Source of the DNA: Nakamurella sp. A5-74
GTDB lineage: Bacteria > Actinomycetota > Actinomycetes > Mycobacteriales > Nakamurellaceae
Reading direction: 5' to 3'
Assembly (NCBI RefSeq): GCF_040438885.1
Contig: NZ_CP159218.1
Coordinates: 1,984,001-2,048,000 of the forward strand
Length of the DNA: 64,000 bases
The notes beneath the pieces are model-generated. The model was given only the letters and a program-made list of their open reading frames with translations. It was not told the DNA's origin and searched no databases. The first letter of the stretch is position 1, and the number at the start of each line of letters is the position of its first letter. Of this stretch, positions 1 to 64,000 are shown one piece after another. Both the position numbers and the translations under genes were made by a program.

Positions 1-645
1 AAGCAGGCGTCCGTCACCGCACTGGATCTTCTCGAGCGCTTCGGGTTGACCGAGGCCGCCGACCGCCCGTTGTCGCAGTTCTCCGGCGGGATGCGTCGCA
101 GGCTCGACCTGGCGGCGAGCCTGATCTCCCGACCACCGCTGATCTTCCTCGACGAGCCGACCACCGGTCTGGACCCGCGGACCCGCGGGCAGATGTGGGA
201 CACCATCCGGGATCTGGTCCGTCAGGGCTCCACGATCCTGCTCACGACCCAGTACCTGGACGAGGCCGATCAGCTGGCCGACCGGATCGCCGTCATCGAT
301 CGCGGCCGGAAGGTGGCCGAAGGCACGTCGTCCGAACTGAAGTCGTCCATCGGATCGTCAACGCTCGCGGTGGGCATCACCGATGCCGATCGCATCGACG
401 AGGCCGTCGGCATCGTCTCGGTCACGTTGGACCGGGCCGCGACCAGATCACCCGAGTCCGCCAGGTTGGTGGTCCCGCTGCGGACGTCGGACGAGACCGT
501 CACCGCGTTGATCGCCTTGCGCGACAGGGGGATCGAGGTCTCCGAGATCAAGGTCCAGGAACCCACGTTGGACGAGGTCTTCCTGGCACTGACCGGCGAG
601 CCCACCCACGACGACGACGCCGGCGCCGCCCAGCCGGCGGCCTGA
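1..645 (+). CDS. ABC transporter ATP-binding protein, DrrA-like (5' partial)
   Basis: ATPase subunit of an ABC-2 type exporter, probably for a drug or lipid. The reading frame is open from base 1, so the N-terminus and Walker A lie upstream of the window. Visible are the ABC signature FSGGMRRRLDLAAS, the Walker B block LIFLDEPTTGLDPR and the switch histidine position occupied by LLTTQYLDEADQLADR (TTQ in place of the common TTH, as in DrrA-type proteins). The C-terminal 80 residues form the regulatory extension typical of daunorubicin-resistance ATPases. It is followed 55 bases later by its permease, so the two form one operon. Substrate unknown. Confidence 0.93.
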   Translation, partial: KQASVTALDLLERFGLTEAADRPLSQFSGGMRRRLDLAASLISRPPLIFLDEPTTGLDPRTRGQMWDTIRDLVRQGSTILLTTQYLDEADQLADRIAVIDRGRKVAEGTSSELKSSIGSSTLAVGITDADRIDEAVGIVSVTLDRAATRSPESARLVVPLRTSDETVTALIALRDRGIEVSEIKVQEPTLDEVFLALTGEPTHDDDAGAAQPAA

Positions 646-700
646 TCGTCATCCCGCCACACCACAACCCATCCTCCCTGCAGCCTTCCCAGGAGTCATC

Positions 701-1543
701 ATGACGATCACCGACACCCGCGCGGCAGACGCCGCACCGGCCCGCACCACCCAGCCTCCCGCCCACCTGCCAAGCCACGTCGGCCTGCGGGAGACCGTCC
801 GTCAGACCTGGCTGATGGCCGGCCGAACCTTGATCAAGATGCGGCGCAACCCCGAGCAGTTCATCGATGTCGCGATCCAGCCGCTGCTGTTCACCGCCAT
901 GTTCGGCTTCATCTTCGGCGGCGCGATCGCGGGTGGCGTCAGCGCCTACCTGCCGCTGCTGATCCCCGGCATTCTCGTCCAGACGGCACTGACCACCTGC
1001 ATGGCCACCGGCGTCACCCTGCGCGACGACATGGACAAGGGAGTCTTCGACCGGTTCAAGTCGCTCCCGATGTCCAGGATCGCGCCGCTCGCGGGGCCGG
1101 TGCTGGCGGACTCGGTGCGCTACGTCATCGCGACGGTGCTCACCTTCGCCACCGGTTTCGCCATGGGGTACCGCCCCGGCGGCGGGTTCTGGGGGGTCCT
1201 CGGCGCGTGCGCGCTGATCATCGTCTCCGCCTGGTCGCTTGCCTGGATCTTCACTTTTCTCGGCACCGTGATGAAGTCGGCCCAAGGACTGTCCGGGGTG
1301 TCGATGATGATCCTGTTCCCGCTCACCTTCCTGTCCAACGCCTTCGTGCCGGCCGACTCGCTGCCCGGCTGGCTCAAGGCGTTCGTCAACGTGAACCCGG
1401 TGTCGCACATCGTCTCTGCCACCCGCGACCTGGCCAACGACGGCCGGATCACCGGTCAGGTCGGCTGGGCGCTGTTGGGCTGCGTCATCGTCGTGGGGAT
1501 CTTCGCCCCGCTGGCTCTGCGCAGCTATCGGCGTCAGCTCTGA
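701..1543 (+). CDS. ABC-2 type transporter permease, DrrB-like
   Basis: Integral membrane partner of the preceding ATPase, 280 residues. The N-terminal 40 residues are cytoplasmic and Ala/Pro-rich. Hydrophobic stretches follow around residues 60-80, 85-110, 140-165, 170-195, 200-215 and 250-272, the six-helix plan of ABC2_membrane proteins. The block KMRRNPEQFIDVAIQPLLF is typical of the DrrB/NodJ group. The ATG is preceded by AGGAG in a good position. Together the pair should export one amphipathic compound. The large regulator that converges on it from the other strand may belong to the same module, but nothing in the sequence shows the substrate. Confidence 0.92.
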   Translation: MTITDTRAADAAPARTTQPPAHLPSHVGLRETVRQTWLMAGRTLIKMRRNPEQFIDVAIQPLLFTAMFGFIFGGAIAGGVSAYLPLLIPGILVQTALTTCMATGVTLRDDMDKGVFDRFKSLPMSRIAPLAGPVLADSVRYVIATVLTFATGFAMGYRPGGGFWGVLGACALIIVSAWSLAWIFTFLGTVMKSAQGLSGVSMMILFPLTFLSNAFVPADSLPGWLKAFVNVNPVSHIVSATRDLANDGRITGQVGWALLGCVIVVGIFAPLALRSYRRQL

Positions 1544-1554
1544 CGCCCGAGCCA

Positions 1555-4500
1555 TCAGCCTCCCGAGGACTCGGCCGCCTCCGCGATGCTCCCTGCGCGC
1601 CTCCACTGCGCGGGGAGCATCGTGCGTACGGCTTGGACCGCCTGCTCGGGGGAGAAGTCCGCCGAAGCGCGCCTGGCCTCGTCGAAGAGCGCGCCGGCCG
1701 TTGCCCGTGCGTCCTGTTCCGCCCGCTCCGGTGAGAGCTGCGGCCAGGTCCGGCTGGGCGAGAGTCGCTCGGCCAGTGCGAGCAGCTGCACGGCGCGATC
1801 GGGATCCAGTGGCAGCAGCCACAACCCGACTGCGCGGGTCACCGCTCCGGTGACGGGGATGTCCAGGCCGCCGAAGAGCGGCGCCGCACCGACCTTCGGC
1901 GGCTGGTCGATGATCCGGAAGAGCTTGTGGCAGAGCTGATCAGCCTGCTCCGTGATCTCCGAGCGGGCGTCGTGACGCACGTGCGCGATGACACACAGGG
2001 CCTCCATCGACAGCGTCCACGGTTCCAGCCCGGACTCGCCCATCTGGTCCTCGCGCACCAGCGCCTCGCGGGTGGCCTGCCGCCACTGCTCGAGCCCGCC
2101 GCTGAGGTCACCCCCGGCGAGCAGGAGCTCGGCACGGGTCGCCGTCACCAGCGGCTGCAGCGCCCCCAGCTCGTCCGTGAGGTTCGTGGCCTCCCCCGCC
2201 ATCACGGCCTGCGCCAGTTCCAGCTCGCCGGCATGCAGATGTCCCAGTGCGATGCCGAACTTCGCCTGCCAGACATCACCCCAGGCGCCGATCCGGGCGA
2301 GCATCGGTTGCACATCCCGCAGGTGCAGGCTCGCCTCCTGGAACCTGCCGGTCTGCATCAGCACCTCGCCGAGCCTCGCCCTGGCCATCGCAGCGAGCCA
2401 GGGGCTGGCGTCCCGGGGGATCACCCGGACCGACAGCTCGGTGACCTGCAGGGTGCGCTGGATGTCGCCCAGGTTCTCCCACCACTGACCGGCGAGCAGA
2501 GCGGCGGCGGTCACGACATACGGGTTACCGCCGGCCAGCGCCAGATCCGCCTCGGTCCCCTCGAAGCGGCGGAACTCGCCGGATCGCGCCAGCACGATGG
2601 TCAACGCGTCCAGTTGGTCGGCGACGGCAGGTGCGGGTCGACGCCGCAATGCGACGGTCGCCCGGACACCGGTACGGCCGGGCGACAGCATCGACGACAG
2701 GGCGATCATCATCAGCACGGCGCGCAGTCGCCGCTCGTCCTCGTCGTCGAGGTCCCGCAGATCGGGCAGCGCCCGACGCACCACCTCGAACACCGGATCG
2801 GTGAACGATCCGGCCCGGGTGTAGGCGGATTCGATCAACCAGAGGCTGGACAGCACCAGGAAGATCCGCTGGACCGCTGCCACGTCGTCGGCCTCGACGG
2901 CCCAGCGCAGCGCCGCGACCAGATTGTCCTGCTCCTCGCGCACCCAGTCGATGATCGCGAACGGCTCTGGACCGTAGAGCTCGGCCGCCCGGTCGCAGCC
3001 GGCGGCCGCCCACCGCACGATCGCGGCCCGGATTTCGACGAGCGGCAAACCGTCCATCCGGCCCAGGGCGAACTCCCGCACCGTCTCCAGGACGCGCAGC
3101 CTGGACACCTCCCGCCGGCCCGGCCCGACGACCATGGACTGGGCGACGAGTTGCTCGATCACGTCGAGTGTGTCCGACTCCGGCAGCAGGTCGGCGAGCA
3201 CGGACTCCGCTGCGTCCAGACCGACACCGTCCGCGAAACCCGACAGGATGCGCAGTGCCTCCCGCTGCGGGCCGTCCAGCAGCTGCCAGCTCCAGTCGAT
3301 GACCGCCTCGAGGGTGCGATGGCGTTCCGGCGCCGTCCGGGATCCGCCGCGCAGCAACGCGAACCGGTCGTCCAACCGGCGGTCGATCTGCACGACCGAC
3401 AGCACCCTGGTGCGGGCCGCGGCCAGTTCGATGGCGAGCGGGAGACCGTCGAGTCGGGCGCACAACCGGTCGACTGCAGCGTGTTCGAGGTCGGTCCAGT
3501 CCAGCACCGGATGTCCCGCGTCGACCGCACGCCGGGTGAACAGCTCGACCGAGGTCGCCCGGTCCAGTTCGGGCAGTAGATGCACGGCTTCGCCCGGGAG
3601 CTGCAGGGGTGCTCGACTGGTGACGAGGATTCGCAGGTCGGCCGATGCGGCCAACAGGTCGGTCACGGTGGCCGCGGCGTCGTCGAGCAGGTGTTCGCAG
3701 TTGTCCAGGATGAGCACGGCGCCCTGCCCGAGAGCGGCGACGGCGCCCGGGATCGATCCCTGTTGGCCGGCGCGCAGCCTGGCCAGCTGCGCGGGCCGCG
3801 CTTCCCAGACGCCGAGCACGGTGCTGATCTCGGTGATCGTCGCCGCCGGACCGCTGATGCCCGCCAGCGGCACGAACACCACGGTGGAAGCGTCCACCGC
3901 CGATCCGACCAGGTGGGCCAGGGTGGTCTTGCCCAATCCGCCGGGGCCGACCACCGACACGAGCCGTCGACGTCCCAGCAGGGAGAGCAGCTCGCGGACG
4001 TCGTCGTCCCGGCCCAGCAGCCCGGACGTCGGGTGGCGGACACCGGTGCGGGTGGTGGGTTGATCGGCGCGCAGCAGAGTGGTCTGCAGCAGGGTCAAGG
4101 ATGCATCCGGATCCAGTCCGAGCTCGTCCCGCAGCTTCCTGCGGAACTCCTCCAGGTGATCGAGGGCGGCAGCAGTTCCGGCCCCTGCGGCGATCCCGCG
4201 GATGATCTCCACCCGGACCTCCTGGTCCCACGGATCGGTCCCGGCCGCCGCGGCGAGCGCCGGAGCAGCGGCGGCGTGATCGCCGAGTCGGGCGGTCGCG
4301 ATGCCCAGGATCCGTTGTGCCCGTTGATGATCGATCACCCGATCGATGATCAGGTCGGCCAGCACGCCCGCGCCTGCACCGCTGGTGTCGGCGTGCTGCC
4401 AGAGCTCCAGGACCCGCCGTGCGTGGGTCACCGCGGCCGCCGGGTCGCCGGCGCTCAACGCGCTCGTCGCAGAGTGCGCTGCGGCGGTCGCGGCAGGCAC

Positions 4501-4776
4501 GTCGATCTCGTCCGGGGCGAGGCCGCAGCGGTAGCCGGGGCCGCTGCGGACGACGATGTCGCCGACCTGTGACCGCACCCGGGAGACGAGAATCTGCAAC
4601 GATTTGCGGGGATGCTCGGGGAGCTCGTCACCCCACAGCGTGTCGATCAGCGCGGAGTCCGACAGGCCGCGGTCGCCGGCGCCGACCAGAGCAGCGATCA
4701 ACTCGGTGCCGCGTCCCGGGGGCAGTGGCTGCCCGTCGAACGCGGGCCGGCCGAGCAACTGCAGGCGAACGGACAC
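1555..4776 (-). CDS. AfsR/SARP-type transcriptional regulator with BTAD, NB-ARC-like ATPase and TPR-like domains
   Basis: Large cytoplasmic regulator, 1073 residues from the GTG at 4776, chosen because the OmpR-like DNA-binding domain begins at once (VRLQLLGRPAFDG). An ATG at 4839 in the same frame would add 21 residues without homology. Order: winged-helix domain 1-90, BTAD helical repeats about 95-245, a STAND-type ATPase with Walker A GPGGLGKTT at 277-285 and a following LILDNCEHLLD Walker B, then helical TPR-like repeats to the end. This is the SARP large-regulator plan, which normally activates adjacent secondary-metabolite or transport genes. It converges on the ABC pair (12-base gap) and diverges from the GH1-like gene, so either may be a target. 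Confidence 0.9.
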   Translation of the reverse strand: MSVRLQLLGRPAFDGQPLPPGRGTELIAALVGAGDRGLSDSALIDTLWGDELPEHPRKSLQILVSRVRSQVGDIVVRSGPGYRCGLAPDEIDVPAATAAAHSATSALSAGDPAAAVTHARRVLELWQHADTSGAGAGVLADLIIDRVIDHQRAQRILGIATARLGDHAAAAPALAAAAGTDPWDQEVRVEIIRGIAAGAGTAAALDHLEEFRRKLRDELGLDPDASLTLLQTTLLRADQPTTRTGVRHPTSGLLGRDDDVRELLSLLGRRRLVSVVGPGGLGKTTLAHLVGSAVDASTVVFVPLAGISGPAATITEISTVLGVWEARPAQLARLRAGQQGSIPGAVAALGQGAVLILDNCEHLLDDAAATVTDLLAASADLRILVTSRAPLQLPGEAVHLLPELDRATSVELFTRRAVDAGHPVLDWTDLEHAAVDRLCARLDGLPLAIELAAARTRVLSVVQIDRRLDDRFALLRGGSRTAPERHRTLEAVIDWSWQLLDGPQREALRILSGFADGVGLDAAESVLADLLPESDTLDVIEQLVAQSMVVGPGRREVSRLRVLETVREFALGRMDGLPLVEIRAAIVRWAAAGCDRAAELYGPEPFAIIDWVREEQDNLVAALRWAVEADDVAAVQRIFLVLSSLWLIESAYTRAGSFTDPVFEVVRRALPDLRDLDDEDERRLRAVLMMIALSSMLSPGRTGVRATVALRRRPAPAVADQLDALTIVLARSGEFRRFEGTEADLALAGGNPYVVTAAALLAGQWWENLGDIQRTLQVTELSVRVIPRDASPWLAAMARARLGEVLMQTGRFQEASLHLRDVQPMLARIGAWGDVWQAKFGIALGHLHAGELELAQAVMAGEATNLTDELGALQPLVTATRAELLLAGGDLSGGLEQWRQATREALVREDQMGESGLEPWTLSMEALCVIAHVRHDARSEITEQADQLCHKLFRIIDQPPKVGAAPLFGGLDIPVTGAVTRAVGLWLLPLDPDRAVQLLALAERLSPSRTWPQLSPERAEQDARATAGALFDEARRASADFSPEQAVQAVRTMLPAQWRRAGSIAEAAESSGG

Positions 4777-4893
4777 CCCCGCAGCGTAGTCAGCTCGCAC
4801 GGGTCCGGGGTGCGGTGAGCGGCGGCCGCGGACGGTCATGATGGATGCTGTCCGTGGAAGCATCACGGGTCGAGCTGCAGGAGGTACCGCCCG

Positions 4894-6246
4894 ATGGCAG
4901 GTCTCATGTTCGGTGTCGCCTCCACAGCGCTGTCGGTGGACGGTGCGGACGGGGCAGGGGAGGCTCCCCGCGCCGACACCGTGTGGGACACCTTTGCTGC
5001 AGCGGGACGGACCGCGGACGGGACCGGCCCCCGATCCGCTCCGGCGCAACGGATCGAGACGCTGCTGCCGCCCGTGCAGGAGCTCGGCGTGCGCGAGTTC
5101 CGGTTCGGCGTCAACTGGGCCAGGGTCCGGCCGGACGGGGTGCACACCGAACAGGCCGCCCTGGACTCCTACGAGCGGTGGGTCGATCTGCTGCTGGGCG
5201 CCGGGATCGAGCCGGTGCTCACCCTGCACCACGGTGACCTGCCGCTGGAGTTGATGTTGGGCGGTGGGTGGTTGGAGCGTGACACCTCGGCGTTGTTCGG
5301 GGAGTACGCGGCGGACGTCGCCGGGCGGCTGGGTGATCGCGTCAGCCGGTGGGTCACGATGGTCGATCCGTTCGGAACGGCCTTCCACGGCTACGGATTC
5401 GGGGTCGATGCACCAGGAATCGTTTTGCTGGGCGGCGCTTTCACCGCCCTGCACCACGCACTGTTGGGTCACGGCACCGCCGTCGACGCGATCCGTACCG
5501 CCGCCGGTCGAGAAGTGCGGGTGGGGCCGCTGGCCGACCACACGGTGGCCGATCCAGCGACACCCTCCGACGCGGATCGGACCGCCGCGGCCTGGTACGA
5601 CAGCTTTCACAACGAGCTGGTGGCCGGCGCTGTGCTCGACGGCCACTACCCGGCGGCCTTCGACCATCTCCCCGGTGCGGCCCTGGACGCGGCGGCGCCG
5701 GAGGACGCAGCGGTGATCTCGGCCCCGCTGGACTTCTACGGCGTGCGCTTCGAGTTCGGCCGGACGATCGCGGCTGCCCAGGACAACTCATCGGTGCCGT
5801 TCAGCATGGTCGAGCCGGACGACGTCGAGCTGACCGCAGCCGGCTGGCCGGTCCGGGCCGACGACCTGCACCGCTCACTGGTGATGCTGCACCGGCGCCA
5901 TGCGCTGGTGCCGCCGATCCGCGTCGAAGTCGGTGCCTCCTTCACCGGTCCCGGGGAGGACGAGCGACGCGCCCGTCACCTTCGTGAGCACCTGGAGGCG
6001 ACCGAAAGTGCTGTCCGGCAAGGGGTACCGGTCGAGAGCTTTGCCTACGGCCATCTCACGGACGGCTGGGAGTTCGGGGACGGGATGACGAGACCGTCCG
6101 GCCTGATCGCGGTGGATCCGCAGACCGGGACGGCCACGCCGCGTCCTGTTCTTCAGCACTACCGGGAGCTGGTCCGCAGCCGCACCGACCCGGGGACGGG
6201 TGTGGACGAGAGGGCCTCCGGAGATATCGACGCCCCGGGTGGATGA
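4894..6246 (+). CDS. Glycoside hydrolase family 1-fold protein, catalytic acid/base missing
   Basis: A 450-residue protein with the GH1 beta-glucosidase fold throughout: FRFGVNWARVRPDG (70-82), LTLHHGDLP (109-117), GGWLERD (124-130), LGDRVSRW (147-153), GYGFGVDAPG (166-175), ALHHALLGHGTAV (185-197) and the tail GWEFGDGM. The acid/base signature, normally TxNEP, reads TMVDP, so Glu is Asp158 and the conserved Asn is Val. The nucleophile segment, normally ITENG, reads RVEVG and keeps Glu345. It also differs at the substrate-contact end (TRPSGL). Activity as an ordinary beta-glucosidase is doubtful. AGGAGG lies 9 bases before the ATG. It is divergent from the SARP regulator. Confidence 0.82.
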   Translation: MAGLMFGVASTALSVDGADGAGEAPRADTVWDTFAAAGRTADGTGPRSAPAQRIETLLPPVQELGVREFRFGVNWARVRPDGVHTEQAALDSYERWVDLLLGAGIEPVLTLHHGDLPLELMLGGGWLERDTSALFGEYAADVAGRLGDRVSRWVTMVDPFGTAFHGYGFGVDAPGIVLLGGAFTALHHALLGHGTAVDAIRTAAGREVRVGPLADHTVADPATPSDADRTAAAWYDSFHNELVAGAVLDGHYPAAFDHLPGAALDAAAPEDAAVISAPLDFYGVRFEFGRTIAAAQDNSSVPFSMVEPDDVELTAAGWPVRADDLHRSLVMLHRRHALVPPIRVEVGASFTGPGEDERRARHLREHLEATESAVRQGVPVESFAYGHLTDGWEFGDGMTRPSGLIAVDPQTGTATPRPVLQHYRELVRSRTDPGTGVDERASGDIDAPGG

Positions 6247-6524
6247 CGCCGGCCCGCACCTGAGAGCCGGGCGGCCAGGGCCTTCGTCCGTGCTGTGGCC
6301 GCCTCCGGCGTCCGAGCAGCGGCACATGTGCTCGTCCGGTCCGCCGCTGGTGACGTCGGGGTCGCAACGGTGACGGCCATCCCGGTGGTCGTCGCGACTC
6401 CGGCTGGTGCAACCAGCAGATCGCGACCGCGCAATGGCCGGGCAACACCCCGACCGGACGTTCGGCCCATCGGGTTGTGGACGGCCCCGTCACTGCTGTC
6501 GGTCCGGGACGGCAGGATGGTGTC

Positions 6525-7439
6525 GTGAGCGCTGTCGATGTCGAGCTGATCGCGCAGTGGGCTGCCCGGGTGCTGGAGCCCGACCGCCCCACCGTTCTGC
6601 TGCGTCAGCTGACCGCGCAGCAGCGGGCCGCCGTGGGGACGGGCTTCTCGGCGGTGCGGGCGGCGGTGCTGGGGGAGGATCTGACCACCTTCGAACAGGA
6701 CCTCGACGCCGGTGACGGTGCGCTCGAGCCGGAGCAGGACGCGGTGTCGGTCGCCCTGTACGGGTATCTGGTGGGCATCGCGGCCGGGATCGCCGCGACC
6801 GGCGCCGATCGCGAACCGACCTCGTTGGTGGCCGGGCTGGTGACCGGGGCCGCACAACTGCGGTTCAGTTGGCCTGTCGCAGCACGCTTCGGTGCGGTGG
6901 ACCTCGCCGACCGGGTCGGGCTCGCCGCCGCCGACATGTCCGGCGAGGGAGCCGATCTCGACCAGGTGGTCCGGGCGGTCGACGACACGGTGCAGGCGAT
7001 GCTCATGAGCGACCCGACACCCGAGCGCGTGGTCGGCCACGGTTCTGCCGGAACCACCGAGGCCGACGACGACCGACGGTTGCGGAGCATCCTCCAGGGC
7101 ATCCTCGGGGCCCTCCGCGACGTGGTCGCGCCGGCCACCGGGTGGGACAGGGTGCCGTCCGACCAGGACGAGCGGAGCGCTTGTCGACCCCGCAGGTTCC
7201 TCGCCGAGGTGCGCTTCACCGTCGACGGCCCGGCCGCGGTGCACCAGCGCATCGCCGTCACCCTGGCCGCCCACGGCACGGCAGTCGAGTGCCGGCCCAG
7301 CGCGGTGGAGGACGTCCGCGACTACCACGTGCACACGGTGCACCCCGGTGTGGTGGTGAGCGAGATCTATGCGATCGCCACCCCTTTCGGGCTGACGATC
7401 GACAGCACCGAGCCGCCGTTGGACGGGACGATGCCGTGA
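6525..7439 (+). CDS. Uncharacterised protein, possible highly diverged DAK2/FakA-like protein upstream of recG
   Basis: A 304-residue acidic protein starting at GTG 6525; its stop overlaps the recG start (GTGA), so the two are co-translated. It has no clear catalytic motif. The last 80 residues (AEVRFTVDGP...DYHVHTVHPG...ATPFGLTID) resemble the C-terminal domain of DAK phosphatase/FakA proteins, whose signature is a VHVHTDDPG-like segment followed by a Gly-Pro strand. The N-terminal Asp-rich metal loop of that family is absent. In mycobacteria a DAK2 protein sits next to recG, so position supports the idea. The assignment is an inference; it may be an unrelated helical protein. Confidence 0.5.
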   Translation: MSAVDVELIAQWAARVLEPDRPTVLLRQLTAQQRAAVGTGFSAVRAAVLGEDLTTFEQDLDAGDGALEPEQDAVSVALYGYLVGIAAGIAATGADREPTSLVAGLVTGAAQLRFSWPVAARFGAVDLADRVGLAAADMSGEGADLDQVVRAVDDTVQAMLMSDPTPERVVGHGSAGTTEADDDRRLRSILQGILGALRDVVAPATGWDRVPSDQDERSACRPRRFLAEVRFTVDGPAAVHQRIAVTLAAHGTAVECRPSAVEDVRDYHVHTVHPGVVVSEIYAIATPFGLTIDSTEPPLDGTMP

Positions 7440-9736
7440 CCGGCCCGCTGACCCTCGCCTCGCCGCTGCGCGATGCGGGCATCACCGGGAAGCCGGGCAA
7501 GGTGCTCGTCGAGAAGATCGGTGTCGAGACCGTCGGCGACCTGCTGCGGTACTACCCACGCAAGTACTCCGAACGGGGGCAGCTCACCGACCTCAGTGCT
7601 CTGGTGGTGGGGGAGAAGGCAACGGTCTGGGCCAAGGTCGTGAAGGTCCACGACCGCTCCCTGCAACCCGGCAGCGGGCGCGGCGGGCGCCGCGGCGGCC
7701 TCAAGTTGGTGACGACGGTGACGATCGGCGACGGCCGGAAGCAGCTCACCTGCGCCTTCTTCAACCAGTTCCACATCGCGAAGGTGCTCAGACCGGGGAC
7801 CGAGGCGATGTTCTCCGGGACGGTCAAGGACTTCCGCGGCGAGCTGCAGTTGTCGTCACCGCAGTGGGCCGTTGTGTCGACGCCCGACACGCTGGACTCC
7901 ATCGCCGATCCGGCCGAGGCGAAGACGGCGATCGAGGTGGTCGAACAGTTCGCCGGCGGCATCATCCCGATCTACGCCCTGGTGGAGGGGCTGACCCAGT
8001 CGGTGATCCAGAACAGTGTGCGGGTGGTGCTCGACCTGCTCGGGCCCATCCAGGACCCGGTCCCTGACGAGCTCCTCGCCACCCGTGGCCTGGTCGGTCT
8101 CGGCGCTGCTCTGCGACACATCCACCGACCCGGCAGTCGCGCCGAGCTCGATCACGCCCGCGCGCGGCTGAAGTACGACGAGGCGTTGGCGATCCAGTTG
8201 GTCCTCGCACGGAGACGGGAGGAGGCGCGCAGTTTCCCGGCCGAACCGTGCCCGCGGATCGACGACGGACTGCTCGCGGCCTTCGACTCGGCGCTGCCGT
8301 TCGAGTTGACGCAGGGGCAGCACGAGGTCGGTGAACAGATCGCCACCGACCTGGCCACCATCCACCCGATGAACCGGTTGCTGCAGGGCGAGGTCGGCTC
8401 CGGCAAGACCGTGGTGGCGCTGCGCGCGATGCTGCAGGTGATCGACTCCGGTCGGCAGGCCGTGATGCTCGCGCCGACCGAAGTGCTGGCGGCGCAACAT
8501 GCCCGCTCCCTGCGGTCCGTGCTCGGACCGCTCGGGGCCGGAGGCGAACTCGGATCCGACTCACGCGCCACCCGGATCACCCTGCTCACCGGATCGATGG
8601 CGACCGGGGCCCGCCGGTCGGCACTGCTGGACATCGCGTCCGGACAGGCCGGCATCACCGTAGGGACGCACGCGCTGCTGAGCGACGGGGTGTTCTTCGC
8701 CGAACTCGGACTCGTGGTGATCGACGAGCAGCACCGGTTCGGCGTCGAGCAGCGCGATGCGTTGCGCAGCAAGGGACCCGAGGGCTCACCGCCGCACGTC
8801 CTGGTGATGACGGCCACGCCGATCCCGCGCACCGTGGCGATGACCGTCTACGGCGATCTGGAGACCTCGACCCTGTCGGAACTGCCGCGCGGGCGATCGC
8901 CGATCTCCACGACCGTCGTCCCGGCTGCCGAGCGGCCCGCGTGGTTGGAGCGGGCCTGGCTGCGCATCCGGGAGGAGGTCGCCGCCGGCCACCAGGCCTA
9001 CGTGGTGTGCCCGAAGATCGGCGACGATGAACCCGGCCGGAGCAGGGCGCGCAGTGCCGACGACGAGGAGCTCGGGGAACCGGACGACTGGGACTCGGAA
9101 CCCGAGGAGACCACCGCGCGACGGCCACCGCTGTCGGTCGACCAGGTCGCGACGTTGCTGGAATCCGGGCCGCTGCAAGGCCTTCGGCTCGCCCGGCTGC
9201 ACGGCCGGTTGCCGCCGGCGGAGAAGGACGAGGTCATGCAGTCGTTCGCCGCCGGCGACATCGACGTGCTGGTCTCGACCACGGTGATCGAGGTCGGCGT
9301 CGATGTACCCAACGCGACGATGATGGTGGTGATGGACGCCGAGCGGTTCGGGCTGTCGCAGCTGCACCAACTGCGCGGCCGGGTCGGCCGGGGGAGCGCG
9401 CCGGGAGTGTGCCTGCTGGTCACCGAAGCCCCGGAGGCGTCGCCGTCCCGGGTGCGGCTGGATGCGGTGGCGCAGATCAGCGATGGCTTCGCCCTCGCCG
9501 ACCGCGACCTCGAGCTCCGGCAGGAGGGCAACGTCCTCGGCACCTCGCAGGCCGGTCGCACCTCGTCGCTCAAGCTGCTCTCGCTGCGCACCGACCGCGA
9601 GGTGGTCGAGGACGCTCGGGACGACGCCCAGGCCCTCGTCGCCGGCGACCCGGGCTTCTCGAAGTTCCCCCGACTGCTGGCCATGGCCCAGGACGTCATC
9701 GACGAGCAGGGTCAGGCGTACCTCGATAAGGCGTAG
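7436..9736 (+). CDS. recG: ATP-dependent DNA helicase RecG
   Basis: Branch-migration helicase acting on stalled forks and Holliday junctions, 766 residues from the GTG at 7436, which overlaps the upstream stop. The N-terminal wedge/OB domain covers about 1-270 (VGDLLRYYPRKYSERG near 30). Motor domain 1 has Walker A GEVGSGKT at 318-325 and the DEQH box at 430-433, followed by MTATPIPRT. Motor domain 2 has the ARLHGRLPPAEKDEVM segment, TTVIEVGVDVPNAT and QLHQLRGRVGRG. A Glu/Asp-rich insertion (residues about 535-560) separates the motors. Length is slightly above the E. coli protein, as in other actinobacteria. A strong inverted repeat follows the gene. Confidence 0.97.
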   Translation: MTGPLTLASPLRDAGITGKPGKVLVEKIGVETVGDLLRYYPRKYSERGQLTDLSALVVGEKATVWAKVVKVHDRSLQPGSGRGGRRGGLKLVTTVTIGDGRKQLTCAFFNQFHIAKVLRPGTEAMFSGTVKDFRGELQLSSPQWAVVSTPDTLDSIADPAEAKTAIEVVEQFAGGIIPIYALVEGLTQSVIQNSVRVVLDLLGPIQDPVPDELLATRGLVGLGAALRHIHRPGSRAELDHARARLKYDEALAIQLVLARRREEARSFPAEPCPRIDDGLLAAFDSALPFELTQGQHEVGEQIATDLATIHPMNRLLQGEVGSGKTVVALRAMLQVIDSGRQAVMLAPTEVLAAQHARSLRSVLGPLGAGGELGSDSRATRITLLTGSMATGARRSALLDIASGQAGITVGTHALLSDGVFFAELGLVVIDEQHRFGVEQRDALRSKGPEGSPPHVLVMTATPIPRTVAMTVYGDLETSTLSELPRGRSPISTTVVPAAERPAWLERAWLRIREEVAAGHQAYVVCPKIGDDEPGRSRARSADDEELGEPDDWDSEPEETTARRPPLSVDQVATLLESGPLQGLRLARLHGRLPPAEKDEVMQSFAAGDIDVLVSTTVIEVGVDVPNATMMVVMDAERFGLSQLHQLRGRVGRGSAPGVCLLVTEAPEASPSRVRLDAVAQISDGFALADRDLELRQEGNVLGTSQAGRTSSLKLLSLRTDREVVEDARDDAQALVAGDPGFSKFPRLLAMAQDVIDEQGQAYLDKA

Positions 9737-9750
9737 GCAGGACTGTGCGG

Positions 9751-9861
9751 GGCCGGGGATGAGCAGCGCCGCTCCGCAGGCTTCGCGCGGACGCGCCGGC
9801 TCGCACGCTCGCCGGCGCGTCCGACGCTGCAGAGGGCTCCGCGTCGCCCCTCATCCCCGGC
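9751..9861. repeat. Nested inverted repeats after recG
   Basis: Outer arms GGCCGGGGATGAG (9751-9763) and its exact complement (9849-9861) enclose an inner 12-bp perfect stem GGACGCGCCGGC (9789-9800) / GCCGGCGCGTCC (9811-9822) with a 10-base loop. The inner hairpin could terminate recG transcription. The outer arms make the whole 111-base unit a folded element, perhaps a small intergenic repeat. Confidence 0.75.
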
Positions 9862-9891
9862 CCGAAACCTGGTTGCTCCGCAAATCTTCGG

Positions 9892-9926
9892 CGATCGAGC
9901 GAGCGACCAAGGAGCGCGACGAGATC
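9892..9926 (+). repeat. Dispersed GA-rich intergenic repeat, copy 1
   Basis: A GATCGAGCGAGCGA... element ending in GACGAGATCC. It is one of five intergenic copies in the window that share a GRTCGAGCGA head and a CGAGAYCC tail around a variable number of GCGA-like steps. Confidence 0.7.
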
Positions 9927-9999
9927 CTGTCACCCCATCGATAGTCGCGCCAGTGAGCTCATGGCGATGAGCGCATCGAGAACCTTCCACTCCTGCGCC

Positions 10000-10034
10000 G
10001 ATCGAGCGAGCGAGGAACGAGCGAGTCGAGATCC
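10000..10034 (+). repeat. Dispersed GA-rich intergenic repeat, copy 2
   Basis: Second copy, 74 bases downstream of the first and in the same direction, with the tail GTCGAGATCC. It ends 9 bases before a GGAACC box (10043-10048) upstream of the sigma factor gene. Confidence 0.7.
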
Positions 10035-10042
10035 CGTCGGTC

Positions 10043-10072
10043 GGAACCTTTTGGTGGCGTCGTGACTCGTGG
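10043..10072 (+). promoter_or_regulatory. Possible ECF-type promoter of the sigma-factor operon
   Basis: GGAACC at 10043-10048 matches the usual ECF -35 element. A GTC/CGT-like -10 lies somewhat displaced (CGTCGTGACTCGT around 10059-10071), so the spacing is not canonical. ECF factors often transcribe themselves, which is why it is listed, at low confidence. Confidence 0.25.
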
Positions 10073-10183
10073 GGGCATGACGACTCGACGCGCGACGGCC
10101 GTAGCGCCGTGATGACCGTGGTCTCCGACGCCGCCGACGTCGGTCGGCCCGAGAGTGGACGCTGGTCCGGGAAGGTGGGTGGG

Positions 10184-10759
10184 GTGTCCGACAGCGGCTG
10201 GTTCGACGAGCTGTACCGGACGTCCTACAGCCGCCTGGTGCTCATCGTGTTCGGCCTCACCGGAAACCTCGGCGATGCAGAGGAGGCGGTACAGGACGCG
10301 TTCGCCCGCGGCTACGCGAAGCGGAGCACGCTCGCCGGGGTCGACAACCGCGAAGCTTGGCTGACCACCGTCGCGCTCAACGCCGCGCGTCGTCGGTTCC
10401 GGCGGAGTCGGCTGTTCACCAGTCGATCTTCGGACGATCACGACGAGGAGCTGCGCAGCCGTCAGGGCCGCATTCGGGCCGCGGTCAACCCTGCCGAGTT
10501 CGTCCCGTCCCGGTTGGACCTGGTCGACGCGCTGGCACGGGTCCCCGCCGACCAGCGGCAGGTGCTCGTGATGTTCCACCTCGCCGATCTGCCGATGGAC
10601 GAGATCGCGGCGCGGCTCGGTGTGCCGCTCGGCACGGTGAAGTCGCGACTCGCGCGTGGTCGCACCGCACTGGCCGCATTGCTCGCCGACACTCCCGAAG
10701 GGTCCCGGTTCGATGACCGCGGCACCACCGGCGCATCCCAGGACGGAGAACCCCGATGA
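10184..10759 (+). CDS. ECF-type RNA polymerase sigma factor
   Basis: Sigma-70 family factor of 191 residues from GTG 10184, which has a GAAGGTGG ribosome site and places region 2 directly at the N-terminus (WFDELYRTSYSRLVL). An upstream GTG/ATG at 10109-10112 would add 25 residues. Region 2 runs to about residue 75 and includes GDAEEAVQDAFARG and REAWLTTVALN. Region 4 contains VPADQRQVLVMFHLADLPMDEIA and the helix-turn-helix LGVPLGTVKSRLARGR. The stop overlaps the ATG of the next gene, a membrane protein that may act as its partner. Signal and regulon unknown. Confidence 0.9.
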   Translation: MSDSGWFDELYRTSYSRLVLIVFGLTGNLGDAEEAVQDAFARGYAKRSTLAGVDNREAWLTTVALNAARRRFRRSRLFTSRSSDDHDEELRSRQGRIRAAVNPAEFVPSRLDLVDALARVPADQRQVLVMFHLADLPMDEIAARLGVPLGTVKSRLARGRTALAALLADTPEGSRFDDRGTTGASQDGEPR

Positions 10760-12138
10760 TCGAGCCAGGCGAACGGCGCCCCGGCGCCGCTGATGAGAAC
10801 GGTGCACCCGAGGTGGGCGACCCGGCGGGTCGCGAACGCTGGGACCGGGCCCGCCGCGAGTTGACCGTCTCGCCGCCACCGCTCGCGACCATCCTCGTGC
10901 GTGCCAGGACGACCCGCCGCCGAGCGGTCGCCACGGTCGCGGCGGTGGCTGCCGTCTGCGCCACGATTGTCGTGGTGCCGCTGGTCGGGTCGCTGCGGGC
11001 CGATGACCGAGGTCCCGCCGGACCGCAGACACCGATCCGCACCACTGCGGTGCCCAGCAGCCTGCCGTCTCCGGCGGCCGCGTCGTCGGTCTCGATCCCA
11101 CCGGCGTCGCCCCCTCCGGCCTCGCCGATTCCGGTGGTAATCGGCCTGAGCCTCAGCGACTCGCAGCACGGGTTCGCGGTCAGCCAGCAGTGCGACGACC
11201 CCAGCAAGAGCGCCGCCCGGTGCCGGTACGGCGTGTGGCGCTTCGACGCCACGGCGCCGCAGCCCTGGACAGCGATGACCAGCCCCATCCCGGACAGCAC
11301 CACCGACAAGGGCTGGGGTGCCGACATCGTGTCTCTCTCGGCGGAGCGCGTGCTGATCCGCTTCGCCACCGGCGATCGCCAGCACCCCTCCTGGTTCTCC
11401 GCCGACGGCAGTCGCACCTGGTCGAAGACGGCCCCACGGCGACCGGTCACGTCCATCCCCACCGGCAGCCGTCCGACGGTGGAGTGCGTGGCAGTGTCGG
11501 AGGATCTGGGCTGCTCGCGCCCCGGCATCGTCGTCGATCTGCAGGACGGCAGCTGGACCACGCTCGCCGCACCCGCCGGCGTCACCCCGTCCGCCGTGGT
11601 GCCCGGACCCGATGGTCGATGGTGGCTGGTCGGCACTCGCGGCAGCTCGATCGTGGCCGGTCCGACGCCGGATTCTGGGCGGAGCTGGTCGCTGAGCACG
11701 GTTGCGACGAAGCCGAGCCGCCCGGTGTTCGGGTACCAGTTGGTGTTCGCCGGTCCGTCAGTCGTCTGGCTGGAGGTCATCGGCCAACACCCGGATGACG
11801 ACGTCAAGAACGGCCTGCTGGCGATCCACCGGTCGGCGGACGGCGGTCGGGTCTGGCGTCCGGTCTGGACCGCGGCCGCCCGCATGGAACCACGCACCCA
11901 GATCGGGGCGGCCATCGGCGGCGCGGGCTCCCTGCAGCTGTGCACCGAGCTCGACCGGTCCTACCGGATCGATGCTGGCGGCACCGCCACAGAGCTCGGC
12001 GCCGGCTGTGCCGCCGGGAGTTTTCGGGAGCGGACGTCGTGGGGTTTCCTCGAGCACACCTCCGGCGCGACCTCGCCAGGGCGCACGTCGACCGACGGCG
12101 TGCACTGGGCGGCGATCCCGCTGCTGCCCAGCAGCTGA
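10756..12138 (+). CDS. Single-pass membrane protein with extracellular Asp-box (BNR) propeller, putative sensor/anti-sigma partner
   Basis: A 460-residue protein overlapping the sigma gene by four bases. Residues 1-56 form a charged cytoplasmic segment, 57-80 a transmembrane helix (AVATVAAVAAVCATIVVVPL), 95-125 a Pro/Ser linker, and the rest an extracellular domain with Asp-box motifs: SADGSRTW (215-222), TPDSGRSW (304-311), SADGGRVW (360-367) and the weaker STDGVHW (445-451). Asp boxes mark beta-propellers of the sialidase/VPS10 type, but sialidase catalytic residues are not evident. No classical zinc anti-sigma motif is seen. Role as the sensor that holds the sigma factor is inferred from coupling and topology. 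Confidence 0.75.
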   Translation: MIEPGERRPGAADENGAPEVGDPAGRERWDRARRELTVSPPPLATILVRARTTRRRAVATVAAVAAVCATIVVVPLVGSLRADDRGPAGPQTPIRTTAVPSSLPSPAAASSVSIPPASPPPASPIPVVIGLSLSDSQHGFAVSQQCDDPSKSAARCRYGVWRFDATAPQPWTAMTSPIPDSTTDKGWGADIVSLSAERVLIRFATGDRQHPSWFSADGSRTWSKTAPRRPVTSIPTGSRPTVECVAVSEDLGCSRPGIVVDLQDGSWTTLAAPAGVTPSAVVPGPDGRWWLVGTRGSSIVAGPTPDSGRSWSLSTVATKPSRPVFGYQLVFAGPSVVWLEVIGQHPDDDVKNGLLAIHRSADGGRVWRPVWTAAARMEPRTQIGAAIGGAGSLQLCTELDRSYRIDAGGTATELGAGCAAGSFRERTSWGFLEHTSGATSPGRTSTDGVHWAAIPLLPSS

Positions 12139-12503
12139 CCCGATCAGAAATTCCGGTGGTCGAGCGAGCGCAGCGAGGTGAGACCCCGTCGCACCGAACT
12201 TCATCCGGTCGGCGATGGAGCCGCTGATCAGGCGAACTGGGTGACAAGAACAGGGTCGGTGATCGATGGATCCACACTGTGGCTGCCGCAAAATGGCCCC
12301 TCGCCGAGCATTTCCGCAGGAGCTCCTGCACACATCGTGAGCGCGCGGCCGTCCTCCGTCACCAGACCCAGGCAGGTCCGGTCCATGAGGCGGCTTGATC
12401 GCCCGGGTCGGCTCTGGTTCCATGCACTCCACCGAGTAAACGATTTCTCGCGCGGGCACCTGCAGGAGAAACCGCATCGGTCTCAGCGTCGAGAGGAAAC
12501 AGC
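12139..12503. other. Intergenic region with one repeat copy, otherwise featureless
   Basis: 365 bases between the propeller gene and the FGGY kinase. It holds dispersed-repeat copy 3 (12158-12185). The rest shows no convincing ORF, RNA gene or hairpin; the promoter of the kinase gene is expected in the last 150 bases, where a less GC-rich stretch (around 12420-12450) occurs. Confidence 0.5.
12158..12185 (+). repeat. Dispersed GA-rich intergenic repeat, copy 3
   Basis: GGTCGAGCGAGCGCAGCGAG followed by GTGAGACC. Head and tail are complementary for four bases (GGTC/GACC), so the unit has a weak palindromic frame. It lies 20 bases after the stop of the propeller gene. Confidence 0.7.
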
Positions 12504-13988
12504 ATGAGCGCACCCCGTCAGGTCGTGGTCGGTGTCGACATCGGCACGTCGAGCAGCAAGGGGGTGCTGGTCGACCTCGCGGGTGCCGTGATCGCGTCCG
12601 CCACCCGTGAACACCGCGTCGACCGGCCGAGGCCCGGCCACGTCGAGATGGACGGGACGATCTGGTGGCAGGAGTTCGTCTCCATCACCCGGGAACTGCT
12701 GGCAGCGGCCGACGGCGCCGAGGTCGTCGCGGTCGGCGCCTCCGGGATGGGACCGTGCCTGCTGCTCGCCGACGAGCACGATGCGCTGCTGCGGCCCGGG
12801 ATCCTGTACGGCGTCGACAGCCGGGCCGGCGCCCAGATCGAGCAGCTCGACGCCGCGCTGGGTGCCGAGGAGATCTTCCGGCTGGGCGGCTCCATGCTCT
12901 CCTCGCAGGCGGTCGGCCCGAAGATCCGCTGGGTCGCAGGCGTTGAACCTGAGGTGTTCGGGGCCGCCCGACGGCTGTACATGCCCAGCTCCTACCTGGT
13001 CCGCAGACTGACCGGCCGCTACGTGCTGGATCACCAGTCGGCCAGTCAGTCGACCCCGCTCTACGACACCGCCCGCGAGGTCTGGAACGAGCAGTGGTGG
13101 GACGAGATCTGCCCCCAGATCGAACGCCCGGAGCTGGCGTTCTCCGACGAGGTCGTCGGCAGCGTCTCGGCCGATGCCGCCGCGGAAACCGGCCTGCCGC
13201 AGGACATTCCGGTCGTCTGCGGCACGATCGACGCCTGGGCGGAGGCGATCAGCGTCGACGCCCATCGGGTGGGCGACCTGATGCTGATGTACGGCACCAC
13301 CATGTTCATGATCAACACCGTCGCCGAGGCGGCCAGCCATCCGACCCTGTGGGGAACCGTCGGCGCATTCGCCGGTACCCGCAACCTGGCCGGCGGGATG
13401 GCGACCAGCGGCGCGATCACCGGGTGGCTGCGCGAGCTGTACGGATCGCCCGACTATCCGACATTGCTCGCCGAGGCCGCGGAGTCACCCGCCGGGGCAG
13501 ACGGTCTGCTGATGCTGCCGTACTTCGCCGGCGAGCGGACTCCGGTCAACGACCCGGACGCCCGCGGCGTGATCGCCGGTCTGACGGTCTCGCACACCCG
13601 CGGTGATGTGTACCGGGCTGCCCTGGAGGCGACCGCGTACGGGGTGCGCCACAACATCGAGTTCTTCCGAGCGGCCGGTGGGCGCATCGACCGGGTGGTG
13701 GCGGTCGGCGGCGGCACCCAGGGCGAGCTGTGGACGCAGATCGTCTCCGACGTCACCGGTGTCCCGCAGGAACTCAGACGGACCTCCGTCGGCGCCAGCT
13801 ACGGAATGGCGTTCCTCGCCGCCGGTGCCGTCACCGACGTCCGGATGGACGACTGGAACCCGGTCGCACGCACCGTCGAGCCAGATCTCGCACACCACGA
13901 GCTCTACGCGAGCGGATTCGAGCTGTACCGCTGCCTCTACGAATCCACCAGGGACATCGCCCACGCGCTGGCAGCACGCCAGTCCTGA
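12504..13988 (+). CDS. FGGY-family carbohydrate kinase (xylulokinase-like)
   Basis: Cytoplasmic sugar kinase of 494 residues. The N-terminal FGGY domain carries the phosphate-1 loop GVDIGTSSSKGVLVD (10-24), a second phosphate loop VVCGTIDAWAEAI (around 233-245), and the C-terminal domain the adenosine block VAVGGGTQGELWTQIVSDV near residue 395. The family phosphorylates pentoses or polyols with ATP; the substrate cannot be read from these motifs, although xylulokinase/gluconokinase-like members are closest in arrangement. GAGAGGA lies just before the ATG. No transporter or isomerase gene is adjacent, so its pathway context is missing. Confidence 0.87.
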   Translation: MSAPRQVVVGVDIGTSSSKGVLVDLAGAVIASATREHRVDRPRPGHVEMDGTIWWQEFVSITRELLAAADGAEVVAVGASGMGPCLLLADEHDALLRPGILYGVDSRAGAQIEQLDAALGAEEIFRLGGSMLSSQAVGPKIRWVAGVEPEVFGAARRLYMPSSYLVRRLTGRYVLDHQSASQSTPLYDTAREVWNEQWWDEICPQIERPELAFSDEVVGSVSADAAAETGLPQDIPVVCGTIDAWAEAISVDAHRVGDLMLMYGTTMFMINTVAEAASHPTLWGTVGAFAGTRNLAGGMATSGAITGWLRELYGSPDYPTLLAEAAESPAGADGLLMLPYFAGERTPVNDPDARGVIAGLTVSHTRGDVYRAALEATAYGVRHNIEFFRAAGGRIDRVVAVGGGTQGELWTQIVSDVTGVPQELRRTSVGASYGMAFLAAGAVTDVRMDDWNPVARTVEPDLAHHELYASGFELYRCLYESTRDIAHALAARQS

Positions 13989-14051
13989 CCCGGAGTGCGA
14001 GCGGGAGCGGGGCCGGTTGTCGGCCGGACGCCGCCGAGCCCGACGGGATGC

Positions 14052-14381
14052 TCAGCCCTCCAGGTGACTGCGCAGTGCGGCCAGCCGGTCGTCCCAGTCA
14101 TGGGCCATCGCTGCGAGGTACTGCTGCGCCACCTGCATCGGCGCCGTGTTCAGGCGGTAGCGGATCCGGCGCGCCTCGCCCGGTTCGGGCACCACCAGGC
14201 CGGCCTCGGCGAGCAGCGTGAGGTGCTTGGCGATGCCCTGCCGGGTGATCGGCAACCGCTCCGCCAGGTCGGTCGCGGTCGCCGGCCCGCCCGCCGTGAG
14301 TTCGGCGAGCAGCGCCCGGCGGGTGGGGTCGGCGAGTGCGGAGAAGACCTGCACCGCAATCACTTCGGGTTCAGGCGGCAT
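14052..14381 (-). CDS. ArsR-family transcriptional repressor
   Basis: A 109-residue winged-helix regulator: FSALADPTRRALLAEL (13-28), then the helix-turn-helix TATDLAERLPITRQGIAKHLTLLAEAGLV, then a basic wing EPGEARRIRYRLN. No metal-binding CxC motif, so this belongs to the ArsR group that is usually paired with SRPBCC proteins. It overlaps the 3' end of the SRPBCC gene by 11 bases and is the distal gene of a two-gene operon. Two palindromic sites in front of the operon (14822-14862) are the obvious operator, giving negative autoregulation. Confidence 0.92.
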   Translation of the reverse strand: MPPEPEVIAVQVFSALADPTRRALLAELTAGGPATATDLAERLPITRQGIAKHLTLLAEAGLVVPEPGEARRIRYRLNTAPMQVAQQYLAAMAHDWDDRLAALRSHLEG

Positions 14382-14802
14382 CGAGATGTGCCACCAGCTC
14401 GCCCAGCTCGCTCGTCCAGCCGCCCGAGTGGGATTCGAACGCCTGCGCGTACAGCTCGTCGTCGAGCTGCGCGAATCCGCTCTCCCGCAGGTGCACCCGG
14501 GTCCCGGTGTGTACCGGTTCGAGCGTGAACTCGACGTAGGTGCGCCGCGGGTCGCCGTTCGGTAGACCGTCGATGGGCCAGGTGAATCCGAAAGCGGTCG
14601 GTTCGTCCACCCGCTCGACGCGCAGCTCGATCGTCGGACCGTCGTCCCAACTCATCGTGAGCTCGCCGCCGACCCGCAGGTCGATGGTCGCCTGCTGGCC
14701 GAACCAGGAGCTGAGCCCGTCCGCCGTGGTGAGCGCTGCCCAGACATCGGACACCGGTCGTGCGATGTCCATCGTCCGCTCGATCTGATCAGGGAATGCC
14801 AT
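14371..14802 (-). CDS. SRPBCC (AHSA1-type) domain protein
   Basis: A 143-residue START-like fold protein: VWAALTTADGLSSWFG near 26-41, the strand FGFTWPIDG, and the C-terminal helix ending HSGGWTSELGELVAHL. Proteins of this family bind hydrophobic ligands in the cavity beneath the long C-terminal helix; those next to ArsR genes are thought to handle the inducing compound, but no activity is established here. ATG start with GAGGAGGA 6 bases upstream. First gene of the operon with the ArsR repressor. Confidence 0.9.
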   Translation of the reverse strand: MAFPDQIERTMDIARPVSDVWAALTTADGLSSWFGQQATIDLRVGGELTMSWDDGPTIELRVERVDEPTAFGFTWPIDGLPNGDPRRTYVEFTLEPVHTGTRVHLRESGFAQLDDELYAQAFESHSGGWTSELGELVAHLDAA

Positions 14803-14821
14803 GTCGTCCTCCTCGTTGGTA

Positions 14822-14862
14822 GCAACTGTACGGTTGCAACGCTATAGCAACTGACCGGTTGC
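14822..14862 (-). promoter_or_regulatory. Twin ArsR-type operators over the SRPBCC-arsR promoter
   Basis: Two copies of a 16-bp imperfect palindrome, GCAACTGTACGGTTGC (14822-14837) and GCAACTGACCGGTTGC (14847-14862), spaced 25 bases start to start. Read on the minus strand, a TATAGC hexamer lies between them, with TTGTGG 15 bases upstream, so both sites overlap the presumed core promoter. The start codon is at 14802. Binding by the encoded ArsR protein is inferred. Confidence 0.75.
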
Positions 14863-14878
14863 CACAAGGGGCATCTTC

Positions 14879-14911
14879 GGATCTCGACTCCTCGTTCCTC
14901 GTCGCTCGATC
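14879..14911 (-). repeat. Dispersed GA-rich intergenic repeat, copy 4 (inverted)
   Basis: On the minus strand it reads GATCGAGCGACGAGGAACGA followed by GGAGTCGAGATCC. It lies between the operators and pyc. Confidence 0.7.
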
Positions 14912-15052
14912 AGCGGGAGGTGGGTGCACCGCTCGAGCCGCGACCGGCGGCTGCCGATAGGTTGACCCAACGCACTGATCCGCAGCGAGACCGGCAGCTT
15001 GTCGTCCCCGCGCGGGACGCGAGCCGCCCGGCCCCAGAACCCCGGAGTGTCG

Positions 15053-18000
15053 ATGTTCTCGAAGATCCTGGTCGCCAACCGCGGCGAGATCGCCATCCGT
15101 GCTTTCCGTGCCGCGTACGAGCTGGGCGTCCAGACGGTGGCGATCTATCCGAACGAGGACCGCAACTCCCTGCACCGGCAGAAGGCGGACGAGTCGTACC
15201 GGATCGGCAAGGAGGGCCACCCGGTCCGCGCCTACCTGGACGTCGATGAGGTGGTGCGCACCGCCGTCGAGGCCGGCGCCGATGCCATCTACCCGGGCTA
15301 CGGCTTCCTGTCCGAGAACCCGGACCTCGCGCTGGCCTGCGCGGCGGCCGGGATCACGTTCATCGGCCCACCTGCAGCGGTCCTCGAGCTCGCCGGCAAC
15401 AAGGCCCGCGCGGTGGCTGCCGCCAAGGCTGCGGGCCTGCCGGTGCTGGAGTCGACCGCACCGTCCTCGGACGTCGATGCGCTGATCGCCGGCGCCGATG
15501 AGGTCGGATATCCGGTGTTCGTGAAGGCGGTCGCCGGCGGCGGCGGGCGCGGGATGCGTCGGGTCGACACCCGCGGCGAGCTCCCGGAGGCGCTGGCCAC
15601 CGCGATGCGGGAGGCGGAGTCGGCCTTCGGCGACGACACCGTGTTCATCGAGCGGGCGGTCATCGAACCCCGGCACATCGAGGTGCAGATCCTGGCCGAC
15701 GCCGCCGGCACCGTGATGCACCTGTTCGAGCGGGACTGCTCGGTGCAGCGCCGACACCAGAAGGTCGTCGAGGTGGCGCCGGCGGTCGGGCTGTCCGAGG
15801 AGATCAGGCAGCGGATCTGTGCTGACGCCGTCACCTTCGCCCGGCAGATCGGCTACGTCAACGCCGGCACCGTCGAGTTCCTGCTCGACGAGCAGGGCCG
15901 GCACATGTTCATCGAGATGAACCCGCGGATCCAGGTGGAGCACACCGTCACCGAGGAGATCACCGACGTCGACCTGGTCTCCTCGCAGATCCGGATCGCC
16001 GCGGGGGAGACGTTGGAGGATCTCGGGCTGTCGCAGGACACCGTGCAGATCCGTGGCGCTGCCCTGCAGTGCAGGATCACCACCGAGGATCCGGCCAACG
16101 GATTCCGCCCCGACACCGGAACCATCACCACCTACCGCTCGCCCGGCGGTGCAGGGGTGCGGGTGGACGGTGGGACCGTGCACGCCGGCGCCGAGGTCAG
16201 CGCACACTTCGACTCGCTGCTGGTGAAGCTCACCTGTCGGGGCCGCACCTGGGACGCGGCAGTCACCAGAGCGCGTCGCGCGTTGGCCGAGTTCCGGGTG
16301 CGCGGCGTGGCCACCAACATTCCGTTCCTGCAGGCACTGCTCGACGATCCGGACTTCGCCCGCGGCGGCGTCACCACGTCGTACATCGAGACCCATCCCC
16401 AGCTGCTGACCTCGCGGACCTCCGCCGACCGCGGCACCCGGCTGCTGAACTTCCTGGCCGACGTCACCGTCAACCAGCCCTACGGCAAGCCCCCGACGCA
16501 GATCTCGGAGCCACGCGACAAGCTGCCCCGCTTCGATGCCGACGCCCCGGCGCCGGACGGCAGTCGGCAACGGCTGCTGGCCCTCGGGCCGGAGGCGTTC
16601 GCCGCGGAGTTGCGCGCGGCCCCCGCGGTCGGCGTCACCGACACCACCTTCCGTGATGCGCACCAGTCGTTGCTGGCCACCCGGGTACGCACCCGCGACC
16701 TGATCGCCGTCGCCCCGGCGGTCGCCAGGATCACGCCGCAGCTGCTGTCCGTGGAGGCGTGGGGCGGCGCGACGTACGACGTTGCGCTGCGGTTCCTGGC
16801 CGAGGATCCGTGGGAACGTCTCGACCGGATGCGGGCTGCCATCCCCAACATCGCGCTGCAGATGTTGCTGCGCGGGCGGAACACCGTCGGCTACACGCCG
16901 TATCCGACCGCCGTCACCGATGCGTTCGTGGCGGAAGTGAGCCGGTCGGGGATCGACATCTTCCGGATCTTCGACGCCCTCAACGACGTGGAACAGATGC
17001 GCCCCGCGATCGACGCCGTCCGGGCCGCCGGCACGCCGATCGCCGAGGTCGCACTGTGCTACACCGGCGACCTGTCGAACCCGGCCGAGACGCTGTACAC
17101 ACTCGACTACTACCTGCGGCTGGCCGAGCAGATCGTCGAGGCCGGAGCACACGTGTTGGCGGTCAAGGACATGGCCGGTCTGCTGCGGGCACCGGCCGCG
17201 CGCACCCTGATCACCGCGCTGCGGCAGCGGTTCGACCTGCCGGTGCACCTGCACAGCCACGACACCGCCGGCGGACAGCTGGCCACCTACCTCGCGGCCA
17301 TCGACGCCGGGGTGGACGCGGTGGACGTGGCATCGGCGCCGATGGCGGGCACCACCTCGCAGCCCCCGATGTCCGCGCTGGTGGCGGCCACCGACCACAC
17401 CGACCGGGCCACCGGCCTGTCGCTGCAGGCGGTGAACGACCTCGAGCCGTACTGGGAGGCGGTGCGCGCCGCCTACCGGCCCTTCGAGTCCGGGCTCGCC
17501 GCCCCGACCGGTCGGGTGTACCGGCACGAGATTCCCGGTGGTCAGCTGTCGAACCTGCGGCAGCAGGCGATCGCGCTCGGTCTCGGGCAGCGGTTCGAGG
17601 CGATCGAGGACACCTACGCAGCGGCGGACGCGATGCTCGGCCGGTTGGTCAAGGTGACCCCGTCGTCCAAGGTCGTCGGTGATCTCGCCCTGCACCTGGT
17701 CGGGGCCGGCGTGGACCCGGCGGCGTTCGAAGCCGATCCGGGCTCCTTCGACATCCCCGATTCGGTGATCGGATTCCTCAGCGGCGAGCTCGGCGATCCA
17801 CCCGGTGGCTGGCCGGAACCATTCCGCAGCAAGGCATTGGCCGGTCGGCAGCACACGCCGGCCGCCGCAGAGCTGACCGAGGAGGATGCGAGCGCGCTGG
17901 CCGACGCCCCACGGAAGACGTTGAACCGCTTGCTGTTCGCCGGGCCGACCCGCGAGTTCGAAGGGATCCGTCGGGACTTCGGCGACGTCTCCGTGCTCGC

Positions 18001-18439
18001 CACAGCCGACTACCTGTACGGCCTCCGGCGCGGCGTTGAACACACGATCACCCTGGAGCAGGGGGTGCAGTTGCTCGTCAGGCTGGAGGCGATCGGGGAT
18101 GCCGACGAACGCGGGATGCGGTCGGTCGTCACGTTGCTCAACGGTCAGCTGCGCCCGCTGCAGGTGCGCGATCGCAGCGTGACCTCCGAGATTCCGGCCG
18201 CCGAACGGGCCGACTCCGCGGATCCCGGGCACGTCGCCGCGCCGTTCTCCGGGGTGGTGACGTTGGTGGTGGACGAAGGCGATGCGGTGACCGCCGGTCA
18301 GACGGTGGCCACCATCGAGGCGATGAAGATGGAGGCCTCGATCACCGCTCCGCGGGCCGGCACCGTCACCCGCAGGGCCATCTCGGCCGTCCAGCAGGTG
18401 GAGGGTGGCGACCTGGTGCTGGTGCTGGAGCCGTCGTGA
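15053..18439 (+). CDS. pyc: Pyruvate carboxylase
   Basis: Biotin-dependent anaplerotic enzyme (pyruvate + bicarbonate + ATP to oxaloacetate), 1128 residues, matching the mycobacterial enzyme's length when started at ATG 15053 (MFSKILVANRGEIAIRAF). Upstream in-frame codons have no homology. Biotin carboxylase domain 1-450 contains AVAGGGGRGMRRV and FIEMNPRIQVEHTVTE. The carboxyltransferase TIM barrel begins near 525 with VTDTTFRDAHQSLLATR and includes the VKDMAGLL metal region and HLHSHDTAG. The C-terminal biotinyl domain carries EAMKMEA with the biotinylated Lys1092. It is followed by rsmD and coaD, as in mycobacteria. Confidence 0.97.
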   Translation: MFSKILVANRGEIAIRAFRAAYELGVQTVAIYPNEDRNSLHRQKADESYRIGKEGHPVRAYLDVDEVVRTAVEAGADAIYPGYGFLSENPDLALACAAAGITFIGPPAAVLELAGNKARAVAAAKAAGLPVLESTAPSSDVDALIAGADEVGYPVFVKAVAGGGGRGMRRVDTRGELPEALATAMREAESAFGDDTVFIERAVIEPRHIEVQILADAAGTVMHLFERDCSVQRRHQKVVEVAPAVGLSEEIRQRICADAVTFARQIGYVNAGTVEFLLDEQGRHMFIEMNPRIQVEHTVTEEITDVDLVSSQIRIAAGETLEDLGLSQDTVQIRGAALQCRITTEDPANGFRPDTGTITTYRSPGGAGVRVDGGTVHAGAEVSAHFDSLLVKLTCRGRTWDAAVTRARRALAEFRVRGVATNIPFLQALLDDPDFARGGVTTSYIETHPQLLTSRTSADRGTRLLNFLADVTVNQPYGKPPTQISEPRDKLPRFDADAPAPDGSRQRLLALGPEAFAAELRAAPAVGVTDTTFRDAHQSLLATRVRTRDLIAVAPAVARITPQLLSVEAWGGATYDVALRFLAEDPWERLDRMRAAIPNIALQMLLRGRNTVGYTPYPTAVTDAFVAEVSRSGIDIFRIFDALNDVEQMRPAIDAVRAAGTPIAEVALCYTGDLSNPAETLYTLDYYLRLAEQIVEAGAHVLAVKDMAGLLRAPAARTLITALRQRFDLPVHLHSHDTAGGQLATYLAAIDAGVDAVDVASAPMAGTTSQPPMSALVAATDHTDRATGLSLQAVNDLEPYWEAVRAAYRPFESGLAAPTGRVYRHEIPGGQLSNLRQQAIALGLGQRFEAIEDTYAAADAMLGRLVKVTPSSKVVGDLALHLVGAGVDPAAFEADPGSFDIPDSVIGFLSGELGDPPGGWPEPFRSKALAGRQHTPAAAELTEEDASALADAPRKTLNRLLFAGPTREFEGIRRDFGDVSVLATADYLYGLRRGVEHTITLEQGVQLLVRLEAIGDADERGMRSVVTLLNGQLRPLQVRDRSVTSEIPAAERADSADPGHVAAPFSGVVTLVVDEGDAVTAGQTVATIEAMKMEASITAPRAGTVTRRAISAVQQVEGGDLVLVLEPS

Positions 18440-18482
18440 CTCGCGCGACGGCTGCATCCGGTGGCACGGCCGGGAATCGCCG

Positions 18483-19522
<1,040 letters not shown>

Positions 19523-19639
19523 GCATGCTCTCCGGCTGGGCACCGGCGGTGAGCCTCACCCGTCCGGAGGATCTGTCCTGACAGACTCGACCCTCAGAAG
19601 TGTGCGACGGGTGGCGCGCGCCGGAGGGAAGGACAAGAC

Positions 19640-20371
19640 GTGTACCGGGTATTCGAGGCACTCGACCAGTTGGTCACCATCGTGGAGGAAGCCCGCGGCG
19701 TGCCGATGACGGCGTCGTGCGTGGTGCCTCGTGGCGACGTGCTCGACCTGCTGGACGACGTCCGCGACGCACTGCCGGGTGAGATGGACGATGCGCAGGA
19801 CGTGCTGGACCACCGGGACCAGATGCTCGAAGGCGCACGCCAGTCGGCGGAGTCCACGGTCGGCGGCGCCGCTGCCGAGGCCAAGCGGTTGGTGGAGGCG
19901 GCCCGAGCCGAGGCGGGGGCCACGGTCGCCGGTGCCAAGTCGCAGGCCCAGCGCATGGTCGACGAGGCTGGGGCGCGCGCCGAGGCGGTACTGAAGCGGG
20001 CCCACGACGACGCCGAACGGGCGATCGCCTCCGGCCAGGACCAGCACACATCGCTGATCGAACGCGGCCATCTCGAGCAGGACCGGCTGGTTGCCGCCGG
20101 CCGCGCCGCCTACGAACGGAGCGTCGCCGACGGGCAGGCCGAGCAGGCCAGGTTGGTGTCGCAGTCGGATGTCGTGCAGGCCGCCCGGCTCGAGTCCGCG
20201 GACATCCTGGACGCAGCGAACGACGAGGCCGAGCGGATGCGAGCCGAGTGCGACAGTTATGTCGACTCCCGGCTGGCAGCTTTGGAGGAGATCCTCACCA
20301 AGACCTTGCGCACCGTCGGTCGCGGCCGTACCTCACTGCGGTCCGGCGCAGTGGCCGACTTCCGCGACTGA
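19640..20371 (+). CDS. Coiled-coil protein, SepIVA/DivIVA-like
   Basis: A 243-residue cytoplasmic protein, GTG start with GGAGGGAAGGA upstream. Residues 1-45 form a short N-terminal domain (VFEALDQLVTIVEEARGVPM), followed by an almost uninterrupted Ala/Glu/Gln-rich helix from about 55 to 220 with heptad character and very few prolines, and a basic tail RGRTSLRSGAVADF. In mycobacteria the gene preceding the DUF177 gene and rnc encodes SepIVA, a DivIVA-like septation factor with the same plan. Function in cell-envelope growth or division is therefore inferred from synteny and shape, not from a catalytic motif. Confidence 0.78.
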   Translation: MYRVFEALDQLVTIVEEARGVPMTASCVVPRGDVLDLLDDVRDALPGEMDDAQDVLDHRDQMLEGARQSAESTVGGAAAEAKRLVEAARAEAGATVAGAKSQAQRMVDEAGARAEAVLKRAHDDAERAIASGQDQHTSLIERGHLEQDRLVAAGRAAYERSVADGQAEQARLVSQSDVVQAARLESADILDAANDEAERMRAECDSYVDSRLAALEEILTKTLRTVGRGRTSLRSGAVADFRD

Positions 20372-20450
20372 GCACGGACTGCCAGCGTCTACCCTGGAGA
20401 GGTTGCCCGGCCCGGCCGGGAGCAGACATTCGAGTGGGGAGCAGGAGCAG

Positions 20451-21044
20451 ATGCGTACGCCGTCGCTGGATCATCGTTCACCGTGGGTGATCGACACCCG
20501 GTCGGTGGGGAGACGGCCCGGTTCGCTGAAGACACTGCAGCTCGAACTCCCCGTCGACGAAAAGGTCGGCACCGAGGTGATCGCCGTCGTCAAGGGCGAG
20601 ATCATCGATGCCGATCTGCGCCTGGAGTCGGTGGTCGAGGGCGTGCTGGTCTCCGGTACCGCCTCCGCCGTCGCGGACGGCGAGTGTGCTCGGTGCCTGC
20701 GTGAGGTCTCCCTGGACCTGGACGTCGACCTGCGGGAGCTCTACGCGTACCCGGGTTCGGCGACTGCGGAGACCACCGACGAGGACGAGCTGCCGCGGGT
20801 CCAGGACGACCTGATCGACATCGAGCCGCTGATCCGGGACGAGATCACCCTGGCGTTGCCACTGGTGCCGTTGTGCCGTCCGGACTGCGCCGGGCTGTGC
20901 GTGGAGTGCGGTGAGCGGCTCGATGACCTCGAGCAGGGTCATGCGCATGCGATAATGGACGCGCGCTGGGCTGCGCTGGCCGAGAAGTTCGGTTCGGACG
21001 GCCCCGTGGAACCCGGTTCGCCGGGGCCCAGCGCGGAATCCTGA
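20451..21044 (+). CDS. YceD family (DUF177) protein
   Basis: A 197-residue protein with the DUF177 core: SGTASAVADGECARCL in the middle and the CRPDCAGLCVECG cluster near 145-157, probably a zinc site. ATG 20451 is preceded by GCAGGAGCAG. The family is almost always encoded next to rpmF and is linked to ribosome or 23S rRNA maturation; its exact role is unsettled. Together with rpmF, rnc and mutM it forms the conserved cluster seen here. Confidence 0.92.
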   Translation: MRTPSLDHRSPWVIDTRSVGRRPGSLKTLQLELPVDEKVGTEVIAVVKGEIIDADLRLESVVEGVLVSGTASAVADGECARCLREVSLDLDVDLRELYAYPGSATAETTDEDELPRVQDDLIDIEPLIRDEITLALPLVPLCRPDCAGLCVECGERLDDLEQGHAHAIMDARWAALAEKFGSDGPVEPGSPGPSAES

Positions 21045-21145
21045 GATCTCGATCGTCCTGGTTCCGTGCGGTCCTCACACCATCCGGATTCACCGGGCGC
21101 TGAGCGATTCAGCTGCCCAGTTCATCAACTGAAGGAGAAGTAGTC

Positions 21146-21325
21146 GTGGCTGTTCCGAAGCGGAAGATGTCCCGCAGCAACACCCGTGCCCGCCGGTCGC
21201 AGTGGAAGACCACCGTCCCGACGCTGGCTGCCTGTGGCAACCGCGCCTGTGGTGAGCTGAAGCCGCCGCACCAGGTGTGCCCCACCTGCGGTCAGTACGA
21301 CGGCCGCCAGGTCGTCGAGGTCTGA
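21146..21325 (+). CDS. rpmF: 50S ribosomal protein L32
   Basis: A 59-residue ribosomal protein, GTG start at 21146 after GAAGGAGAAG. It begins [20 protein letters not shown] and has four cysteines in a zinc-ribbon arrangement (ACGNRACG ... VCPTCG). A zinc-ribbon (C+) form rather than the zinc-free paralogue used in zinc starvation. It is too short to stand out by length alone; the match along its full length is clear. Confidence 0.97.
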
Positions 21326-21342
21326 CGCGGGTTGTCACCCAC

Positions 21343-22113
21343 ATGAGCAGTGCGGCACGTCGGAACCCACAGGACGACACCGCATCCGCCACACAGCTGT
21401 CCACCGCGCTCGGCGTCGAACTCGACGTCGAGCTCGCTGTGTTGGCGCTCACCCACCGCTCGTACGCGTACGAGAACGGTGGCCTCCCCACCAACGAGCG
21501 GCTCGAGTTCCTCGGCGATTCGGTCCTCGGCATCGTCATCACCGAGCGGCTGTACCTGCAACACCCGACCCTCCCCGAGGGTCAGCTTGCCAAGCTGCGG
21601 GCGTCGATCGTGAACATGCACGCGTTGGCCGGGGTCGCCCGCGAGATCGATCTCGGATCGCTGATCCGGCTGGGCAACGGCGAGGAACTCACCGGTGGTC
21701 GCGACAAACCCTCGATCCTGGCCGACGGGGTCGAGGCGACGCTCGGCGCGGTCTACCTGCAGTTCGGTCTGGAGACCAGCCGCGAGGTGGTGCACCGGCT
21801 GTTCGAGGGGCTGATCACCGCAGCTCCACTGCTCGGTGCGGGGCTCGACTGGAAGACGTCCCTGCAGGAGCTGGCCGCCGCCCGAGGCCTCGGGGTTCCC
21901 GTCTACCAGGTCACCGATGACGGTCCCGACCACGCCAAGAGCTTCGCGGCCGAGGTCCTGGTCGCCGCCGAGGTGGTCGGTGAGGGCGCCGGTCGCACCA
22001 AGAAGGAGGCCGAGCAGCAGGCGGCCTCGATCGCCTACACCTCGCTGCAGGATCTGCAGCCGCAGGACGTCATCGCGGGTGACATCGGCCAGACGCCGGT
22101 CGCCGGCCACTGA
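21343..22113 (+). CDS. rnc: Ribonuclease III
   Basis: Double-strand-specific endoribonuclease for rRNA and mRNA maturation, 256 residues from ATG 21343. The RNase III signature [12 protein letters not shown] is at 51-62 with the Mg-binding Glu and Asp, and the second acidic cluster is [12 protein letters not shown] around 127-138. A double-stranded RNA-binding domain occupies about 165-240 ([15 protein letters not shown] ... [14 protein letters not shown]). It begins 17 bases after rpmF and ends one base before mutM. Confidence 0.97.
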
Positions 22114-22114
22114 A

Positions 22115-22996
22115 GTGCCCGAACTTCCCGAGGTCGAGGTCGTCCGCCGCGGTCTGGCCCAGCACGCCGTCGGACGCACCATCGCGCAGGTCGAAGTGTT
22201 CTCCGACCGCGCGGTGCGGCGGCACCCCGGTGGTCGCTCCGATTTCGAGGCCATCCTGGCCGGCCGCACCATTGAGGGTGTTTCTCGACGCGGCAAGTAC
22301 CTGTGGTTCGTGCTCGATGAGGGTGACGCCGTGCTCGCCCACCTGGGCATGAGCGGCCAGTTCCGGGTCGGCGCGGGATCCGAGGGCGCGACGGCGACTG
22401 CTGCCGGCCCTGAGTTCCACCCGCACCTGCGGGTCCGGTTCCACTTCGCCGACGACGGCCCCGAGCTCGACTTCCTGGACCAGCGGACGTTCGGCGGGTT
22501 GGCGTTCGCGCATGGTGGCGCCGAGTTGCCGCACGAGATCGCGCACATCGCCCGCGACCCGATGGATCCCGAGTTCGACCTGGGCGCGGCGATCCGCACG
22601 GTCCGGGCGAAGCGGACCGAGATCAAGCGTGCGCTGCTCGATCAGACCGTCGTCTCCGGGATCGGCAACATCTACGCCGATGAGTCGCTCTGGCGGGCGA
22701 AGGTGCACTTCCGCCGGCCGACCCGTTCGATGACCGTGGCATCGGTGCGCGCCGTGCTGGAAGCGGCGACGACGGTGATGGACGACGCGCTGGCCGTCGG
22801 CGGCACCAGCTTCGATGCGTTGTACGTCAACGTGAACGGCGAGTCCGGCTACTTCGATCGATCACTGGACGCCTACGGCCAGGCCGGCCTGCCGTGCCGC
22901 CGCTGCGGGGCGACGATCATCCGCGAGGCCTTCATGAACCGCTCGTCCTTCCGCTGCCCGCGCTGCCAGCGCCGGCCGCGCGGCCTCGCCGACTGA
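22115..22996 (+). CDS. mutM: Formamidopyrimidine-DNA glycosylase
   Basis: Base-excision repair enzyme (Fpg) for oxidised purines, with AP-lyase activity, 293 residues. GTG 22115 gives the required N-terminus [13 protein letters not shown], where Pro2 is the nucleophile and Glu3 the catalytic acid. The helix-two-turn-helix region includes [17 protein letters not shown], and the C-terminal zinc finger is CRRCG...RCPRCQ. It follows rnc by one base. Five 32-bp tandem repeats begin 11 bases after its stop. Confidence 0.96.
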
Positions 22997-23006
22997 CCGC
23001 CACCCC

Positions 23007-23166
23007 GTTCGCGGACCGTACGGTCGTTTACGGCCCACGTTCGCGGACCGTACGGTCGGTTATGCCCCCCGTTCGCGGACCGTACGGTCGGTTACGCCCC
23101 TCGTTCGCGGACCGTACGGTCGGGTGCGGCCCAGGTCAGCGGACCGCACGGTCGGTTCTGAGTCGA
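23007..23166. repeat. Five tandem 32-bp units, each with a 12-bp palindrome
   Basis: Units at 23007, 23039, 23071, 23103 and 23135, exactly 32 bases each. Units 1-4 share an identical 20-base core that contains the perfect palindrome GACCGTACGGTC; the other 12 bases vary slightly between units. Unit 5 is degenerate (GACCGCACGGTC). The period is close to three helical turns. It sits between mutM and the 23216 gene and could be an array of protein-binding sites or serial hairpins. Confidence 0.9.
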
Positions 23167-23215
23167 CCCACCGGTCCGCCCGGCCGGGCGGGCACCTGCC
23201 TCCTATGCTGAGGCC

Positions 23216-24058
23216 ATGCTGAGGGTGAGATTGACCGGCCGCGCCATCTCACCGGTCGTTGCCGGCTCCGGCGACATGGTGGTGGTCGGGCGCGCACCGC
23301 AGTCGGACCCGCCGTCCGGTCCCGACCTGAGCTGCACGTTCGTCGGACTCGACGGCGCTGCCGAGCACACCTCTCGCACCGCCCTGCTGATCGACGTCGG
23401 GCAGGAGGTCGTCCGGCTGCGGTTCGCCGGAGCGGGCGAGGCGCGGCTGTCGTCGTTGTTCGACGCCCCCGCCGGAGCGCGCCGGGTGACGCTGTCCCGC
23501 GGGATGACGGCGCTGTTGGACGAGGGCGAGAACCAGCTGACGCTGCTGCGCGGAGCGGTCGATTCCCGCGGCGGCTTCACCGACCTCGATCTGGACCTGG
23601 ACGTCCAGCAGGTCGCCGTCGACGACGAGGCGGACGTTCCCGACACCGGTTCGGTGCTTGCGGACCCGGATTCCGACCACACGACTGCGGCCCCCACCCT
23701 GGAGCGGTTCGGACGCGAGTGGTTCGTGGCGTTGGCACTGGCCGAGCCGTGGCTGGTGGGTCAGGACGACTACCCGCGACCGCCGTCCAATCGCGAGATC
23801 TTCGAGCGGGTCAACGAATGGAACCGCTACGCCTGGAACCTGGTGCGGCCCCAGCGGGTGGACGATGCGATCAAGATCATCTCGCGGCTGGCTTTCGGCC
23901 CGGCCGACGATCCGTTCACCCAGACTGTCGGCCGCTCGCAGAACGTCCGCTTCGCCGTCGGTCGTCGCGCGGCCGAGGTGCGGCTCATCACCCAGGACGA
24001 CCTTGCCGCCGCCAACCGCAAGGCGGCCGCACACACCCAACGGCCCGCAGGGCACTGA
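23216..24058 (+). CDS. Uncharacterised protein with degenerate FHA-like N-terminus and possible winged-helix C-terminus
   Basis: A 280-residue protein without a close match that I recognise. The first 130 residues are rich in beta strands, with GRAPQSD and EHTSRTALLIDVG spaced roughly like the phosphothreonine-binding loops of FHA domains, but key residues are not all present. An acidic linker (about 125-160) follows. The C-terminal part (GREWFVALALAEPWLVG ... REIFERVNEWNRYAWNLV) resembles the small winged-helix domain attached to many actinobacterial FHA proteins. A signal peptide and membrane segments are absent. It lies 49 bases after the tandem repeat array, which may be its regulatory region. 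Confidence 0.55.
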   Translation: MLRVRLTGRAISPVVAGSGDMVVVGRAPQSDPPSGPDLSCTFVGLDGAAEHTSRTALLIDVGQEVVRLRFAGAGEARLSSLFDAPAGARRVTLSRGMTALLDEGENQLTLLRGAVDSRGGFTDLDLDLDVQQVAVDDEADVPDTGSVLADPDSDHTTAAPTLERFGREWFVALALAEPWLVGQDDYPRPPSNREIFERVNEWNRYAWNLVRPQRVDDAIKIISRLAFGPADDPFTQTVGRSQNVRFAVGRRAAEVRLITQDDLAAANRKAAAHTQRPAGH

Positions 24059-24088
24059 TCGTCGCGACTCCGACGGGCATCCCAGCGC

Positions 24089-24571
24089 TCAGTGGTCTCG
24101 CTCGGTCGTGTCCGCCCACAAGAACTGACCACTCGCTCGAAAACCATTGCGCGCGTACAGGTTCACCGAATCTGGCGACGCGTGGACGGTGACGTGTTCG
24201 GCGCCGCGGGCATGTGCGGTGGCGAGCACCGCTCGCACCAGGGCGCCGCCGATGCCGATGCCGCGGAGCTCCGGCAGGATGAAGCACGACTGCAGGTCGC
24301 CCGAGCACCGGTCGATGTTGCTGGCACTGGCGACCCGCGCGGTCAGTGCCAACCAGGCCATGCCCAGCAGCGAACCACCGGGGGTCACGGCGATGTGGGG
24401 CAGATGGGTCGAGCGGTGTTCGCGTGCCCACTGACCTGCGAGGCGCACGAACGCCTCCTCGTCACCCGTTGGTTCGCCGACCTCCAGTGCCCACTGCCAC
24501 CGCAGCTGCACGACCCGATCCAGCTCGTCGTCACGCGCGAGACGGACTTCGAATTCAGGGGGTGCAGACAC
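24089..24571 (-). CDS. GNAT-family N-acetyltransferase
   Basis: A 160-residue acetyl-CoA-dependent transferase from GTG 24571 (VSAPPEFEVRLARDDELDRVV). Motif A of the family is visible as CFILPELRGIGIGGALVRAVLATA (the R/Q-x-x-G-x-G/A pyrophosphate loop being RGIGIG), followed by the motif B region VTVHASPDSVNLYARNGF. Substrate unknown. It converges on the preceding gene with a 30-base gap and is 56 bases downstream of the Nudix gene, with which it may be co-transcribed. Confidence 0.9.
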   Translation of the reverse strand: MSAPPEFEVRLARDDELDRVVQLRWQWALEVGEPTGDEEAFVRLAGQWAREHRSTHLPHIAVTPGGSLLGMAWLALTARVASASNIDRCSGDLQSCFILPELRGIGIGGALVRAVLATAHARGAEHVTVHASPDSVNLYARNGFRASGQFLWADTTERDH

Positions 24572-24627
24572 ACGCCGAGAGTAGGCGGGTATCCAACTGT
24601 TGAGGAGCGCGTTCCGGGAACTTCCGG

Positions 24628-25074
24628 TCACAGCGAACCGACTGCGCGGGCAACGATCTCGGGCAGATCCGGATTCGACAGGGGCTCTCGGGTGAGCGCC
24701 TCCGGGTACCACCAGCGACCGTCGGTGATGATCTCGCCCGGACTGGGTGCGGGCGGCCGGACGTCGACATCTTCGTGGAGGGCGAGCGCGAAGAAGACGG
24801 AGTTCGCGTGCACCTCCACCCCGTTGTAGACGTAGCTGTGTTCGTCTCGAAGGAACGGCTCACCCAGGTCCGCGGCGGGTCGGTCGATACCCGTCTCCTC
24901 CCACAGTTCGCGTCTGGCCGCCTGTTTCTCACTTTCACCCGGTTCGAGCCCGCCGCCGATCGTGAACCAGTACGGAGCGTCCGGATAGAGCGGATCGTGC
25001 CCCAGCACCATGAGGACTCGCCCGGCCGGGCTGACCGGGATGACGCGCGCGGTGCGTCGACGGATGGCAGCCAT
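24628..25074 (-). CDS. Nudix hydrolase
   Basis: A 148-residue protein with a complete Nudix box GGLEPGESEKQAARRELWEETG (shown as GX5EX7REUXEEXG): all the metal-binding glutamates are present. Start taken at ATG 25074 (MAAIRRRTARVIPV); ATG 25092 is a close alternative. It hydrolyses a nucleoside diphosphate linked to some other moiety; specificity cannot be read. Upstream gene of a probable two-gene unit with the GNAT gene. Confidence 0.9.
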   Translation of the reverse strand: MAAIRRRTARVIPVSPAGRVLMVLGHDPLYPDAPYWFTIGGGLEPGESEKQAARRELWEETGIDRPAADLGEPFLRDEHSYVYNGVEVHANSVFFALALHEDVDVRPPAPSPGEIITDGRWWYPEALTREPLSNPDLPEIVARAVGSL

Positions 25075-25333
25075 GCGGCCAGTCTCTCGCATCCTGTTCG
25101 CGACAGGCAGGTGGGTCATGCCGATCTGCGCCGCCGTTCTGATCCACCGACACGGCGCGACCCCACGCAATGGATGGCATCCGTGGAGCTTCCACGGATC
25201 GCGATGCCCGCATCGCCGGGGCCTTGCCTTCTCGTACAACTGAACCCGCAACGACGATCATCGACTCAAATCCACCGTTCGCAGATCGGACGGGCGAGTT
25301 GAGTCCCGCAGAGCGTCAGGAAAGGATGGCCGG

Positions 25334-25914
25334 GTGCCCTTCGCCGACGAGCTGTCTTCCGGTGGTGTCGTCGTCGTCCCGTACCAGGCCAATTGGCATG
25401 CGGAAGGAGCTGAGCTGGCGAACAAACTCCGCCGACTGGTGCCGAGCGCCTCGGCCGTGGAACACATCGGATCGACGTCGATACCTGGCATGGCCGCCAA
25501 GGACTGCCTGGACATGATGGTCCTGGTCCCCGACCCCGAATCGGTGGCTGTCTCCGAAGGCTTGGTGGCGATGGGGTACCGGCTGCGACCTGAACCTTGG
25601 AACCTGACCGAGAGCGCCGCTGGACAGGTGTGGCCGAAACGGGTGTTCGCGCCGCCGGCGGGGAGCGACGCAGCAACATCCACCTGCGCCCGACCAACAG
25701 TGCCAGCGCGCGCCTGGCACTGCTCTTTCGCGACCATCTACGAGCGAGTCCACAGCGGATCGTCGATTGGTCGGAGTTCAAGACGCGTGTCGCCCAGCAC
25801 ACCGATGATCTCGCCTCGTACGGACAGATCAAACTGCCCGCTTGGCGGCTCCTGATGGATCTCGCGGAGATCTGGGCACAGCAGACGGCATGGCGGGGTG
25901 TGAACGCCGCATGA
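25334..25914 (+). pseudogene. GrpB family (nucleotidyltransferase-like) gene broken by a one-base frameshift
   Basis: The first part (GTG 25334) reads VVPYQANWHAEGAELANKL...VEHIGSTSIPGMAAKDCLDMMVLV, the GrpB/CoaE-tail nucleotidyltransferase-like family. At the GGGG run 25660-25663 the frame changes: the downstream frame continues the homology as NIHLRPTNSASARLALLF...DLASYGQIKLPAW to the stop at 25914. Restoring one G would fuse the two into a normal protein of about 193 residues. Without it translation runs on into unrelated sequence to 25855. It is either a true loss of function or a sequencing error. Its stop overlaps the ATG of the peptidase gene, so the pair was an operon. Confidence 0.85.
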
Positions 25915-26642
25915 TGGCGATCCGGCCGGAAGGGTCGAGCTTCACAGAACCGGCCGAGCACGGCCGGGGTGAGGGTTCCGTATTCCTCGGCGGCGGTGGT
26001 AGCCCCGATGACGAACGGGATGTCTGGACCTGGGCCCACACCGGCGTCGAACGTGTGCTGTATTGGCCATTCGCGCTGGCAGGCAACATCCTGGCCACGG
26101 CTGACGAGTGGTTTCGCGGCTCACTCGCCTCGATCGATCTCCACCCGGAGGTGGTCACCTGGACGACCTTGCAGGGCCGTCGCAGCGACGAGCTGGACGA
26201 GTTCGACCTGCTGCATGTCGGCGGCGGCAACACCTTTCGGCTCCTCGACCACATTCGCAGACACGAGTTCTTCACCCCCGTGCGGGACTTCGTGCGCCGG
26301 GGTGGCGACTACTACGGCGGTAGCGCGGGCGCCGTCATCGCCTGCGCGGACATCGAGATCGCAGCCTCCCGTGATCCGAACGACGTGGGGCTGGTCGATC
26401 TCGGCGCGCTCGCGCTGATACCCAGCTACTCGGTGCTGCCGCATCATGACGGGAACGTCACCTCCCCGCTGTCGTGGGCGAGCGAGCGAAACCGCGCGGT
26501 GATCGCGGTCCCGGAACGCGGCGGTCTCCATCATCGGCTGGGTACCTTCACCGCGATAGGGCCAGATCTGAGCATGGAGATCACCAGCGGGGGAATGACG
26601 CCGCGGCCGCCAGGCTCGTCGTGGCTGCACCGAGCCCGGTAG
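25911..26642 (+). CDS. Peptidase S51-like (dipeptidase E / class I glutamine-amidotransferase-like) protein
   Basis: A 243-residue cytoplasmic protein from ATG 25911, overlapping the GrpB stop. It has the S51 layout: SVFLGGGGSPDD at the N-terminus, DLLHVGGGNTFRLLDHIRR near 105, the nucleophile elbow YYGGSAGAVIACADIEIA with Ser in GGSAGA, then LIPSYSVLPHHDG containing the candidate His. Dipeptidase E cleaves Asp-X dipeptides; related proteins act on cyanophycin. Which applies is unknown. The next 730 bases hold no intact gene. Confidence 0.85.
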   Translation: MMAIRPEGSSFTEPAEHGRGEGSVFLGGGGSPDDERDVWTWAHTGVERVLYWPFALAGNILATADEWFRGSLASIDLHPEVVTWTTLQGRRSDELDEFDLLHVGGGNTFRLLDHIRRHEFFTPVRDFVRRGGDYYGGSAGAVIACADIEIAASRDPNDVGLVDLGALALIPSYSVLPHHDGNVTSPLSWASERNRAVIAVPERGGLHHRLGTFTAIGPDLSMEITSGGMTPRPPGSSWLHRAR

Positions 26643-27242
26643 CCGAGTCCACCCACGTCGGCTGCGCATTCGCAGGCGAGGCGGTACGTCAAGTGGAACG
26701 ACGTGGTGAGCAGTGAGAACGACATGACAGCCTGGGACAACGCGGCCGACAGGTACTTTGAACGGATCGGTCCGGAAGGAGACACCTTCCAGGAGGACCT
26801 CGACGTTCCTGAGTACCCACCTGGGGATGCCGCGGGGCGGGATGTGCCGGATCTGGGGCCGCGGTCACGGTTGGCTCGCGGTCCCCAAGGACGGTGAGCT
26901 CCCCGCCCACCCTGATCGAGGGCAGCTGCCAGGGCTCGAGCAGAGCGACGAGACGCTCGCGGTCAATTTCTTCGGGTCCTTCACCAGCAGTGCCCATCCG
27001 GCGAGTCTGCCAGGTCGACCGTCGAGGGGTCACTACGGGCGGTGTCGGTGGAGGCGGCGTTGACGTCAGTGCGGTGGCCCTCGGCGATGCGGGCCGGAGA
27101 GCGATAAGCGGCGTCCGACAACAGGTATGACTGGATTCCCCGCCATCTCGGAGACCCGGAGATTCCGGTGTCGGGGTTCCGCTGACAAGGCCCCGAACTC
27201 GTGCTCGACGGACCTCACTCGACGGGCCCGCCGCAACAGGGC
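26643..27242. other. Decayed intergenic region without an intact gene
   Basis: About 600 bases with no ORF that looks intact on either strand. A methyltransferase-like remnant is annotated separately at 26703-26897. On the minus strand around 26900-27020 a short stretch reads like protein (EEIDRERLVALLEPWQLPS, then IRVGGELTVLGD), perhaps another remnant that I do not recognise. The region may be a site of past gene loss next to the secretion locus. Confidence 0.5.
26703..26897 (+). pseudogene. Truncated SAM-methyltransferase-like remnant
   Basis: A 64-residue frame whose N-terminus (from ATG 26724: MTAWDNAADRYFERIGPEGD) looks like the start of small class I methyltransferases. The next segment GDAAGRDVPDLGPRSRLARG resembles the SAM-binding motif I region (GRDVLDLGCGSGRLAR in intact enzymes) but has Pro replacing Leu and Cys, so the glycine loop is lost, and then the frame stops. 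Likely a decayed gene; the comparison is from memory of the family. Confidence 0.4.
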
Positions 27243-27294
27243 GGAACTTTCCACCCCCCGATCGGTTGGTGTGGTGACCGGCTGGCCCTAGCTT
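27243..27294 (+). promoter_or_regulatory. Type VII locus promoter A
   Basis: GGAACTTTCC at 27243-27252, then 34 bases, then CCTAGC at 27287-27292; the -10 hexamer is TAGCTT (27289-27294). Spacing is identical to promoters at 29594 and 43885. No -35 is recognisable, which suggests activator dependence. It precedes the WXG-domain protein at 27377. Confidence 0.7.
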
Positions 27295-27376
27295 TGCTGA
27301 AGACGGACATCGCAGCGGGACCCGAAGCCTTCGGCCGAAAGCGCGATGGGACAACGGAAGTGGGGAGGTGGCAGAC

Positions 27377-29101
27377 ATGCCGACTCAGGCGCAGACCGCG
27401 GGATTCCAGGGATCGGACACCGACGGACTCGACAAGATCGTGTCCAAGATGAAGGAAGCCGCTGCATTCGCCGACAAGATGGTCATGGCGCTCAAGGCAC
27501 TGTGTGCCGCCCTCGACGCGATGAGCTGGACCGGATATGCGGCGGCACTGTCGGCGTACCTGAAGGGCACCGTCATCCCTCTGCTGCAGGCAGTGTCCCG
27601 CAACCTGAAGGCCTTCGCCCAGGTCGTCGGCACCGCTTCCTCCATCCAGAAGGACACCAGCAGCAACCGCTACGTCATCGACGCCGGCGACACCGGCTAC
27701 GTCCCCACCCCGATCACCGGCGGCAGCGGCGAGACCACGACGGCGCCGACGGACCCGACGGACCCGACGGTCGACGATCCGACCAAGACTCCCCAGCAGG
27801 GCGCGGTCGAGAGCAAGGGTCTGGACACCGACAAGCTCAGCACCGTCGTCGACCAGGTGTCCGACATCATCAAGAAGGCCCTCGGATTCGCCGAGTCGGT
27901 CGACGGTGACGGCGACCGGGACGGCACCCTCTCGGAGCAGATCGGCAAGCTCGGTGAGCTCGTCGGCGCTATCGAGAAGATCATCAGCGGCGGCGATTCG
28001 GCCGGCGGTGACCCCGGCCCGACCCCCGACGACGGCACGGGCACCACTCCGGGCGACAGCACGGGCACCACTCCGGGTGAAGGGGCGGGCACCACGCCCG
28101 GCGACGGGGCCGGTTCGACTCCGGGTGACGGCACCACGCCTGGTGACGGCACCACGCCCGGCGACGGAACCACGCCTGGTGACGGCACCGGCACCACCCC
28201 GGGTGACGGCACCGGAACGACCCCCGGCGACGGCACGGGCACCGACATCCCGCAGACCTTCACCGCGGGCCAGATCTGGCAGGCCGTCACCGGCGCCCTG
28301 CGTGAGCTGGGCATCGTCGGTCCGGACGGGACCGTCGGCTCCGGGGCCGGCGCGGCCGCCGGCACCGGCTCGGGTGTCGGCTCGGGTATCGACATCGGAG
28401 CCGCGACGTCCCAGATCGATTCGATCCAGGGCAGCCTCGACGACCTGCGCAGCACGCTGGGCATCGAGTCACCCGCGGCGGACACCTCGGGCAGCGGGTA
28501 CTCGGGCCTCGGATATTCCTCCGACCCGGGGTTCGCCCCCGGCGGCGACTACGGCACCGACATCGGGACCCCGCTCACCGACAGCTCATACTTCACCCCG
28601 ACCAGTGACTACGCCGCCGAGAGCCCCCGGACGGCGGCCATGCCGGTCGCGGCGTCCGAAGCCCCGCAGAGCTTCCCGGCCGAATCCAGTGGATCCGGTG
28701 GCGGCTCTGACAGTGGCTCGGGCGGCGGTGGCACCTCGGGCGGCGGTGGCACCTCCGGTGGCGGTGGCACCTCCGGCGGGGGTGGCCCCTCCGGCGGTGA
28801 GAGTGCCGCCGGCGCCGACCAGCACGCTCCCGCTGCCCGGATCGAGGTCGTCTACCGCGCCGAGGAGGTCGGTGGCCGCAGCGCCGCCGCACCGTTGGCC
28901 GCGGACGGCTCCGTCCAGACCCGACTGGTGGCCAGCACCACCGACACCCCGTCCGGCGGCGGATCCGCTGCGATCCCGCTCACCGGCGCCGCACTGGCCG
29001 CCTCGGTCCTCGGTGGGGTCTACGCCCGCCGGGCCCGCAGCGAGAACGAGTCCGAGGAGGTGTTCGCCGCGGAGCCGGCCCCGGCCGGATCCTCCTCGTG
29101 A
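27377..29101 (+). CDS. Large WXG/LXG-like protein with Thr-Pro-Gly-Asp repeats and C-terminal membrane helix
   Basis: A 574-residue protein from ATG 27377 (GGGGAGG 8 bases upstream). Residues 10-90 are helical and contain SWTG at 50-53, the WXG turn of type VII substrates. Residues 155-210 form a second helical segment. At about 219-290 follow tandem TTPGDGTG-like repeats, then a Gly-Ser region, including TSGGGG repeats near 450-475, and a hydrophobic helix at 530-549 (IPLTGAALAASVLGGVYARR) with a charged tail. The order suggests an exported protein held in the membrane by its C-terminus with a long flexible stalk. It is co-transcribed with the WXG100 gene that follows. Confidence 0.75.
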   Translation: MPTQAQTAGFQGSDTDGLDKIVSKMKEAAAFADKMVMALKALCAALDAMSWTGYAAALSAYLKGTVIPLLQAVSRNLKAFAQVVGTASSIQKDTSSNRYVIDAGDTGYVPTPITGGSGETTTAPTDPTDPTVDDPTKTPQQGAVESKGLDTDKLSTVVDQVSDIIKKALGFAESVDGDGDRDGTLSEQIGKLGELVGAIEKIISGGDSAGGDPGPTPDDGTGTTPGDSTGTTPGEGAGTTPGDGAGSTPGDGTTPGDGTTPGDGTTPGDGTGTTPGDGTGTTPGDGTGTDIPQTFTAGQIWQAVTGALRELGIVGPDGTVGSGAGAAAGTGSGVGSGIDIGAATSQIDSIQGSLDDLRSTLGIESPAADTSGSGYSGLGYSSDPGFAPGGDYGTDIGTPLTDSSYFTPTSDYAAESPRTAAMPVAASEAPQSFPAESSGSGGGSDSGSGGGGTSGGGGTSGGGGTSGGGGPSGGESAAGADQHAPAARIEVVYRAEEVGGRSAAAPLAADGSVQTRLVASTTDTPSGGGSAAIPLTGAALAASVLGGVYARRARSENESEEVFAAEPAPAGSSS

Positions 29102-29249
29102 TCACCGCAGCCGAACCACCAGCACCACGCAGCACCTGAGTACCGCAGAACCCGAGTACCGCAGCAATCCACAGCTCCACACCCGCTGATCGACGACCGT
29201 CGACCACCACTCCACGACTCGATGTCGTCACACACCAGGGAGAATGATC

Positions 29250-29522
29250 ATGGCTACTGGCCTCAAGGGAATGAACACCGAGCAGGGTCGCAAGCTCGCC
29301 ACCTCCTGCACCTCCGACGCGCAGCAGATCCTGACCATCACCAAGGACCTGACCCGCCAGCTGCAGGAGACCGAGTGGTACGGCCAGGACGCGGACACCT
29401 TCCGCAACAGCTGGACCAGCCAGTACACCAAGGCGCTGAAGCAGGTCGCCACCGCTCTCGAAGGCGCGAGCGCCCACCTGAAGAAGGAAGCCGCAGCCCA
29501 GGACCAGGCCTCCGGCGCCTGA
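29250..29522 (+). CDS. WXG100 family type VII secretion target
   Basis: A 90-residue helical-hairpin protein of the ESAT-6/CFP-10 family. The WXG turn is EWYGQDADTFRNSW, giving W-Y-G between two amphipathic helices (Lys-Leu-Ala-rich and Lys-Gln-Val-rich). No signal peptide. ATG 29250 is favoured by AGGGAG at 29237-29242. The usual YxxxD export signal is not evident at its C-terminus. Second gene after promoter A; a hairpin terminates it (29539-29577). Confidence 0.93.
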   Translation: MATGLKGMNTEQGRKLATSCTSDAQQILTITKDLTRQLQETEWYGQDADTFRNSWTSQYTKALKQVATALEGASAHLKKEAAAQDQASGA

Positions 29523-29538
29523 CCACTGCTCCACCGGC

Positions 29539-29577
29539 AGCGCCGGTACGGACGCCCCGAGCGTTCGTACCGGCGCT
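29539..29577 (+). terminator. Hairpin after the WXG100 gene
   Basis: AGCGCCGGTACG and its exact complement form a 12-bp stem with a 15-base loop. It separates the promoter A transcript from promoter B, 17 bases further on. No T-run, as is common in high-GC actinobacteria. Confidence 0.7.
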
Positions 29578-29593
29578 GTCGTGCATTCCAGGT

Positions 29594-29645
29594 GGAAGTT
29601 TCCGCCCCGGATCCTGCTCGGTGCGGAGTCCGGGCGTCCTAGCGT
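29594..29645 (+). promoter_or_regulatory. Type VII locus promoter B
   Basis: GGAAGTTTCC at 29594-29603, 34 bases, CCTAGC at 29638-29643; -10 hexamer TAGCGT (29640-29645). Drives the ATPase gene starting at 29694. A GTG at 29649 lies too close to the expected transcription start to be the start codon. Confidence 0.7.
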
Positions 29646-29693
29646 GGGGTGACGGAACACGCAGGCCGATCGATCGCACCCCAGGAGCTGAGC

Positions 29694-32600
29694 ATGCTGG
29701 CACTGAGCATTGTCCCGAGCAGTCGCTCGGGCCTGCCGCCGGTCGATGTCGAGATCCGCGCGGAGGCCGACGCGACGATCGGCGACCTGGCCGAGGCCCT
29801 CGGTCAGCACCTGCAGGGTTCCCAGAGCCGCACTCTTTTCGCCCCGACCTCCGAGGGCACCCCCTGGCCCGCCGACCGGCTGATCGCCGAGACCTCGCTG
29901 CGCAACGGTGCCCTCATCACGGTCGAGGCGGTCCCGGAATCCTGGCTGCGAGCGGGAACACGCCGCGGTGAGCCAACGGTCACCGCCGTGATCGAGGTGC
30001 TGACCGGCCCGGACGCCGGTCGCACGTTCGAGGTCGCCGGGGCCAGGATCGGAATCGGTCGCGGCAGCGACAACACCGTGGTGCTGACGGATCCGGACGT
30101 CAGCCGCCGGCACTGCCACCTCGAGCTCGACGGCGAACCGAGCATCGTCGACGACGGCTCGGCCGGCGGCACTCATCTCGAGGGACGCTCCATCCGGCGC
30201 CCCACTGCCATCACCTTCGGCTCCTCGATCCGGCTGGGTCAGACGCTGTTGGTGGTCCGCTCACCGCATCGGACCAGGCCGGGCGGGGACACCGGTGGAC
30301 TGCTCGGACCGGACGCGATCACCCGCACACCCCGGTTCGGGATCCCGGTCCCAGACGCCGAGCTGGAGGTGCCGTCGGCCCCCGGCAAGCCGTCCAAGCA
30401 CCATTTCCCGTGGGCGATGCTCGCTATGCCGCTCGTCCTCGGTGCTTCGCTGATGGGGTCCATGGGTCTGGGCCGGTCGATGATCTACCTGACTGCCTGG
30501 CCCGCCGCGCTGATCGGTGGCCACTACATCCAGCGGCGGCAGGAGCTGAAGGACCACCAGGAGGACATTGTCGGCTGGCGCGAGGAATGCCGCGAGATGC
30601 GAGTCGGCGTCGAAGAACTTGCTGTGGCGCAACGGATCCAGGCCTTCCAGGACGACCCGGAGGCGATGGATCTGGACCGTCGACTGCACACCAGGCAATT
30701 GGTGTGGGTACGCACCGCCGCGGACTCCGACTTCCTCGCTGCCCGGGTCGGCATCGGCACCGTGGATGCGAAGACCCGCTTCAAGTCGCCGGACTCCAGC
30801 GGCGCGGGGGAGCTGCGCGACGAGATCCGTGCTCTGGTGTCGGAGACCGCGACGTTGCCGGACATGCCCGTCACCCCGGAACTGCGCAGCGCCAAAGTGT
30901 TCGGCATCGTCGGCGATCCGGCGAAGGTCGACGGTGCCGTGCGCAACCTGCTCGTCCGGCTGGCCGTCAACCACTCACCGTTCGACGTCTCGATCTGCGC
31001 AGCCCTCTCACCCGGACGCCGTGATCTGGAGGGTGTGCTGCGCTGGCTGCCGCACTCGGGCCCGCTCCCGGGTGGCATGGCCAGTGTTTCGTTGGGCGCC
31101 GAGGAGGGCCGCAGGCTGGTGGAGTCGCTGGTCGAGGAGCGCGGCGACCACCATGTCGTCTGCGTCGTCGACGAAGCCTCAGGTGTGCCGCGTCGGGTGC
31201 TGGAATCGGTCGCCACGTCCCAGCCGCACTGCACCATCATCTGGCTGGGCACCAGTCGGCACCACGCCCCGGCGGCCACCGGCATCCTGCTCGACCTGAT
31301 CGGCGGCGATCCCGCGGACGGTCCGAGCGTGCTGATGCGGGACCGCGGCGGCGTCCACGCTCTCGACACCGTTGACGAACTCGAACTGGGGACAGCCTGG
31401 AGGTACGCCCGGGCGCTGTCCGGGTTCCGGGACGTCGCGGCCACCGTGCCGCCCGACACCGCACTGCCGGGAGCAGTGCGGATCACCGAACTGGGCAGCG
31501 ATCTCGAGGATCTCGACGACGAGTCAACGATCCTGCGGCGGTGGATCGGATCGACCGGTCTGCGGGCCCAGATCGGCGTGGGCGTCGACGGTCTGGTGAG
31601 CCTGGACCTGCGTGAGGACGGTCCGCACGGGTTGGTCGCCGGCACCACCGGGGCCGGCAAGTCGGAGCTGCTGCAGTCGCTGATCGTCTCGCTGGCCGCC
31701 AACAACCCGCCGGACCGATTGACCTTCCTGCTCGTCGACTACAAGGGCGGTGCCGCGTTCCGCGAGTGCGCCGACCTGCCGCACACCGTCGGTTACATCA
31801 CCGACCTCACTCCCGCCCTCGTACACCGCGCGCTGGTGTCGATGAACGCCGAACTGACCTGGCGCGAGCATCAGCTCAACCTGTACGGCGCCAAGGATTT
31901 ACCGGCGCTGGAGCGCGATCACCCGGAAGCTGCCCCGCCGTCGATGCTGATCTGCGTCGACGAGTTCGCCGCCCTGCTCGCCGAGGTGCCCGACTTCATC
32001 GACGGAATGGTCTCGATCGCCCAACGTGGACGGTCGCTCGGCATGCACATGATCCTGGCCACCCAGCGGCCCTCCGGCGTGATCAGCGATCAGATCAAGG
32101 CCAACACCGATCTCCGGATCGCGCTCCGCGTCGCGTCCCCGGACGATTCCGATGACGTCATCGACTCTCCCGAGGCCGGCCGGATCTCCCGCCGCACCCC
32201 CGGCCGCGCCTGGATCAAGCGCACCGGTCACGGCACCACCGAACTCGTCCAGGTCGCGTACGTCGGTGGCCGGGAACCGATCGCTGAGTCGCTGTCGCCG
32301 GTACGGATCCGACCGCACTCCGCGATCGATGCTCCCTCCGCCAACGCCTTCGGTCCCGGCGGCGCGGGCCGGGCCACCGGACCGGCCGTCCATCCGCGCA
32401 CCGACCTCGACCGGCTGGTGGAGACTGTCAACCGAGCACACCTGGCCGGCGGACACGACGATCCCCGGCGCCCGTGGCTGCCGGCGCTGCCGGCAGATCT
32501 GGTGCTGACCCCACAGCCTGCCGACGACGAGCGGTCCGGGGTGCTCGTGCTCGGTACCGTCGACGACCCGGCCAACCAGCAGCAGATCCCGCTGGAGTTC

Positions 32601-34034
32601 GACCTGGCCAAGGCCGGCCACGTGCTGGTGCACGGCGCCTCCGGCAGCGGCAAGACAGCCGCGCTGCGGACCTGTGCTCTCGCGGCCCTCGCACATCCGG
32701 GTGCCGTGCCCTTCATGATCCACGGCATCGATGCCGCCGGCGGCGGACTCGTTGCGCTGGAGGAACTTCCGCACGTCGGCTCGATCGTGCCGCTGGCCGG
32801 TCTCGAGCGCACCCTGCGGCTGATCCGGATGCTCAAGCGCACGGTGGACGAGCGCAACGCGCTGCTCGCCGGCAGCGGTGCAGCGGATGTGGACGATCTG
32901 GCCAGGATCGGCCGCCCGGTCCCGCGGATGCTGGTGCTGATCGACAACCTGCCGTCGCTGGTCGACACCGTCGATTCCGGGAACATGATGCGGCGTCAGC
33001 ATTATGCGATGTTCGAGACAGTGCTGCAGGAAGGCCGGCGGTGCGGCGTCCACGTGATCGCCACCAGCCCCCAGCGCGGCGGGCTGGCCATGCAGCTGAT
33101 GGCTTCCTTCGGGTCCCGGTTCGTGCTGCGGATGACGACCGAGGACGACTACTCGATGCTCGGGGTGCCCACGAACATCCTGGACGGCGACAGCGTTCCG
33201 GGCCGCGGGCTGGAGGGCAAACTCGAGGCCCAGTGGGCGGATCCGGACTCGGTGACCGGGGAGCGCCTGGTCGACTGGTGCACCCGGTGGTCGCAGCGGC
33301 ACGAGCAGACCACCGTCCGTGGGGTGCCGATGATGCCCGATCGGGTGGGACCGAACTCGGTTCCGGCGCCGGTGGGGGAGACGATCTACCTCGGGGTGGA
33401 CGCCGATCAGGTTGCCGCGGTCGGCATCCCGCTGACCCGCCGCCCGCTGCTGCTGTGCGGTCGGACCCGATCGGGCCGCACCAGTGTGCTCTCCGCGATC
33501 GGCCAGGTGCTCAGGCGCATCGACGCGACCATGCCGGTGCTGGCCATCAACCCGCGCGGTACCGGGGTCTTCGACCGGTGGGGCGCACTGGAGATCACCC
33601 GGCCCGATCAGGTGGTGGCCGCACTCGAGGAGGTGCTGCGCCCCAGGCGCAACGCAGAGGACGGGCCGCGGGCCGCGATCCTGGTCGACGACGTGCATCG
33701 GTGGGAGGAACGGTGGGACCACGACCCCGTCGTCCGTGAGGCACTCGGTGCGCTGGCCAGGGTTGCTTCCGATGCGGCCACCGGCGAGCGATCCGATGTC
33801 GCACTGGTCGCCGCCGTGCACACCGATCAGGTCCGGGAGGCGACGATGCAGTCCGGTCTGGTGGATGCGCTGTACCGCAGCCGCCGCGCTGTACTGCTGA
33901 TGCCGAGTGAGAACGACGGCATGCTCGCCGGCTGCGACGTGCCGGGGGCCCCGTTGGAGCCGCTGACCGGGGTCGGACGGGGGCTGCTGGTCGAGGCGGG
34001 GCAGACCAGGACGCTGCAGTTCGTCACCAGCTGA
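29694..34034 (+). CDS. EssC/EccC-like FtsK-type ATPase of a type VII secretion system, with N-terminal FHA domain
   Basis: Motor protein of 1446 residues at the inner membrane. The N-terminal 85 residues look ubiquitin-like (LALSIVPSSRSG...). An FHA domain follows at about 96-186 (IGIGRGSDN, DVSRRHCHLELDG). Two membrane segments lie at about 238-275. Three FtsK/SpoIIIE modules follow: Walker A GTTGAGKS at 650-657 with Walker B FLLVDYKGG, GASGSGKT at 981-988, and GRTRSGRT at 1256-1263, where the catalytic Lys is Arg, so the third site is probably inactive. FHA plus one-chain triple ATPase is the plan of Firmicute EssC rather than of mycobacterial EccCa/EccCb. WXG100 genes on both sides support the assignment. 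Confidence 0.92.
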   Translation: MLALSIVPSSRSGLPPVDVEIRAEADATIGDLAEALGQHLQGSQSRTLFAPTSEGTPWPADRLIAETSLRNGALITVEAVPESWLRAGTRRGEPTVTAVIEVLTGPDAGRTFEVAGARIGIGRGSDNTVVLTDPDVSRRHCHLELDGEPSIVDDGSAGGTHLEGRSIRRPTAITFGSSIRLGQTLLVVRSPHRTRPGGDTGGLLGPDAITRTPRFGIPVPDAELEVPSAPGKPSKHHFPWAMLAMPLVLGASLMGSMGLGRSMIYLTAWPAALIGGHYIQRRQELKDHQEDIVGWREECREMRVGVEELAVAQRIQAFQDDPEAMDLDRRLHTRQLVWVRTAADSDFLAARVGIGTVDAKTRFKSPDSSGAGELRDEIRALVSETATLPDMPVTPELRSAKVFGIVGDPAKVDGAVRNLLVRLAVNHSPFDVSICAALSPGRRDLEGVLRWLPHSGPLPGGMASVSLGAEEGRRLVESLVEERGDHHVVCVVDEASGVPRRVLESVATSQPHCTIIWLGTSRHHAPAATGILLDLIGGDPADGPSVLMRDRGGVHALDTVDELELGTAWRYARALSGFRDVAATVPPDTALPGAVRITELGSDLEDLDDESTILRRWIGSTGLRAQIGVGVDGLVSLDLREDGPHGLVAGTTGAGKSELLQSLIVSLAANNPPDRLTFLLVDYKGGAAFRECADLPHTVGYITDLTPALVHRALVSMNAELTWREHQLNLYGAKDLPALERDHPEAAPPSMLICVDEFAALLAEVPDFIDGMVSIAQRGRSLGMHMILATQRPSGVISDQIKANTDLRIALRVASPDDSDDVIDSPEAGRISRRTPGRAWIKRTGHGTTELVQVAYVGGREPIAESLSPVRIRPHSAIDAPSANAFGPGGAGRATGPAVHPRTDLDRLVETVNRAHLAGGHDDPRRPWLPALPADLVLTPQPADDERSGVLVLGTVDDPANQQQIPLEFDLAKAGHVLVHGASGSGKTAALRTCALAALAHPGAVPFMIHGIDAAGGGLVALEELPHVGSIVPLAGLERTLRLIRMLKRTVDERNALLAGSGAADVDDLARIGRPVPRMLVLIDNLPSLVDTVDSGNMMRRQHYAMFETVLQEGRRCGVHVIATSPQRGGLAMQLMASFGSRFVLRMTTEDDYSMLGVPTNILDGDSVPGRGLEGKLEAQWADPDSVTGERLVDWCTRWSQRHEQTTVRGVPMMPDRVGPNSVPAPVGETIYLGVDADQVAAVGIPLTRRPLLLCGRTRSGRTSVLSAIGQVLRRIDATMPVLAINPRGTGVFDRWGALEITRPDQVVAALEEVLRPRRNAEDGPRAAILVDDVHRWEERWDHDPVVREALGALARVASDAATGERSDVALVAAVHTDQVREATMQSGLVDALYRSRRAVLLMPSENDGMLAGCDVPGAPLEPLTGVGRGLLVEAGQTRTLQFVTS

Positions 34035-34069
34035 CGACCCGATTCCTCGCCGCAGATGGGGAGCGGAGT

Positions 34070-34085
34070 TCACCCGGCCGGGTGA
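34070..34085. terminator. 16-bp perfect palindrome after the ATPase gene
   Basis: TCACCCGGCCGGGTGA lies 35 bases after the ATPase stop and 15 bases before promoter element D. It may stop the ATPase transcript or bind a regulator; no T-run. Confidence 0.45.
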
Positions 34086-34100
34086 CGGTGTTCGCCAGGC

Positions 34101-34152
34101 GGAAGTTTCCGCCACAGATCATGGCCGGGTGGGCGAGAATTGCTGATCAAAT
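34101..34152 (+). promoter_or_regulatory. Type VII locus promoter D (variant)
   Basis: GGAAGTTTCC at 34101-34110 is identical to that of promoter B, including the following GCC. At the spacing where the others have TAGCKT this one has TCAAAT (34147-34152), so the upstream element is kept but the -10 differs. It precedes the surface propeller protein and the MoxR operon. Confidence 0.5.
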
Positions 34153-34253
34153 GCAGTGTGCGCGACAGGCAGTGCGCTCGACGTGAAGTGAGGTTCCTGC
34201 GGGCGGGCCGTCCACAGGATCGGTGCCAGTAGTTCCATCCGGAGGGACGAGAC

Positions 34254-37148
34254 GTGAGCCGCACCCGAACGCCATCATCGAAGGCAGAGCGCCGCAGGCC
34301 CGGCCGGTTCGCTCCGTCCAGGCTGCTCGGTTCGTTGTGGAAGCGCGGCGCCACCGAGGCGGCCCTGTTGGTCACCGCTGCTGCGGTCGCATCCGGGGTG
34401 GTGTTCGGCGCCGGCGTGGCCAGGGCCACCTCCCAGACCTCGGACGGTCAGACCTGGGTCAGCGCCTCCGACGGCACCATCGTGCAGATCAACCCGGTCA
34501 CCGGACAACCGGTGTCGCGCATCGAGATCCCGCTCGCCGGGCAGGTGACCGTGCAACAGGGCAACGGCGTCGTGCTGGTGACGAGTGCCGGCACCGGGAA
34601 GGCCGTGTCGATCGACGTCGGCCAGGTGACCGCCTCCCGTTCCCGCGACGTCGACCCCGCCACCCGCAAGGCGCTGTTGGCGCCCGGCGGCCGCACCCTC
34701 ATCGCCGAGCTCGACACCGGCGTCATCCGGGTGGTCGATTCCGCCACCATGATCGACACCGGCGAAGCCTTCGTGGGTCCCGGTCCGTTCGTCGACGTCG
34801 TCGTCGACAAGACCGCCGAGGTCTGGGCGCTGGGCACCGACGGAACCCTGACCTCCGTCCACTGGTCCGACGATGCCCGCCGGTTCATCAAGGACGACTC
34901 CCGGTCCCTCGAGGGGGTCGATGCCTCCTCGCGGATGGTGCCGCACCCACGGGGAGTCACCGTGCTGTCGCCGTCGCGCAAGGCGCTGGTCCAGGTCGGT
35001 ACCGGCGCGGACGTGCAGACCATCGTCGACGGCATGGACGGCGAGATCCAGCCGGCCGAGAACTCCCCGCGCGACCTGGTGGCCGCCACCCTGCAGGGAC
35101 GCAAGGCCGTGATGATCCTCGACGGCGAGCGGGTCTGGAAGGCAGACCTGTCGGCCGCCGGCTGCGACGAGCCCGGTCGACCCGCCGTCTTCGGCGACCG
35201 CATCTTCGTCCCGTGCGCCGGTCAGGGCCGCACCCTGGTGCTCGATCGCACCGGTCAACCCGCGCGGGACGCCATCGTCACCGGAGACAACGACACCCCG
35301 CAGATCGTCGGGGACGACGACTCGCTGGTGGTGACTTCGGGCTCCGCCGGGACCACGGTCACGGTCGATGCCCAGGGCCGCCAGCACCGCTCCGAAATCC
35401 GCTCGCCGTCGATCCCCGTCGTGAAGCCGAAGCGCGCTGACCCGTCGAAGGCCGGTGGTTCTGCCTCGGCCTCGCAGACTCCGACCCCGACGCCGCCGGC
35501 CGAGCCCACGCCCGCCAGCACCCCGGATCCGACCAGTGAACCGGAGCCGACCAGTGAACCGGAGCCGACCAGTGAACCGGAGCCGCCGACGTCCCAGCAG
35601 CAGCTGCCGGACCAGCCGGATCCGCAGCCGCCGGTCGTCGATCCGACCAGCGGGCAGGTGTTGTCGACCGCCGTCCCGCCGTCGAATGATCCGAGCATCG
35701 GGCAGCCCACCGGTCCGCGGACGACCGCGCAGACCACCGGCGGCACCGCTCTGGACGGTCCTCGCAACGTGCACGCAGAGGCCGTCGGGCCCGGCGTCGC
35801 CACCGTCCGCTGGTCGGCGCCGCAGCGGCGACCCGACCACTACCTCGTCCGCACCACCGACGGCGCCGGCAGCACCCAGATCAGCGGCGGCGCCGAGTCC
35901 GCCTCCGTCACCGTGTCTGCCCGCGGGTCTGCGCAGTTCGTGGTGGTCGCTGATTTCGGTGCGGACGGCCTCGTCCAGTCCCAGCCGAGCAACGTCGTGA
36001 ACTGGACGGTGCAGAACACCACGACCTCGACCACCATCCCGACCACGCGCAGCACCCCGACCACCCCGACCACGCGCAGCACCCCGACCATCCCGACCAC
36101 GCGCACCACGCGCACCACACCGACGCGGCCGGGGCCGGGTCCCGACTGCCGCGGGCCGCGACTGAACGGTGCTGTGCCGAACGTGCTCGCATCCTGCCCG
36201 AGCACGTCGAGCGGATCGAGTACCCGTCCGGCGACTCCGACGTCCGGCACCAACGGCCAGCCGTCGAGTCAGTCGCCGACCACGCCGACGACTCCTTCCA
36301 GTCCGACCACGCCTTCCAGTCCGACCACGCCTTCCAGTCCGACCACGCCTACCAGTCCGACGGCTCCGACCACTCCTACCAGGCCGACCACGCCGACAAC
36401 TCCGCTGCCGGTGACGACTCCGACGACTCCGCTGCCGGTGACGACTCCGACGACTCCGCTGCCGGTGACGACTCCGACGACTCCGCCGCCGGTGACGACT
36501 CCGACCACTCCGCCGCCGGTGACGACTCCGACCACCCCGCCGCCGGTGACGACTCCGACGACTCCGACCACCCCGCCGCCCGCGACACCGCCGGCCGCGC
36601 CCGCCAACTTCAACGCCTACCTGCAGGACCCGGGCAGCTCCAACGCGGTCCAGGCCGACTGGACCGCGGTCGATGGGGTCAGCTACACGGTGTCCTTCAG
36701 CAAGAACGGGGCAACTGCCACCGTCCAGTCCCCGGCGGCATCCGGCGCCACCCAGTTCTACGGTTCCCGGATGACGGGCTCGGTCGTCGTGAGCATCTAC
36801 GCATCCCAGAACGGCCTCAGCTCCGAGACCTCCACCCTGACAGTCGATCTCATGCCCGTCGACCAGTGCAACCCGCTGCGCGCCGGGTCGAGCTGGCTGC
36901 ATGGTCTGCCGATGCAGAACTGCTGCCCGACCCCGCAGAACGGCATGACCTGCCAGATCCCGTTGCGTGGTGACACCTCGTGGTTGCAGCCCGACGTCGT
37001 CACCGCGGTGCCCACGTCGGGCTCCGTCGGCCGGATCGCCCTGGCGGTCACCCTGCTGATGCTCGCCGGTGGCATCCATCTGGCCCGCGTCCGCAGCCGC
37101 CGCGCTGATCGCGCAGCCCTGTCGGTGGCGACCGGAGCCCGCAGATGA
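34254..37148 (+). CDS. Membrane-anchored surface protein: propeller-like domain, two FN3 domains and Thr-Pro repeats
   Basis: A 964-residue protein, GTG 34254 after GGAGGGACGAG. A membrane helix at about 39-61 (AALLVTAAAVASGVVFGAGV) is followed by an extracellular region of about 320 residues with repeated short beta strands (SASDGTIVQINPVTGQPV-like), resembling a propeller. Then come a Pro/Glu linker, an FN3 domain (GPRNVHAEAVGPGVATVRW), a 230-residue Thr/Pro stalk that includes six TPLPVTTPT/TPPPVTTPT units, a second FN3-like domain (PAAPANFNAYLQD) and a C-terminal helix at about 925-945. It spans or caps the envelope next to the secretion ATPase. The ATGA overlap couples it to the MoxR gene. 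Thr-rich parts would suit the locus kinase, but that is speculation. Confidence 0.75.
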   Translation: MSRTRTPSSKAERRRPGRFAPSRLLGSLWKRGATEAALLVTAAAVASGVVFGAGVARATSQTSDGQTWVSASDGTIVQINPVTGQPVSRIEIPLAGQVTVQQGNGVVLVTSAGTGKAVSIDVGQVTASRSRDVDPATRKALLAPGGRTLIAELDTGVIRVVDSATMIDTGEAFVGPGPFVDVVVDKTAEVWALGTDGTLTSVHWSDDARRFIKDDSRSLEGVDASSRMVPHPRGVTVLSPSRKALVQVGTGADVQTIVDGMDGEIQPAENSPRDLVAATLQGRKAVMILDGERVWKADLSAAGCDEPGRPAVFGDRIFVPCAGQGRTLVLDRTGQPARDAIVTGDNDTPQIVGDDDSLVVTSGSAGTTVTVDAQGRQHRSEIRSPSIPVVKPKRADPSKAGGSASASQTPTPTPPAEPTPASTPDPTSEPEPTSEPEPTSEPEPPTSQQQLPDQPDPQPPVVDPTSGQVLSTAVPPSNDPSIGQPTGPRTTAQTTGGTALDGPRNVHAEAVGPGVATVRWSAPQRRPDHYLVRTTDGAGSTQISGGAESASVTVSARGSAQFVVVADFGADGLVQSQPSNVVNWTVQNTTTSTTIPTTRSTPTTPTTRSTPTIPTTRTTRTTPTRPGPGPDCRGPRLNGAVPNVLASCPSTSSGSSTRPATPTSGTNGQPSSQSPTTPTTPSSPTTPSSPTTPSSPTTPTSPTAPTTPTRPTTPTTPLPVTTPTTPLPVTTPTTPLPVTTPTTPPPVTTPTTPPPVTTPTTPPPVTTPTTPTTPPPATPPAAPANFNAYLQDPGSSNAVQADWTAVDGVSYTVSFSKNGATATVQSPAASGATQFYGSRMTGSVVVSIYASQNGLSSETSTLTVDLMPVDQCNPLRAGSSWLHGLPMQNCCPTPQNGMTCQIPLRGDTSWLQPDVVTAVPTSGSVGRIALAVTLLMLAGGIHLARVRSRRADRAALSVATGARR
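36019..36590 (+). repeat. Tandem repeats encoding the Thr-Pro stalk
   Basis: Several in-frame minisatellites: CCGACCACGCGCAGCACCCC-type units (about 36040-36120), 18-base GTCCGACCACGCCTTCCA units (about 36301-36360), and 27-base units coding TPLPVTTPT/TPPPVTTPT (about 36402-36563). Copy number is likely to vary between strains. Confidence 0.85.
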
Positions 37149-38197
37149 CGGCCGCCCCCCAGGAGCTGCAGGGGTCGGTATCGGCACCAGGGCTCCCCGG
37201 TAACGTGCCGCGGGTGGAAGACCGCTCCGAGCAGCCCGTCACCGAGTCCGATGTCGCTGAGTTCCGGATGGTGTTCGACCGGTTGTGCTCGGCCGTCGAC
37301 TCGGTCGTCGTCGGTCGTCGGCGGGTGGTCGAACTGGTCGCGGTCGCGCTGGCCGCCAACGGTCACGTCCTGATCGAGGACCTGCCCGGCACCGGTAAGA
37401 CGACCCTGGCGCGGGCCCTGGCCGCCGCCATCGGCGGGTCCTCGAGCCGGGTGCAGTTCACCCCCGACCTGCTGCCGGCCGACATCACCGGCGGCCTGGT
37501 CTACGAGCCGGGCAGTGGCGAACTCGCCTTCCGGCGCGGACCGGTGTTCACCAACATCCTGCTGGCGGACGAGATCAACCGCGCCGCTGCCAAGACCCAG
37601 TCGGCACTGCTCGAGGTGATGGCAGAGCGCACCGTCACCGTCGACGGCGTGACCCATCGGGTTCCCGACCCGTTCGTCACCCTCGCGACGCAGAACCCGC
37701 TCGACGCCGACGGCACCTTCCGGCTGCCGTTGGCCGAACTCGATCGGTTCGCGATCAAGACATCCCTCGGTGTCCCCGATCCTGATTACGAATTGCTGGC
37801 CATCGATCCGCTCGGTTCCGCGGGCGATGTCTCGCGGGTCACGCCGGTGATGACGCCCGCCGATCTCGCGAACTGGTCGAAGCGTTTGCGTCGGCTGCAC
37901 GTGGCGCCGCCGGTGCTCGCGTACATCCGCGACATCGGTCTGGCGACCAGGGCGGAGCCGCGACTGCGGGTGGCGGTCAGCACCCGGGGGCTCAAGATGA
38001 TGGTCGGCTGCTGTCAGGTCTACGCCGCCGCCCAGGGTCGTCACTTCGTGGTTCCCAGCGACGTGCAGCGGCTGGCCGAGCCGTTGCTCGCGCACCGACT
38101 CGTTCCGGCACAGGACTTCCGGTCCACTCCCGCCCCGGTCGAGGAGATCCTGGCCGACGTGGTCGCCTCGGTGGCCGCGCCGCGTCCGCAGGTCTGA
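37145..38197 (+). CDS. MoxR-family AAA+ ATPase
   Basis: A 350-residue AAA+ chaperone-like ATPase with Walker A PGTGKTTLA at 81-89, Walker B LLADEINRA at 139-147 and sensor ATQNP at 181-185. MoxR proteins are typically encoded with DUF58 and transglutaminase-like proteins, as here, and are thought to assemble or activate partner complexes using von Willebrand-like or DUF58 partners. The first four bases overlap the stop of the surface protein. Its place in the type VII locus suggests a role in maturation of the surface apparatus. Confidence 0.94.
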   Translation: MTAAPQELQGSVSAPGLPGNVPRVEDRSEQPVTESDVAEFRMVFDRLCSAVDSVVVGRRRVVELVAVALAANGHVLIEDLPGTGKTTLARALAAAIGGSSSRVQFTPDLLPADITGGLVYEPGSGELAFRRGPVFTNILLADEINRAAAKTQSALLEVMAERTVTVDGVTHRVPDPFVTLATQNPLDADGTFRLPLAELDRFAIKTSLGVPDPDYELLAIDPLGSAGDVSRVTPVMTPADLANWSKRLRRLHVAPPVLAYIRDIGLATRAEPRLRVAVSTRGLKMMVGCCQVYAAAQGRHFVVPSDVQRLAEPLLAHRLVPAQDFRSTPAPVEEILADVVASVAAPRPQV

Positions 38198-38213
38198 GCG
38201 GGAGGCTGCTGCG

Positions 38214-39485
38214 GTGACGTCGGCGACCGCCCGGTCCGGGACCGACACCGCACCGCGCACATCCTCTGTCGGCGTCGGGGGCTGCGCTCCGCAGGACGAT
38301 CCAGCTGCCCCGCTGCCGGATGCCCCGGCCCGCCGGGTACGCAGGATCGGGCCGACCCGGCGTGGAGTGGCGCTGCTGACGTTGGGCGTCTGCTGCATCG
38401 TGCTGGGCGTACTGGCGCGGTACCCGGGGCTCATCGGTCTGGGGATCGCAGCCGTCGTCGCCGTTCTCGTCGCCGTGATCGGACTGGTGAGCAAGCGCAG
38501 CGTCGCGCTCCGACGAGAGTTGCCGTCCGGCGCTGTTCGGCGCCTCGATCCGGTGGTGGCCGCGGTGAGTCCGACGGCTCGCCGGGGCGCGGGTCGAGGT
38601 GATGAGGTCGAACTCGTCGAACGGATCGACGGCGTGCCGCTGCCCGCCACCAAAATGGTCATCGGACAGAGCGGGGCCCGACTCGAGTACTCGATCCCGA
38701 CCACGATGCCGGGCGCCGTCGCTCTCGGTCCCACCGAACTGCGCTACTTCGGATTCGCCGGATTGTCCCGGATGCGGTTGCGGGACAACAGCATCGCGTC
38801 GGTGCTCGTGCTGGCCAGGATGCTGCCGGTGCGCATCCCGGACAACGGCGCCCTGCCGGTCGACATCATCAACGGTGACGAGATCGAGGGCGGCGGCACC
38901 GAACTGCGGAGCCTGCGGCCGTACATCCCTGGCGACGACATCCGCAAGGTGAATGCCCGGATCTCCGCACGGATGGGTCGTCTGATGATCCGGCAGGACT
39001 CCGAGCCGTCGATCTCGGCGGTCACCCTTGTCGTGGACAACGCCGCCGGGACCCCACCGGAGTGCTTTGCCGAGATGCTCGACGTGGCGACGTCGCTGGC
39101 GGGTGCCGCGATCCGACAGGGTTTGCCGGTCCGATGGACCGCCCGCGGCCGGGACGGCGCCTCCGACGTGGACCTGGACGGCCTCGGGATCACCGAGCAG
39201 GCGATCGCCTGCCTTCCCCTCTCGCAGGAATCGGTGCCGCGCATCGGCACCACCGATCTGACGATCGTCGTCAGCGGACCCGATTCCGGACCGGGACACC
39301 TGTTGGAGGCGCTCACCGCGGCCGACCGGGGTGGGTTGTTCGTGGTGGCCGGCCTGATCGCCGCCACCGACGACGACACCGATCGGGGAGCAGCGGCCGA
39401 CGGGGCGGGCGGGGTCCTCATCCAGGCGCCGACCGCGGAAACCGTGCTGCGCCGGTTCGCCTACCTCGGCAGTGGGGCGGCCTGA
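38214..39485 (+). CDS. DUF58 domain-containing protein
   Basis: A 423-residue membrane protein, GTG 38214. Two membrane helices at about 45-90 (GVALLTLGVCCIVLGVLARY, then LIGLGIAAVVAVLVAVIGLV) precede a cytoplasmic or surface domain with the DUF58 core (LRPYIPGDDIRKVNARISARMGRLMIRQ), equivalent to the family's GDDxRxIxWxxSARxxxLxVR block. The C-terminal part resembles a VWA fold. Second gene of the MoxR-DUF58-transglutaminase operon. Confidence 0.92.
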   Translation: MTSATARSGTDTAPRTSSVGVGGCAPQDDPAAPLPDAPARRVRRIGPTRRGVALLTLGVCCIVLGVLARYPGLIGLGIAAVVAVLVAVIGLVSKRSVALRRELPSGAVRRLDPVVAAVSPTARRGAGRGDEVELVERIDGVPLPATKMVIGQSGARLEYSIPTTMPGAVALGPTELRYFGFAGLSRMRLRDNSIASVLVLARMLPVRIPDNGALPVDIINGDEIEGGGTELRSLRPYIPGDDIRKVNARISARMGRLMIRQDSEPSISAVTLVVDNAAGTPPECFAEMLDVATSLAGAAIRQGLPVRWTARGRDGASDVDLDGLGITEQAIACLPLSQESVPRIGTTDLTIVVSGPDSGPGHLLEALTAADRGGLFVVAGLIAATDDDTDRGAAADGAGGVLIQAPTAETVLRRFAYLGSGAA

Positions 39486-39487
39486 GC

Positions 39488-41659
39488 ATGAGCGCTGCCA
39501 CCGCGACCGCCCCGCGCACCGGGACACCGTCAGCGCCCCCCGAGGAGGCCCCGGCCAGGCGTCCACGTCCTCGGATCGCCGGCCGGGCCCTGCTCAGCTC
39601 ACTGGTGGCGCTGACCGTCGGCAGCGCCTTCCTCGGCTCGACCTTCGGCGGGTGGTGGCCGCCGTTGTTGCTGGTCGGCACGATGCTGCTGGTGACTTCT
39701 CTGGTGCTGGGCCTGCTGCTTCTCCGGGTCTCGATGCCGCTCGTCACCCTCGTCACGGTGATCCTGGTGGTGGGTACCGGCTATCTGCTGGTGCTGGGTG
39801 CGCCGCGGGTCGGGCCTGATTCGCAGGTGGCCAGGCCCGCCTGGCGGATCCTGCTCGATACGGTCGCGGCGCTGTTGTCGACCCCGGCGGGCACTCCGGC
39901 GCGGCTGGATCTGCTCGCACCGGCGTTCGTCGTGGTCGGACTGGCGAGCATCTTCCTGGTCGGCAGGGCACAGCTGCGCGGACCGGGGCGGGCGATGGGG
40001 ATCGCCCCGCTGGTGGTCGCGCCGCTGCTGTATGCCGCCGGCCTGGTCCTCACGGCGGGAACGGCGGATCGTAACGGGGTGGTCGCGGGTGCGCTGCTGC
40101 TCACCCTCGTCCTGGGATGGACCCGCTGGTCACCGGCGACGGCGGCCACCGCGGCGGTGTGTGCGGTCTGCGCGACGCTGGTCGCCCTGACGAGCACCGG
40201 GCCGGGATTCGATGTCCGCCAGTACGTCACGCCGCCGCGGATCGTCGTCGCCCAGCAGAACCTGCTGCCCTACCTGCCGGTGTGGTCGGTGGAGCGGGAC
40301 ACACCCGTGTTCACGGTCTCCGGAGCCGTCCCGGACAGCGTGGCGGTCGCTGTCTACAGCGGCTTCGACGGCAACACCTGGTCCTCCGGCACCGATTTCG
40401 CGCTCTACGGCAGCCCACGCCCATCGGTGCTGCCGCCGGGCGCGATCACCGCCGACTACGAGATGCAGGTGGTGACGAGCACGATCCCGGGTGACTGGCT
40501 GCCGGCCACCGGCACCGTCACCGGGATCAGCGCCCCGGATGCCGTGATCGACGTCGTCGGCGGCTCGCTGGTCCGGATCGGGCAGCAGCAGACGCCGATC
40601 CCGTACACGGTCCGGGGGAGCATCGACGTGGCGGACGACGCCGGGCTGGTGTCGGCAGGAGTTCCGGACCGCGGTGCCGCCGCACCGTTCCTGGCGGTGC
40701 CGGAGGTCCCGGAATCGTTGCAGCGCTGGCTCAACAACGTCATCGCCCGGTATCCGGGTCGCTACGACCAGGCGGCAGCACTGGAGAGCGCGCTGCGGGA
40801 GAACCACGCGGTCGACGCCAAGTCCAGTGGCAGCTCCTCCTGGTATGCGGTCGATGCGCTCGTCGGTGCCGGCGGAAAGGCCCCGCTGCGCGCAGCGCCG
40901 GCCGAGAACTACGTGTCGGCTTTCGCCGCCCTGGCCAGGTCGGCCGGGTTGCCGACCAGGGTCGTGATCGGGGCCAGGCTTTCCCAGGTCCCCGGTGTGG
41001 TGGAGGCGACGTCGGTCGTCAGTGGCGCGCAGATGTCGGTCTGGCCGGAGGTCTACTTCTCCGACATCGGCTGGGTGGCCTTCAACCCGGTGCCGGGGCC
41101 GACGAAAACGCCTGCGCAGCAACGACATGAACAGGTCAAGGCGCAGCAGACCGATGATCCGGAGGTCGACGAGGAGATCCCGGTCGTCGGCGACGACCCC
41201 GGACCGGGGGCCGGTACCGATGATCGCGGAACGGACTGGGGTGCGGTGGCCAGGACCAGCGCCATCAGCCTCGTGCTGGGGCTGGTGGTGGCTGCCGTGC
41301 TCGCGCTGCTGGGCTCGATCGCAGTGATCATCGGCGCCCGTCGGCGCGGCCCGGCCGGCGCCTGGTCGCTGGTGGAACGCGCCGCTCGCTCGGCCGGGAT
41401 CCGGCCGGCTCCCGACTGGACCGTGGAACGGATCGCGGACGCGATCGACGTCCGGACGGACAGCTGCGCGGCGCATCCGGTCGCCGGGCTCGCGGCAGGC
41501 GCCCAACGTGCCCGGTTCGGGCCGCAGGGATCCGCGCTGCCCGCGTCGTGGAGTGACGTGCGGCGGGTGAGATCGGCGCTGCGGCAGACACTTCCGTGGC
41601 ACCGCCGGGCGGCGTGGTTCCTGCATCCGGCTGCCTGGTGGCCGCGCCGGTCGCGCTGA
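39488..41659 (+). CDS. Transglutaminase-fold membrane protein (TgpA-like), catalytic triad lost
   Basis: A 723-residue protein with about five to six N-terminal membrane helices (30-250), a periplasmic region, and one C-terminal helix (about 590-615) before a cytoplasmic tail. The transglutaminase core is recognisable: AENYVSAFAALARSAGLPTRVVIGARL and SVWPEVYFSDIGWVAFNPVPG. In active members these read CExxAxAF..., HAWxEV and DPTPG. Here the Cys is Ala472, the His is Ser517 and the Asp is Asn533, so all three triad positions are changed. The protein is probably a scaffold. Last gene of the MoxR operon, converging on the kinase gene with a 24-base gap. Confidence 0.88.
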   Translation: MSAATATAPRTGTPSAPPEEAPARRPRPRIAGRALLSSLVALTVGSAFLGSTFGGWWPPLLLVGTMLLVTSLVLGLLLLRVSMPLVTLVTVILVVGTGYLLVLGAPRVGPDSQVARPAWRILLDTVAALLSTPAGTPARLDLLAPAFVVVGLASIFLVGRAQLRGPGRAMGIAPLVVAPLLYAAGLVLTAGTADRNGVVAGALLLTLVLGWTRWSPATAATAAVCAVCATLVALTSTGPGFDVRQYVTPPRIVVAQQNLLPYLPVWSVERDTPVFTVSGAVPDSVAVAVYSGFDGNTWSSGTDFALYGSPRPSVLPPGAITADYEMQVVTSTIPGDWLPATGTVTGISAPDAVIDVVGGSLVRIGQQQTPIPYTVRGSIDVADDAGLVSAGVPDRGAAAPFLAVPEVPESLQRWLNNVIARYPGRYDQAAALESALRENHAVDAKSSGSSSWYAVDALVGAGGKAPLRAAPAENYVSAFAALARSAGLPTRVVIGARLSQVPGVVEATSVVSGAQMSVWPEVYFSDIGWVAFNPVPGPTKTPAQQRHEQVKAQQTDDPEVDEEIPVVGDDPGPGAGTDDRGTDWGAVARTSAISLVLGLVVAAVLALLGSIAVIIGARRRGPAGAWSLVERAARSAGIRPAPDWTVERIADAIDVRTDSCAAHPVAGLAAGAQRARFGPQGSALPASWSDVRRVRSALRQTLPWHRRAAWFLHPAAWWPRRSR

Positions 41660-41683
41660 TTGCCGATCCCGCAGGTCTCGGCG

Positions 41684-43792
41684 TCAGCCGGCCGACCGGG
41701 ATGCTCCGCCGCTCGCTGCACTGCGGGTGCCTGCGTCGGCGCATTCCGGCGAGGCGATCGGGTAGTAGTCCACGCCCGCCTTCCCGGTGCCGGTGTTGGC
41801 GGCGACGACGGCGAACACGACCGTCTGGCAGCGGCCGTAGCTGACAGCTGCCGGGATGACGGTGTCGCCCTTCTGCGCTCGTTGCACGGGTTCGTGGATC
41901 AACGGATCCAGGTTCCCGGTGTGGGTCTTCTGGTTGAAGTTCGTCGCATCGAACAGTGCCAGGGTGGCGTCCTCAGCCTGCGGTCCGCGCACCGTGACGC
42001 GGACCAGTGCGTCCCCTTCGAACTTCACCGACAGGATGTCCGGCGTGTAGTCGGGGTCGTTCTGGTCGACGACGGCGCCCAGTTCGCTGGGGGACACGCT
42101 GCCCGCACCGGCGTTGACCGGGGAGTCGGTGACCGGCGTGACGGTGCGCTCGGCGGGCTTGGCCAGGAAGTAGGCGACGACACCGGAGATCGCCAACATC
42201 ACGACGGCCAGCGCGATGATGCTCGCGCGGACCCGGGCCTGCGGTCGCTCGTCGTCCTCGCTGTCGTGGGTGGCGTCCCCGACCCCGGCTGCGGTGGACG
42301 GGCGCCAGCCGGTCGGCGCTGCATCTGGGGTGCGATCGCCCTGGTCCGCTCCCAATCCTGCTGCCCCAGGTCCCGGCGCACCACTGCCGGTGGCCGGAGC
42401 GGCTGTCCGCGCGAGTTGCTGGGCGACCGAGACAGCGGGACTGCCGGGCTCTGCGGCTGCGGGCCGCGCATGACCGGCACTGATCCTGGCGTCCTGATCG
42501 CGGTCGACGGCGGAGGCGGGGACGGGCTGCCGACCGGTCGCGATCACCCGGGAAACAGCCTGGGCGGCAACAATTTCGGAATCAGTGACCGCTGTGGGAG
42601 GAGTTCGGACCGGGCCGCTCGTCGAGGTCGCGGCCGTTCCTGGGGCCCACATCAGATCGTCGGACCCAGCGGGAAGATCGCCGACCCCACCCGGGTCGTG
42701 CCGGTCCGCGTCAGCGGGTGGGAGATCGGGACCCGTCACCGCTGCCGGACCGGACTCCCCGACCGGCTCGGAGTCGGGGTCCTGGGCGCGGTGGCGGGAC
42801 GCCCGCGGTGCGGTGGACCCGGCGTCACGATCGGATTCCGCCGTCGCGGGCAGGTCGGCCGCAACGGCGGCGGGGGGTGCGTGGAACGGGACCGGCGGAA
42901 CGACCGGCGAGCCGGCATCCGGACCCGGCGCCCAGCCGGTGGTGCGCCGCTCCAGATCGCGCAGGCCCCCGATCAGTTCCGCCGCGGATCCGAAGCGGCG
43001 TACGCGATCCGGATCCATCCCGCGTTCGATCAGAGCGCGCAAGCCGTCGGGGATCTCCGCCGGCAGTCCCCGACGTTGTCCCGTCCTGACCCGGCGCAGA
43101 TAGGCCAGCGCGGTGTCGTCGGCCGGGTCGTCGGCGGCGAACGGGGCCCGACCCTCGAGCAGGGTGGCCATGGTCGAGCACAGCGACCACAGGTCGTCGA
43201 CCGGTTCGGGGGAGCGGCCGTCCAGCACCTCGGGGGAGGCATGCCGGTAGCTGAGCCGATCCAGCGACGAGGTGTGGCCGGCATCGACGGAGCGGGCGAT
43301 GCCGAAGTCCGCCAGCACGTACGAGGTGGGCAGGATCAGGATGTTCTGCGGCTTGACGTCCCGGTGCACCACCCGCTGGGCGTGGGCGAAGTCGAGCGCG
43401 TCAGCGATCACCCGGCCCATCGAGATGACGTCCTCGGACGGGAACGGTCCGGCACTGCGCAGCCGGTCGTGGGTGGAGCCCAGCTCGAAGAAGTCCATGA
43501 CGATGCAGGGGCGGCCGTCGGTGAGGGTCCGGGTGTCCAACACGGTGACGATGTTCGGATGAGCGCGTCCGAGCTTGACGGTCAGGGCGATCTCCCGCTG
43601 GAAGCGCCGTACCTCCTGCGCCGCCGACAGGTTCACCACCTTGATGGCCACGTCGCGGTCGAGGGCGGTCTGGGTGCCCCGGTAGATCGTGGAGTCTCCG
43701 CCGGAGGCAACGGCGTGCAGGTCGGCGAAGCCCTCCAGCTCCAGGGCGCCGGTCGTCGCCACGAGCTGGTTCGGCCCTCCGTCCACTTCCAC
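41684..43792 (-). CDS. Transmembrane serine/threonine protein kinase
   Basis: A 702-residue Hanks-type kinase from GTG 43792 (AGGAAA upstream; earlier in-frame codons lack homology). The kinase domain covers about 20-280: the ATP lysine in VAIKVV (Lys51), Glu67, the catalytic loop HRDVKPQN at 143-150 and DFG at 162-164 are all present, so it should be active. A long Pro/Ala/Ser-rich juxtamembrane segment follows, one membrane helix at about 520-545 (IIALAVVMLAISGVVAYFLA), and an extracellular domain of about 150 residues. In Firmicute type VII systems the EssB/YukC subunit is a pseudokinase with one membrane helix; this gene might play a comparable but active role, and could modify ligands for the FHA domain of the ATPase. 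Confidence 0.88.
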   Translation of the reverse strand: MEVDGGPNQLVATTGALELEGFADLHAVASGGDSTIYRGTQTALDRDVAIKVVNLSAAQEVRRFQREIALTVKLGRAHPNIVTVLDTRTLTDGRPCIVMDFFELGSTHDRLRSAGPFPSEDVISMGRVIADALDFAHAQRVVHRDVKPQNILILPTSYVLADFGIARSVDAGHTSSLDRLSYRHASPEVLDGRSPEPVDDLWSLCSTMATLLEGRAPFAADDPADDTALAYLRRVRTGQRRGLPAEIPDGLRALIERGMDPDRVRRFGSAAELIGGLRDLERRTTGWAPGPDAGSPVVPPVPFHAPPAAVAADLPATAESDRDAGSTAPRASRHRAQDPDSEPVGESGPAAVTGPDLPPADADRHDPGGVGDLPAGSDDLMWAPGTAATSTSGPVRTPPTAVTDSEIVAAQAVSRVIATGRQPVPASAVDRDQDARISAGHARPAAAEPGSPAVSVAQQLARTAAPATGSGAPGPGAAGLGADQGDRTPDAAPTGWRPSTAAGVGDATHDSEDDERPQARVRASIIALAVVMLAISGVVAYFLAKPAERTVTPVTDSPVNAGAGSVSPSELGAVVDQNDPDYTPDILSVKFEGDALVRVTVRGPQAEDATLALFDATNFNQKTHTGNLDPLIHEPVQRAQKGDTVIPAAVSYGRCQTVVFAVVAANTGTGKAGVDYYPIASPECADAGTRSAASGGASRSAG

Positions 43793-43884
43793 CCCATTTC
43801 CTGACCTGAGGACGGCGCCGGTGTCGGTGCCGGTCGTCGTCCGTCCGCGGTGCAGAACGGCACCGGCACCGGGAGGGCGAAGAA

Positions 43885-43936
43885 GGAACCTTCCGGGGCG
43901 GTGACCCTGGGGAAATCCTACGGCCCGGCCTAGCGT
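43885..43936 (+). promoter_or_regulatory. Type VII locus promoter C
   Basis: GGAACCTTCC at 43885-43894, 34 bases, CCTAGC at 43929-43934; -10 hexamer TAGCGT (43931-43936). Same spacing as A and B. Lies between the divergent kinase gene and the WXG100 gene at 44038. Confidence 0.7.
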
Positions 43937-44037
43937 CGAGGTGTCCCGAACGGCAGATCTCACCATCCGTCAACAGCAGCCCATCCGGGACCATTCGTCG
44001 CACCGAGGTCTCTTCACCACCACCGAACGGGGTCACC

Positions 44038-44319
44038 ATGACACACAACAAGCAGCAGTTCCTGGGTCTCGACACCGATTTCTGCCGCGGCAAGTCGTCG
44101 CAGATGCGCGGTCAGGGCGAGCAGATGGGCGGTCTGATGAGCAACATCCAGGGCCAGCTCGACGGCGTCGTCTGGCAGGGCCAGAACGCCGAGCGCTTCT
44201 GCGACCACTGGGCCTCGACCCTGAAGCCGAAGATGGTCGAGTCCGCCGGCGAGATGGACCACCGTGGCCGCGAACTCCGCAAGCGGGCCGACTGGCAGGA
44301 CCAGGTGTCCAGCGCCTGA
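44038..44319 (+). CDS. WXG100 family type VII secretion target
   Basis: A 93-residue helical-hairpin protein with the WXG turn in VVWQGQNAERFCDHW (W-Q-G near residue 42). It is flanked by amphipathic helices and has a Lys/Arg-rich second helix. It contains two cysteines (residue 16 and in FCDHW), unusual for the family. Monocistronic behind promoter C. It may form a pair with the WXG100 protein at 29250, although the two genes are 14.5 kb apart. Confidence 0.93.
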   Translation: MTHNKQQFLGLDTDFCRGKSSQMRGQGEQMGGLMSNIQGQLDGVVWQGQNAERFCDHWASTLKPKMVESAGEMDHRGRELRKRADWQDQVSSA

Positions 44320-44431
44320 TCCCGCCAGGCCCCCGAACCCCGCCGAACCGCGTTCCAGGACCTTTTCGGCGCCTACCGGAGTGGATGTCGCCGTCTCGAC
44401 CCGAGTCCACCCTGGCAGTTATCGTGACGCG

Positions 44432-44938
44432 GTGATCTTCCGCCGCACCGCACGGATCCTGCTGATCGACGAGAAGTCCCGGATCCTGCTGTTCGCCGAC
44501 ACCGACCCCGGGATCCCCGGGGTCCGCTGGTGGATCACTCCCGGCGGCGGTGTCGAGCCGGGGGAGACCGACCGGGACGCTGCGCTGCGGGAGCTGACCG
44601 AGGAGACCGGGCTGCTGCTCACGGATCCTGCCGGCCTGTCCGGGCCGATCGCCGTCCGGATCGGGGTGTTCCACTACAGCGACCGGTCCGTGGAGAACGC
44701 CGAGACCTATTTCGTCGCGAGCGTCGAGACCTTCGACATCGACATCAGCGGCCACACCGAGGACGAGAAGCTCACGATGGCCCAGCACCGGTGGTGGACG
44801 TACGAGGAACTCGTCAGTACGACGGAGACCATCGCCCCGCCGGGGTTGGCTGCGCTGTGGCTGGCGGCCGAGACCGCACCCCCGGACGTACCGATCGACC
44901 TCGGGCGCGAGGAGTTGGCCATCCGCGACCTGGGCTGA
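44432..44938 (+). CDS. Nudix hydrolase
   Basis: A 168-residue protein taken from GTG 44432 (VIFRRTARILLIDEKSRILLF). A complete Nudix box is visible: GGGVEPGETDRDAALRELTE followed by ETG, with all acidic ligands. Of the ADP-ribose/NDP-sugar or mutator type by general layout; substrate unknown. Earlier in-frame starts at 44384 and 44396 would add 12-16 residues. Its 3' end is part of a strong hairpin shared with the convergent gene. Confidence 0.88.
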   Translation: MIFRRTARILLIDEKSRILLFADTDPGIPGVRWWITPGGGVEPGETDRDAALRELTEETGLLLTDPAGLSGPIAVRIGVFHYSDRSVENAETYFVASVETFDIDISGHTEDEKLTMAQHRWWTYEELVSTTETIAPPGLAALWLAAETAPPDVPIDLGREELAIRDLG

Positions 44939-44961
44939 GGCATCAGGGGCCCAGGTCGCGG
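44923..44961. terminator. Bidirectional terminator between Nudix and phosphodiesterase genes
   Basis: CCGCGACCTGGGC (44923-44935) and its exact complement (44949-44961), a 13-bp stem with a 13-base loop. The upstream arm lies within the last codons of the Nudix gene. It can serve both converging genes. Confidence 0.75.
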
Positions 44962-44973
44962 TGTGGCCTCTGG

Positions 44974-47900
44974 TCAGCTCTTCACGGTGATGACGGTGGA
45001 ACCGATCACCGGCGCGAGCGATGCAGCTCCGGTGTATTCGCGCATGGACTCACTGCTCACCCGGACGGAGATCGTGCCGGCCTTGATCGCCGTCACCACT
45101 CCAGTTGTCGGGTCCAGGATCGCCGTTCGCCCGGCCTTCTTCGCGGCGGTCAGGGCTGCGGCCCCGCTGCCGAGCGCCAGGCCGGACGTGGGGATCCAGT
45201 GCACTGACATCGGGTACCGCAGCGGGACCACTCTCGTGCCGGGAGCGATGCCGTCGGGCTGGACGAGAGTGCCGGTGACGGTGGTCTTCCCGCCGACCTT
45301 CAGCGAACCAGGGCCGGTCAGCCGCACCGACTGGGCGAAGGCGTGCACGTCGCCGGTCAGCCACCGGCCGTCGGCCTGCTGGGTCGGATCGACCGTCCAG
45401 TTGAGGAAGCCGGTGAACCCGCCCCGCTCGGGTGTGCCGTACGGAGCCTTCCCGGACGACGGCAGCACCGTGTACGGCACACCCTCGAGGCGGTGCACGT
45501 TCAGCACCTGGGCGTGCGAGCCGGTCATCGCTGCGCCCTTGCCGGTGGAGGTGCGGAAGTCGGACAGCATCTTCTCGATCAGGGCGACCTCCATCCGGTC
45601 GCCGAGCTGACTGGTGGCAGCCTCCTCCGGATCGTCGACCGGGTGGTGGGCGAAGACCAGGACATTCTTGATCGAGGCATTGCTCCTGGCCTGCTGCAGG
45701 GCTGACTGCAGCATCGCGTACTGGGCGAAGTCCGATCCACGCAGCGTGCCCAACGCGCTGTTGAGCAGGATGAACCGGGTGCCCTTGTGGTCGAAGGTCC
45801 GGTAGGGCCGACCGAACTCGGCCACGAACGGAGCCAGGTCACCCTGACCGTTCACCCGGTACGACTCGTGGTTGCCCGGCACGTAATAGCACGGGAACCG
45901 GCCGGACGCCGAGTCCGGCGTGTAGTTCGCCGGCAGCGGCGCGTCGACGGTGACGAGATCGCACCCGCCGGCCTCGAGGGTCTTGCGGGCCAATGAGATG
46001 TCTTGCGGTGCACCTAGATCGGTGATGTCGCCGTTCAGCACGACCAGGTCCGGATGCTGCGTGCCGATGCGCTTCAGTGCGGCCACGCCGACCTTCGCGA
46101 GCTCGGGGTGCGCCGCGGTGAACTGCACATCCGACAACGTCGCGTAGTTCCAGGTGCCGGGGGAGCTGGGCGCCGTTCCGTCCGGGCTGAGTAGCGGATC
46201 CGGCCGGGGCGCACCGAGCGCGGGCACGTCGATCGCCGGCGCCGAGTCGTAGGCGATCGAGTCGAACACGATGGTGCCTGCGCCCTGCTTGAGAGCGTCG
46301 GTCTCGACGGCCTGGAAGTACGTCAACCGGATGGGGAAGAGGGTCCCGGACGGGAACACCCAGTCGATGGACTGCTTGCCCGCGGTGATCGCCGGGCCGA
46401 GGAAGCCGCCGTTCACCCCGGCGCCGTCCACCCACCGCAGCGAGGAGAACTGCATGGCGCGGGAGGACGTGAACGACACCCGGACTCGCAAGGGCGCACC
46501 GGGCAGCGTGAGCAGGGCGGGCGTGCCGGTGAAGGTGATGCCCTGGTTGCGGCGGGCCGTGAAATCAAGCCGCAGCTTGCCGTCCTGCAACAACAGCTTT
46601 TGCTCCGCGGGCACGGTGCCGTTGGTCGTCCACCGGCTCACCTCGTCCGCCGCGTCGAAGGAATACAATTGCGTGGTGGTGACGCCAACGGTCACCGGCA
46701 GCGTGGTGCGGACGCCCGCAGCCGTCAGCGTCATCAGGGTGGCGCCCTGCCGCAGCGGTGTGATGCGCAGACCGGTGTTGTCGGCGGTGATCCGCAGGAC
46801 GCTGCGGTCGTAGTCCAGGCCCAGGTCGCCGAGCTCGACCGGTGCCGCGTAGCCCTGCGCGTCCCGCCCGGTGACGTCGAGGTGGACGGCCGCAGCATCG
46901 CCGGCCCCGGGGAGCGCGAGCCGACGTTGCGAGGTCTCCAGGCTGTGCAGCGGGCCGAGCACGGTCAACGAGATCCCGCCGCGGATGGAGCCCGCCGACG
47001 CGGAGACGGCCAGCCGACGCTGGACCGCGAGCGAACCGTCACCCGCCGGGGCGATGACGGTGGCGCCACCGGCGCCCGGGATGATCCTGGCGCGACCGGC
47101 GAACCAGGCGATGGCTGCGGGGAGCGAACGAGGAGTGAGGTTGGCATCGACGGCACTGACGGTCAGGCTGCGGCGCAGTCCGGGGAAGACGGCATCGGCG
47201 CGCACGGTGCCTGCGCGGACGGCTGCCTGGTCGGCCCGCGGTCGCACGACGAGCGACCCGGCGCCGCGACTGCTCGGGCTCACGAACACGCCGACACCGT
47301 TGGGGTCGATGCGTTCTGCGCCATCGGACGGACGGTTGCGGACGTCGGCCTGCCGGTCGCCCGCCGCTCGGGCCACCAGGGTGGTCGAGCCGCCGCCGTC
47401 GAGGTTCACCGCGGTCTGCACGCCCAGCGAGATGAGTTGCTGTGCAACGGAGGTGAGCGTCCGGCCGGGGACCAGGGTCTGCCGACCGTCGGTGGTGAAC
47501 AGCACCAGCGTCCGGCCGTCGTCCTTGATGCCCAGCGCCGTCCGGGGAGCCAGCGAGGTGTCGCTCTGCTGGACCACCGCGCCGTCGCGGACCAGCACCG
47601 CGTTGGCGCCGATGACCATGTTCATCCGGCCGGCGAGCTCGTCCTTGAGTCGGTAGTCCAGGGCCGCGGGAGTGCCGATCGGCAGTGCGCGGAGTGCGGC
47701 AGCCGAGGCGCCGCGGGCCTGCAGGACGAACGCGCCGGCCGGGATGGCGCCGGTTCCGGCGGCGTCGGTGACCGAGCGGATCGCCCCGTCGACGACCAGC
47801 GCCTCGACCACTGCGGGCGCACCCTCCAGACCGCGACTCCGGCTGGCCGTCCCCCATCCGGGGGTGAAGGCGATGAGTGCATCTGCGGGCGACGAGCCGT

Positions 47901-48513
47901 TGACGGTGTTCAGTGCGAGTACCGGGTACGGCGTGCCGCCGAGCGTTGCGGTGGCCTCGATAGCGGCGTCGACCAGGGAAGCGATGCGGTCGCGGGTGAT
48001 GCCTACCTGGACACGTCCGCCGATCTGAGCGCTCTTGAGCAGGTCGCCGCCCTGCACGGCGGCACCCAGGGGTGCGCCGGAGCCGTCGATGTCGAAGAAG
48101 TCGCCGTTGGTCGCGGCCACCGCGCCGCGCGCGTTGGCCGCGGTGGAGATGGGCCCACGGTCGGAGACTCCCGGTCCTGCGGTGATCAGGTCGGTGCTGA
48201 CCGCCGGCTGGGCGAGGTCGACGGTGAGTACCTGGTCGTCGAACCAGCCGTCGCCGGTGAGGGAGGTCCGCCGGTCGAGCGTGATGCCCGGCCCGAGCTT
48301 CTCGGTGACGCTGCGCAGCGGGTAGGAGGCGTCCGCTGCGGGTGCAGTCGCAAGGGCGACGGTCCGGGCTGGAGCGGTGGGCGCCGGTGCAGTCGATGCT
48401 GCCGCCACCGCCGTTCCGGGCGCGAGTGGTGCCAGCACGGTGGCGACACCGAGCGCGGCGATGACTGCAGCGGTCGTGGCGTAACTGCCACGGCGGCGGT
48501 GAAGGAGTGACAC
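44974..48513 (-). CDS. Secreted phosphodiester glycosidase / metallophosphatase fusion protein
   Basis: A 1179-residue exported protein from GTG 48513, with GGAGG just upstream and a clear signal peptide (RRRGSYATTAAVIAALGVAT, then an Ala-rich cleavage region about 40). Residues about 100-370 form a NAGPA-like phosphodiester glycosidase domain (AATNGDFFD, ALGIKDDGRTLVLFTTDGR, NLDGGGSTTLV). A middle beta-rich part includes a carbohydrate-binding-like module (about 640-780). At about 785-1030 lies a calcineurin-like phosphoesterase (GDITD, GNHE, FAHHP), in which the first motif reads SDVQ instead of DxH and the last is GSHAQ. The C-terminus has a bacterial Ig-like domain. Likely acts on cell-wall or exogenous phospho-glycans. 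Confidence 0.85.
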   Translation of the reverse strand: MSLLHRRRGSYATTAAVIAALGVATVLAPLAPGTAVAAASTAPAPTAPARTVALATAPAADASYPLRSVTEKLGPGITLDRRTSLTGDGWFDDQVLTVDLAQPAVSTDLITAGPGVSDRGPISTAANARGAVAATNGDFFDIDGSGAPLGAAVQGGDLLKSAQIGGRVQVGITRDRIASLVDAAIEATATLGGTPYPVLALNTVNGSSPADALIAFTPGWGTASRSRGLEGAPAVVEALVVDGAIRSVTDAAGTGAIPAGAFVLQARGASAAALRALPIGTPAALDYRLKDELAGRMNMVIGANAVLVRDGAVVQQSDTSLAPRTALGIKDDGRTLVLFTTDGRQTLVPGRTLTSVAQQLISLGVQTAVNLDGGGSTTLVARAAGDRQADVRNRPSDGAERIDPNGVGVFVSPSSRGAGSLVVRPRADQAAVRAGTVRADAVFPGLRRSLTVSAVDANLTPRSLPAAIAWFAGRARIIPGAGGATVIAPAGDGSLAVQRRLAVSASAGSIRGGISLTVLGPLHSLETSQRRLALPGAGDAAAVHLDVTGRDAQGYAAPVELGDLGLDYDRSVLRITADNTGLRITPLRQGATLMTLTAAGVRTTLPVTVGVTTTQLYSFDAADEVSRWTTNGTVPAEQKLLLQDGKLRLDFTARRNQGITFTGTPALLTLPGAPLRVRVSFTSSRAMQFSSLRWVDGAGVNGGFLGPAITAGKQSIDWVFPSGTLFPIRLTYFQAVETDALKQGAGTIVFDSIAYDSAPAIDVPALGAPRPDPLLSPDGTAPSSPGTWNYATLSDVQFTAAHPELAKVGVAALKRIGTQHPDLVVLNGDITDLGAPQDISLARKTLEAGGCDLVTVDAPLPANYTPDSASGRFPCYYVPGNHESYRVNGQGDLAPFVAEFGRPYRTFDHKGTRFILLNSALGTLRGSDFAQYAMLQSALQQARSNASIKNVLVFAHHPVDDPEEAATSQLGDRMEVALIEKMLSDFRTSTGKGAAMTGSHAQVLNVHRLEGVPYTVLPSSGKAPYGTPERGGFTGFLNWTVDPTQQADGRWLTGDVHAFAQSVRLTGPGSLKVGGKTTVTGTLVQPDGIAPGTRVVPLRYPMSVHWIPTSGLALGSGAAALTAAKKAGRTAILDPTTGVVTAIKAGTISVRVSSESMREYTGAASLAPVIGSTVITVKS

Positions 48514-48739
48514 AGGGCCTCCAGGTCGGGTCGCGCGGACTGCGGCACCCCGCCCGCGCGTGGAATCTTCACGTAGGGAGCCCTCTCGAAGGTAGAGAAT
48601 GACATCGATTGCACGATGGCGCAGAGGTGGACGGCTGCGGTCCACCGCATGACGCTCGTACACCGACGCGTGCGGCGGATGGCGGCGGCCGTGCGCCCAC
48701 CCGGCCGATCGGCACGGTTCCCGTCCCGAACCCGGTGGC

Positions 48740-50056
48740 TCAGGCCGAGCCGAGATCCACCCGGAGCGCCCGCAGCCTGATCGCTGCCGACATCCGCTCG
48801 GCGAGCACGGCAGCCGGGAGTCGGACACGGACGTCGGTCGCCGGATCGTGGACGGACATCGCACCGGTCGACACTTCGTCCTCGCCCACCACCACCAGCA
48901 GTGAGTCACGACGTCCGCTGGCGGCGCGGATCCGGGACCCGAGGCTTCCCTCAGCCTCCAGGCGGAGGCGGACACCGTTGCAGCGCAACAGGTTCGCAGC
49001 CTGATCTGCGGCAGCGCGTTGCGCGGCGCTGACGGGCAGGAGGCAGACCTGCACCGGCGCGAGCCAGAGCGGCAGCCGCCCGCGGTGCACCTCCAGCAGC
49101 AGCGCCACCATCCGCTCCATCGCGCCAAGGGTGCCGCGGTGGATCATCGAGACCAGCGGACGCGCACCGCCTGAGTCGGTGTAGCGCAGGTCGAACCGTT
49201 CCGGCTGGTTGAAATCCAGCTGGACGGTGCCGAGGGTCTCGACCTGACCGCGCGCATCCCGTACCTGGACGTCGATCTTGGGTCCGTAGAAGGCCGCCTC
49301 CCCTGCTACCTCCCGACTGTGCAGCCCGCGTCGCGGAAGGTCGATCGCGACCAACGCGGCGCGCAGCCGATCCTCAGCGGCGGCCCAGTGCTCGGCGGCG
49401 CCCAGATATCCGTCGCCGGATCCCCGTCGCGACAGCCGAAGGTGATCCACCGAGATCCCCAGCACCTCATAGGCATCGAGCAACGCCTGCAGTGCCGCGG
49501 CCACCTCGGGGGCGACCTGGTCCGGTCGGCAGAAGACGTGGGTGTCGTCCAGGTCGATCTGCCGGACCCGGCTCAACCCGCTGAGCACTCCGGACCGCTC
49601 CGCCCGGAACATCGGTGCCAGCTCGTTGAGCCGGATCGGCAGATCGCGGTGGCTGCGGATCTCCGCGGCGTAGATCATCGCGTGGTGCGGGCAGTTTGCC
49701 GGTCGCAGCACCAATTCGTCACCGCCGACCGGCATCGGCGGGAACATGTCGTCGGCGAACTTCGCCCAGTGCCCCGACCGTTCGAACAGTGCCCGCTTCC
49801 CCAGCACCGGGGAGTACACCGGCGAACACCCGGTGGCCAGTGCGATCTCGCGGGCGTACTGCTCCAGTTCGTACCGGACCACCGCTCCGGCCGGTAGCCA
49901 GAGCGGGAGACCGGCCCCGGCGAGCGGATGGGTGGTGTAGATGCCCATCTCCCGACCGATCACCCGGTGGTCGAGGGTCGACGGTCGCGACGGATCCGCA
50001 CTCAAGATCGGCAGGGCGGGATCTGCTGCGGACGAGGGATCGTGCTGTGCAGGCAT
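48740..50056 (-). CDS. Short threonyl-tRNA synthetase lacking TGS and editing domains
   Basis: Class II aminoacyl-tRNA synthetase of 438 residues (usual ThrRS 640-690). It contains only the catalytic core and the anticodon-binding domain: motif 1 region HPLAGAGLPLWLPAGAVVRYE, zinc-site RPANCPHHAMIY, motif 2 MFRAERSGVLSGLSRVRQ, motif 3 MIHRGTLGAMERMVALLLE, then LPLWLAPVQVCLLPV. The N-terminal TGS and the His-rich editing domains, which remove Ser-tRNA(Thr), are absent. ATG 50056 is used; earlier in-frame sequence overlaps the leader region. Behind a leader with Thr codons. It could be a second ThrRS, for example for stress or inhibitor tolerance; a full-length one is expected elsewhere. Confidence 0.9.
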   Translation of the reverse strand: MPAQHDPSSAADPALPILSADPSRPSTLDHRVIGREMGIYTTHPLAGAGLPLWLPAGAVVRYELEQYAREIALATGCSPVYSPVLGKRALFERSGHWAKFADDMFPPMPVGGDELVLRPANCPHHAMIYAAEIRSHRDLPIRLNELAPMFRAERSGVLSGLSRVRQIDLDDTHVFCRPDQVAPEVAAALQALLDAYEVLGISVDHLRLSRRGSGDGYLGAAEHWAAAEDRLRAALVAIDLPRRGLHSREVAGEAAFYGPKIDVQVRDARGQVETLGTVQLDFNQPERFDLRYTDSGGARPLVSMIHRGTLGAMERMVALLLEVHRGRLPLWLAPVQVCLLPVSAAQRAAADQAANLLRCNGVRLRLEAEGSLGSRIRAASGRRDSLLVVVGEDEVSTGAMSVHDPATDVRVRLPAAVLAERMSAAIRLRALRVDLGSA

Positions 50057-50097
50057 CGGAACTCCTGATGGGAAGGGAGAGTCCGGGGAGATGCAAG

Positions 50098-50122
50098 GAG
50101 CCCCGGAGAATCTCCGGGGCTC
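50098..50122 (-). terminator. Attenuator hairpin before the ThrRS gene
   Basis: A perfect 12-bp inverted repeat, GAGCCCCGGAGA with its complement, separated by one base (effective loop 3-5). It lies 18 bases after the leader-peptide stop and 42 bases before the ThrRS start. Together with 50159-50172 it allows alternative pairing (see the leader entry). Confidence 0.7.
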
Positions 50123-50139
50123 GGGTGGTGACGGTGAGG

Positions 50140-50202
50140 TCAGCTCGGACGGGCGAGGCCGGAGTGGTCCGGCGTCGTCGTGGGTGCGAACGCGTTCCTC
50201 AT
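50140..50202 (-). CDS. Putative threonine leader peptide of the ThrRS gene
   Basis: A 20-codon ORF, MRNAFAPTTTPDHSGLARPS, with three consecutive ACG threonine codons (50181-50173). Directly downstream is CCGGACCACTCCGG (50172-50159): its second half (CTCCGG) can pair either with the first half (CCGGA) or with CCGGAG in the 5' arm of the following hairpin. This is the 1:2 / 2:3 / 3:4 layout of ribosome-mediated attenuation. Stalling for lack of Thr-tRNA would free the hairpin's competitor and let transcription reach the synthetase. The ribosome site (CTGGGCGG) is weak. Inferred from sequence only. Confidence 0.6.
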   Translation of the reverse strand: MRNAFAPTTTPDHSGLARPS

Positions 50203-50331
50203 CCGCCCAGCCTGATCCGGCGTCCGGGTCGGTGTCAACCGGGATGGACGAGCCAGTCGCAGCTCGGCCCGGTTCCCAGCTGGCCCCGGTCCCAGCTCGG
50301 CAAGGTCGCGGCACGACATACAGTCCTGTCC

Positions 50332-51744
50332 ATGCGCACCACTGACGAGCTGCCCGACCCGATGATCACCCCCCCGCAGACAGCGGTGCCGGAACCGGTG
50401 GACCGCGCGCTCCGCATATTGACCACCTCGGCCAACCACGGGCTGTTGTGGTTCGGGGTCGGCGCGGTCGGGGCGATGCTGGGCAAGCGTCCGCGGCGCG
50501 CGGCGCTCAGGGGGGTCGCCTCCCTCGGGATGGCCAGCTTCGTCGCGAACAGTGTCATCAAGCCGCTGGTGGGTCGCCGGCGACCCGATCCGCAGCGCAC
50601 GAAGACCGCCCGTCGCATCGGCAAGATCCCCTGGACCAGCTCCTTCCCCAGTGGTCACTCGGCCTCTGCAGCCGCCTTCGCCACCGGCGCTGCCCTCGAA
50701 CTTCCGTTGAGTGCAACGGTTCTCGGCCCGCTCGCTGCAGCCGTCGCCTACTCCCGGGTGCACGTCGGCGTGCACTACAAGTCCGACGTCGTCGTCGGGG
50801 CGGCGTCCGGCGTGGCGGTGGCGCTGCTGGTGCAGAAGCTGTGGCCGGCCAAGCCGTTCGCTCCGGCCGAGATGGACAAGGTGGACGCTCCGGCGCTGGC
50901 CGAGGGCGCCGGGCTGTTCGTCGTGCTCAACGAGCTCTCCGGCTCCTCCGACGGCGCCGAGGAGGCGATCAGGAAGGTCCTGCCCCAGGTCGAGATCGTG
51001 CAATGGGATCCGGAGAACGAGGATCTGGCCGATCTCGTGCCCGGCTCTGCGTCGGCGGTCGGGGTGGCCGGCGGTGACGGCACCGTCGCCTCGGTGGCTG
51101 CGCTGGCGATCGAGCGGAACCTGCCCCTGGCCGTCTTCCCGGCCGGCACCCTCAACCACTTCGCCGGCGCGCTCGGCCTGGCCACCCACCAGGACACCGC
51201 CACCGCGGTGCTCGCTGGAGCGGGCGGATCGGTGTCCGCCGCCGCACTGAACGGCAACGTGTTCCTCAACACCGCGGGTATCGGTGGATACCCCGAGCTG
51301 GTCCGGTTGCGGGACAAGCTCAGCCACCGGATGGGCAAGTGGCCGGCCGCCGCGTACTCGCTGGGCAAGGTCGTGCGTGGCCACGCGCCGCTGCACCTGG
51401 TGATCAACGGCAAGCCCGTTCCGGTGTGGGCGGTGTTCGTCGGCAACGGTGTCTACACCCCACGTGGTCTGGCGCCCGCCTGGCGCGACCGGCTCAGCGA
51501 CGACGTGCTGGACGTGCAGTACCTGCGCGCGGACAAGAAGTTCTCCCGCACCATCGCGGTGGTCGCCTCGCTGATCGGCCTGGTCGGGCAGACCAAGGTG
51601 TTCGGTGCCGTCGACGGGCGCTCGGTCACCATCACCTCGCAGGAGGGTCCGGTGCTGGCGGCGCACGACGGGGAGGTCACCAGCCCGCACGAGAAGATCG
51701 AGCTGGAGATCCTGCCGCAGCGGCTGGTCGTCTACCGCGGATGA
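50332..51744 (+). CDS. PAP2 phosphatase / diacylglycerol kinase-type fusion protein
   Basis: A 470-residue bifunctional protein from ATG 50332. The N-terminal PAP2 domain has KPLVGRRRP at 77-84, PSGHS at 106-110 and [12 protein letters not shown] at 141-152, the three motifs of acid phosphatases that act on lipid phosphates. The C-terminal half is a DAG-kinase-type domain with [13 protein letters not shown] at 247-259 and [13 protein letters not shown]. The two activities are opposite (dephosphorylating and phosphorylating lipids), so it may act in lipid remodelling or undecaprenyl-phosphate metabolism. The stop overlaps the acylphosphatase ATG. Confidence 0.93.
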
Positions 51745-52058
51745 CGGACGGGGCCCGCACCGATCCGCTGAGCGGCGACGCGGAGACGCTCGTGCGGATG
51801 ACGGTCTTCGTGCGCGGTCGGGTGCAGGGCGTCGGGTTCCGGTGGTGGACGCGTAGCCGCGCGTTGGAGCTGGGTCTGGTCGGCAGCGCCACCAACCGCG
51901 CCGACGGCGGCGTCGAGGTGGTCGCGGAAGGACCTCGGGCCGACTGTGCGCAGCTGCTCGTGCTGCTTCGCGGGCCCGACGCGCCCGGCCTGGTCGAGTC
52001 CGCGATCGAGCAGTTCGCGGCGCCGCGCGGTGTCGGGCCGGAGTTCGTCGAACGTTGA
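51741..52058 (+). CDS. acyP: Acylphosphatase
   Basis: A 105-residue enzyme hydrolysing acyl phosphates. The signature [13 protein letters not shown] holds the phosphate-binding Arg, and [17 protein letters not shown] the catalytic Asn. The N-terminus is about 17 residues longer than the core fold. Coupled to the PAP2/DAG kinase gene by ATGA; in actinobacteria acylphosphatase often precedes smc, as here. Confidence 0.94.
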
Positions 52059-52173
52059 TCCGCGTCGGTCCGGGTTAGCCTGTTGATCACTGCTGCCGCC
52101 GGGATCTCTCCCGCGGCGGAGGTGCGTCGTCCCCGACCGCCAGGTCGACCAGTCCGAGCAGCGAGGAAGAGGT

Positions 52174-55100
52174 GTGCGCCGGGTGTATTTGAAGTCGCTC
52201 ACCCTCAAGGGCTTCAAGTCGTTCGCCTCGGCGACCACGCTGCAGTTCGAACCAGGCATCACCGCCGTCGTCGGACCGAACGGCTCGGGCAAGTCCAACG
52301 TGGTCGATGCGATCGCCTGGGTGCTCGGCGAGCAGGGCGCGAAGGCGTTGCGCGGCGGCAAGATGGATGACGTCATCTTCGCCGGCACCGCCGACCGGCC
52401 ACCGCTGGGGCGGGCCGAGGTGACGTTGACGATCAACAACGCCGACGGTGCGCTGCCCATCGATTACGCCGAGGTGTCGATCACCCGACGGATGTTCCGA
52501 GACGGTGCCAGCGAGTACGAGATCAACGGCAGCTCCTGCCGGCTGCTCGACATCCAGGAACTGCTCAGCGACTCGGGTATCGGTCGTGAGATGCACGTCA
52601 TCGTGGGGCAGGGCCAGCTCGATGCGGTGCTGTCGGCACGTCCGGAGGACCGTCGTGCGTTCATCGAGGAAGCAGCCGGCGTCCTCAAGCACCGCAAGCG
52701 CAAGGAGAAAGCGCTCCGCAAGCTCGACGCGATGCAGGCCAACCTGACCCGGCTCGGCGACCTGACCGGCGAGCTGCGGAGGCAGCTCAAACCGTTGGGC
52801 CGACAGGCAGAGGTGGCTCGGCGCGCCGCCGGGGTGCAGTCGGACCTCCGCGACGCGCGGCTCCGGCTGCTGGCCGACGACCACCGGGTGCTGGCGGCGA
52901 AGATCGCCCAGGAGACCGCTGACGAGCAGGCCGCACAGGATCACCGGGCGCGCATCCAGCAGCAGCTCGCGGCAGCACAGCAGGAGGTCGAGCTCGCGCA
53001 GAAGGCCTTGGCCGAGGCCACTCCGCAGCTGCAGCAGGCACAGGATCTGTGGTTCTCGCTGTCGGCGCTCAGCGAGAGGTTCCGCGGTTTGGTGTCGCTC
53101 GCCGAGGAACGGTCCCGCAATCTGGCAACTCCCACCGAGGCGCCGCGCGCCGGACGCGACCCCGAGGAGTTGGACCGGCAGGCCGAGCGGGCAGAGGCCG
53201 AACAGATCGAACGGGAGCGGGCGGTCGTCGCCGGGCGCGCGGTGCTCGCCGAGGCCGTCACCGAGCGCACCGAGGCCGAAGAGGCGCTCAAGGCGGCGGA
53301 GGCCGCGCTGGTGGCGGCCTCCCGCGCGATCGCCGATCGCCGTGAAGGGCTGGCCCGACTGTCCGGCCAGGTCAACGCGGCCCGCTCACGGCTGACCTCC
53401 GCGGACGAGGAGGTCGCGCGGCTGGGCGTCGCGGTGGCCGAGGCGCGTGAGCGGTCGGACCGGGCCGGGCGTGCGTTCGAGACCCTGCAGGACTCGATCG
53501 GCGAACTCGATTCGTCGGAGGAGGGGCTCGACGAGCACAACCTGGCCGCAGAGCAGGCCGCCGACGCGGCAGCCGCGCGGGTCACCGAGCTGGCCGATCA
53601 ACTGCGGGAGGCGCGCACTGCACAGGCCGGGCTGCGGGCGAGGGTCGATGCGCTCGCCCTCGGTCTCGATCGACGGGACGGGGCCGGCACGCTGCTGGCT
53701 GCTGGTCTGCAAGGAGTGCTGGGTTCGGTGGCGACGCTGCTCGACGTCAGCCCCGGCCACGAGGCAGCGGTGGCCGCAGCTCTCGGCCGGATCGCCGACG
53801 CGGTGGCGGTGGCCGACCTGACCGCTGCGGCGACCGCTCTGACGCATCTGCGCACCGAGGACGGCGGCCGTTCCGGTCTGCTGATCGGGGGCGCACCGAA
53901 CCCCGAGGTCACCGGTGATGAGCTACCTGCCGGCGCGGTCTGGGCCGTCGACGTGGTGCGAGCGCCTGAGGCGTTGCGCTCCGCGACTGCTGTTGCGCTG
54001 CACCGGGTTGCGATCGTTCCCGACCTCGACGCCGCGCTCGCGCTGGTGGAGCTGCGGCCACTGGTGCGCGCCGTCACAGCAGCCGGCGACCTGATCGGCA
54101 GCGACTGGGCCTTCGGCGGCAGCGCCGGCAAGCAGTCGGTGATCGAGATCCAGGCTGCCGTCGACGAAGCGGAGTCCGAACTCGCCGCCGTGACGTCGAG
54201 GATCACCGGGCTGGAAGCGGCGCTGGTCGGCGCCAGGGCCGAGGCGGAGTCCTCGGCCGGCGTCGCCGACCGGGCGATGGCCGCGCTGCACGAATCCGAC
54301 GCCAAGCTCGCCGCCGTCACCGAGCAGCTCGGTCGACTCGGGGAAACGGCCCGATCCGCTGCCGCCGAGGCCGAGCGGTTGACACGGCAGCGGACTGCCG
54401 TCGAGACCGCCCGCGAACAACATCGCACCGAGGTGGCGGAACTGGAGGAGCGGCTCACCCACGCCTCGGACTCCTCGACCGACGTCACCGAGGAGCTCGA
54501 CCCGGCCGAGCGGGACCGGGCGACCGACGCCGCCGCTGCCGCCCGTCAGGTGGAGATGGAGGCGCGGCTGGCGCTGCGCACCGACGAGGAACGCGCCCGG
54601 GCGTCCGCCGGCTCGGCTGAAGGTCTTCGCCGGGCAGCTCGTCAGGAGCGGGAGACGGTGGCCCGTGCCGAAGCTGCGATCCGCCGCCGCGCCGCTGGTG
54701 CCGCGGTCGCCGCCGGCGTGCTGGAACTGGCCGTCAGGACCGCTGCCCGTCTCGAGACGTCGCTCGCCGCGGCCGCCGCCGAGCGAGAATCGGCCCAGCA
54801 GCACCGCGCCGCCGCCGAGGAGCGCTCCCGCACCACCCGCACCGTCGCCGCCGATCTGCAGACCCAGTGGAGCGCCTTGACCGACGCGGTCCACCGGGAC
54901 GAGGTGCAGCGCGCCCAGCAGACGCTGCGGTTGGAGCAGCTGGCCGACCGCATCGCCGGCGAGTTCGCGATGAACCCGGACGACCTGGTCGCCGAGTTCG
55001 GTCCGGACGTCGAGGTACCGCCGACCGCGCTCGAGATGACCGAGTACGAGGCTGCCAAGGAGCGGGGCGAGGACGTCGTCCGGCCGCAGCCCGCGCCGTT

Positions 55101-55803
55101 CGACCGCGCCACCCAGGAGCGACGTGCCCGGCGCGCCGAGCGCGACCTCGCCACCCTCGGCAAGGTCAACCCGCTGGCGCTGGAGGAGTTCGCGGCGCTC
55201 GAGGAGCGCCACGCGTTCCTGTCGACCCAGCTGGAGGACCTGAAGGCCACCCGCAAGGACCTGCTGACGGTGGTCAAGGAGGTCGACGACCGGATTCTCG
55301 AGGTGTTCACCAGCGCCTTCCACGACGTCGCCCGCGAGTTCGTCACCGTCTTCGCGACCCTGTTCCCGGGCGGGGAGGGTGAGCTGGTGCTGACCACCCC
55401 GGACGACATGCTGGCCACCGGCATCGAGGTGCACGCCCGTCCTCCCGGCAAGAAGGTCAAGCGGCTCTCGTTGCTGTCCGGCGGCGAGCGTTCGCTGACC
55501 GCGGTGGCGCTGCTGGTGGCCATCTTCCGCGCCAGACCGAGCCCGTTCTACATCATGGACGAGGTCGAGGCGGCGCTGGACGAGACCAACCTGACCCGGC
55601 TCGTCGCGCTGCTGGCCGAACTCCGCGACTCCTCGCAGTTGATCATCATCACCCACCAGAAATTCACCATGGAGGCGGCCGACGCGCTCTACGGCGTCTC
55701 GATGCGCGGCGACGGCATCACCCAGGTGATCAGCCAGCGGATCCGTGCCGCCGAGGACCGGCCGCCTGCGGGCGCTGCCGTCAAGCCGGTTCCCACCGGC
55801 TGA
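52174..55803 (+). CDS. smc: Chromosome segregation protein SMC
   Basis: SMC condensin subunit of 1209 residues, GTG 52174. Walker A GPNGSGKS is at 34-41, the ABC signature LSGGERSL begins at 1101, and the Walker B/D-loop is YIMDEVEAALDETN. Two long Ala/Glu/Arg-rich coiled coils (about 170-500 and 650-1000) flank a hinge around 510-640 with GVLGSVATLLDVSPGHEAAV. It organises chromosomes with ScpA/ScpB. In mycobacteria ftsY follows; here an IS30-type element begins 40 bases after the stop. A small hairpin (55784-55801) overlaps the stop codon. Confidence 0.97.
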   Translation: MRRVYLKSLTLKGFKSFASATTLQFEPGITAVVGPNGSGKSNVVDAIAWVLGEQGAKALRGGKMDDVIFAGTADRPPLGRAEVTLTINNADGALPIDYAEVSITRRMFRDGASEYEINGSSCRLLDIQELLSDSGIGREMHVIVGQGQLDAVLSARPEDRRAFIEEAAGVLKHRKRKEKALRKLDAMQANLTRLGDLTGELRRQLKPLGRQAEVARRAAGVQSDLRDARLRLLADDHRVLAAKIAQETADEQAAQDHRARIQQQLAAAQQEVELAQKALAEATPQLQQAQDLWFSLSALSERFRGLVSLAEERSRNLATPTEAPRAGRDPEELDRQAERAEAEQIERERAVVAGRAVLAEAVTERTEAEEALKAAEAALVAASRAIADRREGLARLSGQVNAARSRLTSADEEVARLGVAVAEARERSDRAGRAFETLQDSIGELDSSEEGLDEHNLAAEQAADAAAARVTELADQLREARTAQAGLRARVDALALGLDRRDGAGTLLAAGLQGVLGSVATLLDVSPGHEAAVAAALGRIADAVAVADLTAAATALTHLRTEDGGRSGLLIGGAPNPEVTGDELPAGAVWAVDVVRAPEALRSATAVALHRVAIVPDLDAALALVELRPLVRAVTAAGDLIGSDWAFGGSAGKQSVIEIQAAVDEAESELAAVTSRITGLEAALVGARAEAESSAGVADRAMAALHESDAKLAAVTEQLGRLGETARSAAAEAERLTRQRTAVETAREQHRTEVAELEERLTHASDSSTDVTEELDPAERDRATDAAAAARQVEMEARLALRTDEERARASAGSAEGLRRAARQERETVARAEAAIRRRAAGAAVAAGVLELAVRTAARLETSLAAAAAERESAQQHRAAAEERSRTTRTVAADLQTQWSALTDAVHRDEVQRAQQTLRLEQLADRIAGEFAMNPDDLVAEFGPDVEVPPTALEMTEYEAAKERGEDVVRPQPAPFDRATQERRARRAERDLATLGKVNPLALEEFAALEERHAFLSTQLEDLKATRKDLLTVVKEVDDRILEVFTSAFHDVAREFVTVFATLFPGGEGELVLTTPDDMLATGIEVHARPPGKKVKRLSLLSGGERSLTAVALLVAIFRARPSPFYIMDEVEAALDETNLTRLVALLAELRDSSQLIIITHQKFTMEAADALYGVSMRGDGITQVISQRIRAAEDRPPAGAAVKPVPTG
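55784..55801 (+). terminator. Short hairpin at the smc stop
   Basis: AGCCGGT-TCCC-ACCGGCT, a 7-bp perfect stem spanning the final codons and first base of the stop of smc. Confidence 0.5.
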
Positions 55804-55844
55804 GCAGCCACCTCGACCTGAAACCGGTTGCCCGGCATGGCGGA

Positions 55845-57096
55845 TTCAACCGGTCGTCGCAACGTCCAGTAGTTCGAGCAGTTTCTCAGACGGGGTGGCG
55901 TATCCAAGGACTTTGCGTGGGCGGATGTTGAGCAGTCGCTCTGCCTCGGCGACCTGCGCGTCGGTGACGTCGTTGAAGTCGGTGCCTTTGGGGAAGAAGT
56001 CCCGGATCAGGCCGTTGCTGTTCTCGTTGGTCGGTCGCTGCCACGGCGAGTGGGGATCACAGAAGTACACCGGGCAACCCGTCGCGACCGTGAACTTCGC
56101 GTGCTCGCGCATCTCGATGCCTTGATCCCAGGTCAGGGAACGCCAGATCGATGTCGGGAGCCGGCCGATCATCGCGGTGAGCCGATCGGTGACGGTCGCG
56201 CTGTCATGGACGGTGATCCGCTCGATCAGCAAATACCGGGTGGTGCGTTCCACCAGGGTGATCAGCGCCGAGCTCAGGCCGTCCTTGCCGCCGATGACCA
56301 GATCGCCTTCCCAGTGTCCGGGTACCGCTCGGTCGGCGGCCTCGGCGGGTCGGGCCGTGATCTTCGCATCACCGATCCAGGTCCGCTTGCCCCGCGCCGG
56401 CAGCTTCGAGCGGGGCAACCTGGTGGTGCGGCCCTGCCGTAACGCCTTCTCCACCGTCAACTCATGCCGCAGCGCACCGGCCCCCTGCACGTACAGCGCC
56501 TGGTAGATCGTCTCGTGGCTCACGTGCACATCGTGGTCTTCGGGGAAGTCCATCCGCAGCCGACAACTGATCTGCTGCGGGGAAAACTTGCGATCCAGCC
56601 CCTCCCGCACCACGTCTCGAAGCCACGTCCCGGGCCGCAACTTCGCCGGTTTGGGACGTCGGCGGGCCTTGTCGGCGTGCACCTGCGCCGCCGCAGCCAA
56701 ATACCGGCCATCAACGGTGCGGGCATCGATCTCTCGTTTCACCGTGGAGCGATGGACCCTCAACTCCGCGGCGATCCGCGCCTGTGAACACCCGTCCCGC
56801 CATCGCACTGCGATCAACATGCGGCCCTGGTACGTCAACCGGCCGTTGCAGTCCAGGAACCCCTCATCCCGATCTGTGACCAGACACGACACCAGCCCGC
56901 CGACCCGACCTCGCACGAAAGTCATACCCGCGACCTTCGCCCACAACTGCACCGAAGTGCGAGCCACACCGACCCGGCGCGCCGCCTCCATGCACGACAC
57001 ACCCTCGGCCAACAACGCCAACGCCCGCACCCGAACCGCTTCCTCGATCGCCTTCACAAGCCACCCTCAGCAGCCGTGTTGCGACGACCCCCTGAA
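55845..57096. mobile_element. IS30-family insertion sequence
   Basis: An element of about 1.25 kb bounded by imperfect inverted repeats. Left end TTCAACCGGTCGTCGCAAC (55845-55863), right end read inward TTCAGGGGGTCGTCGCAAC (57096-57078): 16 of 19 positions match, the inner 12 perfectly. The transposase stop lies inside the left repeat. I see no clear target duplication next to the repeats, so the exact outer ends may be off by one to three bases. Confidence 0.85.
55846..57057 (-). CDS. IS30-family transposase
   Basis: A 403-residue DDE transposase. The N-terminus has a helix-turn-helix (VSCMEAARRVGVARTSVQLWAK) and a second one (CSQARIAAELRVHRSTVKREI). The catalytic core reads VPGHWEGDLVIGGKDGLSSALITLVER (first Asp), then LTWDQGIEMREH (second Asp) and CDPHSPWQRPTNENSNGLIRDFFPKGTD (Glu), the IS30 signature. 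Full length and intact, so the element may still be mobile. GTG start. Transcribed toward smc. Confidence 0.94.
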   Translation of the reverse strand: MKAIEEAVRVRALALLAEGVSCMEAARRVGVARTSVQLWAKVAGMTFVRGRVGGLVSCLVTDRDEGFLDCNGRLTYQGRMLIAVRWRDGCSQARIAAELRVHRSTVKREIDARTVDGRYLAAAAQVHADKARRRPKPAKLRPGTWLRDVVREGLDRKFSPQQISCRLRMDFPEDHDVHVSHETIYQALYVQGAGALRHELTVEKALRQGRTTRLPRSKLPARGKRTWIGDAKITARPAEAADRAVPGHWEGDLVIGGKDGLSSALITLVERTTRYLLIERITVHDSATVTDRLTAMIGRLPTSIWRSLTWDQGIEMREHAKFTVATGCPVYFCDPHSPWQRPTNENSNGLIRDFFPKGTDFNDVTDAQVAEAERLLNIRPRKVLGYATPSEKLLELLDVATTG

Positions 57097-57100
57097 CCCA

Positions 57101-57166
57101 CCCATCGGTTCGGCGTTATTACGCCGAATCGTGCAATCCAGCACGCATTCGTGCCGAATCGATGGG
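57101..57166. repeat. Overlapping inverted repeats between the IS and the serpin gene
   Basis: TTCGGCGT-TATT-ACGCCGAA (57109-57128) forms a tight 8-bp hairpin. The longer segment CCCATCGGTTCGGC (57101-57114) can instead pair with GCCGAATCGATGGG (57153-57166), 13 of 14 bases. The two structures exclude each other. It may control the downstream gene or be a remnant of another insertion. Confidence 0.6.
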
Positions 57167-57239
57167 TGGCTGCGGGGCGCTGGCGTACCCCCCGGGCTCT
57201 CCGGTGCAACCGGATTCCGCGCCGACCCGTCCTGCCGGT

Positions 57240-58646
57240 ATGACGACCCGCGACATCGCCGCCGCCCTGACCCGCCGCCGGTTCCTGCTCATCGCCACCG
57301 CTGCCGCTACGGGCACCCTTGCCACCGCGTGCGGTACCTCGGGTCCGGCATCCGATCCGGGTACGTCGCCGACCAGTACCCCGACCGAACCCACAGCCGC
57401 TGTCGGACCATTGCCGTCTCCCGCGTCTTCGACGCCGTCCCCAGGCCCGGTTGGTGCCCCACAACCGTTGCGCGGCAGCGGATCGCGCCGGGCTCCCGGT
57501 ACGCCGGGTGCCGCCAGGAAGGCGCTCGCAGACTTCGGCGCCGATTTCCTGCGCGAAGCTCGCCGCCTGGACCCGACCGCAGTGAACACCGCGATCAGCC
57601 CGTACTCGCTGTTCACAGTCCTGGCGATGGCTCGGGCCGGGGCGAAGGGCGCGACGGCCAGGCAGATCGACGCAGCGCTGCACAGCGCGGGCGTCGAGGC
57701 CCAGGGTGCGGTGATCAGTGCAGTGGACGCAGGCGTGGCGGCTGCGATCGCCGCCGCCGAGAAGTCGGCCCAGGAGGGCGACGACCCGATCGTCATCAAC
57801 ACGGCCAACCAGACCTGGGTGCAGAATGGCTATCCGGTGCACCAGGAGTACCTGGACGCACTGGCTGTCCAGTTCGGCGTCGAGGCGGTGGCCGCCGACT
57901 TCGCCGGGGATCCGGAAGGCATGCGGACGGCGCTGAACGCGTGGGTGGCGCAGCGGACGAACGACCTGATCCCCGAGCTGTTCCCGCCGGGCTCGATCGA
58001 TCCCTCGACAGTCGTCGTGCTGGTGAACGCCCTGTACCTGAAAGCCGCGTGGCCGCAGCCACTCTCGCGGGTCGGGAAGATCAGCTTCGTCACCGACGCG
58101 GGCGCCCGGATCCAACCGGAGATGATGCGCAGCGCCTCACCGGTCCGCGGGGCCTCGGGCGACGGCTGGACGGCGGCCACCATTCCCTACCGCGGCGGCG
58201 GCGCGGCGATGACGGTGCTGGTACCCGACGCGGGCCGTTTCGATGCAGTGCTCACCGCTCTGGACAGCACGCTCATGCGACAGGCCGCCGCGACCAGAAC
58301 GTCCGTGCAGCTGACCATGCCGCTACTGGACTTGAAGACCATCGCGCCGGCGAAGGAGATTGCCATCTCGCTCGGGATCGAGGACATCTTCGGCAGCGCC
58401 GACCTCTCGGGGATCGCCGGCAGTCCCGGAGACCTGGTTGCCTCCGAGTTCCTGCACCAGGCGGTGGTGAAGGTCGACGAGAAGGGCACCGAGGCGGCCG
58501 CAGCCGCCGGAATGGCCATACTCGAGTCGTCAGCCCCGATGCCGCAGCTCGAACTCGTCGTCGACCGGCCGTTCCTGTTCTGGATCTCCGAGAGCACCAC
58601 CGGCGCACCGTTGTTCCTCGGGGTGGTCACCGACCCATCAGCGTGA
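57240..58646 (+). CDS. Serpin-family protein with Tat-type lipoprotein signal
   Basis: A 468-residue protein from ATG 57240. The leader TRRRFLLIATAAATGTLATAC has a twin-arginine motif (11-17) and a Cys31 as the likely lipid attachment site, followed by a Pro/Thr/Ser linker to about 95. The serpin fold then shows NTAISPYSLFTVLAMARAGA, VVLVNALYLKAAWPQPL, and the reactive-loop hinge KVDEKGTEAAAAAGMA with small residues required for loop insertion, then PFLFWISES...FLGVV. The loop predicts an inhibitory serpin with scissile-bond region near ILESS. Serpins are rare in bacteria. A start at 57162 adds 26 residues that break the signal. Confidence 0.9.
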   Translation: MTTRDIAAALTRRRFLLIATAAATGTLATACGTSGPASDPGTSPTSTPTEPTAAVGPLPSPASSTPSPGPVGAPQPLRGSGSRRAPGTPGAARKALADFGADFLREARRLDPTAVNTAISPYSLFTVLAMARAGAKGATARQIDAALHSAGVEAQGAVISAVDAGVAAAIAAAEKSAQEGDDPIVINTANQTWVQNGYPVHQEYLDALAVQFGVEAVAADFAGDPEGMRTALNAWVAQRTNDLIPELFPPGSIDPSTVVVLVNALYLKAAWPQPLSRVGKISFVTDAGARIQPEMMRSASPVRGASGDGWTAATIPYRGGGAAMTVLVPDAGRFDAVLTALDSTLMRQAAATRTSVQLTMPLLDLKTIAPAKEIAISLGIEDIFGSADLSGIAGSPGDLVASEFLHQAVVKVDEKGTEAAAAAGMAILESSAPMPQLELVVDRPFLFWISESTTGAPLFLGVVTDPSA

Positions 58647-58757
58647 GATTCGTTGCAGGCAGCCGGTTGTCGCTGGCGATACGCGCTGTTGCTGGCTAGA
58701 TGGACGTCCTTCTCGCCAGCGGATGCTCGTGTCACCAGCGACAAGGTTCGCGAGCTG

Positions 58758-60659
58758 TCAGCTGCCCGTCGGCGTGAGATCCGTTGCGGCGTCAGCGGTC
58801 TCGTCGTCGAACTGGGTGTGGTACAGCTCGGCGTAGCGTCCGCCGGCGGCCAGGAGTTCCGGGTGCGTTCCGCGCTCGACGATCCGGCCGTCCTCCAGCA
58901 CCAGAATCTCGTCGGCGGCGCGCACGGTGGAGAGGCGGTGCGCGATCACCAGTGACGTCCGGCCGATCAGCGCCTCGGCCAGCGCGGCCTGGACCGCGGC
59001 CTCCGACGTCGAGTCGAGCGACGCCGTCGCCTCGTCGAGGATGACGACCCGCGGCTGGGCCAGCAGCAATCGGGCGATCGTCAGCCGCTGGCGCTCACCC
59101 CCGGAGAGTCGGTAGCCGCGTTCGCCGACCAGCGTGTCCAGGCCGTCGTCGAGCGACCGCACCAGCGGCTCCAACCTGGCTCGCCGCAACGCTTCCCAGA
59201 GGTCGTCATCGCTCGCGTCCGGAGCGGCCAGCCGCAGGTTCTCGCCGATCGTCTCGTGGAACAGGTGGCCGTCCTGGGTCACCATCCCGACTGCGGCCCT
59301 GATCGAATCGGCGGTGAGGTCGCGGATGTCGACACCGCCGAGGCTGACGGCACCGGAGTTGACGTCATACAGCCGGGCCGTCAGTTGGGCGATCGTCGAC
59401 TTGCCCGCGCCGGAAGTGCCGACCAGCGCGATCATCCGGCCGGGCTCGGCCCGGAACGAGATGCCGTGCAGCACCTCGACACCGCCGCGCGAGTCCAGCA
59501 CGGCGACCTCCTCGAGGGAGGCCAGCGAAACATCGGTGGCGGCGGGATAACCGAAGGCCACGTTGTCGAACTCCAGGATGAGCGGACCTGCCGGCACCGT
59601 CCGAGCATCCGGACGGTCGGTGATCAGGGGCCTCAGGTCGAGCACCTCGAAGACCCGTTCGAAGCTCACCAGAGCGCTCATCACGTCGACCCTGGCTCCG
59701 GCCAGTGCGGTGAGCGGGGCGTAGAGCCGGGTCAGCAACAGGGCCAGCGAGACCACCGCACCAGCATCCAGAGTGCCGCCGATCGCCAACGCGCCGCCGA
59801 GCCCGTAGACCAGCGCGAGCGCCAGCGCCGAGACCAGCGTGAGTGAGTTCAGGAACACCGCTTGCAGCATCGCGGTCCTGATGCCGATGTCGCGGACCCG
59901 CCCAGCCCGGCCGGCGAACTCCGCGGATTCCTCTGCGGGGCGGCCGAACAGCTTCACCAGGGTCGCCCCGGGTGCGGAGAAGCGTTCCGTCATCCGGGTC
60001 GTCATCACGGCGTTGTGGTCGGCCGCCTCGCGCGACAGGCGCGCCAACCTGACACCGGTACGGCGGGCCGGGATGACGAACACCGGCAGCAGCACCAGGC
60101 TGAGAAGGGTGATCTGCCAGGAGATCTGCAGCATCACGACCAGCGTCAGGGTCAACGTCACCAGGTTCGCGACGACCCCGGACAGGGTGCCGCTGAACGC
60201 TCGCTGGGCGCCGATGACGTCGTTGTTCAACCGGCTCACCAGAGCGCCCGTCCTGGTGCGCAGGAAGAACGCCACCGGCATCCGCTGCACGTGGTCGAAG
60301 ACCGCGGTCCGCAGGTGGTAGATCAGCCCCTCACCGATCCGTGCCGACAGCCACCGGGTGAACAGACCCAGCGCCGACTCGGCCACCGCGATCACCGCGA
60401 TCAGCACTGCCAACCACACCACCGTGCTGACCGGTCGGGAGTTGGTGATGGCGTTGACGACCTGACCGGCCAGTACCGGGGTCGCCACCGACACCGCCGC
60501 CGTGGCGACGCTCGCGATCAGGAACATCACCAGCCGTCGTCGGTGCGGAGCGGCGAAGGAGAAGATCCGGCGGAGCGTCTCCCGGGAGAACGGCCGCCGA
60601 TCCGGAGCGTCACGCATCGCGGAGTACATCGCGCTCTGCGCGGCGGCATGCATGCTCAT
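58758..60659 (-). CDS. ABC exporter with fused membrane and ATPase domains
   Basis: A half-transporter of 633 residues from ATG 60659 (AGGAG upstream; 20 further in-frame residues have no support). Membrane domain about 45-330 with six helices (RLVMFLIASVATAAVSVATPVLAG and on). The ATPase domain has Walker A GTSGAGKST, signature YRLSGGERQRL and Walker B VVILDEATASLD, then H-loop IAHRLS. An insertion between strands of the ATPase domain (ATDVSLASLEEVAVLDSRGG) is unusual. Lipid or drug exporter of the MsbA/LmrA type; the partner is probably itself (homodimer). It is followed on the other side by a region with repeat copy 5. Confidence 0.92.
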   Translation of the reverse strand: MSMHAAAQSAMYSAMRDAPDRRPFSRETLRRIFSFAAPHRRRLVMFLIASVATAAVSVATPVLAGQVVNAITNSRPVSTVVWLAVLIAVIAVAESALGLFTRWLSARIGEGLIYHLRTAVFDHVQRMPVAFFLRTRTGALVSRLNNDVIGAQRAFSGTLSGVVANLVTLTLTLVVMLQISWQITLLSLVLLPVFVIPARRTGVRLARLSREAADHNAVMTTRMTERFSAPGATLVKLFGRPAEESAEFAGRAGRVRDIGIRTAMLQAVFLNSLTLVSALALALVYGLGGALAIGGTLDAGAVVSLALLLTRLYAPLTALAGARVDVMSALVSFERVFEVLDLRPLITDRPDARTVPAGPLILEFDNVAFGYPAATDVSLASLEEVAVLDSRGGVEVLHGISFRAEPGRMIALVGTSGAGKSTIAQLTARLYDVNSGAVSLGGVDIRDLTADSIRAAVGMVTQDGHLFHETIGENLRLAAPDASDDDLWEALRRARLEPLVRSLDDGLDTLVGERGYRLSGGERQRLTIARLLLAQPRVVILDEATASLDSTSEAAVQAALAEALIGRTSLVIAHRLSTVRAADEILVLEDGRIVERGTHPELLAAGGRYAELYHTQFDDETADAATDLTPTGS

Positions 60660-60826
60660 GGTGGCTCCTGTTCGAAAGTGACCTGCCGACGCTAGGCGCT
60701 CATCCGCGGTTGAGGTCAATCCATGGCATCCACCAGGGTCTGGTGAAGCGGTCCGTACCAGGGATCCGGCCGCGTGTCGTCACCGGATGGGGAAGGACCG
60801 GGGCGACGAGGAGCACAGTCTCCGGT

Positions 60827-60851
60827 GGTCGAGCGACGAGGAGTCGAGACC
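60827..60851 (+). repeat. Dispersed GA-rich intergenic repeat, copy 5
   Basis: GGTCGAGCGACGAGGAGTCG followed by AGACC, the shortest and most regular copy. It lies in the gap between the ABC exporter start and the YciI gene. Confidence 0.7.
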
Positions 60852-60899
60852 CCGGAAGAGCATCGACCAGGTCTCGGATCATCGGCGCCGTGGGAGCAA

Positions 60900-61190
60900 T
60901 CAGTCGAGCACCGACGGCGACAGCACCGCCCACTCGCGAACGGTCCGCAGTGCGATGAGGTGCTGCAGCCAGAACGGGTCGTCGTCCAGAGCGCGCTCCA
61001 ACTCCTGGGCAGTGTCCGCCCGACCGATGAGCAGGGCGCCCGCCGGTGCGTCGTCGGAGTACGGACCACGGAGCACGATCAACCCCCGCTCCTGCAGTCC
61101 GGCGAGGAACTCCCGGTGCGCGGGGCGGTACTCGTCGCGGGCGTCCGCGCTGTCGGGGGAGTAGTCGTAGAGCACTGCGAAAGTGGCCAT
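60900..61190 (-). CDS. YciI family protein
   Basis: A 96-residue protein from ATG 61190 (MATFAVLYDYSPDSADARDE). Family marks: the N-terminal strand FAVLYDYSPD, the HREFLAGL block with the conserved His, and DDDPFWLQHLIALRTVREW near the C-terminus. YciI proteins are ferredoxin-like dimers with a His-Asp pair, and some act as dehalogenase-like or muconolactone-isomerase-like enzymes. Its role here is unknown. Confidence 0.88.
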   Translation of the reverse strand: MATFAVLYDYSPDSADARDEYRPAHREFLAGLQERGLIVLRGPYSDDAPAGALLIGRADTAQELERALDDDPFWLQHLIALRTVREWAVLSPSVLD

Positions 61191-61279
61191 CCGTCCATTG
61201 TCGCCCATCCGTGCACGAGCGGTGGCTGCGGGGGAGAGCTCCGCACGGCGTCTGCCACGATTGCGGCTCCGGACGCACA

Positions 61280-61320
61280 GCAGCCCCGGATCCGTTGACG
61301 AGCAACGGATCCGGGGCTGC
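61280..61320 (-). terminator. Distal glnA terminator
   Basis: An 18-bp perfect stem beginning GCAGCCCCGGATCC, with a 5-base loop (61298-61302), 54 bases downstream of the glnA stop. One of the strongest hairpins in the window. Confidence 0.85.
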
Positions 61321-61334
61321 GGTGACGACCGGGT

Positions 61335-61365
61335 GCGGCTGCTGTCCAGGTGTGACAGCAGCCGC
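61335..61365 (-). terminator. Proximal glnA terminator
   Basis: GCGGCTGCTGTC and its complement, a 12-bp perfect stem with a 7-base loop, 8 bases downstream of the glnA stop. With the distal hairpin it makes a tandem terminator. Confidence 0.8.
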
Positions 61366-61373
61366 GCCTCGAA

Positions 61374-62798
61374 TCAGAGGTCGTAGTACAGCGCGAACTC
61401 GTAGGGGTGCGGACGCAGCCGGATCGGGTCGATCTCGTGTTCCCGCTTGATCTTGATCCAGGTCTCGATCAGGTCGGAGGTGAACACGCCACCCTCGAGC
61501 AGGTAGTCGTGGTCGACCTCGAGGCGGTCCATCACGGCCGGCAGCGAGGCCGGGACCTGCGGGATGTTGGCGGCCTCGTCCGGCGGCAGCTCGTAGAGGT
61601 CCTTGTCGACCGGTGCCGGCGGCTCGATACGGTTCTTCACGCCGTCCAGACCGGCCATCATCATCGCGGCGAATGCCAGGTACGGGTTCGCTGATGCATC
61701 GGGGCAGCGGAACTCGATCCGCTTGGCCTTGGGGTTGGAACCCGAGATCGGGATCCGGATGCAGGCCGAGCGATTGCGCGAGGAGTACACCAGGTTGACC
61801 GGCGCCTCGTAGCCAGGGACCAGACGGTGGTAGGAGTTCACCGTCGGGTTGGTGAAGGCCAACAGCGACGGCGCATGGTGCAGGATGCCGCCGATGTAGT
61901 GCCGCGCCATGTCCGACAGCCCGCCGTAGCCGGCCTCGTCGTGGAACAGCGGCTGGCCGTCCTTCCACAGCGACTGGTGGGCGTGCATACCGGAGCCGTT
62001 GTCACCGAACAGCGGCTTGGGCATGAACGTCGCCGACTTGCCCGCCTCGTAGGCGGTGTTCTTGATGATGTACTTGAACAGCATCAGGTCGTCCGCCGCG
62101 TGCAGCAGCGTGTTGAACTTGTAGTTGATCTCCTGCTGACCGCCGGTGCCCACCTCGTGGTGACCGCGCTCGACCTCGAAGCCGGCACCGAGCAGGTTCG
62201 CCGTCATGTCCTCGCGGAGATCGGCGTAGTGGTCGTACGGCGGCACCGGGAAGTACCCGCCCTTGGGCCGCACCTTGTAGCCGAGGTTGCCGCCCTCCTC
62301 GCTGCGGCCGGTGTTCCACCAGCCGGACACCGAGTCGACCGAGTAGCTGGTCTCGTTCATGGACGAGGTGAACTTGACGTCGTCGAAGACGTAGAACTCC
62401 GCCTCGGGTCCGAAGAAGCAGGTGTCGGCGATCCCGGTGGTGGCCAGGTACTGCTCGGCCTTGCGCGCGATGTTCCGGGGATCCCGCGAGTACGGCTGCA
62501 GGGTCAGCGGGTCGTGGACGAAGAAGTTCATCGTCATGGTCTTGCGGCGACGGAACGGGTCGATCCGGGCGGTGGCTGCATCCGGCAGGAGCAGCATGTC
62601 CGACTCGTTGATCGCCTGGAAGCCGCGGACCGAGGAGCCGTCGAAAGCCATCCCGGCCTCCAGCGATTCGACACTGACGGTCTTGGCTGGAACCGTCAGG
62701 TGCTGCATGACGCCGGGAAGATCGCAGAATCGGATGTCGAAGACCTCGACATCGTTCTCTGCGATGAACTTCACGACTTCTTCGTTCGTGGAGAACAC
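61374..62798 (-). CDS. glnA: Glutamine synthetase, type I
   Basis: Central ammonium-assimilating enzyme (glutamate + NH3 + ATP), 474 residues from GTG 62798 ([29 protein letters not shown]), agreeing with GlnA1 of other actinobacteria; an upstream frame would add 65 residues through the promoter. The beta-grasp region MQHLTVPA, the catalytic [25 protein letters not shown] and the NRSACIRIP nucleotide loop are all present. The adenylylation site [10 protein letters not shown] carries Tyr402, so control by adenylyltransferase GlnE is expected. A GlnR-like operator lies upstream and two hairpins downstream. Confidence 0.97.
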
Positions 62799-63111
62799 GA
62801 GTGCATCGCTCCTATCGCGGAATGTTGGCTCGGGCACAGCGGGCGTACCGGTCGAGGGGGATCGCGGGCGCGACACCGACCCCACCGACGGTAGGAACGA
62901 GGTGTTGCCCATGGACGTCGTCAGTGTTTCAGCAGCGTTACGCGCACACACGTCAGGGTGACCCGGGCACGGTGCGGTCACGCTCGACGCCACCGGACGC
63001 CGCCGACGTCACTGCTCGCCGCGCGTCCGATCGCGGGGCGCAGCGTTGCGACGAGCGACGAAGGGTTAACAGCCGTCGATCGACCCGACCCCCGGTTCGT
63101 AGACTGGCAAC
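62799..63111. other. Divergent promoter region of glnA and the RDD gene
   Basis: 313 bases without a gene. The left third holds the glnA leader, 62888-62941 its GlnR-like promoter. The right half (62945-63111) must contain the promoter of the RDD gene; GGGTTAAC around 63064 is the only AT-containing stretch there. No hairpin or RNA gene seen. Confidence 0.55.
62888..62941 (-). promoter_or_regulatory. glnA promoter with GlnR-like double site
   Basis: On the minus strand GTAAC-N6-GAAAC-N6-GACGT-N6-GCAAC runs from 62941 to 62904, the four-box spacing of actinobacterial GlnR sites with the first pair perfect. TACCGT at 62893-62888 fits a -10, placing the centre of the site about 41 bases before the start of transcription, a normal activator position. 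Confidence 0.7.
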
Positions 63112-63537
63112 GTGAGCACCCGCGCGCATGGAGCTGCTGAGTCCGACGGCTACCCGGGTGAGCGGTTCGCGCTACCGGAGTCGGGGGTGGGCAGCGTCGC
63201 TTCCACCGGCCGTCGGGTCAGCGGATTTCTGCTCGATCTGCTGGTGACGTTCCTGATCGCGCTGCTGTTCACCCGCCCGCAGCTGCCGTCACAGACGCTG
63301 GAGGTCATCGTCTGGGCGATCATGACGGTCGTCTTCGTCGGAGTGATCGGCTCGACGCCCGGTCATGCGATCGTCGGTGTCCGAGTGGCGAGGGTCGACG
63401 GCAGGGCTCTGGTCGGTCTGTGGGCGATCCCGCGGGCCGCACTCACGTTCGTGCTCATCCCGACCGTGATCGTCGATGCCGACGGTCGCGGTCTGCACGA
63501 TCGGCTCTGCCGCACGATCGTCATCCTGTCGCGCTGA
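63112..63537 (+). CDS. RDD family membrane protein
   Basis: A 141-residue membrane protein, GTG 63112. An N-terminal cytoplasmic segment is followed by three hydrophobic helices (about 40-58, 66-84 and 105-122). The RDD marks are GRRVSGFLLDLLVT (Arg and Asp) and DADGRGLHDRLCRT near the C-terminus. In mycobacteria an RDD protein is also encoded beside glnA1 and a DUF4191 protein, exactly this grouping. Proposed as ion-antiporter-like in some bacteria; role here unknown. Confidence 0.9.
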   Translation: MSTRAHGAAESDGYPGERFALPESGVGSVASTGRRVSGFLLDLLVTFLIALLFTRPQLPSQTLEVIVWAIMTVVFVGVIGSTPGHAIVGVRVARVDGRALVGLWAIPRAALTFVLIPTVIVDADGRGLHDRLCRTIVILSR

Positions 63538-63568
63538 GAAATCGCCTCTGCGGCGAACTCCGCCTGCG

Positions 63569-64000
63569 TCAGCCGCGCTTGCGGGTGGCGCGTTGGACGT
63601 TGCGCATCTTCGCGCCGGCCGGCAGCGGGCCCTTCGGCAACCCGGCCTGCGGGGACCGGCCCTTGAGCGCCGTGAGCCGGGTGTCGAGTTCCTCGACGGC
63701 CTTGGGGGAGATGTTGCGGGGCAACTTGAGCAGCGACGAGTTGAGCTTGCGCAACGGCAACTGACCGTCCTCGGTACCGACGATGAAGTCATAGATCGGG
63801 GTGTCGCCTATGATGCGGGCGATCCGCTTCTTCTCCTGCGCCAGCAGCGGTTTCACGCGGTGCGGGGCGCCTTCGGCGATCAGCACGACGCCCGGCCGAC
63901 CGATCACCCGGTGTACGGCGTCCAGCTGCGCCGTCCCGGCCACCGCCGGGGTGATCCGCCACTTGCCACGCAGATTGTTCTGCAGCGACCAGGCAGCAGC
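63569..64000 (-). CDS. DUF4191 family membrane protein (5' partial)
   Basis: The C-terminal 143 codons of a protein whose start lies beyond the window; the frame is open to base 64000 (LQNNLRGKWRITPAVAGTAQ, then LDAVHRVIGRPGVVLIAEG). This block plus KKRIARIIGDTPIYDFIVG and the basic tail is characteristic of the DUF4191 family (Rv2219 in M. tuberculosis), which has N-terminal membrane helices, not seen here. Neighbour of the RDD and glnA genes as in mycobacteria. Confidence 0.9.
   Translation of the reverse strand, partial: AAAWSLQNNLRGKWRITPAVAGTAQLDAVHRVIGRPGVVLIAEGAPHRVKPLLAQEKKRIARIIGDTPIYDFIVGTEDGQLPLRKLNSSLLKLPRNISPKAVEELDTRLTALKGRSPQAGLPKGPLPAGAKMRNVQRATRKRG

Follow-up and report, generated by a model that had tools for sequence, protein, structure and literature searches.

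What controls the gene of a short threonyl-tRNA synthetase (ThrRS) in a genome that encodes a full-length ThrRS as well? This question is raised by a minus-strand locus of Nakamurella sp. A5-74 within the window, the whole 64,000-nucleotide stretch of DNA that was analysed here. A sequence-only reading of this stretch had proposed a threonine attenuator, consisting of a short leader ORF and competing RNA pairings, in front of an editing-deficient ThrRS. We compared the locus with related loci from other genomes and propose that the leader senses charged tRNA-Thr, probably through ribosome stalling, and that a further pairing layer acts at the ribosome-binding site (RBS) of the ThrRS gene.

The leader and the short ThrRS in the window

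The 20-codon leader with three consecutive ACG codons was confirmed as described by the sequence-only reading, and encodes the peptide MRNAFAPTTTPDHSGLARPS* (Table 1). The ACG codons stand directly before segment 1. The 1:2 pairing likewise stood, with 6 bp between 50173-50168 and 50163-50158 (-9.4 kcal/mol, a stability reached by 0 of 200 shuffles), and the 2:3 pairing is present in the window (CTCCGG 50164-50159 with CCGGAG 50117-50112). The 3:4 hairpin was found at 50122-50098, with 11 bp and a 3-nt loop in place of the 12 bp originally given (-22.6 kcal/mol, reached by 1 of 200 shuffles). Over 150 nt (50206-50057), the predicted fold is 4.6 sd more stable than those of dinucleotide shuffles. 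An RBS pairing (5:6), a leaderless start, and a codon partition were absent from that reading and are added here. The 5:6 hairpin of the window is unremarkable when taken alone (-8.2 kcal/mol, a stability reached by 22 of 200 shuffles). Furthermore, the partner of the hairpin tip (50092-50087) lies next to the anti-Shine-Dalgarno strand (50085-50076) in the window and does not share its bases, so that the mutual exclusivity of the two pairings is less clear there.

Table 1. Positions of the leader elements and of the short ThrRS gene in the window.
Feature	Position	Strand	Remark	Basis
-35 hexamer TTGACA	50233..50238	-	18 nt before the -10	sequence
-10-like CAGGCT	50209..50214	-	12 nt 5' of the leader ATG	
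Leader peptide ORF, 20 codons	50140..50202	-	predicted leaderless	conservation and -10 spacing
Sensor, three ACG threonine codons	50173..50181	-		
Segment 1, GCCGGA	50168..50173	-		
Segment 2	50158..50164	-	TCCGGC in 1:2, CTCCGG in 2:3	
Segment 3	50112..50122	-	5' arm of the 11-bp hairpin	
Hairpin tip L, GGAGAT	50110..50115	-	alternative partner of the downstream strand	family-level tests; here sequence
Segment 4	50098..50108	-	3' arm, not followed by a U-run	
AUCUCC	50087..50092	-	able to pair with the hairpin tip	sequence; pairing class backed at family level
Segment 5, anti-Shine-Dalgarno strand CGGA..CUCC	50076..50085	-		folding and family level
Segment 6, Shine-Dalgarno AGGAG (50066-50062) + UCCG	50057..50066	-	pairs with segment 5	
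Short ThrRS, 438 aa	48740..50056	-	catalytic and anticodon-binding domains only	

Two ORFs near this locus are of note. A divergent plus-strand ORF (50332-51744) faces away from the leader promoter, and its translation gives the impression of a PAP2-phosphatase with a diacylglycerol-kinase-like domain. Downstream of the ThrRS gene lies a very long minus-strand ORF (44974-49128), whose listed start overlaps the ThrRS and is probably false; by its translation it resembles a phosphodiester glycosidase with a metallophosphatase.

As had been claimed, the 438-residue ThrRS lacks TGS and editing domains: at E<=0.001 its Pfam matches are confined to the class II core and anticodon-binding domains, and its designation as editing-deficient is a prediction from these absent domains. 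The score against the ThrRS model TIGR00418 (379 bits) is below the curated cut-off of 383.65, with profile positions 170-562 of 565 matched. The protein can be aligned to solved ThrRS structures, and C122, H173, and H306, which we take to be the zinc ligand positions, are invariant among the 17 short ThrRS compared. On the grounds of this alignment and these invariant residues, the short ThrRS is probably active without an editing domain. Elsewhere, the window genome encodes the second, full-length ThrRS (37% identical to the short one) and one tRNA-Thr each with a CGU, GGU, and UGU anticodon, as seen among 40 of 45 tRNA matches, the other five being 83-87 nt long.

In a ThrRS tree computed with a quick method, in which several rows have long branches and L057 was left out, a single branch (99*) separates 68 short ThrRS rows from 20 full-length ThrRS of actinobacteria. 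In one genome (G295) the only ThrRS found is full-length and is preceded by the same kind of leader, MARVFWSTTTPGISRRLSLAR; this enzyme is placed in the full-length clade, and thus the leader module precedes two ThrRS lineages. A short ThrRS with an in-frame tandem GERLG run in its catalytic domain was observed in genome G144 (L175).

Conservation and start of the leader

The sequence-only reading had staked its claim on the conservation of the leader ORF and its Thr codons, which were found to be kept both within and outside the class of the window. The short type, picked by a ThrRS match at E<=1e-90, occurs in 47 of 296 genomes of this class. Of the 55 loci read, window included, two (L051, L075) are cut by contig ends, and 52 of the remaining 53, again including the window, have a leader with consecutive Thr codons; the sole miss (L080) was judged to be of the other ThrRS type and was dropped. 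The commonest leader form is M(Q/K)RAxxTTTPE(T/S)VPAR. A further set of 80 loci contains 14 short ThrRS, when L126 from the Bacillota is counted as not short, and 13 of them have the leader, in Streptomyces, Kitasatospora, Amycolatopsis, Actinocrispum, Plantactinospora, and Antribacter. In the exception, L082 (the same contig as in G746:C225, locus L243), the leader ORF is lost and the hairpin and RBS region are kept, making it a natural leader knock-out before a short ThrRS. Two leaders, L057 and L071, are frameshifted after TTTP, yet retain the RNA of segment 2.

An RNA covariance model built from 51 leaders (R1) recovers all 45 readable class members, as expected by construction. In 396 genomes of the phylum it gave nine matches at E<=0.001, five within the class and four outside, and all four outside matches lie upstream of a short ThrRS and have a Thr-rich leader. 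In the genus holding Streptomyces, 39 of 81 genomes have an R1 match, including G746 with its lost leader, and a ThrRS follows the leader in 27 of the 29 new loci from this search (L220 and L233 were not parsed). All R1 matches above about 41 bits that were read precede a ThrRS gene or remnant, except for one in G288. There (G288:C18:79-217, L178), a full leader stands at a contig end, and the first residues after the following start codon are not ThrRS-like. Weaker matches were checked in part: those in G629 (36.8 bits) and in the window (37.7 bits) proved real, and those in G342 (40.1 bits), G116 (35.4 bits), and G253 (33.4 bits) were rejected on reading. In G727:C149 (L242), the Thr leader occurs a second time, directly before a broken short ThrRS remnant.

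Among 94 loci with long ThrRS frames, up to three of which may be short-type loci with accidental long frames, four have a TTT-bearing ORF upstream, and a TTTP leader is present only in G295. Comparison of three leader peptides with the NCBIfam models gave no matches, and neither did an Rfam scan of the window, T-box and Thr leader families included, at the gathering score.

In 65 of 66 loci, a TANNNT element precedes the leader start, at a distance of 13 nt in 49 loci and of 12 nt in 16; the best-fitting in-frame candidate was used as the start in this count. The frequency expected by chance is 0.2% when three positions are allowed and 1.2% over 18 nt. The exception is the window, with CAGGCT at 12 nt. 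Based on this spacing, the leader is predicted to be translated from a leaderless mRNA. For Streptomyces lividans thrL, MKRVRPFLETTPGFVPAR*, a leaderless start mapped by RNA-seq has been reported, with TAnnnT given as the -10 motif (PMC8079986). The same peptide also precedes a short ThrRS in two of 392 genomes of the Streptomyces-holding genus, and S. lividans thrL is therefore a member of the same family.

Pairings and codon usage across the family

Coevolution of the paired segments was assessed by a partner-swap test, in which partners from the same locus were compared with partners permuted between loci (5000 permutations); the divergent L079 was kept in this test and left out of set A2 and one coevolution analysis. 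Across all 96 loci, the signal was strong for the pairing of the hairpin tip with the downstream strand (tip:5, z -10.5) and of this strand with the Shine-Dalgarno (5:6, z -9.8), and modest for 2:3 (z -3.4, 6/5000), with controls from 0 to +1.4. For the 14 loci with <70% ThrRS identity, tip:5 (z -4.7, 0/5000) and 5:6 (z -3.1, 6/5000) retained their signal, and 2:3 was marginal (z -1.5, 335/5000), with controls from -0.7 to +1.4 (tip:6, z -0.2). The nine loci with <62% identity gave z -2.8 for both tip:5 and 5:6 and z -1.8 for 2:3 (200/5000), a signal less clear of the controls tip:6 (z -0.7) and 4:5 (z -1.8, 230/5000). The values for 3:4 (z -20.8, -8.3, and -6.3 for n = 96, 14, and 9) arise largely by construction, since its arms had been defined by selecting the best hairpin.

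In an alignment of 51 leaders, 85.3% of the cells are paired in the off-state structure, which comprises 28 pairs and was derived from one member. Two-sided changes occur in 17 of these pairs, including nine in 3:4, and it is this result on which we rely for the 3:4 hairpin. On the same alignment, tip:5 is 90.5% paired, and five of its seven pairs have changed on both sides. For 2:3, 92.6% of the cells in a MAFFT alignment are paired, without covariation; the window and Antribacter have CUCCGG/CCGGAG where most loci have UCCCGG/CCGGGG, which by eye is a compensated change hidden by the alignment. Independent-pair tests of single positions on the tree were underpowered for want of independent changes, and tip:5 showed no lean towards pairing there. 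Overall, the same downstream strand can pair with either the hairpin tip or the Shine-Dalgarno, and coevolution of both pairings extends to distant members. We are highly confident that the RBS pairing 5:6 is real in the family, and nearly as confident for tip:5. Sequestration of the RBS by an alternative pairing is supported at the family level, the window's own 5:6 being weak. Since the strand lies beyond the hairpin, such a switch would work only on transcripts that extend past it.

The Thr codons also differ between the leader and the gene that it precedes. Among the Thr triplets of 96 leaders, 283 of 288 are ACG and five are ACC, whereas ACG makes up 13 of 561 Thr codons in the short ThrRS genes (65 genes, 53 of them with none; L057 left out). 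By comparison, ACG accounts for 342 of 926 Thr codons in 43 neighbouring ORFs picked by GC3 and for 60 of 358 in the 20 actinobacterial full-length ThrRS; other four-fold codon families show no comparable gap. Within the same 30 genomes, ACG accounts for 7 of 284 Thr codons in the short ThrRS, 187 of 584 in SerRS, and 188 of 550 in HisRS (29 SerRS and 28 HisRS genes, after one SerRS and two HisRS loci at contig ends were dropped). The ACG fraction is lower in the short ThrRS in 27 of 29 genomes when compared to SerRS (higher in two) and in 28 of 28 when compared to HisRS. Thr itself is less frequent, with 2.3% of the codons in the short ThrRS vs. 4.9% in SerRS and 4.8% in HisRS. All 11 Thr codons of the window's short ThrRS are ACC, and the leader-bearing full-length ThrRS of G295 has 24 ACC and no ACG. 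The full-length ThrRS of the window genome, which has no leader, also lacks ACG (0 of 21 Thr codons), so avoidance of ACG also occurs in the absence of leader control. According to theory, attenuators use the codon whose tRNA loses its charge first (PMC1183508); by this selective-charging theory, the sensing codon here would be ACG.

Proposed mechanism, alternatives, and related systems

Control of the gene by a leader that senses Thr-tRNA is very likely, and this leader is probably a ribosome-mediated attenuator that senses a shortage of charged tRNA-Thr and raises a backup ThrRS. The originally proposed threonine attenuator is thus supported by the conserved leader, and its 1:2 and 3:4 pairings are kept. 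More tentatively, we propose a portable, two-layer, isoacceptor-specific attenuator in which ACG is the gauge, one ribosome position sets both read-through and RBS opening, and the ThrRS is purged of ACG and of Thr in general. The portability is seen in G295, where the module stands before a full-length housekeeping ThrRS. Transcription would start on the leader start codon or immediately beside it, placing the leader on a leaderless mRNA, and the attenuator would sense in particular the tRNA that reads ACG. With ample Thr-tRNA, the ribosome would reach the leader stop, 3:4 would form, and strand 5 would mask the Shine-Dalgarno (5:6), keeping the gene off. A ribosome stalled on the ACG codons would mask segment 1, allowing 2:3 to replace 3:4 and RNA polymerase to continue; the tip of segment 3 would then be free to capture strand 5, opening the Shine-Dalgarno and turning the gene on. 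As the ThrRS message reads Thr almost only via ACC, it would stay translatable during ACG stalling. Of this scheme, the data show the conserved leader, Thr codons, and -10 spacing, the coevolution of tip:5 and 5:6, the two-sided changes in 3:4, and the codon partition; that the gene responds in this way, that 3:4 terminates transcription, and that both layers are coupled is inferred. The coupled double lock of transcription and RBS layers, as drawn, is possible but somewhat less likely than not, and equilibrium folding with 2:3 or 3:4 forced gave it no support: in 64 loci, the mean openness of the Shine-Dalgarno was 0.28 with 2:3 forced vs. 0.29 with 3:4 forced, and with a shorter 2:3, at least four expected pairs were obtained for tip:5 in 25 of 61 loci and for 5:6 in 49 of 61.

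Termination at the 3:4 hairpin separates this scheme from a purely translational attenuator, in which the leader ribosome only frees the Shine-Dalgarno (tip:5 vs. 5:6) and 3:4 does not terminate. The U-runs are mostly weak, as only 11 of 64 loci reach five or more T in their best 8-nt window, and a terminator scan of the window that requires a T run made no terminator-like call at the 3:4 hairpin. The translational variant would also fit the coevolution of 5:6 and tip:5, the single hairpin without a U-rich stretch described for S. lividans in the accessible part of PMC8079986, and the position of the tip's partner beyond the hairpin, where it would act only after read-through. It sits less well with two loci (L010 and L011) in which an 8-nt window following the hairpin holds six T, and the hairpin appears longer than presentation of the tip would require. 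We slightly favour termination by 3:4 in vivo and regard the purely translational variant as less likely than not.

The peptide TTTPE(T/S)VPAR might itself stall the ribosome, perhaps with a ligand, and it is well conserved within one large clade; however, the sequence after TTTP is variable or frameshifted elsewhere (GVPGAPH, SRRAVM, SRRAD, DHPRRADS), and the frameshifts in L057 and L071 preserve the RNA of segment 2 and not the peptide, making an arrest peptide very improbable. Autoregulation is known from Escherichia coli thrS, where ThrRS binds its own leader, and if it operated here the leader ORF would serve only for translation re-initiation. The presence of an RBS pairing would agree with this, but the conserved ACG runs, the leaderless start, and the codon partition would be left unexplained, and the leader also precedes a full-length ThrRS of another clade; we consider autoregulation very unlikely. 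High-GC DNA contains many ORFs and hairpins, and a chance ORF before an ordinary terminator of an upstream gene could look similar. The probability of such a coincidence is negligible given the conservation of the leader (52 of 53 and 13 of 14 loci, and all four R1 matches outside the class) and the ThrRS gene or remnant behind all higher-scoring R1 matches that were read, with the exception of G288 at its contig end.

The sensor type is already known, and one instance, S. lividans TK24 thrL-thrS, is in print. It shares the Thr leader, the leaderless start, and one hairpin followed by thrS with the loci described here, and its exact peptide with two genomes; the accessible part of that study covers one strain and one hairpin, leaves termination unclear, and mentions neither an RBS pairing nor a codon partition, a wider family, or a short ThrRS (PMC8079986). 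The classical amino-acid-operon attenuators and those of Streptomyces leuS and trpS also combine a leader containing regulatory codons with antiterminator and terminator hairpins, but the trp terminators shown in the available part of that survey have poly-U tracts, which most Thr leaders here lack, and no conserved structure was seen there at threonine operons (PMC1262725). Mycobacterial poly-Cys sORF attenuators are similar in being leaderless short ORFs with consecutive codons that target a downstream gene; they differ in amino acid and target, and control of translation is stated for them (PMC9031893). The enterobacterial thr operon leader has a run of Thr codons as well, in E. coli eight ACC codons (PMC1183508), compared to ACG in the Thr leaders here. 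Finally, the duplicated ThrRS of Anabaena (ThrRS-T1/T2) include one that is stress-induced, but its trigger is zinc limitation (PMC9437257), whereas the short ThrRS here keeps C122, H173, and H306.

Neither the wider family nor the second pairing layer nor the codon partition was found in the literature searched, most subscription papers being outside its reach. Together, they extend a one-strain instance to a family that occurs within one class of its phylum and outside it, and whose proposed two-layer design can be tested. The use of ACG as sensor codon and ACC as effector codon provides a natural means of testing the selective-charging theory (PMC1183508). The findings also suggest an occasion for an editing-domain-free ThrRS in actinomycetes, namely low Thr-tRNA or a main enzyme blocked by an inhibitor such as borrelidin, which is made by streptomycetes (PMC4389257). 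The motif TTTPGAR, similar to the Thr leaders, is also found in the S. lividans metL leader peptide listed in Table 4 of PMC8079986.
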